Assembly: GCA_013816895.1 (NCBI GenBank)
Contig: JACDDR010000029.1
Location: forward strand, 1 to 40,052
DNA: 40,052 bases
Source of the DNA: Bacteroidota bacterium
GTDB lineage: Bacteria; Bacteroidota; Bacteroidia; B-17B0; Aurantibacillaceae
Reading direction: 5' to 3'
Shown here: positions 1-40,052 of the stretch, piece by piece
How the letters are laid out: each line of letters starts with the position of its first letter
Numbering within the stretch: position 1 is the stretch's first letter
Made by a program: the position numbers and the translations under genes
Notes under the pieces: model-generated
What the model was told of the DNA's origin: nothing
Seen by the model: only the letters and a program-made list of their open reading frames with translations
The model's database searches: none

Positions 1-866
1 TCTTTGGTTGAGTTTATGCCTTTATAACACACTCCCAGGTTGTTTTCGATAGTGGCCAGCGCGCCCCTGTCTTTCAATTTATAGGCGAAGTAATTCTGAC
101 GCGCCTTTTTTAAATTCATTATGGCAAGGTCGTATTTACCTGTCTCACGGTAAACATCACCAAGATTAAGTTGAATCGTAACATAGCTTGCTGTATCGCC
201 TAACTTCAATAACGATTTTTCTTCCACAATAGCGGAAAGAATATCAATTGCTTTTGCATATTCACCTTTGCTTTGATAAATAATTGCCTGGTAATTTAGC
301 AGACGGATATAGTTAGAATTGCCAACGCCATCGAGAGTCTTATAGTAATAGAGCAGTGCTTCTATATAGGGCTGCGCTTGCTGATGTTTCTCAAGACTAA
401 CCAGTAACGAAGTGTAGTTTAAAAATATCTGCGTGTACTCCCTGCTGGATTGCCCATAAACAACCGACATTCCATACATGCATTTTAAATAATATTGTTC
501 TGCTTCCAGGTAATTGTCTTGGTTGTGATAAAAAGTGGCCAAGTAGTATTCCGCTACAGGTTTAAGCAAGGTGTCCTTCGCGGTCTTTGAGTACTCATAA
601 GCTTTCAGATAATTCTGCTCTGTTTTAACAAGATCGTTTTGATTGTAATAGTTGATTGCAATAGAACTATATAATTGCATTGTATTATCAGGATAAAGTG
701 GCAACTTATCCTTGTATTTTAGATTAAAAGCTTCCATTTCCTTTACAGGAACAGAAACCCCGCTTTCCATTTTCTTATTTAATGCCTCCCAATCCTTTTC
801 ATAAGTTTGCGCTCGTAAGACGCCGAAAGAAAAACCAAGGACAAGGATAATAATTTTTAACTTCAC
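1..866 (-). CDS. Secreted TPR-repeat protein, 3' part cut off by the window edge
   Basis: The reading frame runs leftward from a GTG at 866-864 and is open to base 1, giving about 288 residues. The N-terminus is a signal peptide (MKLKIIILVLGFSFGVLRAQ). The rest is helical and tetratricopeptide-like, with repeated A-x(2)-Y and L-G-x-x-Y patterns such as LNLGDVYRETGKYDLA and ENNLGVCYKG at the window edge. TPRs mediate protein-protein contacts. In Bacteroidota, proteins opening like this often end in a CHAT protease domain or a histidine-kinase module, but that end is outside the window, so the class is inference. GTG is the only possible start: an in-frame TGA lies two codons upstream (872-870). 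An exact TAATTTTG promoter box ends five bases before it, so the transcript is predicted to be leaderless. The gene is divergent from the ArsC-like gene. Confidence 0.8.
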   Translation of the reverse strand, partial: MKLKIIILVLGFSFGVLRAQTYEKDWEALNKKMESGVSVPVKEMEAFNLKYKDKLPLYPDNTMQLYSSIAINYYNQNDLVKTEQNYLKAYEYSKTAKDTLLKPVAEYYLATFYHNQDNYLEAEQYYLKCMYGMSVVYGQSSREYTQIFLNYTSLLVSLEKHQQAQPYIEALLYYYKTLDGVGNSNYIRLLNYQAIIYQSKGEYAKAIDILSAIVEEKSLLKLGDTASYVTIQLNLGDVYRETGKYDLAIMNLKKARQNYFAYKLKDRGALATIENNLGVCYKGINSTK

Positions 867-870
867 GTAT

Positions 871-878
871 CAAAATTA
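871..878 (-). promoter_or_regulatory. TAATTTTG -7 box of the TPR gene
   Basis: On the minus strand this is an exact match to the Bacteroidota -7 consensus TAnnTTTG. Its last G is five bases before the GTG start of the TPR gene, so the predicted transcription start falls on or next to the start codon. No -33 TTG is present at the usual 18-20 base distance. Confidence 0.55.
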
Positions 879-887
879 CTTTATTTT

Positions 888-1232
888 ATGAAGAAAATAT
901 ATTATTTATCCTCCTGCTCTACCTGTAGCCGCATTATCACCGAATTAAAACTAAAAGAAAAAAAATTCCTGTTCCAGGACATTAAGACTGAAAAAATAAC
1001 CCCGGAGCAACTTGAGGAGATGAAAGCTCTGGAAGGCAGCTATGAAGCGCTTTTCAGCAGGGTAGCTTTAAAATACAAAACGCTGGATCCAAAACCTTCC
1101 ACAGAAAAGGAATACAAAAAATTAATTCTGGAAGAATATACTTTTTTAAAGCGCCCGGTAATAATTGCGGGTGAAAACATTTTTGTCGGAAATTCCAAAA
1201 GTAATATTGAAGCAGCCAAACTGGCTTTATAA
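888..1232 (+). CDS. ArsC/Spx/YffB-family thioredoxin-fold protein
   Basis: This 114-residue protein has the size and pattern of the ArsC-like family (arsenate reductase, Spx, YffB). A beta strand at the N-terminus leads to a C-S-T-C motif (Cys10, Cys13), as expected for a redox or thiol active site. A conserved R-P pair follows near residue 89 (FLKRPVIIAG) before a final helix (NIEAAKLAL). The first cysteine sits where the arsenate-binding cysteine of ArsC lies, while the CxxC arrangement resembles Spx. No ars genes are nearby, so arsenate reduction is not supported by context; a general thiol reductase or regulator is equally likely. The ATG at 888 directly follows an AT-rich stretch. The divergent TPR gene starts 21 bases away, so the two control regions overlap. 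Confidence 0.8.
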   Translation: MKKIYYLSSCSTCSRIITELKLKEKKFLFQDIKTEKITPEQLEEMKALEGSYEALFSRVALKYKTLDPKPSTEKEYKKLILEEYTFLKRPVIIAGENIFVGNSKSNIEAAKLAL

Positions 1233-1246
1233 TAATTAAACCCAGA

Positions 1247-1274
1247 TTATTCATTTGAAAAACCAAATGAATAA
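1247..1274. repeat. Perfect 11-bp inverted repeat after the ArsC-like gene
   Basis: TTATTCATTTG (1247-1257) and CAAATGAATAA (1264-1274) are perfect reverse complements around a 6-base loop, AAAAAC. It starts 15 bases after the stop codon of the ArsC-like gene and may end its transcript, although no T-tract follows. Confidence 0.6.
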
Positions 1275-1312
1275 ACGATGTAAGAAAATCAAGCCTCTTA
1301 GCTGGACTGTGC

Positions 1313-1332
1313 ATCACCTAAAAGGTGATTTT
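1313..1332 (+). terminator. Possible small intrinsic terminator
   Basis: ATCACCT (1313-1319) pairs with AGGTGAT (1323-1329) around a 3-base loop, and the run TTTT (1329-1332) follows. It lies 80 bases after the ArsC-like gene. The stem is short, so the call is weak. Confidence 0.35.
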
Positions 1333-1335
1333 CTA

Positions 1336-1353
1336 TTCCGATAGCCATCGGAA
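1336..1353. repeat. Small palindrome TTCCGAT-AGCC-ATCGGAA
   Basis: A perfect 7-bp stem encloses a 4-base loop. From memory, similar CCGAT...ATCGG palindromes recur in intergenic DNA of Bacteroidota, so this may be one copy of a dispersed repeat. I found no second copy in the window. Confidence 0.45.
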
Positions 1354-1360
1354 GCGGTTT

Positions 1361-1416
1361 ACCCAAAAATGCAGGTAGTTCGGCTCATTCTTCACCTTCT
1401 ACTGCATAATTTGGGT
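1361..1416. repeat. Long-loop inverted repeat
   Basis: ACCCAAA-A-ATGCAG (1361-1374) pairs with CTGCAT-AA-TTTGGGT (1402-1416). This gives 13 base pairs interrupted by a small internal loop, around a 27-base apical loop. It fills the rest of the gap between the ArsC-like gene and the terminator of the minus-strand gene. Function unknown. Confidence 0.5.
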
Positions 1417-1417
1417 T

Positions 1418-1445
1418 AAAAAAGCCCCTGTTTTCACAGAGGCTT
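1418..1445 (-). terminator. Intrinsic terminator of the LTxxQ protein gene
   Basis: Read on the minus strand, AAGCCTCTGT, loop GAAA, ACAGGGGCTT form a 10-bp stem with one T-G wobble (1445-1422). A run of T follows. It starts five bases after the stop codon of the minus-strand gene at 1450. Confidence 0.85.
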
Positions 1446-1449
1446 AAGA

Positions 1450-1902
1450 TTAATCATGTTCATCAATTTCATGGGGTTCATCTTTGCCATCTTTATGCTG
1501 TTCTTTTCTTTTTTTCTTCAGTTCTTCAATTTTTGCGTCGTACTTCGTTTTCTGTTCCGCAGTTAAAAAACCTTTAACTGTAGAATCAAATTTCTCATTA
1601 TTTGTTTTGGCTTGTACATGCAGGGCCTTTCTTTCTTCTGGCGTTGTGGAACCTTTCATTTTTTCATGTAATGGGCTATTAGCCTTAATTCTTTCTAAAG
1701 TGGCTGCTTCCCATTTTGTTTTCTGGTCAGCCGTTAAACCAAATTCCTTGGCTGCTCTGTCGGTACCTCGTTTTGCACGATCTTCCGGCGTAAGATTTTT
1801 CTTGTCTCCTTTTTCTTGGGGCGCGCCGGTTTTTGATTCTTGAGCATCGCACACTGTACATAAGCCTGCTACAAGTGTAAGCGCTAAAATTATTTTTTTC
1901 AT
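1450..1902 (-). CDS. Small periplasmic LTxxQ (Spy/CpxP-like) protein
   Basis: This 150-residue protein starts with a signal peptide ending near C-D-A-Q (residues 18-21). The mature part is charged and helical and carries two L-T-x-x-Q motifs, LTADQ (about residue 56) and LTAEQ (about residue 113). LTxxQ is the signature of the Spy/CpxP family of periplasmic chaperone-like or envelope-stress proteins. The tail is rich in Lys, His, Glu and Asp (residues 125-150), which could bind metal; that is inference. It is monocistronic: its own strong terminator follows, and the next upstream gene on the same strand ends 76 bases away. Small helical Bacteroidota proteins of this kind are poorly characterised, so the role is uncertain. 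Confidence 0.75.
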   Translation of the reverse strand: MKKIILALTLVAGLCTVCDAQESKTGAPQEKGDKKNLTPEDRAKRGTDRAAKEFGLTADQKTKWEAATLERIKANSPLHEKMKGSTTPEERKALHVQAKTNNEKFDSTVKGFLTAEQKTKYDAKIEELKKKRKEQHKDGKDEPHEIDEHD

Positions 1903-1978
1903 AGTGTTGTTTTTTTATTTGACTGTCTAAATCTGGCTAAGTTTAACCTGGTCTAAAAATTTTTATACTTTTTGAGAT

Positions 1979-4327
1979 TTAGTTGCTCAGCACTACTTTC
2001 TTAACGATCTCATTTCCGTCAACTTTCACCTTAACGAAGTAGATTCCCCTTGCCTCACCTTTAAGATCAATGGAGTAATTAGCATCGTAGATATTATCTT
2101 TCTTATATATCTCCTGTCCTATTGCATTCAATACTACCAATGAAATTGATTTCAAATCAGGATTACTTAAATTAAAAATTCCGGTGGATGGATTCGGGCT
2201 AATAATAATATTTTCATTTACGAATATGTTTGATGCGATTCCCGAAGCAGTGGACGTTAATTTCCGGATTAAAAGATCATCAAAATAAAAACCATCTTTA
2301 TTAAGCCCTCCGTCAGAGGTAAAAGTAAACCGTATTAAAAAATTCTGCCCGGCATACGCGCTTATATCAATATCCTCTTTCACCCATCCATCCTGAAACC
2401 CATCGTACACTGGGCTGGTAGCTCCTGAGGAAGCAGGAGACGTTTCATACCTGCCACAAAGCGGATTCCAGTTAACGCCGTTATTGGTACTGTAAAGTAT
2501 TTTTGCCTGGTCGTAATTTTTTTCAAGTTCGAAACGGGTATAGTATTGTAAATGCGCATAAATTGCATTTGTTAAGTTAACAGGTGTGCTCAGTGTAATT
2601 GATTTATTTTGATTGCTCAAGTAATTCCCTGCCGGACTTTCGGTAATACTGCTTGGAGGCGAAACAAATTTTGTAGTGCTTAAACCCCAGGTGCCCGAAG
2701 TAGTAAACGTGCCCGCAACTACTGTACCGTTATTGGAAGCCAGTATAACCGGCGTTCCGTAAATTTTCGTAATTGTATCGTAGTGTGTAAAATACCCGTT
2801 ATCCACTCCTATCGCGTATTTAACTGTTTGTTCTGCTGCAAGACCCGTGTTTAAAGTAAACGAAATAGAATCATTTATCAACTGGTTTTGACTCAGGGAA
2901 TAACTTTTTGGAGCGCCCGCCGACACAATGCCGCTTCCAACAGGATTAATACTTACAGTAAAATTACCGCTGCTTAATCCAAGGCGTTGAAGACTGTAAT
3001 TTAGATAACCGTTCGAGCTGATGAATTTATCGCGCATGTCGCGTGCTATTGCGTAACGTCCAACGAGTTTTGCAAGGTTGTAATTTTGAGTGAAGGTTGT
3101 TTTACAAATGTCGAGGATCCTTGAAGATGCCGGCCAGAAGCCGTCACCGGAAGCACCGGCTTCGGGCGTCATGGACAATATTTTAGGCTTTGAAGATTGC
3201 TCTCCGTACATCCAGTCATCACTGTCGCCATTGGTAACATAATTTACGGTCTGATCTCCGGTGCCATATAAAAATCGACTGTCTTCGGTAAGTAAAACCG
3301 TCCAGTTTACAAAGGTGGCACTATCCGGAGTATAGATACTCGGCAGATAACCCCATGGGTAAATTAATAAATTTCCGTAAGTGTGTGCATTCAAAGCGGT
3401 AGCAAATTGCCTGCTATTGCAAAAATCACGCATTGCCTGTATTTCCGGCTCGCTGAATCCTGCGGTGCCGCGATAGGTGTCGCTGCTGGTTGTAGGCGAA
3501 GAACCAGTGTTATCGTATCCCCAATTATACCCATAGTTTCTGTTAAGATCCACACCATAGGTATTATCCGAATTCAAACGTCTGTTTTTCCGCCACATGC
3601 CGCCGCCGCCTGGATTGGTAGTTGCATTATATACATAACCATCCGGGTTAACACAGGGAACAAAATACAATTCAGTGTTATTTAATGTAGCAGCTATATC
3701 AGGATCAGTTGCATAGTTTTCAAGCAGGTACCACATATAAAAAATAAGCTGCGATAAACTGGCCGGTTCACGCGCATGATGCAGGGCAGTATAAAGTAAT
3801 TCAGGTTCATTCTCATCCACGGTAGGGTTGTCGCTCATGCGAACATAATAAATATCACGGCCCTGAATACTTTGCTGGCTCAGGGGTTGTTTAACGGAAA
3901 TTAAATTCGGATACAATAACGCCATGCTGTCAAGAATCTGTTTCATTTCATTCCAGGTAAAAAAACCACCCATGCTTCCCAAATGAAAATTTGCAGGCTT
4001 GGCAATGTTCTGCGCATTACACACCGGTGTTGGCATCGCCATCTTTCCGGCAAGGTCTGCCTTGTTTCTTTCAAGATAAAATTTAGAAAGATCCTCGATC
4101 AGGATGGTGTGATGAATATGATGTTGTTTAAGGATCAACACCTCGTTCTCACTGATTTCGGTTGTAATACTGTTTTCATGCACATCAGCGTGGTCTATGG
4201 TAATTCCTAACTGCAGCAATTGTTTTGCTATCCCGGGCTCTCCCGTTATCTGAACTTTCTGATATTTTAATGTTTGTGCCTGTAACAGCGTTACACAAAG
4301 ACAAAAGGCTAAAATTATTTTTTTCAT
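1979..4327 (-). CDS. Secreted M14 zinc carboxypeptidase with T9SS type A sorting domain
   Basis: This 782-residue protein has a signal peptide (residues 1-18), a propeptide-like region to about 115, and an M14 carboxypeptidase domain at about 120-420. The zinc site is visible as His184-Ala-Arg-Glu187 and His315 in NAHTYG. The substrate-binding Asn262-Arg263 lies in DLNRNYG and the likely catalytic Glu389 in TPEAG, so the active site appears complete. A beta-sandwich region follows at about 530-690. The last 75 residues (NPSTGIFNLS to IVKKVVLSN) are a type A T9SS sorting domain. The protein should cross the outer membrane by T9SS and trim C-terminal residues from extracellular peptides. It lies 10 bases after the prolyl oligopeptidase gene on the same strand, so the two are probably cotranscribed for peptide scavenging. 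Confidence 0.93.
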   Translation of the reverse strand: MKKIILAFCLCVTLLQAQTLKYQKVQITGEPGIAKQLLQLGITIDHADVHENSITTEISENEVLILKQHHIHHTILIEDLSKFYLERNKADLAGKMAMPTPVCNAQNIAKPANFHLGSMGGFFTWNEMKQILDSMALLYPNLISVKQPLSQQSIQGRDIYYVRMSDNPTVDENEPELLYTALHHAREPASLSQLIFYMWYLLENYATDPDIAATLNNTELYFVPCVNPDGYVYNATTNPGGGGMWRKNRRLNSDNTYGVDLNRNYGYNWGYDNTGSSPTTSSDTYRGTAGFSEPEIQAMRDFCNSRQFATALNAHTYGNLLIYPWGYLPSIYTPDSATFVNWTVLLTEDSRFLYGTGDQTVNYVTNGDSDDWMYGEQSSKPKILSMTPEAGASGDGFWPASSRILDICKTTFTQNYNLAKLVGRYAIARDMRDKFISSNGYLNYSLQRLGLSSGNFTVSINPVGSGIVSAGAPKSYSLSQNQLINDSISFTLNTGLAAEQTVKYAIGVDNGYFTHYDTITKIYGTPVILASNNGTVVAGTFTTSGTWGLSTTKFVSPPSSITESPAGNYLSNQNKSITLSTPVNLTNAIYAHLQYYTRFELEKNYDQAKILYSTNNGVNWNPLCGRYETSPASSGATSPVYDGFQDGWVKEDIDISAYAGQNFLIRFTFTSDGGLNKDGFYFDDLLIRKLTSTASGIASNIFVNENIIISPNPSTGIFNLSNPDLKSISLVVLNAIGQEIYKKDNIYDANYSIDLKGEARGIYFVKVKVDGNEIVKKVVLSN

Positions 4328-4337
4328 TTTTTTATTT

Positions 4338-6437
4338 TTAAATATTCATTCCAAGATTATAAAATACAAAACTCCACATATCGCCAAACTCATCTATTTG
4401 TTTCGACGTTGGTTTCCCGGCTCCGTGGCCGGCGTTGACATCGATCCTGATAAGCGTTGGTTCTTTACTTTTATTTTTCTCCTGTAAAGCTGCTGCAAAT
4501 TTAAACGAGTGAGCAGGAACAACTCTGTCATCGTGATCGCCGGTTAAAATAAGGGTTGCAGGATAATTAACTTCTTTAATGTTATGATAGGGCGAATATT
4601 TTATGAGACAGTCAAATTCTTCTTTATTCTCGCTGCTTCCGTAATCAACCGCCCAGGCTCTTCCAATTGTAAATAAATGAAACCTCAGCATATCCAGTAC
4701 GCCAACAGTTGGTATTGCCACTTTGCAGATGTCCGGACGCTGCGTCATCACCGCACCAATTAATAAACCGCCGTTGCTTCGTCCGTGTATTGCAAGCTTA
4801 TTGTGCGAAGTGTATTTTCTTGCAACCAGATAGTCACAGGCCGCTATAAAATCATCAAATACATTTTGTTTTTTACACTTAGTTCCTGCCTTATGCCACT
4901 CTTCTCCATATTCCCCGCCACCTCTAAGGTTAGGCACGCAGTAAATTCCACCAGCCTCCAGAAACACTGCGCGGTCCGTTCTGAATTCCGGTCCATAAGA
5001 AATATTAAAACCGCCGTATCCAAACACAAAACATGGCGTTTTTTCATTCATCACCAATCCTTTTTTATGTGTAATGAACATTGATATTTTTGTTCCGTCT
5101 TTACTCGGATAAAAAACCTGCTCTGTGACATAGTTCTCAGAATCAAATTTAATGGCAGGTTTAAATATTTGTTTGCTCTTCCAGGTTTTAGCATCCAGGT
5201 AAAATACCTGTTCGGGCGAAGTGAAACTCACAATGCTGTAGGTTGCAAAATCATAGTTCTTATCGGAGCTGATTGAACTTAAATGACAAATTCCGGGCAG
5301 CTCAATTTCCTTTTCGCGATTTCCCTGCAAAGAAAAACTGTACAATTTAGACGTGACGTTCTCGAGGTAATTGGCAAGTATTTTATTATTGCATAATCTC
5401 ACTCCTTCCAGCAAGTGTTCTGTTTCCGGTAAAATAGTTTTCCAGGAATAAGCCTGCGCGTTGTTCAGGTTAAAAGATACAAGCTTGTATCGGGGTGCAT
5501 TTTTATTGGTGCGCATGTAAAACGTTTCGCCCATATTATCCACCACATCGTTTTCAAAATCGAAGTTATCAGCAATCTGTACGAAATCACTTCCCACCTT
5601 TTTTAAATCTTTGATCATAAGCTTATGCCCGCTGGTACTTTGACTTGTATACAGACATAAATAGTTTTCATCATCCGTTACAGAAGCTGAAAAATTAAAG
5701 TCCCCGTTATTTTTATCTTCATACACAAGTTCGTCTTTTTCCTGCGCGGCGCCGAGCTTGTGGAAATATAATTTGTGGAATTTATTTTTTTGCGATAAAG
5801 CGCTGCCATCTGGTTGGTTGTACCTGCTGTAATAAACGCCCTCACCCTTCCAGCTCATGCCGCTAAACTTCACCCACTTTAAAACATCGGGCAAATCTTT
5901 TTTAGACTCAATATCTTTAAAATGAATTTCAACCCAGTCGCTCCCTGCTTTTGAAATTCCATAAGCCAGCGTTTTACCGTTTTTGGAAACGGAGGTTCCG
6001 CTTAAAGAAACAGTACCATCATTTGAAAGTGCATTGGGATCTAAAAGAATTTCACCCGCATCATCAATACTCTTTTTAATAAACAATACGCTCTGATTCT
6101 GGAGCCCGTTGTTTTTGTAGCAGAAAAAGAAATTTCCTTTTTTATAGGGGGCTGATTCTTTATTGTAATTCCATAACTCGGTAAGCCTGGTCTTTATTTT
6201 GTCTCTGAAAGAAACCGAAGACATGAATTTTTCAGTCACCACATTTTGCTTGGTCACCCAGGTCGCTGTTTTCTCACTGCGGTCATCCTCCAGCCAGCGA
6301 TAAGGATCATCCACCCTCACTCCAAAATAATTATCCGTAATAGTTTCCTTTTCCGTTACAGGGTATGTTAACTGCGCCTGCATAAGTGATGTTGCAAGAG
6401 TAAACAATCCCATGGTCAAAAAAACGGTTTTGTACAT
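4338..6437 (-). CDS. Prolyl oligopeptidase (S9A), exported
   Basis: This 699-residue serine peptidase cleaves short peptides after proline. A signal peptide (MYKTVFLTMGLFTLATSLMQ, then AQ) places it outside the cytoplasm. The N-terminal strap YPVTEKETITDNYFGVRVDD and DPYRWLED are typical of the family. A seven-bladed propeller spans about 75-425 and the alpha/beta hydrolase domain about 430-699. The catalytic triad is visible: Ser554 in GRSNGG, an Asp at 636-637 in DHDDRVVP and His671 in NAGHGAGK. Length is normal for S9A. It heads a two-gene unit with the M14 carboxypeptidase. It has no T9SS tail, so it is probably periplasmic and acts on peptides brought inside. Only a poor promoter match is present upstream. 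Confidence 0.95.
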   Translation of the reverse strand: MYKTVFLTMGLFTLATSLMQAQLTYPVTEKETITDNYFGVRVDDPYRWLEDDRSEKTATWVTKQNVVTEKFMSSVSFRDKIKTRLTELWNYNKESAPYKKGNFFFCYKNNGLQNQSVLFIKKSIDDAGEILLDPNALSNDGTVSLSGTSVSKNGKTLAYGISKAGSDWVEIHFKDIESKKDLPDVLKWVKFSGMSWKGEGVYYSRYNQPDGSALSQKNKFHKLYFHKLGAAQEKDELVYEDKNNGDFNFSASVTDDENYLCLYTSQSTSGHKLMIKDLKKVGSDFVQIADNFDFENDVVDNMGETFYMRTNKNAPRYKLVSFNLNNAQAYSWKTILPETEHLLEGVRLCNNKILANYLENVTSKLYSFSLQGNREKEIELPGICHLSSISSDKNYDFATYSIVSFTSPEQVFYLDAKTWKSKQIFKPAIKFDSENYVTEQVFYPSKDGTKISMFITHKKGLVMNEKTPCFVFGYGGFNISYGPEFRTDRAVFLEAGGIYCVPNLRGGGEYGEEWHKAGTKCKKQNVFDDFIAACDYLVARKYTSHNKLAIHGRSNGGLLIGAVMTQRPDICKVAIPTVGVLDMLRFHLFTIGRAWAVDYGSSENKEEFDCLIKYSPYHNIKEVNYPATLILTGDHDDRVVPAHSFKFAAALQEKNKSKEPTLIRIDVNAGHGAGKPTSKQIDEFGDMWSFVFYNLGMNI

Positions 6438-6497
6438 TTCAAAAGTGTGTTGTTAATATGTAGCCAAACTAATCGAAAAATGCGCTAATAGCAGGTC

Positions 6498-6505
6498 TAC
6501 ATTTG
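6498..6505 (+). promoter_or_regulatory. TACATTTG -7 box of the glucosaminidase gene
   Basis: Exact match to TAnnTTTG, ending nine bases before the ATG at 6515. It overlaps a small inverted repeat, ACATTT-GT-AAATGT (6499-6512), which could be an operator. No -33 TTG is seen. Confidence 0.5.
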
Positions 6506-6514
6506 TAAATGTAA

Positions 6515-7258
6515 ATGAATAATGTTAAAAACTCAATAGTCTTTTTTATAAAGTGTTGTAAGGTAAATTTTGTGGTTTTACTGGCATTATTGGTGAATGA
6601 AGCAAAAGGCACCAAAGACCCTATATTGTTAGCAAAATCCTATATCAGCTGGTATGCAGATGAAGCTATCGAGCAAATGGCAAAACATGGCATCCCAGCC
6701 AGCGTTACAATGGCGCAGGCCATCTTCGAAAGCCGCTGCGGCCACAGTTCATTAGCTATTAAATCGAATAATCATTTCGGGATAAAATGCCATGCTAACT
6801 GGATGGGCGACACAGTAGTAAAAACGGATGATACTAAGAATGAATGTTTCCGCAAATATTCCACCGTAGAAGAATCCTATAACGATCACAGCCTCTTTTT
6901 AAAATCGCGCCTCCGTTACGCCCATTTGTTTAACCTTTCCCTAACAGATTATAAAGGCTGGTGCTATGGGCTAAAAAACGCTGGCTATGCTACTTATCCT
7001 ACATATGCTGAAGAACTAATTAAAATAATAGAAGAAAATAAACTTTACCTTTTGGACAGTTACGAAAAAATAAATCCTAAAATAACGATAAGGGTCGACA
7101 CTAAACTTGCTGTCGGTAATTTACTGTTAAAAGATTTCTCATTAAACGACCTAGTCAGATGCGGCATCCTGTTTATAAATGAAAAGCATATTGACCTTAA
7201 AATACTCCCCCTTTTAATTGGAAGTCCGGATACTTCTCACGCCGTAGCTAAAAAATAG
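6515..7258 (+). CDS. GH73-type N-acetylglucosaminidase (peptidoglycan hydrolase)
   Basis: This 247-residue protein carries a glucosaminidase domain of the FlgJ/LytG type at about residues 36-182. The hallmark is A-Q-A-I-F-E-S with catalytic Glu72, followed by SNNHFGIKC (85-92) and a YSTVEESYNDHSLFLKSR block (115-132) typical of the family. A hydrophobic stretch at about 8-27 looks like a signal peptide or anchor. The enzyme cleaves the GlcNAc-MurNAc bond in peptidoglycan. The last 65 residues are not a recognisable LysM domain, although many relatives have one there. It is divergent from the peptidase unit, with 77 bases between starts. The predicted leader is about five bases. Confidence 0.88.
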   Translation: MNNVKNSIVFFIKCCKVNFVVLLALLVNEAKGTKDPILLAKSYISWYADEAIEQMAKHGIPASVTMAQAIFESRCGHSSLAIKSNNHFGIKCHANWMGDTVVKTDDTKNECFRKYSTVEESYNDHSLFLKSRLRYAHLFNLSLTDYKGWCYGLKNAGYATYPTYAEELIKIIEENKLYLLDSYEKINPKITIRVDTKLAVGNLLLKDFSLNDLVRCGILFINEKHIDLKILPLLIGSPDTSHAVAKK

Positions 7259-7282
7259 TTTTTCCTGATTTTTTTCCCGGGC

Positions 7283-7290
7283 TAAATTTG
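7283..7290 (+). promoter_or_regulatory. TAAATTTG -7 box of fumC
   Basis: Exact TAnnTTTG match, 46 bases before the fumC ATG and just after the stop codon of the upstream gene. fumC is therefore probably transcribed on its own. Confidence 0.55.
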
Positions 7291-7336
7291 ACCTGGATTT
7301 TTAAAATGCTACTTTTAGCGTATAAAATTAAACCGT

Positions 7337-8734
7337 ATGGAATTCAGAATAGAAAAAGATACAATGGGCGAGGTAAATGTTCCCGCTCATGTTTATTGGG
7401 GGGCCCAAACAGAACGCAGTCGCAACAACTTTAAAATAGGACCCGAGGCGAGTATGCCCAAAGAAATTATCTATGCTTTTGGTTATTTAAAAAAAGCCGC
7501 AGCTCTTGCTAACTGTGAATTAGGCGTTTTATCGAAAGAAAAATGCGAACTCATCTCAAAAGCCTGTGACGAAATACTGGCACATAAGCTGGACGATCAG
7601 TTCCCCTTGGTGATCTGGCAAACCGGTTCAGGCACCCAGAGTAACATGAACGCCAATGAAGTTATTGCTTATCGCGCGCATGTGATGAATGGCGGAAAAT
7701 TAAGCGACGAACCCAAAGTGCTTCACCCGAATGACGATGTGAATAAATCGCAGAGCAGCAACGACACCTTTCCAACAGCCATGCACATTGCGGCTTACAA
7801 ACAGGTAGTGGAAATTACGATTCCTGGTATGGAAAAGTTACGCGACAGTCTGAAGAAAAAATCGGAAGCATTTAAAGATATAATTAAAACAGGTCGCACT
7901 CACTTTATGGATGCAACGCCTTTATCGCTTGGACAGGAATTCAGCGGTTATGTGCAGCAGATAACCATGAGCATCCGAACGTTAAAGAACGCGCTGGAGG
8001 CAGTGCGTGAACTGGCTCTTGGCGGCACGGCTGTTGGCACCGGATTGAATACCCCAAAAGGATACGACGTGCTTGTTGCGAAAAAAATTGCCGAGTTAAC
8101 CGGACTTCCTTTTATCACCGCACCAAATAAATTCGAAGCTTTGGCCGCGCACGACGCCATGGTGGAATTAAGCGGGGCATTAAAACGCAGCGCTGTTTCA
8201 TTAATGAAAATCGCGAATGATATCCGCATGTTGTCTTCTGGTCCGCGTTGCGGCATCGGTGAAATTATTATTCCTGACAACGAACCCGGTTCTTCTATTA
8301 TGCCCGGTAAAGTTAATCCAACGCAGCCGGAAGCGCTTACCATGGTGTGCGCACAGGTAATGGGTAACGATGTTGCGGTAAGTATAGGAGGATCGATGGG
8401 GCATTTTGAACTGAATGTATTTAAACCGGTAATTGCCGCTAATGTGCTTCAGTCGGCCCGCTTGATTGGTGATGCTTGTGCTTCGTTTGCAGAAAAATGT
8501 TCAGATGGAATTGAAGCGAACTTACCGGAGCTTAAAAAACATCTTGAGAATTCGCTTATGCTGGTAACGGCGCTGAATACGCATATTGGCTATGAGAAGG
8601 CCGCTAAAATTGCAAAAACGGCTCATAAAGGAAATAAAACCCTTCGCGAAGCTGCCATTGAACTTGGTTATGTAACCAATGAACAGTTTGACCTTTGGGT
8701 ACGGCCCGAGGATATGATTGGAAGTTTGAAATAA
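7337..8734 (+). CDS. fumC: Fumarate hydratase, class II
   Basis: This 465-residue enzyme interconverts fumarate and malate in the TCA cycle as a cytoplasmic homotetramer. The class II signature [11 protein letters not shown] sits at about 317-327. Other family blocks are W-G-A-Q-T-E-R-S (22-29), [15 protein letters not shown] (about 98-112), [15 protein letters not shown] (about 137-151) and [20 protein letters not shown], which carries the catalytic His. Length matches bacterial FumC and no key block is missing. It is flanked by its own promoter and a clear terminator, so it is monocistronic. The other TCA enzyme here, icd, lies 25 kb away. Confusion with aspartase or argininosuccinate lyase is unlikely given the fumarase-specific blocks. 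Confidence 0.97.
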
Positions 8735-8740
8735 ACGTTG

Positions 8741-8767
8741 AACCCATCCTATAAAGATGGGTTTTTT
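8741..8767 (+). terminator. Intrinsic terminator of fumC
   Basis: AACCCATC (8741-8748) and GATGGGTT (8756-8763) form a perfect 8-bp stem with a 7-base loop, followed by a T-tract to 8767. It begins six bases after the fumC stop codon. Confidence 0.88.
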
Positions 8768-8878
8768 ATCGATAAAAGGAGTCTTTCAAGATATAAACAT
8801 CCTGCCCTTAACAAGTTTGAACCTAAAATCTAAATGCAGGTTAAAAAAATTTGCTAACTTTATTAGAAATAAACTACC

Positions 8879-9700
8879 ATGCATATTAAAGAAAATGGTT
8901 CTATTTTAATTCCGATAGATTTTTCGAAGCAGTCCTTAGCTGCTATTAAGCACTCGTATCTGTTAGCGAGACATACTAAGTCCAAACTTTTATTAATGCA
9001 CGGGTATCTGAACGCATCAGATGAGAACAAGATCGATCTCGCGAAACTGGCAAAGGACACTGCCGCCGAAAGCGGGTTGGTGGTAGAGACAGCTTCGGTA
9101 AAAGGTGACATTTACGAGGAAACTTCTAAAATGTCGGAAAGAGTAAAAAGTACTATTATTGTTGCAGGGCTTGATACACATATACGTTTCAGGAGTTTTA
9201 TGGGAAAAAGCAGCACAAGCAAATTTATTAAGAACGCTACCTGTCCGGTGCTTACCGTAAGAACGCTCGAAAGTAAAGATAATTACAAAAATATAGTTCT
9301 GCCCTTTGATCTTACTCCCCAATCGCGCGAAAAAGTGCCTATTGTTATTCAGATGGCTCAATATTTTAAAGCGGATATCCGGATCGTTTCTGTATTTGAT
9401 CCTAGCGACACCCGTTACGAAAACAAATTGCTTCCCTATCTGCAGCAGGTAAAAAAATACATCAAGGAAAAAAACGTAAACGCTACCAATAAATCCATTC
9501 CGGCAAAAAACGTAGCGGAAACCATTGTTGAATACGCAAATAAAAACGATTGCGATTTAATTGTTCAAATGAACAAAACGGATGTTAGTTTTGGCGAAAT
9601 GTTCAGCGGAACAGCCAGCCAGCAAATGGTAGACATCAGCAACATTCCGGTATTAACGGTTAATCCGATGAAACGCGAAAGCATGCCGCTTTCTTACTAA
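8879..9700 (+). CDS. Universal stress protein with two Usp domains
   Basis: This 273-residue cytoplasmic protein has two Usp folds in tandem, about residues 8-140 and 145-265. Each begins with a strand and a conserved Asp: ILIPIDFSKQSLAAIKHS (about 9-26) and IVLPFDLTPQSREKVP. Each ends with the CPVLTV or IPVLTV strand typical of UspA. The nucleotide-binding G-2x-G-9x-G-S/T loop is poorly preserved in both halves, so ATP binding is uncertain. Tandem Usp proteins are common in Bacteroidota and are linked to stress survival; nothing here shows a specific stress. The box TAACTTTA at 8855-8862 is one base from the promoter consensus. The 3' end overlaps the convergent BtuF-like gene by four bases. 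Confidence 0.92.
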   Translation: MHIKENGSILIPIDFSKQSLAAIKHSYLLARHTKSKLLLMHGYLNASDENKIDLAKLAKDTAAESGLVVETASVKGDIYEETSKMSERVKSTIIVAGLDTHIRFRSFMGKSSTSKFIKNATCPVLTVRTLESKDNYKNIVLPFDLTPQSREKVPIVIQMAQYFKADIRIVSVFDPSDTRYENKLLPYLQQVKKYIKEKNVNATNKSIPAKNVAETIVEYANKNDCDLIVQMNKTDVSFGEMFSGTASQQMVDISNIPVLTVNPMKRESMPLSY

Positions 9701-10482
9701 GTTATTTCTTTTTTTAATTTCAGTAAATATTCCGGAAGTTTGGCCAGCCTGCTTCCGTACCAGCTAAACATTTCTCCGTCTACAATAAAAATTTTTGTAC
9801 GCGGCATCAACTCTTGTATTTTTTTCGCATGACTTTCCTTAAAAGGAAATGGCTCCGATGACAAAAAACAATAATCGGGATCTATCTTTTTTAATTCTTC
9901 CGCACTTACCTGAGGATACCGTGATAAGTGAACCGCGGCATTTTGTAAGCCACAGTAATTAAGAACATAGTCAATGTAGGTGTCTTTGGCCGATAACATG
10001 TAAGGGTTATTCCAAATGAAATACGCCACTTTGTTTCCATTAAAAATATTTTTAATAGTTGGAAGTGTGGTTCCAATCTGTTGAGATAATTGCATCGCTT
10101 CTGATTCTTTACCGGTAATAATTCCAACCTGCTTTATCATCTCAAGTGCATCTTCAAAATTATAAATGTCACTCATCCAGACTTTAAATTCTTTTTGAAG
10201 TTCTTCTATCTGATCTTTTTCGTTTTCTTCTTTATTGCCAATAATGAGATCGGGATTCAACCGCCTTATTTTGCCGATGTCCAGTTTTTTTGTCCCGCCT
10301 ACTCTTTCCACTGAGCGGAACATTTTATCCGGATGAACACAAAATTTGGTGATGCCTGCCATCTCCTTTCGCAGCCCGAGATCCCACAATAATTCAGATT
10401 GTGAAGGCACAAGGGAAATTATCCTTTGCGGATTTTTTTCAAGTAAAATCTTATTCCCCAGCTGGTCGATAAAAGTTGGCAT
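9697..10482 (-). CDS. BtuF/FepB-like metal-chelate binding protein without a signal peptide
   Basis: The 261-residue product belongs to the helical-backbone substrate-binding family used for cobalamin and iron-siderophore uptake. The conserved opening is present: D-Q-L-G-N-K, then N-P-Q-R-I-I-S-L-V-P-S-Q-S-E (about residues 18-31), then LNPDLIIGNKEEN and a second lobe from about 135. I start it at the ATG of MPTFIDQLGN (10482), because relatives begin this way and a TATTTTTG box ends seven bases upstream; a longer frame from 10530 would run through that promoter. With this start there is no signal peptide, which is odd for a periplasmic binding protein. No ABC permease or ATPase is adjacent. 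A cytoplasmic corrinoid or metal-chelate sensor or salvage role is possible, but this is inference. Confidence 0.82.
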   Translation of the reverse strand: MPTFIDQLGNKILLEKNPQRIISLVPSQSELLWDLGLRKEMAGITKFCVHPDKMFRSVERVGGTKKLDIGKIRRLNPDLIIGNKEENEKDQIEELQKEFKVWMSDIYNFEDALEMIKQVGIITGKESEAMQLSQQIGTTLPTIKNIFNGNKVAYFIWNNPYMLSAKDTYIDYVLNYCGLQNAAVHLSRYPQVSAEELKKIDPDYCFLSSEPFPFKESHAKKIQELMPRTKIFIVDGEMFSWYGSRLAKLPEYLLKLKKEIT

Positions 10483-10488
10483 CGCCCA

Positions 10489-10496
10489 CAAAAATA
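10489..10496 (-). promoter_or_regulatory. TATTTTTG -7 box of the BtuF-like gene
   Basis: Exact TAnnTTTG match on the minus strand, ending seven bases before the chosen ATG at 10482. It lies in the 31-base divergent gap shared with the EamA gene, where a near match (CATATTTG, 10499-10506) faces the other way. Confidence 0.45.
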
Positions 10497-10513
10497 AGCA
10501 TATTTGCACTGTT

Positions 10514-11407
10514 ATGACAGACACGCTCAAAGGACATATTGCCTTGTTTGCGGCACAGATAATTTACGCAATGAATTACTCCATTGCTAAAGATCTGATG
10601 CCCGGATTTATTGGTCCCTTAGCGCTTGTTTTATTACGTATTGTGGGTGCCGGAGTTCTTTTCTGGCTCTTATCGCTCTTTGCAAAAACACAAAAAGTAG
10701 AAAAATCTGATCTGAAAAAAATGATGTGGCTCGCTATTTTCGGCGTTGTTGTAAATCAGATATTTTTTATTTACGGGCTCAGCATTACTACACCGATCAA
10801 CTCTTCCATCATCATGATCTCAAATCCCATCATGGTATTTATATTTGGGATCATTGTTCTTAAAGATAAAATTACAGGCCTTAAAATTTCAGGATTAATT
10901 CTTGCCATAACCGGAGCCTTTTTAATCCTGCGGTTCCGCGGAAATTTTGAAGTTGGCAGCGATACCGTTTTAGGCGATATGATGACCCTTGTGAACTCCA
11001 CTTCCTGGGCCATATTTGTGGTAATGGTAAAACCCATTATGATGAAATACAATACCGTTACGGCCATGCGCTGGATGTTTTTATTCGGGAGCATTTATAT
11101 TTTACCAATAGGCTTGTACGATACGCTGCACACCAACTGGAGCGTGTTTACCGGCCACGCGGTATTTGCGATTACCTTCGTAGTGGTAGCCACTACTTTT
11201 TTTGCATACCTGCTGAATATTTATGGCTTACAATCATTAAGTCCGTCGGTGGTAAGCATGTATATCTATCTTCAACCTTTCCTTGCAACCACGTTTGCCG
11301 TTGTGCTGGGGAAGGATAGTTTAACGCCAACTAAAATACTCTCGGGCGTGCTCATTATCTGCGGCCTGTACCTGGTTAATCTTAAAACAAAAAAAACTCA
11401 ACTATGA
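10514..11407 (+). CDS. EamA/DMT-family transporter
   Basis: This 297-residue integral membrane protein has about ten hydrophobic helices arranged as two EamA repeats (roughly residues 8-140 and 155-290). The repeat signatures are GHIALFAAQIIYAMNYSIAK near the start and MMTLVNSTSWAIFVVMVKPI at the second repeat. Members of the drug/metabolite transporter superfamily export amino acids, nucleobases or drugs; the substrate cannot be read from sequence. The ATG at 10514 is chosen because hydrophobic helix 1 begins directly after it; an extension upstream would overlap the divergent BtuF-like gene and has no family features. Its stop overlaps the start of yicC by four bases (ATGA), so the two are translationally coupled. 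Confidence 0.9.
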   Translation: MTDTLKGHIALFAAQIIYAMNYSIAKDLMPGFIGPLALVLLRIVGAGVLFWLLSLFAKTQKVEKSDLKKMMWLAIFGVVVNQIFFIYGLSITTPINSSIIMISNPIMVFIFGIIVLKDKITGLKISGLILAITGAFLILRFRGNFEVGSDTVLGDMMTLVNSTSWAIFVVMVKPIMMKYNTVTAMRWMFLFGSIYILPIGLYDTLHTNWSVFTGHAVFAITFVVVATTFFAYLLNIYGLQSLSPSVVSMYIYLQPFLATTFAVVLGKDSLTPTKILSGVLIICGLYLVNLKTKKTQL

Positions 11408-12273
11408 TCCGATCAATGACCGGCTTTGGAAAAGCTTCAACGGAATACAACAACAAAGCGATTAATGTGGAAGTACGCTCGCTGAACAGCAAGGGCGCCG
11501 ACATAAACATCCGAATGTCCTCATCATTACGAAACTTCGAACTTGAATTGCGTAACGAATTGTCGCGCCAGTTGGAGCGTGGAAAAATTGACATTAGTAT
11601 TTATATTGAATCCAAAGACGCAGAAACCCCTGTGGAGATTAATGCCGACATGGCTAAAGCCTATCATGCCCAGCTCAAAGCCCTGGCAGCGGCTCTTGGT
11701 GAACCATTGAACGACCCGATCAAACATATTTTGAAATTTCCAGACGTTTTGAAGAATGAAAAAAAAGAAGCTGATGTGAATGAGTGGAAGGAAATAAAAA
11801 ACTGTGTCGATCTTGCGATTATCGATTTCAATAAATTCCGAGAGAAGGAAGGTGAATCCTTGCGAATAGATTTTAATGAGCGTCTTGGTAAAATTGGCGT
11901 TTATTTAGAAGAAGTTAAAAAGCTTGATGTTACAAGGATGGACACTATTAAGAACCGGATTAAAAATAACCTTCAGGAAATTCTGGGTAGAGATAAATAC
12001 GATGAAAATCGCCTTGAACAGGAACTCATTTACTACATTGAAAAGCTTGACCTGAATGAAGAAAAAGTGCGTTTAAAAACCCATCTTGATTATTTTCTTA
12101 CAACTATGCTGGAAGACTCTGCAGGAAGAAAACTGAATTTCATTGGACAGGAAATTGGCAGGGAGATTAACACGATTGGATCCAAAGCAAACGATGCAGG
12201 CATTCAAAAGTTGGTGGTTTTAATGAAGGATGAACTGGAAAAAATTAAAGAGCAAACCAATAACGTTTTATAA
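11404..12273 (+). CDS. YicC/YloC-family endoribonuclease
   Basis: The 289-residue product opens with the family hallmark MIRSMTGFGKA. It has the YicC N-terminal domain (about residues 1-155) and the C-terminal DUF1732 domain (about 205-289), with the conserved block GREINTIGSKANDAGIQKLV near the end. Escherichia coli YicC is an RNase that helps degrade the small RNA RyhB, and Bacillus YloC is a related endoribonuclease. The gene is often followed by gmk in other bacteria, but here the next gene is convergent and unrelated. It overlaps the EamA gene by four bases and ends ten bases before the convergent receptor-phosphatase gene, with no clear terminator in the gap. Confidence 0.93.
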   Translation: MIRSMTGFGKASTEYNNKAINVEVRSLNSKGADINIRMSSSLRNFELELRNELSRQLERGKIDISIYIESKDAETPVEINADMAKAYHAQLKALAAALGEPLNDPIKHILKFPDVLKNEKKEADVNEWKEIKNCVDLAIIDFNKFREKEGESLRIDFNERLGKIGVYLEEVKKLDVTRMDTIKNRIKNNLQEILGRDKYDENRLEQELIYYIEKLDLNEEKVRLKTHLDYFLTTMLEDSAGRKLNFIGQEIGREINTIGSKANDAGIQKLVVLMKDELEKIKEQTNNVL

Positions 12274-12283
12274 TTCGCGACAA

Positions 12284-14341
12284 TTAAATTCTGATTCCCA
12301 CTACCAGTACATCATCGATCTGCTCAAGACCTCCGCGCCATTCGTTAAAAGCAGACTCCAGCAATTCACTTTGCGTTCTCATTGGCTGGCCGCTTATTTC
12401 CAATAGTTTTTCTTCCAGCTTCCGGTGTTTGAATTTTTTACCTTTTGGTCCGCCGAACTGATCAGCATACCCATCCGTAAATAAATAAAGGCAATCTCCT
12501 TTTTTAACTTCAATTGAAAAAGAAGAGAATGCATCTTTCTTTTCGCCCACACCAACGGGCATTTTATCTTTATCGAGACAAATCACTTCGTTTCCACGAA
12601 TCAATACAGGTTCGTTGTTCGCTGCGGCATATCTTAATCTTGTTATCTCCCTTCCCGAATTACTATCGCATTCGAAACAACACAAGATGGCATCCATTCC
12701 ATCTCTTCCTCCATCCTGCGAAACATTTTCGATCAAACGTTTTCTCACATGATCAAAAATTTGACCCGGTTCAGTTAATTTTTTTTCTGTGATGGCTTCA
12801 TTAAGGAAAGAAATGTTTAACAGGCTCATAAAGGCCCCCGGCACGCCATGGCCGGTACTATCGCACACTGCGAGGTAAAACAATTGAGAGTCGGCAGAAG
12901 TAGCCCAATAAAAATCTCCGCTTACAATATCTTTCGGTTTAAAGAACACAAAATGCTCTTCAAGATTTGCCTGTAAGAAATTTTCGTGCGCTAAAAGGGT
13001 GTTTTGAATTCGTTTTGCGTAATGAATGGAATCAAGTACTTCTTTATTTTTTTCTTCCAGTTCTATCGTGCGTTCTTTTACTTTGTATTCCAGGTGGACA
13101 TTCTGTTCCCGCACAAGCCGTTCATTTTCTGTAGCCTGCTTTAACGCATCTTCCTGCGCTTTTTCTTTTTCAAGGAGACTCACCTTAAGCTTATCTCCCA
13201 ACGCGAATGAAAGCATGATGCTTTCTATGGCTGATCCCGTTGCCAGGGCATGCCATGTAAAATCATTAATTGTAAAAATGGCTTGGGCCGATAAAATAAG
13301 ATAAAAAAGAGAAAGCATATATGCACCGAAACCTATTAAATAAAATATTGCACTGCTGTGTTTTTTCTTTAACGCAATGATTGCAGCGCTTATACATAGG
13401 ATCCCGAGCAACAATCCAAGTGGCTGGATAATAGTTTCTGATAAATAAACCAGAGGCGTTGTACTTAAAATAATATTCCCGATGGCAATAAAAATAAAAA
13501 CATGCACTACTTTCCGGAAACGCTTTGACAGCGCTTCACCAAAGAGCTTAAGCGTAAACAGCAAACCAAATATTCCAAAACAGGCTGGTGGTATGATGGG
13601 GGCAAACTCAATAATACTAAAGAACCATTTTGCGATATGTAAAGCGTATCCGCCGAGGATGGCCGTGAAGATCATACTGAAAAAAATGTACAACACATAA
13701 TACAGGTATACTATTTTTTTTTGCGTCACATATAAGTAAAAGTTATAAATAAGCATCATGATCATAATGCCATAGCAGATGCCATTAAAAAGATCAGAGT
13801 CATGCATCGGCCCAACAAATGATTCGAGGGTACCCGCCTTTATATCAAACTGAAGAGGATAATAATCCTGAACCCTGAAATAAAGCTGTACCGTATCTCC
13901 CTTGTTTAGGTCCAGCTTAAAAAAATAATGATTTACTGGAAGTGGGCGCTGCTTAAGAAGATTTCCGAGATGCTCTTCTTTCCATTCACCTTTTCCTTTT
14001 TTCTGGTAAACAACAATTTCATTAAAAGAAGCCGGATCAATTGATAAATACCAATCGGCTTGCTGGTAACAGGTAAATTTTATTTTGCCCCAGATAGCGT
14101 TGCTCGAAATATTAAAATTAGGGATGTCGGTATATGGATATGAAAAGTCATTACATTTTTCAACGTCCCTAACAGATTGATTTCCGCTTTTATCTTCATA
14201 GAAAGAAAAAGAAGCTCCGATTCTTACCGGTTGCTCTTTTATTTCAAGCATATAAATAAAATTGGGTGGTGGGCACGAAGTGTATTGCCCCTTCAAAAAA
14301 AGACCAAAAAATACAAAAATTATGAAAGAGACATTTTTCAA
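12284..14341 (-). CDS. 7TMR-DISM receptor fused to a SpoIIE-type phosphatase
   Basis: This 685-residue membrane signalling protein has a signal peptide, an extracytoplasmic 7TMR-DISM beta-sandwich sensor (about 30-170), seven transmembrane helices (about 180-385), a coiled coil (about 390-450) and a PP2C/SpoIIE domain (about 465-685). The phosphatase metal-binding regions are visible: SGDFYWA, CDSTGHGVPGAFMSLLN, FTDGYADQFGG and the final IDDVLVVGIRI. It should sense an extracellular ligand and dephosphorylate a serine or threonine on a cytoplasmic target, typically an anti-anti-sigma factor; no such partner is nearby. The start is TTG at 14341. There is no ATG in frame before the signal peptide, and an in-frame TAG lies four codons upstream. 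An ideal -33/-7 promoter ends 14 bases before that TTG. Confidence 0.93.
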   Translation of the reverse strand: MKNVSFIIFVFFGLFLKGQYTSCPPPNFIYMLEIKEQPVRIGASFSFYEDKSGNQSVRDVEKCNDFSYPYTDIPNFNISSNAIWGKIKFTCYQQADWYLSIDPASFNEIVVYQKKGKGEWKEEHLGNLLKQRPLPVNHYFFKLDLNKGDTVQLYFRVQDYYPLQFDIKAGTLESFVGPMHDSDLFNGICYGIMIMMLIYNFYLYVTQKKIVYLYYVLYIFFSMIFTAILGGYALHIAKWFFSIIEFAPIIPPACFGIFGLLFTLKLFGEALSKRFRKVVHVFIFIAIGNIILSTTPLVYLSETIIQPLGLLLGILCISAAIIALKKKHSSAIFYLIGFGAYMLSLFYLILSAQAIFTINDFTWHALATGSAIESIMLSFALGDKLKVSLLEKEKAQEDALKQATENERLVREQNVHLEYKVKERTIELEEKNKEVLDSIHYAKRIQNTLLAHENFLQANLEEHFVFFKPKDIVSGDFYWATSADSQLFYLAVCDSTGHGVPGAFMSLLNISFLNEAITEKKLTEPGQIFDHVRKRLIENVSQDGGRDGMDAILCCFECDSNSGREITRLRYAAANNEPVLIRGNEVICLDKDKMPVGVGEKKDAFSSFSIEVKKGDCLYLFTDGYADQFGGPKGKKFKHRKLEEKLLEISGQPMRTQSELLESAFNEWRGGLEQIDDVLVVGIRI

Positions 14342-14355
14342 GGGAGGGTGCTATA

Positions 14356-14385
14356 CAAATATAGAAAAGGAGAAAGCTTCTGCAA
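14356..14385 (-). promoter_or_regulatory. Full -33/-7 promoter of the 7TMR-SpoIIE gene
   Basis: On the minus strand, TTG (14385-14383), a 19-base spacer and TATATTTG (14363-14356) match the Bacteroidota promoter exactly. The TTG start codon at 14341 lies 14 bases after the -7 box, so the leader is expected to be about ten bases. Confidence 0.7.
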
Positions 14386-14387
14386 GG

Positions 14388-14420
14388 CCTGAGCGGTATT
14401 TGATTTACCGGAACCTCAGG
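14388..14420. repeat. Two-step hairpin directly upstream of the promoter
   Basis: CCTGAG-CGGTA (14388-14398), a 7-base loop, TACCG (14406-14410), a 4-base bulge and CTCAGG (14415-14420) pair over 11 bp. It ends two bases before the -33 box of the receptor-phosphatase gene and is a possible operator. Confidence 0.45.
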
Positions 14421-14559
14421 TGGTTTCCAGCTCACTCAGCATAAGGATATGTATACCAAAATCGATTTAGAATTATATGTATCCTTAAATCATTGACAAT
14501 CAACCTAATGAACTCTTACAAACGCCTTTAGTTTAACCTTCTTGCCTAATTAATAATTT

Positions 14560-14576
14560 TAAGTTTTTTAAACTTA
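14560..14576. repeat. Perfect palindrome TAAGTTT-TTT-AAACTTA
   Basis: A 7-bp inverted repeat lies just before a TATATTTA box (14579-14586, one base from the promoter consensus) and 30 bases before the gene at 14607. It could be an operator or part of an upstream AT-rich element. The rest of the 265-base gap shows no coding signal. Confidence 0.4.
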
Positions 14577-14606
14577 TATATATTTAGAGTTAAAATTAAT
14601 GTTCCG

Positions 14607-15086
14607 ATGAAAAACTTGATCTTATCTGCAATGTTTTATAGTTTTTACTTAGCAGGCTCTGCGCAGAATTTTAATTTAACCGCTAAGTCAGGAGACACCG
14701 AATTAGACGCTTCGCTCACCGAGATAAATATTAAAGCTAAGGACGATCTTCCATTATTTAAAAAAGATCTCAGCATTGAGTTCAATATTGGCCAGCCAAA
14801 AATTGACAAAATGCTTGAGGCACAATTATCTCCGGCGGATATTTTTATGATACTGCAAACAGCTGAACTCACAAAAAATGATCCTGAAATAGTGATGGGG
14901 ACTTATAAAAAAAATAAAGATAAAGGATGGGGCGCTATTGCAAAAGAACTGGGTATTAAACCCGGCTCTCCTGAATTTCATGCTTTAAAAGGAAAAGCCC
15001 ACAACAAAAAAGATAAAGGCCACAAGGAGGATAAAGAAAACGGTAACAACGGTCATGGCAAAGGTCACGGTAAAGGAAAAAAATAA
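14607..15086 (+). CDS. Small secreted protein with a His/Gly/Lys-rich tail
   Basis: The 159-residue product has a signal peptide (about residues 1-20, ending S-A-Q). A helical middle follows with the motif GWGAIAKELGIKPGSPEFHA (about 109-128). From memory this G-W-G-x-I-A-K-x-L-G-I-K-P-G-S pattern recurs in small exported proteins of unknown function in several phyla. The last 32 residues are extremely rich in Lys, His, Gly, Asp and Asn and end in HGKGHGKGKK. Such a tail could bind metals, nucleic acid or polyanionic surface polymers; this is inference. A T9SS cargo gene follows after 53 bases on the same strand, so they may be cotranscribed. I cannot assign a function. Confidence 0.75.
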   Translation: MKNLILSAMFYSFYLAGSAQNFNLTAKSGDTELDASLTEINIKAKDDLPLFKKDLSIEFNIGQPKIDKMLEAQLSPADIFMILQTAELTKNDPEIVMGTYKKNKDKGWGAIAKELGIKPGSPEFHALKGKAHNKKDKGHKEDKENGNNGHGKGHGKGKK

Positions 15087-15139
15087 ATTTATACTCCCCC
15101 ACATAAGTGAAAAACAGAAAACACAAAACCAACTGGCAA

Positions 15140-16156
15140 ATGAAAACACTTTTTTTTGCATTGTTCTTTTTTGTTCTTTTTAATGCTAATTCCCTTACCC
15201 GCACTGCAGTTGCAAACGGCGCGTGGGGAACCAACACCACCTGGTCTGGGAGCACCGTTCCCGCCTGCGGAGATTCTATTGTTATTCCTGCTTCTATTAC
15301 TGTTACCATAACTGCGGACGCCGATTATACTGCATGTAACCCCACCACTCAATATTTAAAAATAACCATTTTTGGATGCCTTAAATTTGTAAATGGTAAC
15401 AGATTAAAATTGCCCTGTAATTCGAGAATCTATGTGATGCCTGGCCCTCCAACCGGTTCAATTGTACCAGGTGTTGGTGGAGGAAGTTCTACCTTCATTG
15501 AACTCTGTAATAGTAACGTATGGACAGCCGCGATGGGAACTTTTACCGGAGGCTGCCTTCCTCCGGGACTACCCGGGTGCTCTGCCGTATTACCAATTAC
15601 GCTACTTGATTTTTCAGCCACTTTAAAAGAAAATAAAATGGACTTACTCTGGTCAACTGCTACCGAAAAAAACAATTCGCATTTTGAAGTTGAACGTGCG
15701 CCTGATGCAATTGCTTTCGTACCAATTCAGACCATCCCTTCTAAAGCACCTAATGGCAATAGTTCCATTAAACTTGATTATACTGCAACAGATGAAGACC
15801 CAATCAATAACGTAAGTTACTACAGGCTTAAGCAGGTTGACTATGACTTAACGCCCTCCTACAGTAAAATAGTTTCAGTGAATGTGGCAAAGGCTAAAAA
15901 TATCAAGTTCCTGGTATACCCTAATCCGAACAACGGAGAATTTACTGTAGATATTTCAGGCCTCGAAAACAATCACCAGATCTTGGTAGATCTCAAGAAT
16001 CTGCGGGGAGTTACCGTTTATGAATCTTCCTTTTATCTTCAGGAGGTTTCCAATAAAATTCAAATAATTCCTTCCTCTAAATTACCAAAAGGGATATATA
16101 CCTGTACGTTTACAATTGAGGAAATTCAATACAGTGTTAAAGTGGTGGTTTCTTAA
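15140..16156 (+). CDS. Small T9SS cargo protein with type A sorting domain
   Basis: I start this 338-residue protein at the ATG of MKTLFFALFFFVLFN (15140), because this gives a clean signal peptide; a GTG at 15107 is an alternative. Residues about 20-110 form a G8-like or beta-helix-start region (AWGTNTTWSGSTVPACGDSI, then repeated I-V-I-P and V-T-I-T strands) often found in Bacteroidota surface proteins. Residues about 160-250 resemble a fibronectin-like module (LLDFSATLKENKMDLLWSTA, YYRLKQVDYD). The C-terminus (LVYPNPNNGEFTVDIS to YSVKVVVS) is a type A T9SS sorting domain, so it should be displayed on the surface or released. No catalytic motif is visible; binding or adhesion is the likeliest role. 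Confidence 0.85.
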   Translation: MKTLFFALFFFVLFNANSLTRTAVANGAWGTNTTWSGSTVPACGDSIVIPASITVTITADADYTACNPTTQYLKITIFGCLKFVNGNRLKLPCNSRIYVMPGPPTGSIVPGVGGGSSTFIELCNSNVWTAAMGTFTGGCLPPGLPGCSAVLPITLLDFSATLKENKMDLLWSTATEKNNSHFEVERAPDAIAFVPIQTIPSKAPNGNSSIKLDYTATDEDPINNVSYYRLKQVDYDLTPSYSKIVSVNVAKAKNIKFLVYPNPNNGEFTVDISGLENNHQILVDLKNLRGVTVYESSFYLQEVSNKIQIIPSSKLPKGIYTCTFTIEEIQYSVKVVVS

Positions 16157-16240
16157 ATAAAATCCTTAGTCATTTAATAACGTTATAAAATCTAACGGAT
16201 TCCTTAGAAATCTTTGCAGGTTTACTTAATTACTTTTTAG

Positions 16241-16248
16241 TAATTTCG
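16241..16248 (+). promoter_or_regulatory. Near-consensus -7 box TAATTTCG
   Basis: One base differs from TAnnTTTG. It ends three bases before an in-frame CTG at 16252 that opens the truncated secreted reading frame. This spacing resembles the leaderless arrangement seen at 866 and 33962. Confidence 0.3.
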
Positions 16249-16251
16249 TAT

Positions 16252-16551
16252 CTGCCGTTTATTCGCAAACATTTTCTTTTTGTTTTTTTCTTCCTGGTCG
16301 GTGCCGGGGAAATTTTTTCGCAATGCGATTCGCTTCGCTTTGAACCTTATTTTGACAGCATCGATAAGTACCTGAAACAGGATCTTAACAAGGCAATGCA
16401 CTATTCCTCAAAATCCCTTGAAGAGTCCAGAAAATGCCCTGGCTCGCCCATGTTTTATAAAAGTATGTTTACTATTTGTTCGGTATACGATCAGCGCGAC
16501 GGAAAAGGAACTACAATAAGTATAGATGTTCCTCTTAATTCTAAAACTTAG
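16252..16551 (+). pseudogene. Truncated secreted TPR-like reading frame without an ATG start
   Basis: A 99-codon frame begins at CTG 16252 (ATT 16261 is the other option) and ends at TAG 16549-16551. It has a convincing signal peptide, IRKHFLFVFFFLVGAGEIFSQ, then an acidic helical stretch, FEPYFDSIDKYLKQDLNKAM, and HYSSKSLEESRKCPGSPMFY, which looks like the first TPR of a Bacteroidota TPR signalling protein. After Y-D-Q-R-D-G-K-G the TPR-like character is lost and the frame ends 12 codons later, inside the 3' end of the convergent porP-like gene (11-base overlap). I read it as the 5' remnant of a larger gene whose rest was deleted or replaced. A genuine small secreted protein cannot be excluded. 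Confidence 0.55.
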
Positions 16552-17557
16552 GGCAGGAAATAAGGATCGGTCTTTTCTTCTTCTTCTTTTTTGGACAAAA
16601 CTGGTATGACAAACTGATTTCATGTGTTCCACCCGACCTCACGTTGCTTAATTTCGAAATTGTATAATCGTATGAATAACCGATATTAAGTTTATCAGCC
16701 GAAAGTCCCACCAAAAACACCAACGCGTCATTGTTCTGATACCAGGTATAGGGACGCCATAAAGGAATTCCGCGATACCACATTCCCACTACAAATAAAT
16801 TTCTGGAATAATATAATCCGATATCGATCTGGTTAAATTTTTGTTGTTTCTTATAGTTAAACGCTGCTGTGATGGAATTTTTCTCTGCGTTTTTCCGGCC
16901 TGATTCAGAATCATCGCCATCAAGAATAAATTTATGCCCTCCATGAAATTTGAAATCACCGGGTAATTTACTGCTTTCCTCAATTAAAGATTGGTTAGGC
17001 CGTGTAAAGTGATTAATTGAAAACCCGGCCCATGAGTTTTCAGAATAAGCCAATAATCCGGTGCTGGCATCAAGATACGTTGTCTTTACATTGTTAATGC
17101 TTTCTACGGAACTAGCGGCCCCGCCGCGGGCTATCTGATCGCCGAACACGAGTGCACTGTAATCAATACTTCTCTGTACCCCACCCAAAGAAAATCCTGC
17201 TCTCATTGCAAACTTTCTGTTAATCTGCAGCTGGTATGCATAAAGCGCGCTGAACTGGGTGGTTTTTAAATTTCCTGATCCTGCCTTGTCTGTAAAAAAT
17301 TGAAATCCCACACCGCTGTTTATTGATTTTGCGTAATGATCAACGGCCACCTGGTAAGTTGTGAATGTTCCAGGAATGGCAGACCATTGATTTCTGTAGT
17401 TAATGGTCATCCTGGTGCATGCCGCAGCACCGGTAAAAGCCGGGTTAAGATACGTTTGCGCTGCATAAAACTGCGAGAACTGATAATGTTGTGCTTTACC
17501 AGTTACCGCTAAAACTACGAGCGTTATAAATAAATATATTCTTTTTGAAATGCTCAT
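16541..17557 (-). CDS. PorP/SprF-family outer-membrane protein of type IX secretion
   Basis: This 338-residue protein has a signal peptide (to about residue 22) and the family opening HYQFSQFYAAQTYLNPAFTG, followed by NYRNQWSAIPGTF (about 54-66). The rest alternates short amphipathic beta strands, as expected of an outer-membrane barrel, and ends in a basic stretch KKKKKKRPILISCPKF. PorP is a core T9SS factor, and SprF is needed for surface display of the gliding adhesin SprB. Paralogues like this one usually sit next to a type B sorting-domain cargo gene and serve that cargo. Here the partner is the 1291-residue adhesin two genes upstream. The start overlaps the stop of the PD40 gene by four bases (ATGA), so the two are translationally coupled. 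Confidence 0.93.
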   Translation of the reverse strand: MSISKRIYLFITLVVLAVTGKAQHYQFSQFYAAQTYLNPAFTGAAACTRMTINYRNQWSAIPGTFTTYQVAVDHYAKSINSGVGFQFFTDKAGSGNLKTTQFSALYAYQLQINRKFAMRAGFSLGGVQRSIDYSALVFGDQIARGGAASSVESINNVKTTYLDASTGLLAYSENSWAGFSINHFTRPNQSLIEESSKLPGDFKFHGGHKFILDGDDSESGRKNAEKNSITAAFNYKKQQKFNQIDIGLYYSRNLFVVGMWYRGIPLWRPYTWYQNNDALVFLVGLSADKLNIGYSYDYTISKLSNVRSGGTHEISLSYQFCPKKKKKKRPILISCPKF

Positions 17558-19095
17558 TTAATCCGTTTTGAAACCTCAAGGCTTATTTCTGTATCGCCTG
17601 TTGCAAAAGTCATTCTTTTGATAACGGGTTCAATCATATTTCCTTCAAGAATCATTTTGTATGGTTTATCTTTTGTCATTACCAATATCATCGACATGTA
17701 ATTTTTATTTGGCCTGTATATCCCTTCCAGTTGCCCGGTTTCTGCATCATAGCAAGACATTACAAGATCTTTTAATTCCGACTTTTCTATCACGGTGTTC
17801 AGTTTGCAATAAACTATTACCTGACTCGATTCCTCAAAATCTATCTGATAAAGATCTGCATCGCCAAAGCCCCCCTCTCTCCTGGAAGTAAACAATGCCT
17901 TCTGCGAATCTTCAATTTTCATAAAATAAATATCATCATTCGGCGAATTGATAGGAACGCCCAGGGTTTTCGCTTCAAGCCATTTTAAATTTTCAGCATC
18001 AAATGCCGATTTGAAAATATCATACTCTCCTATTGAGTTATGGCCTTTTGAACTAAAATAAAGTGTATTATCTTTGTCAACGAATGGAGCATCTTCATCC
18101 TCATTAGTATTAATATCCGGTCCAAGGTTAAAAGGCAAACTATATTTACCGTTCATGAATTTCCGTATTCTGTAAAGGTCCTTTCCTCCGAATCCGCCCG
18201 GCCTGTTACTTGAAAAAACTATTTCGGTTCCATCCGAAGAAAAACATGCGCTCGCTTCAAGATATTCTGAATTTATTTCAGGGCCCATCTTTTGTGGCAA
18301 CGACCATTTGGTTCCATCAAACTGGCATAAATAAAAATCGCCACCTGTTTGTTTTTCGTCTGTGCGATAAATGATGAGCTCATTACCGGAAGGAGACATG
18401 GCAACGCAGGCGTCATGGGTTTGTGTATTAATATCGTCGCCGATAGGGCCCGGCTTGCTCCATCCCGTACTTGTTTTCTGCGCAACATAAATATCTTCGT
18501 AATACCTTCCGTAAGGATCTTTTAACCCCCCTTTACTATCCGCACGGCGCGAAGTGAAAATAAGACTTCCATTCACATTCCAAACAAGAGGTACGTATTC
18601 CGGATATTTGCTGTTTATTCCTGAGCCAAGATTTCTAACAATGAAACTTTCCTTATTGGCTTCTTCCTTTATATTTGATTCGCATGCCCTGATTACTTTA
18701 TCCACTTCAGAATTTTCGATGCTTTCTTCCTTATTCACACTTTTAAAATGATATAATTCATCCAGCGCTTTCCTGGTCTGGCCCTGCAACTGGTAGGTTT
18801 TACCAAGATAATAATGAGCTTCCGGAATTTTTGTTTTGGACTTTTCAAAGTAATACGTACTCGAAGTATCCATTTTATTCATATTAAACAAAGAAGCACC
18901 CGCTTTAAACCATAATTCGGCATCTGAGGTGTCCTTTTTAATTAAGTCAGAAAAATAATTGAATGCGTTCAGGTAATCGGCTTTTTCATACGCAAGGTTG
19001 GCCGCTTTTAACTCCTTCTTATATTGGCTGTTCTTTTGTGAAAAACCAAGGGTGCTAAAAAAAACACATAACAATATGATGTAAATAGTCTTCAA
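17554..19095 (-). CDS. TPR plus PD40 beta-propeller envelope protein
   Basis: The 513-residue product has a signal peptide (MKTIYIILLCVFFSTLGFSQ), TPR-like helices at about 22-130, then about five WD40-like PD40 blades at about 165-430. Blade signatures include EIVFSSNRPGGFGGKDLYRI, NTLYFSSKGHNSIGEYDIF and ALFTSRREGGFGDADLYQID. The last 75 residues form a small beta domain. This order, TPR then PD40, matches PorE-type T9SS proteins, which normally continue into a carboxypeptidase-like domain and a C-terminal OmpA peptidoglycan-binding domain. Both are missing, and the frame ends cleanly before the overlapping PorP-like gene. It is probably periplasmic and may link the barrel to other components, but it cannot hold peptidoglycan through an OmpA domain. 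It lies three bases after the adhesin stop codon. Confidence 0.9.
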   Translation of the reverse strand: MKTIYIILLCVFFSTLGFSQKNSQYKKELKAANLAYEKADYLNAFNYFSDLIKKDTSDAELWFKAGASLFNMNKMDTSSTYYFEKSKTKIPEAHYYLGKTYQLQGQTRKALDELYHFKSVNKEESIENSEVDKVIRACESNIKEEANKESFIVRNLGSGINSKYPEYVPLVWNVNGSLIFTSRRADSKGGLKDPYGRYYEDIYVAQKTSTGWSKPGPIGDDINTQTHDACVAMSPSGNELIIYRTDEKQTGGDFYLCQFDGTKWSLPQKMGPEINSEYLEASACFSSDGTEIVFSSNRPGGFGGKDLYRIRKFMNGKYSLPFNLGPDINTNEDEDAPFVDKDNTLYFSSKGHNSIGEYDIFKSAFDAENLKWLEAKTLGVPINSPNDDIYFMKIEDSQKALFTSRREGGFGDADLYQIDFEESSQVIVYCKLNTVIEKSELKDLVMSCYDAETGQLEGIYRPNKNYMSMILVMTKDKPYKMILEGNMIEPVIKRMTFATGDTEISLEVSKRIK

Positions 19096-19098
19096 AGA

Positions 19099-22000
19099 TT
19101 ATCTTAATAAAGTTACGTTACCGGTTTTATTATATTTTCTTCCGTCAAAAAATTTAACGTCGGCTTTCCAGACATATGCGTCCTGTTGGCAAAGCTTGCC
19201 ATTAAAATAGCCATCCCATCCCATGGCGATATCTATAGATTCAAAAATCAATTCTCCCCAACGGTTAAAAATTCTCAAATGGTATTCTGTAACACCTGAT
19301 GTATAAGGGAAAAAAACATCGTTGCTTAAATCGGCAATATTATAGGAGCCTCCGTTAGATCCGTTCAAATTTGGCGTAAACACATTCGGAAACTGGATGT
19401 CGCTTATTACTTTTATAATTTTATCCGAAGTATCTCTGCATCCGAAACTATTAACTGCAACCAGGCTCACAGTATAAAATCCTACGGTAACATAATTGTG
19501 GATGGGGTTTGCAAGGTTTGTAAAGCCTCCATCTCCGAAATTCCAATAGTAGGAAGTGGCCCCGGAACTCAGATTTGTAAACTGGATAGGATCATTAGGG
19601 ATGTTTGCTATGAATGCAGAAGGTGAGAAATCCGATATTGGAGCTGGATTGATAGTAACATTGATACCTGAACTTGAATTACCGCAAGCCCCGTTATTTA
19701 TAGACGTGATGGTTAAGTTTACAAAACCTGCAGCAATGTCGGCAGCGCTCATGCTGTAATTAACCGCGTTGGCTGCTCCTGCAAAACCAAAAGTTCCCGA
19801 ACCACTGGTTGACCATTGAAAATTACCGCTTCCTCCTGTAACTACTGCAACAACTTTTAAAGGATTCTGATATGCGCAAATGGTTGTGTCGCTTTTTAAA
19901 TTAATAACTGGTTTGCGGATAATAATAACTTTAACGGTATCTGTTGCCGCAGGACATACATCATTATTTGTAGACGTTAACACAAGTAACGCGTAGCCGT
20001 TATTGATATCTGTTGGCGAGGCATTGTATGAACCATTTAATGTGGTATTATTTGGCGAGAAGTTTCCGCTTCCGAGAGTACTCCATCCACCCGTACTGCC
20101 GCCCCCGCTCACGGTTCCGCTTAAAGCAATATTGGGCAGGGAAGAACACATGCTTAGATCAGGGCCGGCATTAACCAACGCAGGTGTTTTAATTTTTATT
20201 TTAACAGTATCGCTTACGTTCGGGCACGGTGCATTACCTGTTGCCGTTAAGGTAAAGGTAACCGATCCATTGCTCGCATCGCTGGATGTCATGGAATAGG
20301 TAGCGTTCAAAGCCGTGTTATTCGGAATAAAACTCCCGCCTCCACTGGTGGCCCACATTCCTCCATTGGTATTACTGTTTACTACACCCGACAATAATAT
20401 TGTGGGGGTATTGGAACATACATATTGATTGGGACCTGAATTAACCGCCGCTATTGGAATAAGAGTAATCTTCATAGTATCTGTAACTGCAGGGCATGGA
20501 CCGTTAGAAACAGAAGTCAACGTAAAAATAACAGTGCCGGATGCAAGATCTGAAACGCTGATATAATAATCAGTATTAAGCGAAGTTGGGGGAGGATTGA
20601 AAGCGCCCGAGCCGTTGGTTGTCCATACGCCCGATGACGTTACACCGGTTACTGTCCCACTCAGGCTTACAGATGGAGTGGTTGAGCAAATAATTTTATT
20701 TGTACCTGCATTCACAGAGGCCAATGTGGCAATCGCAATTTTTACCGAATCACTTACAGCCGGACATACACCATTAGCCGTGGAAGTAAGTGTGAATGTA
20801 ACAAAGCCGGCAGTAATATCAGAAGAGGTAAATCCAACGGAAGGATTAAGGACAAAACTTCCGGGCGTAAAGGTTCCGGCACTGCTCGAACTCCACGTTC
20901 CCGATCCCGCACTAACGCCAATAACCGATCCGTTAAGCGAAACACTTGATGCGCTCGAACAAAGGTATTGGTTAGGACCTGCGTTAACAGTAGAAATTGG
21001 GACAATAAACAAACTCGCGGTACTTGTTACAGCAGGGCATGGATTGTTACTACCCGAGGTCAGCGTAAAAATAACTGTACCGGCGGCTTTATCCCCCGCG
21101 CTAATATTGTAGATCGGGTTAAGAACCAGACTGGAAGGGTTGTAGCTTCCGCTTCCGTTGCCCGCCCAGCTTCCTGTAGTGGTTCCGCCCGTTACACTTC
21201 CATTTAATACTATACTGTTAGCGTTTGAACAAACGGTTTGCGATGTGCCAGCATTAACTATTGCTATTTTTTTAATGAATATTTTCACCGTGTCTTTAGC
21301 CACCAGACAATTTCCATTTCCTGTGGAAGAGAGTACAAGTGTTACAGTTCCGCTAATCACATCATTAGGCCCCGGCGTGTACGATCCATTGAGCTGCGAA
21401 GGGTTAGGGCTAAAACTGCCGTCCCCGTTGGTGGTCCATAGACCTGTGCTGGTTGGTCCGGTTACCGTTCCGGTCAGAGCCGCTGAGGCGTTACTGCAAA
21501 TAGTTTGATCTGCCCCAGCCATAACAGTAGGCGAAGGTGTTATAAATATTTTGGCGGTGTCTCTGGCTGCAGGACATACGCCATTTGAAGTAGACGTTAA
21601 AATAATACTCACCGTGCCGGAAATTCCTGCGGGACTCGCCGTAAAAGTTGTATTCAAACTGGTAGTGGAACTAAATACACCGCCGGTGCTGGTCCATGTA
21701 CCTGTAGAAGAAAAGCCGGATACGGTTCCTGTAATTGCAACCGAACTGTTGTTTGCGCAAACCGTAAAGTCAGGACCTGCATTTGCTATCGGTACATTCT
21801 GAAAACTGATATTGATGGTGTCTTTTTTTGAAGGACACCCCGAGTTTCCAGTGGTTGTTAAATAAAGCTGGACTCCGGATGTTATTTCACCGGGTGTGGG
21901 TAAATAATTTGTGTTTACAGAATTGGAAGTTGGTGTAAAGGTGCCGCTGCCGCCAGACCACACGCCCCCACCCGCATTAGTGACCGTACCAATTAAAATA

Positions 22001-22974
22001 ACAGTAGGGCTGCTTTTGCAGACCACCTGATCTGCCCCGGCGTTAACACTTATCGGAAGGGTATATTGATTGACTACAGCTGTTGCTGTGGTGGGCGGAC
22101 AACCCGTGTTATCCCCGACAAAAACAGTATAAGTACCAGGCCCAACGGTGACGACGGTACCGGTGCTTCCACCGGGTGACCAGGAATATGTATACGGCGG
22201 CAAACCACCCGACGCTGTTGCAGTTAACACTGCGTTGGTACTTCCAAAACAAATAGTGCTCAGTGTTGGATTAATGCCCGCAAGTAAATCTGTAAAAAAA
22301 TACACTCTGATTGTATCTTTATAGAAGTTAGCCTGACAAGGCGATTGGCCATAACCACTTACTTCATAATCTACAAAAGGAGGAGGGGTTCCGGTAGGCG
22401 CCACAACAACAGTTGCACAACCCGAAACGCAATTAAGGTAAGAGTTGTAAGCACCAGGTGAGCCGGGGCTTACAGAGTTCCAGTTAATGGTTGGAACTGA
22501 AAATCCTGAAACAGAAAGGGTTTGAGTACAGCCGTTTCTTACCAAAATCGAATCAGGAACAACCGGTGAAGGAATAGCGCTAATGGAATATGTATTTTGA
22601 TTATTACCCGGTTTACAAAATGTAAGGATGTGCGGGCCTATGCCGCTTAAACAAATTGGGGTACCGATTGAAATTGGCGGGCCGCAATTAATACTATAAT
22701 ACAACGCACCTCCCGGAGCCGCTCCCGAAGCGATTCCGAAATTTATACCCATGGAGTTTGGGTTCAACAATATGCTGAACTTTATACAAACATCGCTACC
22801 AGACCAGCCACAACAGGTATCGTTACGGACTACTGCTGTACTCACCCAAGTGGCATTGGATGCGCTGGTTAAGTTTACATTAAAGGTAGGAGTATTGGCC
22901 CCGCATTGGGAGTAATTTTTTTGAATACAAAAAAACAATAAAAGAAGGAGGGATATATTGTTTCTTTTGATCAT
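19099..22974 (-). CDS. Giant repeat adhesin with PKD domain and T9SS type B sorting domain
   Basis: This 1291-residue surface protein has a signal peptide (to about residue 22, NYSQ), an N-terminal Cys-rich beta region (23-230), an SprB-like repeat at about 232-306 (ATASGGLPPYTYSWSPGGST), nine tandem modules of about 89 residues (309-1108), a PKD domain at about 1112-1190 (YYWNFGDGG, IHNYVTVGFYTVSLVAVNSF) and a gliding-associated C-terminal domain at about 1192-1291 (FPNVFTPN, LRIFNRWGELIFES). That last domain is the type B T9SS sorting signal. It should be anchored or released at the cell surface and act in attachment or gliding, like SprB and its relatives. It heads the operon with the PD40 and PorP/SprF-like genes. 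Composition is rich in Thr, Ser, Gly, Asn and Val with few charged residues, typical of such stalks. Confidence 0.95.
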   Translation of the reverse strand: MIKRNNISLLLLLFFCIQKNYSQCGANTPTFNVNLTSASNATWVSTAVVRNDTCCGWSGSDVCIKFSILLNPNSMGINFGIASGAAPGGALYYSINCGPPISIGTPICLSGIGPHILTFCKPGNNQNTYSISAIPSPVVPDSILVRNGCTQTLSVSGFSVPTINWNSVSPGSPGAYNSYLNCVSGCATVVVAPTGTPPPFVDYEVSGYGQSPCQANFYKDTIRVYFFTDLLAGINPTLSTICFGSTNAVLTATASGGLPPYTYSWSPGGSTGTVVTVGPGTYTVFVGDNTGCPPTTATAVVNQYTLPISVNAGADQVVCKSSPTVILIGTVTNAGGGVWSGGSGTFTPTSNSVNTNYLPTPGEITSGVQLYLTTTGNSGCPSKKDTINISFQNVPIANAGPDFTVCANNSSVAITGTVSGFSSTGTWTSTGGVFSSTTSLNTTFTASPAGISGTVSIILTSTSNGVCPAARDTAKIFITPSPTVMAGADQTICSNASAALTGTVTGPTSTGLWTTNGDGSFSPNPSQLNGSYTPGPNDVISGTVTLVLSSTGNGNCLVAKDTVKIFIKKIAIVNAGTSQTVCSNANSIVLNGSVTGGTTTGSWAGNGSGSYNPSSLVLNPIYNISAGDKAAGTVIFTLTSGSNNPCPAVTSTASLFIVPISTVNAGPNQYLCSSASSVSLNGSVIGVSAGSGTWSSSSAGTFTPGSFVLNPSVGFTSSDITAGFVTFTLTSTANGVCPAVSDSVKIAIATLASVNAGTNKIICSTTPSVSLSGTVTGVTSSGVWTTNGSGAFNPPPTSLNTDYYISVSDLASGTVIFTLTSVSNGPCPAVTDTMKITLIPIAAVNSGPNQYVCSNTPTILLSGVVNSNTNGGMWATSGGGSFIPNNTALNATYSMTSSDASNGSVTFTLTATGNAPCPNVSDTVKIKIKTPALVNAGPDLSMCSSLPNIALSGTVSGGGSTGGWSTLGSGNFSPNNTTLNGSYNASPTDINNGYALLVLTSTNNDVCPAATDTVKVIIIRKPVINLKSDTTICAYQNPLKVVAVVTGGSGNFQWSTSGSGTFGFAGAANAVNYSMSAADIAAGFVNLTITSINNGACGNSSSGINVTINPAPISDFSPSAFIANIPNDPIQFTNLSSGATSYYWNFGDGGFTNLANPIHNYVTVGFYTVSLVAVNSFGCRDTSDKIIKVISDIQFPNVFTPNLNGSNGGSYNIADLSNDVFFPYTSGVTEYHLRIFNRWGELIFESIDIAMGWDGYFNGKLCQQDAYVWKADVKFFDGRKYNKTGNVTLLR
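19650..22050 (-). repeat. Nine tandem ~89-residue modules in the adhesin
   Basis: Each module opens with a V-N-A-G-x-x-Q-x-V-C-S pattern and closes with a T-L-T-S-x-x-N-G-x-C-P-A-x-x-D-T-x-K-I pattern. Eight modules are close matches. The ninth (INLKSDTTICAYQN) is divergent and lacks the N-A-G start. The modules have diverged at DNA level, so they are old duplications. Each carries conserved Cys pairs, likely disulfides outside the cell. Confidence 0.85.
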
Positions 22975-23031
22975 AACGTGAAAGGATCTTTAACAGTTAT
23001 TCTTTTTAAACTACCAAAGAATAACATTGTT

Positions 23032-23039
23032 CAAACTTA
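23032..23039 (-). promoter_or_regulatory. TAAGTTTG -7 box of the adhesin operon
   Basis: Exact TAnnTTTG match on the minus strand, 57 bases before the adhesin ATG at 22974. No -33 TTG at 18-20 bases. It is the only exact match in this 221-base gap and would drive all three genes. Confidence 0.5.
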
Positions 23040-23108
23040 TTATACTATCTCTTTTAAAAAAGGTTTTACTTCGTTCGCGGTTTTTTCAAACTTATTTCTT
23101 ACTGAAAT

Positions 23109-23147
23109 AAAAAATACCCTTTTTCATTCGTGAAGTTTACGGGGTAT
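23109..23147 (-). terminator. Possible terminator of the FTCD gene
   Basis: On the minus strand ATACCC (23147-23142) pairs with GGGTAT (23119-23114) across a 22-base loop, followed by a run of T. It lies about 50 bases after the FTCD stop codon. The long loop weakens the call. Confidence 0.4.
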
Positions 23148-23195
23148 AAACTGCGGCGAGAGGCGGTAACGCTATAAATATAATACTTTATATCC

Positions 23196-24884
23196 CTATA
23201 ATCCTATTTTTTCGTTAACAATTTTTAGGATTTGTGTTTCAGTTTCTATGGTCTTAATTTCAATTTCTTTCCCTTTCGATATAATTTCATTCACGAAGTT
23301 CTTATCATCAAAGCCTCCCGCGTTAATACGCACATTCATGAAAGCGCCCATTACCGCGCTTCTTGCGCATAAGGCCCCTACTCCTGCGTCACTCACTGAA
23401 TTAGGATTACCGTGTTCCGCCATCGCCTTAATCAATTCCATACTTTCATAACTTAACTGCATTACCTTAAACGGAATTTCAATTGCATACTTTGTAGCCT
23501 CCTGGATGGCCTGGGTCCGCGTTTTCTTCTCCTCGTCCGTAGCTTTTGGCAATGCAAAGGCATTCATTATTTTATTGAAGGCTGCGGTATCGGCGTCAAC
23601 CATTCTTAACAACTCGTCCTTTATGCGCTGACCTTTTTCCGCCCAGTTGCCAAATTCCTCCCACTTATCATCCCACCCCTTTTTATGCGAACTTAAATTA
23701 GCCACCATGGTTGCAAGTGAAGCTCCAAGAATCCCCACATAAGCGGAAATAGAACCGCCGCCTGGAGCCGCACTTTCGCTGGCCGTTTCATCAGCAAAAC
23801 CAACAAGACTCATATTAATAAGTTTTGCATCGGTCACCTGTCTTAAAACATATTCAATTACGCGTTCTTCAGGTTTAAACGTACCAAGTTCATCCAGGCC
23901 CATTGATTTCACGGCTATCTTAATCAATTCTTTTTCGCTCACACCAGTAGATCGTTGTTGCTTCCTTAAAAAATATTTTCCGGCGTCAAGCAAAGATTTC
24001 AAAGGAATCAATCCTACGAGCTCTGAGCCAGTAACACGCAGTCCGCGCTCATGGGCTTTTTTGCAAACTTCATCAAAAGCAATGTGGACCGGAGTAATAT
24101 TAATATTGGTCAGATTCATCGATATCTGGCAAATACCGTATTCCTCAATATACCAGCCGATCGCCTTAACAGACTTCAAGCTACCGGGAACCGATTTAGG
24201 AGTACCGTCTGCATTAGTAATAATTTTTCCGGTCACAGGATTCCCTTCACGCAAAACACGACCCGCTTCCCTAACATCAAACGCTACGGAATTAGCGCGA
24301 CGTGTAGAGGTTGTATTTAAATTTATATTGTACGCTACCAGAAAATCGCGCGCACCGATAACTGTGGCTCCTCGTTTTTCATCATGTTCAGCCGGACCAA
24401 AATCAGGTTTCCATTCAGGCAACTTTATTTTTTTAAAAAAACCTTCGTACTCCCCTGCTCTGATTACGGATAGATTACTTCGTTTTTTATCCGCCTGTGC
24501 TTCTTCATATAAGTACACTGGTATTTTTAATTCTTCACCTACCCTTTTTGCGAGCTTTCGTGAAAATTTAGCTGTTTCTTCCATTGATATTCCTGCAATT
24601 GGGATCAGTGGACATACGTCCGTAGCACCCATTCGCGGATGTTCGCCCTTGTGTTTGCTCATGTCTATCAACTCACCGGCCTTTTTGATGGCGCGAAAAG
24701 CAGCTTCTATCACAGCGTCGGGCTCGCCCACAAATGTCACAACAGTACGATTGGTGGCCTTTCCCGGGTCTACATTCAACAATTTCACACCATCTACCTG
24801 TTCAATTTCGTGGGTTATCTGCTTTATGATGTTTAAGTCAACTCCTTCACTGAAATTGGGAACACACTCTATTAATTGCTGCAT
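23196..24884 (-). CDS. ftcD: Formiminotransferase-cyclodeaminase (glutamate formimidoyltransferase)
   Basis: This 562-residue bifunctional enzyme is cytoplasmic. The transferase half (about 1-325) begins IECVPNFSEG and carries the catalytic His82 in KGEHPRMGATDVCP. It moves the formimino group from formiminoglutamate, the last intermediate of histidine breakdown, to tetrahydrofolate. The C-terminal half (about 355-562) is the cyclodeaminase, with APGGGSISAYVGILGASLA near 374-392 and NPNSVSDAGVGALCARSAV near 485. It releases ammonia and forms methenyl-tetrahydrofolate. Length and domain order match animal and Bacteroidota FTCD, with no gap. The other hut genes are not adjacent, so the pathway is not clustered here. 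The gene stands alone between its own promoter and a possible terminator. Confidence 0.95.
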   Translation of the reverse strand: MQQLIECVPNFSEGVDLNIIKQITHEIEQVDGVKLLNVDPGKATNRTVVTFVGEPDAVIEAAFRAIKKAGELIDMSKHKGEHPRMGATDVCPLIPIAGISMEETAKFSRKLAKRVGEELKIPVYLYEEAQADKKRSNLSVIRAGEYEGFFKKIKLPEWKPDFGPAEHDEKRGATVIGARDFLVAYNINLNTTSTRRANSVAFDVREAGRVLREGNPVTGKIITNADGTPKSVPGSLKSVKAIGWYIEEYGICQISMNLTNINITPVHIAFDEVCKKAHERGLRVTGSELVGLIPLKSLLDAGKYFLRKQQRSTGVSEKELIKIAVKSMGLDELGTFKPEERVIEYVLRQVTDAKLINMSLVGFADETASESAAPGGGSISAYVGILGASLATMVANLSSHKKGWDDKWEEFGNWAEKGQRIKDELLRMVDADTAAFNKIMNAFALPKATDEEKKTRTQAIQEATKYAIEIPFKVMQLSYESMELIKAMAEHGNPNSVSDAGVGALCARSAVMGAFMNVRINAGGFDDKNFVNEIISKGKEIEIKTIETETQILKIVNEKIGL

Positions 24885-24917
24885 AAAACTCAGTTTAATT
24901 GATTAAAATTTAGTTTT

Positions 24918-24947
24918 TAAAGCTACCAAAATTTGCAAAAATCGCAA
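24918..24947 (-). promoter_or_regulatory. -33/-7 promoter of ftcD
   Basis: On the minus strand, TTG (24947-24945), a 19-base spacer and TAGCTTTA (24925-24918). The -7 box differs from TAnnTTTG only in its last base. It lies 33 bases before the ATG. Confidence 0.5.
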
Positions 24948-25058
24948 AACCATGTTTTTAAAAGCCTGCCAGGCGCATTTATCTGCTCTTTTCTTACCAG
25001 AACTCACGTAAACGACATTAAATCACAATGAGAGCAATGAGCCCGCAACTATCAATAA

Positions 25059-25087
25059 TTGGAAGGGGGAACAACTCAGTAATTTTG
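25059..25087 (+). promoter_or_regulatory. -33/-7 promoter of the CsgG-like gene
   Basis: TTG (25059-25061), an 18-base spacer and an exact TAATTTTG (25080-25087), 23 bases before the ATG at 25111. Confidence 0.6.
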
Positions 25088-25110
25088 TTTCAGAATATAA
25101 AACTAAAATT

Positions 25111-26235
25111 ATGAAAACATCAACTCTAAAAAAACTTCTTTCCGTTTGTTTAATGACCTCCTCTTTTTTTGTCAACTCACAAAATAAAAACAAACAAAGT
25201 CTTACGGTTTTAAACATTGATTCAAAAAATGTTACAGCCGACGCCAACACCATGGGAAACATGATCCGGATTGAACTTGAGAAACTGGATAGTTTTGCTG
25301 TGATGGATCGCTATGATGTAGCTTACATGATAGAAAAAAATAAAATAAACGTAACCAATTGTTATGGGCAAACCTGCCTTACCGAAATCGGCGCTATCAT
25401 TGGATCAGACAAAATGTTTGGAGGAACAGTTGAACAGATGGGAAAATCAATAATGGTTACTTACCGTTTAATAAATGTGAAAGAAAAAAGAATTGAGAAA
25501 ACTTACGTACACGAATTTCTTTATTTACCCGAAGAGATACAGAACATTGTGAAGCTGTCGGTTGCCGATATGTTTGGAAGAAGCGTGGATAAAGCACTCA
25601 TGGACAAATTAAGCAAGCCCTTCGAATTTGATAACAGCAATAACAACCCCAATGAAGACCGGTTAAGACTTGACGGGCCGCGGATGGGTTTTGTGAGTTA
25701 TACCGGAGAACTATATGACCGTATCTCTGAAAGCAAGTCCACCGGAGGTTTTGGCGCATTCCCGGTGATGTTCCAGTTTGGTTATCAGTTTGAAAAACAA
25801 TACCTGAACGAAGGAAAAGTGCAGGCCTTGTTTGAATTTATTCCGATGATCACAGGACTTGACCAGGGTTATTTTATTCCAAGTGCAACCCTTTTACATG
25901 GCATAAGAAGCAACATAAACGGCTGGGAATTTGCATTTGGCCCTACCTTTAATCTTATGCCAATGGCCAATGGATATTATGATGAAAATCACGCATGGCG
26001 GTTAACCAGCAGCTGGGGTAACAATCCGGATAATTCAGGCAAAACAATTCCTTTTCAAACCGAAGACAGGCTTGACAGCAGAGGAACCTATTTACTTCAT
26101 AGCGCCTTTGTTCTGGCTGCAGGAAGAACATTTAAATCAGGCAAACTCAATATACCGGTGAACGCTTTTGTGATTCCGGGGAAAGACGGATGGAGGTTTG
26201 GGATTTCGTTTGGGTTTAACGCCAAAAATAAATAA
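25111..26235 (+). CDS. CsgG/TolB-N-like secreted envelope protein
   Basis: The 374-residue product has a signal peptide ending near F-V-N-S-Q. Residues about 30-170 resemble the CsgG/LpoB/TolB N-terminal fold: LTVLNIDSKNVTADANTMGN, then IELEKLDSFAVMDRYDVAYM, then a Cys pair in NCYGQTCLTEIGAIIGSDKM and GTVEQMGKSIMVTYRLINVK. In this fold a small domain reads or assembles envelope complexes; the exact Bacteroidota role is unknown. Residues about 190-374 alternate aromatic and hydrophobic strands (GFGAFPVMFQFGYQFEK, WRFGISFGFNAKNK) like a small outer-membrane barrel or lipocalin-like sheet. A strong terminator follows, so it is monocistronic with its own promoter. The domain calls rest on pattern only. 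Confidence 0.7.
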   Translation: MKTSTLKKLLSVCLMTSSFFVNSQNKNKQSLTVLNIDSKNVTADANTMGNMIRIELEKLDSFAVMDRYDVAYMIEKNKINVTNCYGQTCLTEIGAIIGSDKMFGGTVEQMGKSIMVTYRLINVKEKRIEKTYVHEFLYLPEEIQNIVKLSVADMFGRSVDKALMDKLSKPFEFDNSNNNPNEDRLRLDGPRMGFVSYTGELYDRISESKSTGGFGAFPVMFQFGYQFEKQYLNEGKVQALFEFIPMITGLDQGYFIPSATLLHGIRSNINGWEFAFGPTFNLMPMANGYYDENHAWRLTSSWGNNPDNSGKTIPFQTEDRLDSRGTYLLHSAFVLAAGRTFKSGKLNIPVNAFVIPGKDGWRFGISFGFNAKNK

Positions 26236-26618
26236 GCAAAAACTTTTCATTACAGATCCAAATTGTAAACACAAGTTAACTGAGTGCCATGAAAGAATCA
26301 AAATTCACAAAGGACAACGGATTATAGTTCTACTTTATACTCAATACACGAACTGAAAATTTTTTTATAAAAAATGATCTTCTCAAAAACCGGTAACCCC
26401 AGCTGTATTTAAAGCCAACGGGGCTACCGGTTTTCTTTTGCCTACATGACAGTATGATTTAACGGCCTAATTATAAGGTGCAGAAAAAGACCTTCCTAAA
26501 TTTTTGCGGAACCCGTTGATCATGATCTCTCCCCTTGTAACACTTAACAAAATGATTAAAATACCTGGTTTCATAGCACATTCCCTTCACAATTTATTAC
26601 CTTTAAAAACGTTAATAT
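26236..26618. other. 383-base gap without a gene
   Basis: The gap holds the terminator of the upstream gene and, at 26598-26605, TACCTTTA, one base from the promoter consensus, 13 bases before the next ATG. An AT-rich inverted repeat (ATTTTTT-TAT-AAAAAAT, about 26359-26376) precedes the terminator. Reading frames here are short and have no protein-like features. I see nothing else. Confidence 0.6.
26386..26438 (+). terminator. Strong intrinsic terminator of the CsgG-like gene
   Basis: AAAACCGGTAACCCC (26386-26400) and GGGGCTACCGGTTTT (26420-26434) pair at 14 of 15 positions around a 19-base loop, followed by CTTTT. Confidence 0.8.
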
Positions 26619-29600
26619 ATGGTGTGTGTGAAGCGTTTAGCGGTACTTATCCTTCTTTCTTTTATTACCTTAAAAGGAACCGCGCAGCTATTTACCCCAA
26701 CCAAAAAAAAATTATTTAAAATTCTCAGCGATACGCTGGTACTTGATTCATTAAGCCTTGTGCCGGGCAGTGTGAACTTTAAGAGCTTTCCTGCACTGGA
26801 TTCGCTGGAGCAACCCGTTCTTAATTACAAGCAGCACGCGCTTATTTTTCGTGGAAAAAAACCGGACAGCATCCTCGTTGCTTACAAAAGATTTCCCTTT
26901 GATTTTGAGCACCGCTATTTTCACAGGAATCCGAATACGCTGTTTACCGATCTCTCTCGTCCCAATAACCCTTACACGATTACCTATACAAATTCCACCC
27001 GTCAGGATTTTTTGTTGCAGGATGATGGATTAACTAAAAACGGAAACGTGAGTCGTGGAATCACATTCGGCAATAACCAGGATGTAGTGGTAAACTCAAA
27101 TTTAAATTTACAGGTAAGCGGTAAACTTACGCCGGAGATCGACATGGTGCTGGCTGCGACCGACAACAACATCCCTTTTCAGGCCGATGGCACAACCGCG
27201 CAGTTGCAGGAATTTGACAAGGTTTTTATCCAGTTGAACAACACCAGCACACGGTTGGTAGTTGGAGATTACCAGCTCTCGCGACCACAGAACAGTTACT
27301 TCATGAACTTTTATAAACGCGCGCAGGGCGTGTATCTTGAAAATGTTTATACCGACAGCACCCTGAAAAAACCGCTTACTTTTAAAACACAAGTGTCGGG
27401 CGCAGTATCCAGAGGAAAGTTTGCCCGGCAGGTTTTCTTTGGCATTGAAAACAACCAGGGCCCTTATCGCTTACGCGGAGCGGATAATGAACCCTTTATT
27501 ATTGTTTTAAGCGGAACCGAACGGATTTTTATTGATGGAAAACTATTACAACGCGGCCAGGAAAATGATTACATTATTGATTACAACAGTGGTGAATTAA
27601 CGTTTACCGCAAGGCAAATTATAACAAAGGATAAACGGATCGTTGCTGAGTTTCAATACGCGGAAAGAAATTACGCACGCTCGCTATTTTTTTTCGGTGA
27701 AGAAATGTCGGGAAAAAGAGCCAAAGGATTTATTAATTTTTACAGCGAGCAAGATAACAAGAATCGCCCCCTGCAGCAAACGCTTAGCCAACCGCAAAAA
27801 AATATTTTAATCGGAATTGGCGATACCCTTCAAAAGGCTTATTATTCGGGAGTAGAAGCGGCTGCTTACAATAACAGCGATGTGTTTTACCGCCGCACCG
27901 ATTCATTGGTGAATGGTATTCTCTATAAAAGCGTTTACATTTACAGTACGCTTGAAGACAGTGCTAAGTACCGTTTGAAGTTCAGTAACGTGGGTGCAGG
28001 CAATGGTAATTACAACCAGGTAAACACAGCGGCTAACGGCAGGGTCTATCAATGGAAAGCTCCTGTAAATGGCGTCCTACAGGGAAGTTTTGAACCGGTG
28101 ATCCCTCTGGTAACGCCTAAACAAACACAAATGCTCACAGCCGGATTTTCCTATTCGGTAAGTCCCAACAACACCTTAACTGTTGAAGGAGTATATACTA
28201 AAAACGATGTGAACCGCTTCAGCACTTCCGATAAAGGCAATGATGAAGGAAGTGGCGTTAAAGTAATAAGTAGAAATCAGGAGATCCTTCGTACTGATAC
28301 TTTGAAGCGTGAAACCAAATTAATTTATAATGTGAATTATGAATTCATTCAAAAACAGTTTACACGAATCGAACGATTCAGAAGCATTGAATTTGAACGC
28401 GACTGGAACAGACCATTATCTACCTTGCTGGTAAACGACCAGCACCTGGCCAACGCCGAGATTGGCCTTCTTAAAACGGGTAGCTCCGCATTAACTTACG
28501 GATTTAATGTGTTCAGTGAAGGAAACAATTACACGGGATTAAAACATAATGTAGTAGCAAGTCACCAGCAAAATAAATTCACTTCGCTGTATTCCGGCTC
28601 CTATCTGCTTACCAATGATAACGCAAATATCCAGCTTACCGAATTTTACAGACACAAAACGCTTTTTACGAAGAAAATCGAAAAAATAAAATTATCCTAT
28701 TCAGATGAATTTGAAAATAACCTGTTCAAACACGCATTTACAAAAAATCTATTACCCCGCTCCTATCAGTTCTGGGAATGGGAAGCAAGCATATCGAATG
28801 CCGATAGTACCAGGAATAAAATAAAACTCTTTTACAAAGAACGAAGAGATAAACTCGCTTACGGAAAGGATTTGAAAGATAGCACCTATGCCCAGAACAT
28901 TGGCGTGCAGGCTTCCATCTATTCTATAAAAAACAATCCTATTACAGTATTGGTAACGTACCGCAAGCTTGAATTAAAAAATGTGGTCGGAACTTTCCTA
29001 AAACCCGATAACACTTTATTGAATCGCCTTGAATATAATCCCCGTTATTTTAAAGGATTCATCACCATGGGAATTTTTTATGAAACCGGTTACGGCCTTG
29101 AAAACCGCAAAGAATTCTATTACCTGGAAGTAGCGCCGGGACAAGGTCAGTACGGGTGGAACGATTATAACGGCAATTCCATTAAGGAGGTAAACGAGTT
29201 TGAAGTGGCGCAATTCAGCGACCAGGCAAGGTTTATCCGCATTTATACACCTACCAATAATTACATAAAAGTGCTGCAAAACCAAATGAGTGTTTCTCTT
29301 AATTTAAGACCATCCGCTATTTTAAAAAATCCCAAACATGCAGGAGGTAAGTTCGCGAACCGTTGGATCATTCAAACCGCAATGCGCGTTGACAATAAGA
29401 CATCCGACAATAAAAGTCTCGATAATTTTAATCCCTTTCTGGATGTAAATGACACGCTGTTAATTGCCAGCAACAATAATTTACGCCAGAGTGTGTTTTT
29501 CAACCAGGCCTCGCCCGTGTTTGGCGCAGACTACACCTATATTAATAATCAGTCGAAACAGCTACTCACCAATGGCATCGAAAAAAGAACGTTATTATCG

Positions 29601-30116
29601 CACGAAATAAAATGGCGGTATAATTTTTTGAAAGCCTGGTCGGTAAACAGTAATACCATTTTTTCGCAAAAAGGAAATCGCTCGCAGTTATTCTCCACCC
29701 GGAATTACCTTATTGAATCGTATGAAACGGAACAACGGTTAATTTACCAGCCCAACACATACTTCAGAATTAGCGGCATATACAAATACACCCAAAAACA
29801 AAATATTATTGAAGGAGGTTTGCAAAAAGCCTTATTACGTACTTACGCAGTGGAACTGAAATTTAATCAAACCGAAAAAGGAAGTTTAACCGGACGCGCA
29901 GATTTTATACAGATCCATTATAACGATGATCAAAGCAGTCCGGTTTCTTATGAAATGCTCAATGCTCTGAATAAAGGCGACAACTACACCTGGGAATTAA
30001 GCTACCAGCGAAACTTAAGTAATAACATACAGATAAGCATTAATTATAACGGAAGAAAAACGCCTCACGTGAACGCTGTACATTTAGGTGGCGCGCAGGT
30101 AAGGGCGTATTTTTAA
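26619..30116 (+). CDS. Large predicted outer-membrane protein of an unnamed Bacteroidota family
   Basis: This 1165-residue protein has a signal peptide (KRLAVLILLSFITLKGTAQ) and is otherwise dominated by beta strands with alternating polarity and many Tyr, Phe and Asn, as in a large outer-membrane barrel. A recognisable block is SRGITFGNNQDVVVNSNLNL (about 146-165), then VFIQLNNTSTRLVVGDYQLS and RIFIDGKLLQRGQENDYIID (about 304-323). From memory, the pattern F-I-D-G-x-L-L-x-R-G-x-x-x-D-Y-I-I-D-Y-N-x-G-E-L-T-F-T recurs in large surface proteins of Bacteroidota and related phyla. I cannot name the family or its function. There is no T9SS tail. It does not reach the size of SprA and has no visible SprA organisation. 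The start could be ATG 26619 or the in-frame GTG at 26631. Confidence 0.75.
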   Translation: MVCVKRLAVLILLSFITLKGTAQLFTPTKKKLFKILSDTLVLDSLSLVPGSVNFKSFPALDSLEQPVLNYKQHALIFRGKKPDSILVAYKRFPFDFEHRYFHRNPNTLFTDLSRPNNPYTITYTNSTRQDFLLQDDGLTKNGNVSRGITFGNNQDVVVNSNLNLQVSGKLTPEIDMVLAATDNNIPFQADGTTAQLQEFDKVFIQLNNTSTRLVVGDYQLSRPQNSYFMNFYKRAQGVYLENVYTDSTLKKPLTFKTQVSGAVSRGKFARQVFFGIENNQGPYRLRGADNEPFIIVLSGTERIFIDGKLLQRGQENDYIIDYNSGELTFTARQIITKDKRIVAEFQYAERNYARSLFFFGEEMSGKRAKGFINFYSEQDNKNRPLQQTLSQPQKNILIGIGDTLQKAYYSGVEAAAYNNSDVFYRRTDSLVNGILYKSVYIYSTLEDSAKYRLKFSNVGAGNGNYNQVNTAANGRVYQWKAPVNGVLQGSFEPVIPLVTPKQTQMLTAGFSYSVSPNNTLTVEGVYTKNDVNRFSTSDKGNDEGSGVKVISRNQEILRTDTLKRETKLIYNVNYEFIQKQFTRIERFRSIEFERDWNRPLSTLLVNDQHLANAEIGLLKTGSSALTYGFNVFSEGNNYTGLKHNVVASHQQNKFTSLYSGSYLLTNDNANIQLTEFYRHKTLFTKKIEKIKLSYSDEFENNLFKHAFTKNLLPRSYQFWEWEASISNADSTRNKIKLFYKERRDKLAYGKDLKDSTYAQNIGVQASIYSIKNNPITVLVTYRKLELKNVVGTFLKPDNTLLNRLEYNPRYFKGFITMGIFYETGYGLENRKEFYYLEVAPGQGQYGWNDYNGNSIKEVNEFEVAQFSDQARFIRIYTPTNNYIKVLQNQMSVSLNLRPSAILKNPKHAGGKFANRWIIQTAMRVDNKTSDNKSLDNFNPFLDVNDTLLIASNNNLRQSVFFNQASPVFGADYTYINNQSKQLLTNGIEKRTLLSHEIKWRYNFLKAWSVNSNTIFSQKGNRSQLFSTRNYLIESYETEQRLIYQPNTYFRISGIYKYTQKQNIIEGGLQKALLRTYAVELKFNQTEKGSLTGRADFIQIHYNDDQSSPVSYEMLNALNKGDNYTWELSYQRNLSNNIQISINYNGRKTPHVNAVHLGGAQVRAYF

Positions 30117-31234
30117 TTTTCACTGCCTTTACGGGAAGCGTGGACCTTCAATCTGTCTTTGATTTTGATAAAAGGTTCCTCAATAACTTTATAAAATAAC
30201 CATCCAAGTATGATCGAGAAAATAAGCACAAGCACGTAAAGCAGGGGCGGGGCATATTTTCGGGGATCAGAGAAAATTTCGAGGTTCAAAAAAAATACAA
30301 TTACGATTTCATGGGTCATATAAAGGCTAAATGAAATCTTACCAAGGAAAGACAAAATCCTGTTCTCCATACCTGATACTTTATGCTTATTGAGATACAG
30401 AATAATAACAGCAAACAAAATGGAAAAATGAACATAAATAAATAATTCACGTTTCAATGTAACAAAACAAACCAATAATAATAACAGTGCGAGGTAAATT
30501 GTTTTTCTATTGATTTTTTCTAGAACACTGTGCTTTTCGTGAACCAGGAAGGCCGCATAACATCCCATAAAGATGCACTCGAATCTTGATAAGGCCATTA
30601 AACTAAGAAAATGGTCTGCATAATAGCGATCCACAAAAAACACATAAAAAAGTTTAACGGCAACTAAAACCGCGGATAAAAACAGCAGCCAGTTCTTTTT
30701 AATTCGGGCATAATAAATACAAACGGGAATAAGCAGATAAAACATTTCTTCTACACCTATTGACCATGCAGGTTCCGCAAAGGGTAGTACTATTCCCTGA
30801 GAAAGCGGCACCTGCGGTAAAAGAAAATAATAATATGGTGCAACCTGCTGTATTATTTGTCTGCCATCGGTTACGCGTTCAGGTAAAAAATAATGGAGCG
30901 ACTCAATATATGGAAGCAAAAATATGCTGATAAAAATAATAAGGTAATATAATGGGAAAATACGCAGGACTCTTTTCAAATAAAACAATCTGATCTTGCG
31001 GGAAGCTGGGGCTATGGGTTTATCTTTTTCCCTGAGCAGGTTGCCTGTAATTAAAAAACCGCTCAGCACAAAAAATCCTGATACACCTATCTTTCCTAGA
31101 TGGAAAAAAAAGGGGTTAAAAAAATGGTTGGGAAGTGAAAAATTATGCCTGATGTATTCAATATGTGTGAACACAACCATCAGCGCAAAAATTCCCCGGA
31201 GAGAATCAAAGCTCCTGTTTCTTTGTGATACCAC
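30113..31234 (-). CDS. Acyltransferase-3 (OafA/NodX-type) membrane protein
   Basis: The 373-residue integral membrane protein has about ten transmembrane helices. It opens with the family signature F-D-S-L-R-G-I-F-A-L-M-V-V-F-T-H (catalytic-type His near residue 23) and has KIGVSGFFVLSGFLITGNLL (about 48-67), followed by basic FYLKRVLRIFPLYYLIIF and AEPAWSIGVEEMFYLLIP. Members transfer acyl groups, often acetyl, to sugars of lipopolysaccharide, capsule or wall from the periplasmic side. The start is GTG at 31234; no ATG is available in frame nearby. It lies 22 bases after the psd stop on the same strand, so both are probably cotranscribed for envelope-lipid or glycan work. The end overlaps the convergent outer-membrane protein gene by four bases. 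Confidence 0.92.
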   Translation of the reverse strand: MVSQRNRSFDSLRGIFALMVVFTHIEYIRHNFSLPNHFFNPFFFHLGKIGVSGFFVLSGFLITGNLLREKDKPIAPASRKIRLFYLKRVLRIFPLYYLIIFISIFLLPYIESLHYFLPERVTDGRQIIQQVAPYYYFLLPQVPLSQGIVLPFAEPAWSIGVEEMFYLLIPVCIYYARIKKNWLLFLSAVLVAVKLFYVFFVDRYYADHFLSLMALSRFECIFMGCYAAFLVHEKHSVLEKINRKTIYLALLLLLVCFVTLKRELFIYVHFSILFAVIILYLNKHKVSGMENRILSFLGKISFSLYMTHEIVIVFFLNLEIFSDPRKYAPPLLYVLVLIFSIILGWLFYKVIEEPFIKIKDRLKVHASRKGSEN

Positions 31235-31256
31235 TAATGTATTTGATTTATGTTGA

Positions 31257-31913
31257 TTAAAGTTCTCCTAAAACACTTTGCGAACCTCTCACCACATCGC
31301 CAATTTTTACATTTAATTTTGTTCCTATCGGGAAGAACAGATCTACCCGCGATCCGAATTTAATGAAACCCATTTCCCCGCACTGCTCGGCCTTATCGCC
31401 TTCCTTTACATACCATACGATCCTTCGTGCCAATGCTCCGGCAATCTGGCGAAAAAGAATTTCAGTTCCATTGGCGTGTTTAACAACAATAGTCGTGCGT
31501 TCGTTATCGGTACTGCTTTTTGGTTCCCAGGCTGCAAGAAATTTACCCGGGTGATATTTGAAAAATGTAACAAGGCCACTGATGGGGTAACGGTTAATAT
31601 GCACATTAACAGGGCTCATAAAAATACTTACCTGCAAGCGTTTGTCTTTGAAGTATTCAAGCTCGGTAGTTTCTTCAATCACTACCACTTTTCCGTCGGC
31701 CGGGGCAATGATAAGGTTGTCTCCCGTTTTAAATTCGCGGGTTGGGTCTCTGAAGAACTGAACGATAATAATTGTCAGAAAAGCGCTTAAAATATAAGCA
31801 AACCAGTGTGCTACAGCATAGGTCGGAAAAAAATGGTGTCCTATAAAAATCAGGATAGCGCTAAATACTAATACGATCAACAAGCTTGCGTAACCTTCTT
31901 TGTGAAATTTCAT
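31257..31913 (-). CDS. psd: Phosphatidylserine decarboxylase, short type
   Basis: This 218-residue enzyme makes phosphatidylethanolamine from phosphatidylserine at the inner membrane. It is the short form of the family, common in Bacteroidota, with two N-terminal transmembrane segments (about 12-50). Family blocks are PADGKVVVIEE (about 75-85), FMSPVNVHINRYPISG (about 97-112) and the self-cleavage site Gly187-Ser188 in IKFGSRVDLFFP, where Ser becomes the pyruvoyl cofactor. All key parts are present. On the minus strand an exact TATCTTTG box (31938-31931) ends 17 bases before the ATG. It is divergent from icd and upstream of the acyltransferase gene. Confidence 0.94.
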   Translation of the reverse strand: MKFHKEGYASLLIVLVFSAILIFIGHHFFPTYAVAHWFAYILSAFLTIIIVQFFRDPTREFKTGDNLIIAPADGKVVVIEETTELEYFKDKRLQVSIFMSPVNVHINRYPISGLVTFFKYHPGKFLAAWEPKSSTDNERTTIVVKHANGTEILFRQIAGALARRIVWYVKEGDKAEQCGEMGFIKFGSRVDLFFPIGTKLNVKIGDVVRGSQSVLGEL

Positions 31914-31930
31914 TTAAAAATATTAATGTT

Positions 31931-31938
31931 CAAAGATA
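31931..31938 (-). promoter_or_regulatory. TATCTTTG -7 box of psd
   Basis: Exact TAnnTTTG match on the minus strand, 17 bases before the psd ATG. A TTG lies too close upstream to be a standard -33 box. Confidence 0.5.
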
Positions 31939-31973
31939 ATGGTTTAAAATCAATAAAATTCCGGCGAAAAAAC

Positions 31974-32003
31974 TTGGTAAATACATAAGCTTTTCTACAT
32001 TTG
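31974..32003 (+). promoter_or_regulatory. Full -33/-7 promoter of icd
   Basis: TTG (31974-31976), a 19-base spacer and an exact TACATTTG (31996-32003). It is the best-formed plus-strand promoter in the window and lies 29 bases before the icd ATG. Confidence 0.75.
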
Positions 32004-32032
32004 TTGTTCTAAAAATCAAAACTTCTGAAATC

Positions 32033-33271
32033 ATGAGTAAAATTAAAGTAGCCAATCCCGTAGTAGAGCTTGACGGTGATGAAATGACACGGATTATCTG
32101 GAAATTCATTAAAGATAAATTGATTGTTCCTTATCTTGATATTGATATTAAATACTTCGACCTTGGAATGGAACACCGCGATGAGACCAACGACCAGGTG
32201 ACTGTTGATGCTGCTGAAGCCATTAAAAAATACCAGGTGGGAATTAAATGCGCTACCATTACTCCCGATGAAGCACGTGTAAAAGAATTTAACCTTAAAC
32301 AAATGTGGAAGTCGCCAAACGGCACTATCCGTAATATTCTTGACGGAACTGTTTTCCGCGAGCCAATCGTTTGTAAAAATGTTCCACGTTTAGTTACCAA
32401 CTGGACTTCCCCGATCATTGTAGGACGTCATGCTTTTGGCGATCAGTACAAGGCAACGGATTTCGTTATTCCGGGAAAAGGAAAATTAACCATGAAATTT
32501 GAAGGTGAAGACGGAAAAGTAATTGAGCATGAAGTGTTCAAATTTACCGGAGCCGGTGTGGCAATGGGCATGTACAACCTTGAAGAATCTATCAAAGGAT
32601 TTGCACACTCATGTTTTAATGTTGCATTGAATAAAAAATGGCCTTTATATTTATCTACTAAAAATACTATTCTTAAAAAATACGATGGTCGCTTTAAAGA
32701 TATTTTTGAAGAGATCTACCAAAAAGACTACAAATCGAAATATGAAGCAGCGGGCATTGTTTACGAACATCGCCTGATTGACGACATGGTTGCGAGCGCT
32801 TTAAAATGGAACGGAAGTTTTGTTTGGGCCTGTAAAAATTATGATGGCGACGTTCAGTCCGATTCAGTAGCACAAGGTTTTGGATCGTTAGGATTAATGA
32901 CTTCGGTATTAATTACACCAGACGGAAAAATAATGGAAGCAGAAGCGGCACACGGAACAGTAACACGTCACTTTCGCGATCACCAGGCAGGTAAGCCAAC
33001 TTCTACCAACCCAATTGCAAGTATTTTCGCATGGACAAGAGGTCTTGAATTCCGCGGTAAATTAGACGGAAATAAAGAACTTGTACATTTCGCTCAAACG
33101 CTTGAAAAAGTTTGCGTTGAAACCGTTGAAAGCGGTAAAATGACAAAAGATCTTGCAGTGTGCGCGCATGGAAATAATGTGAAACATGGCGAACACTATT
33201 TGTACACTGAAGAATTCCTTGGAGCTATTGACTCCAATCTTAAAGTAGCGCTTTCAAGAGCCACAGCATAG
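32033..33271 (+). CDS. icd: NADP-dependent isocitrate dehydrogenase, homodimeric class II
   Basis: The 412-residue enzyme oxidises isocitrate to 2-oxoglutarate with NADP in the cytoplasm. It is the eukaryote-like class, not the Escherichia coli class. It opens [20 protein letters not shown], has the substrate loop [20 protein letters not shown] (about 94-113), [14 protein letters not shown] (about 129-142) and the cofactor region [12 protein letters not shown] (about 304-315). The Arg at the end of the last block is an NADP-phosphate contact in relatives. Length is normal and nothing is missing. It is flanked by its own promoter and terminator, as expected for a strongly expressed TCA enzyme. 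It shares the divergent control region with psd. Confidence 0.96.
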
Positions 33272-33287
33272 AGTTTATATTTTTTTC

Positions 33288-33318
33288 AAAACCCTGCGTA
33301 AAACACGCGGGGTTTTTT
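33288..33318 (+). terminator. Intrinsic terminator of icd
   Basis: AAAACCCTGCGT (33288-33299) and ACGCGGGGTTTT (33305-33316) pair with one wobble around a 5-base loop, and the T-tract continues to 33318. It starts 16 bases after the icd stop codon. Confidence 0.88.
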
Positions 33319-33439
33319 ATTTTATATTTTAAGATCATTTCAAAAATTGTTAATTCTTTCAAGAAAGTGGGAATTTAAATACCCATGTTTTATGTTTTTA
33401 ATACTGCAATTTTAGCACGTAAAAATTTGAATAGCATTT

Positions 33440-33880
33440 ATGATAAATGATTTTGAGTTATCCCTTGAAGAAGGAAACCCGGTTAATATATTCTCTTTTA
33501 TAATGGACTTGCATTCCATACCCCCTATAACATCAGGGCAAACCCTTAGTGTAGAGAAGTATATTCCTTTAAACGCCCTCGTGAAGAGTGTCGCGTTTAA
33601 GGACGCTAATTTTGAGAATGGCTACCTTAACATCTATTCCTGCCGTTTTGAAAACGGAAAATGTGTTGTTTACATATTTGGAAATTTAAAAGGTCAACTG
33701 CTCAAAACATCCATTGATTTTAAAATAGAAACCCTCAGAGATTTTGATCTTCTTAATGAAAAAATAAATTTCATTTTATCAAAAAGTAAAAATATTTTAA
33801 AAAGCTATTATAAGGCAGGCAAGCTAAAAAACATAGAGCATCACCTTCTGGCTTTTTTAAGCGACAGGCAAACTGGTTAG
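33440..33880 (+). CDS. Unknown small cytoplasmic protein
   Basis: I do not recognise this 146-residue protein. It has no signal peptide and no transmembrane segment. A first half with short strands (NGYLNIYSCRFENGKCVVYI at about 61-80) leads to a helical, Lys-rich C-terminal part (INFILSKSKNILKSYYKAGK, about 110-129). The strand-rich then helix-rich order could be a small ligand-binding or adaptor fold, which is inference. The start is ATG 33440 with no clear promoter. It lies between the icd terminator and the helicase-nuclease gene, on the same strand. The helicase gene has its own TAnnTTTG box, so the two need not be cotranscribed. Confidence 0.6.
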   Translation: MINDFELSLEEGNPVNIFSFIMDLHSIPPITSGQTLSVEKYIPLNALVKSVAFKDANFENGYLNIYSCRFENGKCVVYIFGNLKGQLLKTSIDFKIETLRDFDLLNEKINFILSKSKNILKSYYKAGKLKNIEHHLLAFLSDRQTG

Positions 33881-33949
33881 GCCAACAGTTCGAGTTGCCT
33901 AGTTTAATACTTTGTTAACCACTTTTTCCAACAGGGCACAATATTCGTT

Positions 33950-33957
33950 TATCTTTG
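33950..33957 (+). promoter_or_regulatory. TATCTTTG -7 box of the helicase-nuclease gene
   Basis: Exact TAnnTTTG match whose last G is five bases before the GTG start at 33962. No -33 TTG at the normal distance. Confidence 0.5.
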
Positions 33958-33961
33958 ATAA

Positions 33962-36900
33962 GTGTCAAACTTCGTCGTATACAAATCAAGCGCAGGCAGC
34001 GGCAAAACATTTACGCTTGTAAAGGAATACCTAAGACTTGCCCTGCATGACGAAAAAAAACTCTCTTTCAATTACAAAAAAATTCTGGCTGTTACCTTTA
34101 CCAACAAAGCGGCGGCTGAGATGAAACAGCGCGTTATTGACGCCCTTAGCAACATCAGTAATTTCGAAGAACTTCCTCCAACCGGCCAGATCCTTTGTTC
34201 GGAATTAAAAATAACCCCGGAAGAATTAAGAAAACGTTCCAAATTCCTTCTTAGCAACATCCTTCACAACTATTCTGATTTCTCGATAGGCACCATCGAC
34301 AGTTTCACGCATAAAATTGTAAAAACCTTCGCTTACGATCTTAATCTTCCAGTGAACTTTAACCTGGAAACTGATGTAGAAGGCTTTTATGAGAAAGTAG
34401 TGTCAGACCTTTTTGCAAAACTGGGTGAAGACGGATACCTGACCCGTTTATTAAAAAGCTATTCGTTCAATAAAGCCGCTGATAACAGCTCGTGGGACCC
34501 CGAACAACAGATCCTTGATTTTGTAAAGCTTCTGCAAAAAGAAGATGCAGAAAGTTATATCGAACAACTTAATAAGTTTAACGCCGATGAACTTGAAGAT
34601 TTCCGCAAAGAGTTTTACCAGTTCACGTCCGGCTACGCAGGCTTTTTAAAAGCCAAAGCTAATGAAGCGCTTAATTTTATTAAACAATGTAGCCTGGTTG
34701 ATGGAGATTTCTGGCATGGTAAGAATGGGCCTCTAAACTTTTTTCATAAATGTTTTAATAATACAGTTGGTCAGGAGGATCCAAGCGGTTCAAGGCTAAC
34801 AGAGGCTATATCTAAAAATAAATGGTTAAAAGATAATTCAAACTCCGGTGCGCAAAAAATAAACGAACACTTAACAAGTATTGCACTTCAGCTTATTAAT
34901 TACATTACTGAAAACTATACGCATTTTATTTTATGTGAATTGCTCACTAAGCAGATTTATCCCTTAATGCTTATTAAAAAACTGGAGGAGATCAGTCGCG
35001 ATAAAAAAATCGACGAGCAGGTTGTATTTATCAGTGAATTCAACAAAAAAATATTTGATCTCATTAATAATGAACCCACCCCTTTTATTTACGAGCGGCT
35101 TGGCGAAAAATACCATCATTATCTCCTGGATGAATTTCAGGACACAAGCGGACTGCAATGGCAAAACATCCTGCCTTTGCTTGACAATGCACTTGCCGGA
35201 GGATGGTTTAACTTAATTGTGGGCGATGGCAAACAAAGTATTTACAGATGGCGGAATGCAAATGTAAAACAGTTCGCAAACCTTCCGCAGGTGGAAAATT
35301 TAATGAATTCGCCCATCATTTCAGAAAGGGCAGAATCCCTTAAAAGAAATTTCAGGAAAGAGATCCTGAACACAAATTACCGAAGCGTTAGAACCATTGT
35401 TGAATTCAATAACGATCTTTTTGATTCGCTTAATAAAGATTTGCTTAACGATTCCTTTGGCGTTATTTATGACAAGCAGGCACAGCTGATAAAAAACGAA
35501 AATACCGGCTACGTCACCATTCATACCGGCAAAACACCCCGCGAAGAATTCGATAGTTTAAACTGTTCCATTATAAAGAAAAATATTCTTGATGCCCTAG
35601 CGGCGGATTATCAATACAACGATATCTGCATTATCTGCAGGTTTAATTACCAGGGAAGCCTTATCGCTAACTACCTTGTGGATCAAAGCATTCCGGTGGT
35701 ATCCTCCGATTCACTCTTGCTTAAAAATAATCTGGAAGTAAATACACTTGTTAATTTTCTAAATTATCTCAACAATAAAGAAGACACAGTTAGCGCTGCA
35801 TCAGTAGTAGATTATCTTTTCCAGTCCGGCCAAATTTCGAATGAGCAAATGAATGCGGCTTTTAAGGAATTGGCCTCGCGTAACAGCCTGTTCGAAGCGC
35901 TGCGGCGTTGCGGTGTGGTAATAAGTGAAAATGATTTTTTGTTGAGCAATCTTTTTGATAATTGTATTGATATTATCAGAGCCATTGGTCTTAATAAAAC
36001 CGCGCCTTTATACATGCGTTTTTTCCTGGACGAAGTAAATGAATATCTGGTGACCAAAAATTCGAATCTCTCGCAATTCATCACCTGGTGGCAAACGCGC
36101 GCCAACAAAGCTTCCGTAATTATACCCGACAACACAAACGCTGTTCGTATTATGACCATTCACGGAAGTAAGGGACTCGAATTTCCGGTTGTTATTGTTC
36201 CGTATTGCTGCTGGACCCAATATAAGGCAAATGATAGCTGGGTGAATATTAACAGTGAAAAAGTGAACCTGCCCGTTGCGGTTGTTTCGCTCACTGAAAA
36301 AATAAAAAGTGCAGGACTTGAAGCAGAATTGGAACTTGAAAAACAGGAACAAACCCTCGACAACCTGAACCTGATGTACGTGGCGTTTACCCGGGCCATT
36401 GCACGCCTACACATCATTGCGACCTCTGCAGAAAGTAACAAGCAGCAACTCGTCAACCAATGGCTTGAAAAATACCTTCTGAATAAATACGGAGCATCGG
36501 CTGATAATTTTTACGAAATAGGAAGCGCAAAAAAAACCGCCGGCAACCATAAAAAAAACAACCTGCCTCCGTACGATTTAATGCCCATTGTATTTGCAGC
36601 AGACGCGAGTGTTATAAAAATAAAATCCGATTACCTTCAAAGCATCTCCGAAAACGAACATGCAAAAAAACAGGGAATTGTTTTTCACCATGTTCTTTCC
36701 GAAATAAAACAACGCGAGGACTTACCGGATGCTCTTGAGCAGGCTTTTTTAGAAGGCCTTATCACTTCCATAGAAATACTGCCAATAAAAGAAAAATTAA
36801 TTCAGGTGCTCGAACATCCTTTACTAAAAGGCTATTACGAACCTACTACCAATACACGGCTAGAATCGGAATTAATCACCCGCGAGGGCGAAGTATTCAG

Positions 36901-37084
36901 GCCGGATAAAATAGTTTTCACAGCAACTGAAACCATTATTATTGATTACAAAACGGGAAAACAGAATCACAAAAAATATTACGATCAGATGGTGAGGTAC
37001 GAAAATGCGATAAAAAGCATGGGTTATGATTCTGTAAAAAAGATCCTTGTTTACATTGATACCCTGGAGATCGTTGAGCTTTAA
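33962..37084 (+). CDS. RecB/AddA-like UvrD-family helicase with C-terminal nuclease
   Basis: This 1040-residue protein is an SF1A 3'-5' DNA helicase joined to a PD-(D/E)xK nuclease, as in AddA or RecB, which process double-strand breaks for recombination. Visible motifs are Walker A S-S-A-G-S-G-K-T (residues 9-16), Ia AVTFTNKAAAEMKQRV, II LLDEFQDTSG (DEFQD near 390), III VGDGKQSIYRWRN, IV-type NTNYRS, V TIHGSKGLEFPVVIVP and VI LMYVAFTRAIARLHI. The nuclease is at about 900-1005: GIVFHHVLSE, then RPDKIVF and IIDYKTGKQ. No AddB-type partner gene is adjacent. The start is fixed: GTG 33962 follows an in-frame TAA directly, and Walker A begins at residue 9. The predicted transcript is leaderless. 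Confidence 0.94.
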   Translation: MSNFVVYKSSAGSGKTFTLVKEYLRLALHDEKKLSFNYKKILAVTFTNKAAAEMKQRVIDALSNISNFEELPPTGQILCSELKITPEELRKRSKFLLSNILHNYSDFSIGTIDSFTHKIVKTFAYDLNLPVNFNLETDVEGFYEKVVSDLFAKLGEDGYLTRLLKSYSFNKAADNSSWDPEQQILDFVKLLQKEDAESYIEQLNKFNADELEDFRKEFYQFTSGYAGFLKAKANEALNFIKQCSLVDGDFWHGKNGPLNFFHKCFNNTVGQEDPSGSRLTEAISKNKWLKDNSNSGAQKINEHLTSIALQLINYITENYTHFILCELLTKQIYPLMLIKKLEEISRDKKIDEQVVFISEFNKKIFDLINNEPTPFIYERLGEKYHHYLLDEFQDTSGLQWQNILPLLDNALAGGWFNLIVGDGKQSIYRWRNANVKQFANLPQVENLMNSPIISERAESLKRNFRKEILNTNYRSVRTIVEFNNDLFDSLNKDLLNDSFGVIYDKQAQLIKNENTGYVTIHTGKTPREEFDSLNCSIIKKNILDALAADYQYNDICIICRFNYQGSLIANYLVDQSIPVVSSDSLLLKNNLEVNTLVNFLNYLNNKEDTVSAASVVDYLFQSGQISNEQMNAAFKELASRNSLFEALRRCGVVISENDFLLSNLFDNCIDIIRAIGLNKTAPLYMRFFLDEVNEYLVTKNSNLSQFITWWQTRANKASVIIPDNTNAVRIMTIHGSKGLEFPVVIVPYCCWTQYKANDSWVNINSEKVNLPVAVVSLTEKIKSAGLEAELELEKQEQTLDNLNLMYVAFTRAIARLHIIATSAESNKQQLVNQWLEKYLLNKYGASADNFYEIGSAKKTAGNHKKNNLPPYDLMPIVFAADASVIKIKSDYLQSISENEHAKKQGIVFHHVLSEIKQREDLPDALEQAFLEGLITSIEILPIKEKLIQVLEHPLLKGYYEPTTNTRLESELITREGEVFRPDKIVFTATETIIIDYKTGKQNHKKYYDQMVRYENAIKSMGYDSVKKILVYIDTLEIVEL

Positions 37085-37096
37085 AAAATCCATTAT

Positions 37097-37126
37097 AAAG
37101 ATTATCCCCAAAAGGGGTGATTCTTT
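37097..37126 (+). terminator. Possible weak terminator after the helicase-nuclease gene
   Basis: CCCC (37106-37109) and GGGG (37114-37117) close an AAAA loop; flanking AAAGA and TCTTT can extend the stem across an internal loop. A short T-rich run follows. Confidence 0.35.
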
Positions 37127-37197
37127 CCTCCTCGAGCACATTATTAACAGGCAATTCAACTCTTTTTCTTATTTTTATAAGAGTTAAAACCAAATTC

Positions 37198-39204
37198 ATG
37201 AAGCAGTATTATTTTTTCGTGTTAATTTTTATTTCTGTGGCATTAAAGTCACAAAATCTTGGGATCAATCTTTCCTATATCGATTCAACGGCTAATCCAT
37301 GCAACGACTTTTATGGTTACTGCAATGGCAAATGGCAAAAATCTTTTAAACTGCCAGAAAGCGACGCCCGCTACGGAAGTTTTAACGAGATCAATAACAA
37401 CAATCTTAAAAATATTAAGGTTATCCTGGATGCAGCTTCGAAGAATAAAGCAGCACAAGCCATGACGGATGAACAACGCCTGAGGGACTTTTTCAACACA
37501 GCGATGGATTCCACAAAAACAGAAAAAGATGGTTATGCTCCGATCAAAAATCAGTTGGCTGCAATTGATAAAGTAAAGAATACAGAAGACCTTCTTGCAT
37601 TGAAAACCAGATTTGATGAAAACGGAATATCTTTATTTTTCAGCGGAAGCGTGGGTACCGATCCTAAAAACAGTCGTAAAAATATTTTTCAGATAATGCA
37701 ATCGGGTTACGGGCTCAGTAACCGCGACTTCTATTATTCCGCTCAATTTGAAAACATCCGTTTAGAATATAAAAAATACCTGGCAAGTCTTTTTGAACTA
37801 ATCGATATTCCCGCAGAAAAGGCAAAAACAAATGCTGAGCTGGTGTTTAATTTTGAAAAGCAACTGGTTGAAAAAGCCTTCACCAGCCTTCAGATGCGTG
37901 ACTACGAAAAGATGTATAATATCTATTCGCCTTCCACACTGAAAGAACTTACACCGTTGATCAACTGGAATGATTATTTTAAAAATAAAAACATAAAGCA
38001 CCCTGATACGGTTATGGTGGCTACTGTGGATTATTTTAAAGATCTGAACTCACTTTTAAAAGCCACGCCTGTTGAAACTCTTCGTATGTATGCGAAGGCA
38101 CAGCTTCTGATGGAATCCGCGCCCTTTCTTTCGCCAAAATTTGAAGCAGTAAGTTTTAATTTCAGAGGCAAGACCTTAAGCGGTGCCAAACAAATGAAAC
38201 CACGCTGGCAACGTGTTCAGCAAACAATGGACCGTTGTATTGGCGATATTGTTTCACGCGAATATGTAAAAAAACACTTTACACCCGAAGCAAAACAAAA
38301 AATTAATAAACTAATTGATAACCTGGTAATCTCTTACAGAGAACGGATCACATCCCGCACCTGGATGAGCGCGGAAACTAAAAAACAAGCAAATCGTAAG
38401 CTCGATCTACTGATCCGTAAGATCGGATATCCTGATACATGGAAAGATTATTCGCAACTAACCATTGCGCAAAACAGCTATTGGGAAAATGTATGTGCCT
38501 CTACGAAGTTAGCCGTTACAGAAAACCTTGCAGATCTCAAAAAACCTGTCGACCGCAACAAATGGCAAATGACAGCGGTTACAGTAAATGCCTACTACGA
38601 CGGAAGTACAAATGAAATTACTTTCCCGGCAGCTATTCTTCAGCCTCCGTTCTTTGATGCAAATGCAGAAGACGCGGCAAACTACGGAACCATGGGCGCC
38701 ATCATCGGGCACGAACTAACGCACGGTTTTGATGATCAGGGATCACAATTTGACGCCGATGGAAATATGAAAATGTGGTGGACTAAAGAGGATTACGAAA
38801 ACTTCAAAAGTAAAACGCAGATGATCGTAAACCAGTTCGATGGTTATACTGCCATTGATACCATGCATGTGAACGGAAGTATGACGCAGGGCGAGAACAT
38901 TGCCGATCTTGGAGGCTTAACCATGTCGTACTACGCGTATAAGAAATCATTAGGCGGCAAACCTTCTCCTAAAATAAACGGATTAACTGGTGAGCAGCGC
39001 TTTTTCATAGCCTGGGCACAGGGCTGGAAACAGGTTACACGTGATGCTGAATTAAAGCGTCTTTTAACTGTTGATTACCATTCACCCGCCTACTTCAGAG
39101 CCTTTGCACCCCTCAGCAACATGAAAGAATTCTATGAAACTTTTGGCGTAAAAGAAGGCGATAAATTATTCACGCCTGAAAGTAAACGCGTAGAAATCTG
39201 GTAA
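37198..39204 (+). CDS. M13-family metallopeptidase (PepO/neprilysin-like), exported
   Basis: This 668-residue zinc endopeptidase has a signal peptide (KQYYFFVLIFISVALKSQ) and the M13 opening CNDFYGYCNGKWQK. The catalytic domain carries NAYYDGSTNEITFPAAILQP, then the zinc motif H-E-L-T-H (residues 505-509) and ENIADLGG, where Glu566 is the third ligand and Asp570 stabilises the histidines. The C-terminus ends in the usual PESKRVEIW. Relatives cleave short peptides. I start it at ATG 37198, just before the signal peptide; a frame from 37117 would add 27 residues with no family features. It is probably periplasmic or surface exposed. The next gene begins five bases after its stop, so the two are likely cotranscribed. 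Confidence 0.95.
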   Translation: MKQYYFFVLIFISVALKSQNLGINLSYIDSTANPCNDFYGYCNGKWQKSFKLPESDARYGSFNEINNNNLKNIKVILDAASKNKAAQAMTDEQRLRDFFNTAMDSTKTEKDGYAPIKNQLAAIDKVKNTEDLLALKTRFDENGISLFFSGSVGTDPKNSRKNIFQIMQSGYGLSNRDFYYSAQFENIRLEYKKYLASLFELIDIPAEKAKTNAELVFNFEKQLVEKAFTSLQMRDYEKMYNIYSPSTLKELTPLINWNDYFKNKNIKHPDTVMVATVDYFKDLNSLLKATPVETLRMYAKAQLLMESAPFLSPKFEAVSFNFRGKTLSGAKQMKPRWQRVQQTMDRCIGDIVSREYVKKHFTPEAKQKINKLIDNLVISYRERITSRTWMSAETKKQANRKLDLLIRKIGYPDTWKDYSQLTIAQNSYWENVCASTKLAVTENLADLKKPVDRNKWQMTAVTVNAYYDGSTNEITFPAAILQPPFFDANAEDAANYGTMGAIIGHELTHGFDDQGSQFDADGNMKMWWTKEDYENFKSKTQMIVNQFDGYTAIDTMHVNGSMTQGENIADLGGLTMSYYAYKKSLGGKPSPKINGLTGEQRFFIAWAQGWKQVTRDAELKRLLTVDYHSPAYFRAFAPLSNMKEFYETFGVKEGDKLFTPESKRVEIW

Positions 39205-39208
39205 ATTA

Positions 39209-40052
39209 ATGCTAAAAAAGATTTTTTTCTTAGTTGCTTTTCCTCTTGTCTTTACGGCTCAGCTCTCAACTGTTGTCGAAAACTGGAAAGCGGATAAGGA
39301 CCTGAAAAACGCCGCCATCGGATATTGTGTTTTAGACGCAAAAAGTTCAGAGGTTATTTCAGAATACAATTCACATCAGTTTCTGATACCAGCAAGCACC
39401 TTAAAAGTAATTACCACAGCAGCCGCGCTGGGAATATTGGGAAGTTCATACCGTTTTGAAACTGCACTTTGTTATACAGGCACGTTTGATAAGGCTACTG
39501 GCATCATTAACGGCGATCTTGTTATTTATGGTCACGGCGACCCCACATTACAATCTGAAAATTTTTTCAAGGACACCGTGCAAATTACTGATCGCTGGGC
39601 AAATGTATTGAAAGCAAAAGGCGTAAAAGAAATTAAAGGAAAGATCATTGGCGATGCTTCTTACTTTGACAGAACCATTCCGGGCAACTGGATCTGGGCC
39701 GACATTAATAATTATTTTGGTGTAGCCCCCTGCGCACTTTCGTACAACGATAATAAATTTAAAGTGGTTTATTGCAGTAAAGATGCGGGGTGTAAGGCCG
39801 AAGTCCTGAAAACAATGCCCTCTTACCTTAGCAACACCATCATTATTAATTCAAGTGTTGTGGCTAAAGGAACAGAAGATGAAGCATATGTGTTTGGCGA
39901 TCCTTTTTCATACACCAAAGATGTGAGCGGAAGGATTCCTCCCAATAAAGCGAATTTCGAAATTGAAGCGGCACTCCCCGACCCTGCCTTATTATGTGCC
40001 GAAATGCTTTATACATCATTACTGAAAATAGGCGTTAAATGTAAGCCGGGAC
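39209..40052 (+). CDS. dacB: D-alanyl-D-alanine carboxypeptidase/endopeptidase, PBP4 type (S13), 3' end outside the window
   Basis: The first 281 residues of this enzyme are present. A signal peptide (LKKIFFLVAFPLVFTAQ) is followed by GYCVLDAKSSEVISEYNSHQ and the active-site S-x-x-K motif in PASTLKVITTAAAL, with Ser at about residue 64. GDLVIYGHGDPTLQSE and IWADINNYFGVAPCALSYND are typical S13 blocks. The remaining motifs, S-x-N and K-T-G, lie beyond the window edge, so catalytic completeness cannot be judged. PBP4-type enzymes cut the terminal D-Ala and the cross-links of peptidoglycan in the periplasm. The start at ATG 39209 is five bases after the M13 peptidase stop codon. Gene symbol by family match only. 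Confidence 0.9.
   Translation, partial: MLKKIFFLVAFPLVFTAQLSTVVENWKADKDLKNAAIGYCVLDAKSSEVISEYNSHQFLIPASTLKVITTAAALGILGSSYRFETALCYTGTFDKATGIINGDLVIYGHGDPTLQSENFFKDTVQITDRWANVLKAKGVKEIKGKIIGDASYFDRTIPGNWIWADINNYFGVAPCALSYNDNKFKVVYCSKDAGCKAEVLKTMPSYLSNTIIINSSVVAKGTEDEAYVFGDPFSYTKDVSGRIPPNKANFEIEAALPDPALLCAEMLYTSLLKIGVKCKPG

Follow-up and report, generated by a model that had tools for sequence, protein, structure and literature searches.

The adhesin, linker and PorP genes described here form an operon that is real, coherent and widely conserved. Its middle product is a periplasmic protein related to PorE but without an OmpA domain, and sequence comparison identifies this linker as a class-wide clade of its own, accompanied by its own types of PorP and of sorting domain. 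None of these properties was noticed in the sequence-only reading of the window (the whole stretch of 40,052 nucleotides), which our analysis followed up. We regard it as reasonably probable that the type IX secretion system (T9SS) uses this operon for cargo-specific surface display, in the four steps set out below.

According to the open reading frames of the window, the three genes lie head-to-tail on the minus strand (Table 1). The TAA stop codon of the adhesin gene is separated from the linker gene by the three bases TCT. The linker starts with TTG, two codons past the adhesin stop and in the same frame, so that an earlier start is impossible. The linker and PorP genes overlap by four bases (ATGA). 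A re-reading of the window gave the frames, the gap and the overlap exactly as the sequence-only reading had claimed them, and the domains it had named (SprB-like repeat, nine modules, PKD and type B domain in the adhesin, TPR/PD40 in the linker, PorP/SprF in the third protein) were all recovered. The upstream neighbour, an FTCD gene at a distance of 221 bases, and the downstream neighbour, a type A T9SS cargo gene on the opposite strand, are outside the unit. The type A cargo (15107-16156), which is convergent with the triad, has a weak G8 domain match, and a 352-aa protein resembling it adjoins another PorP operon (L019:806-1864). Genes of SpoIIE-type phosphatases with differing sensor parts are located near the linker or the triad in several genomes (window 12284-14341; L055:2150-4207; L061:4986-6566; L069:15195-16442); as such genes are common, this proximity may be due to chance. 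Two further reading frames of the window, 26619-30116 (1165 aa) and 25111-26235 (374 aa), had no Pfam or NCBIfam match at E 0.1.

Table 1. Features of the adhesin-linker-PorP unit, in positions of the window.
Feature	Positions	Strand	Basis
Putative adhesin and type B T9SS cargo, N-terminal signal peptide, 1291 aa	19099..22974	-	ORF, domain searches
SprB repeat PF13573, adhesin residues ~241-269	22168..22254	-	39.9 bits, cut-off 28
Nine tandem ~90-aa Ig/PKD-like modules, adhesin residues ~310-1111	19642..22047	-	Repeat comparison
PKD domain PF18911, adhesin residues ~1126-1184	19423..19599	-	1.7e-9
Type B C-terminal sorting domain (CHU_C/TIGR04131)	19102..19398	-	CHU_C 1.6e-8
Periplasmic linker, PorE-related without OmpA domain, TTG start, 513 aa	17554..19095	-	ORF, domain searches, model, tree
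Linker TPR region, residues 24-146	18658..19026	-	AlphaFold2 helices, TPR sequence matches
Linker beta-propeller (PD40), residues 150-423	17827..18648	-	Sequence match, model
Linker C-terminal all-beta domain at PorE CRD position, residues 424-510	17566..17826	-	Model; chain ends there
PorP/SprF-like outer-membrane barrel, predicted dedicated shuttle/anchor, 338 aa	16541..17557	-	Family matches, model
PorP periplasmic C-tail CPKKKKKKRPILISCPKF, Cys321 and Cys335	16544..16597	-	Sequence, triad alignment

In a profile search, the linker gave a PD40 match of 7.7e-16 and a weak TPR match. The best full-length models were CHU_0125_OmpA and PorE; as these were covered only at positions 3-430 of about 640, the OmpA part is absent. 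The score against the PorE model (NF052230) was 165.6 bits, which is below the curated cut-off of 600. An AlphaFold2 model computed with 38 sequences reached a mean pLDDT of 90.5 and displays, in combination with the profiles, the PorE plan of TPR, PD40 propeller and CRD-like domain. The model is all-beta at the CRD position, but this domain of the window linker had no CRD match in Pfam. Neither the sequence search nor the secondary structure of the model contained an OmpA domain. Foldseek signaled only a general propeller similarity of the model, for example to TolB. At the N-terminus MKTIYIILLCVFFSTLGFSQ, inspection by eye revealed no lipobox cysteine where a lipoprotein signal would be cleaved.

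The SprB repeat of the adhesin was missed by the scan of the whole protein and was detected with the isolated segment (3.1e-10). Among the clear modules, pairwise identity is about 40-55%; modules 1-8 each possess a conserved cysteine pair, and the ninth is, as read by eye, more diverged. By sequence, this part of the adhesin resembles a protein of solved structure, the grappling-hook protein GhpA of Aureispira (9flp, E=4.4e-12). At the extreme C-terminus, CHU_C scored 35 bits (cut-off 27), and TIGR04131 scored 34.8 bits (cut-off 35) or, in the genome search, 39.4. The sorting domains of the triads have the specific signature KLCQQDxYVWK, whose cysteine is Cys1262 in the window adhesin. This KLC cysteine occurs in 49 of 58 triads and in 1 of 57 other cases, and identity to the sorting domain of the window is 48-89% in triads versus 17-49% elsewhere. 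From these identity values it follows that each C-terminal sorting domain (CTD) is matched to its linker and PorP as a set. We considered and dismissed a covalent link from the sorting-domain cysteine to PorP: outside the tail, there is no PorP cysteine as common as that of the sorting domain.

Relatives of the linker, sought in 150 related genomes, turned out to be numerous. Orthologs with 58-67% identity exist in G018, G020, G021, G025, G065 and G075; further relatives of about 35-42% identity, mostly 505-550 aa long, are found throughout the family and, beyond it, in further families of the same class. The neighbourhoods of 20 loci and of 80 named loci, mostly from MAGs, were read. The sequence-only reading had named a gene order conserved in no related genome as one refutation of its proposal. 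Dozens of genomes, from several families of the class, share the order type B adhesin, OmpA-less linker, PorP, which is far beyond chance; G018 and G025 have two triads each, one per sequence group. The set comprises 58 distinct CTD-linker-PorP triads with median gaps of 3 and -1 bases. The OmpA-less linker is encoded between adhesin and PorP in 62 of 67 loci and after PorP in 5, whereas an OmpA-bearing PorE-like gene follows PorP in 22 of 24 loci and lies between in 2 (Fisher 3e-14; related sequences were treated as independent, and the p-value is only a guide). Four of the five exceptional OmpA-less genes code for longer proteins of one type, and in the two of these that were checked a diverged OmpA domain is present; the fifth is truncated where its contig stops. 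The triad linkers constitute one clade (SH-aLRT 99), and the operon-borne PorE-like proteins constitute a separate one (100). Median length of the triad linkers is 521 aa, with a common end point after the beta-sandwich in dozens of genomes. Only one linker of the triad clade, encoded at L101:8971-11043, has an OmpA domain, which is either ancestral or regained. Solitary OmpA-less linkers, adjoined by neither adhesin nor PorP, were observed at L055:8514-10076 (contig C134 of the same genome as the window), L072 and L061.

The barrel protein matched PF11751 (7.1e-65; 219.7 bits against 22.3) and TIGR03519 (2.7e-74; 250 bits against 90.55). Its model is a 14-strand barrel with a mean pLDDT of 79.9, and the top PDB match of the model was chain F of the T9SS translocon structures 8gl6 and 6h3i, which we take to be the PorV shuttle; a PDB search with the PorP sequence gave no match. 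For comparison, the PorP genes of five genomes (14-20 per genome) were read with their neighbourhoods and joined with those of the triads, which resulted in 148 distinct PorP loci. Triad PorPs end with a basic stretch followed by (S/P/T)C(P/A)KF. The tail cysteine is present in 59 of 62 triad PorPs as compared to 29 of 86 others; it is missing from L071 and L084, which have VTVPKF instead, and also from L130. Because the 29 other PorPs carry one as well, a tail cysteine alone is not a sign of mobility; its use as a simple mark of mobile cargo is also weakened by its occurrence in some PorPs paired with OmpA-bearing PorE-like proteins. Cys47 exists in 12 of the 62 triads (the window and eleven others) and is in all 12 accompanied by the proximal tail residue Cys321. 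In the model, Cys47 is located just before the first and Cys321 just after the last barrel strand. Due to this co-occurrence and placement, the two residues probably form an internal disulfide that closes the barrel and leaves Cys335 free.

The closest relatives of the triad PorPs are PorPs encoded beside gldJ (tree support 98 in one tree, 86 in another), whose tails are similarly basic with SCPxF, for example ECRPKKKKFRTISCPSF. In contrast to the window, the operon of the gldJ-adjacent PorP from the same genome (L010:6074-8747, contig C113) contains neither adhesin nor linker. PorP genes directly upstream of gldJ were also observed at L157, L172, L180, L204, L217, L220 and L223; these PorPs form one clade and have no adhesin of their own. 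As the genome of the window encodes 49 type B domains versus about 20 PorPs, a gldJ-adjacent PorP could serve as a shared shuttle for many orphan type B cargos. GldJ of this genome scored 450 bits (cut-off 458); GldK, GldL and GldM are present, and its GldK contains an Arg-Gly-Cys-Phe (RGCF) motif with Cys388. The cysteine of this motif binds SprF in F. johnsoniae (PMC12635249). Closeness to the gldJ-linked PorPs, being a likeness of sequences, does not establish a link to the track. Co-presence of GldJ and linker over the 150 genomes is suggestive only, the GldJ-negative genomes being few, distant or fragmented; four fragmented family members have a linker match and no GldJ match.

Given the order of adhesin and PorP and the SprB repeat, the operon might be taken for the SprB gliding operon of the lineage, with the linker as SprD and PorP as SprF. 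As reference we used locus L229 of the Flavobacterium-like genome G199, whose sprC-sprD-sprB-sprF genes were named by gene order and CPC tail only: The operon encodes a 498-aa CHU_C protein, a 1164-aa PorP-domain protein, a 3545-aa adhesin and a PorP with CPC tail, which fits this order. In the putative SprD (L229:2181-5675), a PorP-domain barrel is joined to a charged coiled coil of great length, suggesting that the barrel carries a periplasmic stalk of its own; this SprD has no sequence relation to the linker at E 10. The SprF of L229 groups with other C-x-C PorPs, apart from the triad PorPs, although its branch is long and its placement unsure. A Cys-Xaa-Cys of the SprF type is absent from the window PorP tail, where Cys321 and Cys335 lie 14 residues apart. 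Since SprD is unrelated to the linker and SprF is distant from the triad PorPs, orthology is not supported, and we consider a sprB operon very unlikely. In three Flavobacterium-like genomes, the relatives of the linker are PorE-size reading frames of 639-724 aa, except for two partial matches. A last simple explanation would be that truncation or an assembly error has removed the OmpA domain from an ordinary PorE operon, in agreement with PorE models being matched only over their N-terminal two thirds; it is scarcely credible for linkers that share an end point, a clade and a gene order, and the conserved architecture refutes it.

In the mechanism which we propose, the adhesin would reach the periplasm via Sec and cross the outer membrane via the core SprA translocon, as expected from homology. 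By analogy with SprF and PorP shuttles, the dedicated PorP-like barrel would then take over the type B CTD from the translocon and hold the adhesin at the surface. The TPR/propeller linker would cap PorP on the periplasmic side; its architecture comes from sequence and model, whereas binding is assumed from the PorP-PorE pair. These three steps together are likely, and a display role is well supported by homology. Without an OmpA domain, the linker should not be able to grip peptidoglycan as PorE does, so that the complex would not be wall-anchored by it; this lack of a cell-wall grip follows from the predicted architecture. In the fourth step, the complex would attach via the PorP tail with its conserved cysteine, possibly by a disulfide, most plausibly to the GldK/GldJ track, resulting in a moving adhesin. 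This step, which draws on the tail cysteine, the closeness to gldJ-linked PorPs and the GldK motif, is put forward tentatively; the published pairing of PorE-like genes with static cargo speaks against it. A more far-reaching version would make the triads a distinct, widely conserved class of moving adhesins, in which a bond from the tail cysteine couples PorP to the GldK track and the OmpA-less linker serves as track adaptor; the PorE-type partner, by losing or gaining OmpA, would then switch a type B adhesin between mobile and static. This version seems quite unlikely.

The fate of the adhesin would be different if the linker acted like PorE and borrowed peptidoglycan binding from a separate OmpA-family protein, fixing the adhesin to the wall. 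The shared plan of TPR, propeller and beta-sandwich, the static cargo of PorE-like operons in F. johnsoniae (PMC12618676), the many other OmpA-domain proteins encoded in the genome and the OmpA domain kept by L101 are in agreement with such static anchoring. However, the neighbourhoods read showed no conserved OmpA gene within the triads or next to them, and the absence of OmpA throughout one deep clade suggests that the linker has settled into a function that needs no direct binding to the wall; we judge static anchoring somewhat unlikely. Alternatively, the linker might act in assembly only, accompanying adhesin or PorP to the translocon as a chaperone or docking factor of the periplasm and having no place in the finished surface complex. 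Gene order and near-zero gaps suggest matched expression, TPR and TolB-like propeller folds are common scaffolds, and the linkers of L055, L061 and L072 have no adhesin or PorP beside them, all of which would suit an assembly factor. In Porphyromonas gingivalis, however, the homologous PorE binds PorP (PMC9143113), which argues for a component of the complex instead, and a purely assisting role is in our view unlikely.

The general kind of the module that we favour, namely type B cargo, shuttle and PorE-like protein, is already published. Operons with type B CTD, SprF-like shuttle and PorE-like protein have been described, and static wall anchoring via PorE was proposed (PMC9143113, PMC12618676); F. 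johnsoniae has five with type B cargo, own shuttle and PorE-like protein, for which static adhesin anchoring was proposed as well (PMC12618676). The sequence-only reading had presented the system as poorly described, a claim that has to be withdrawn. Its cargo-specific display module with a periplasmic linker of its own fits the sequence and comparative evidence, but not its separateness from the core T9SS, as type B cargo still leaves via the SprA translocon (PMC12635249, PMC12618676). What sets the window module apart are the OmpA-less class-wide linker, for which the literature searched contained no description (one may nevertheless exist), the gene order, and the matched PorP and CTD. Fjoh_3952-3951-3950 of F. 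johnsoniae likewise combines type B cargo, PorP/SprF-like shuttle and TPR/propeller periplasmic protein in one operon (PMC12618676); in that operon, the gene of the PorE homolog follows that of the shuttle, whereas the window linker lies between adhesin and PorP, has no OmpA domain and belongs to another clade. PG1035-PorP-PorE of P. gingivalis has the same three roles, PorP binding the type B CTD and PorE binding PorP, but PorE is an outer-membrane lipoprotein with an OmpA-type peptidoglycan-binding domain (PMC9143113); in the window linker, OmpA is absent and no lipobox is evident. The SprB-SprF gliding system shares the type B adhesin, the SprF-like carrier and a periplasmic-tail cysteine; it differs by its C-x-C tail, another PorP clade, SprC and SprD, and the lack of a PorE-related linker (PMC12635249).

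For F. johnsoniae, recent work has drawn a line between type B adhesins that move and those that are static, and has linked PorE-like partners to the static kind; the published contrast places PorE-like genes with static cargo (PMC12618676). The triads are a large natural group that breaks this pairing, in that their PorE-related partner lacks the wall-binding domain and is accompanied by a PorP and a sorting domain that match it. What holds a surface adhesin in place or sets it free thereby becomes a matter for a direct genetic test, and gene order, OmpA, the SCPKF tail and the KLCxQD signature are sequence marks by which such modules can be sorted in genomes.
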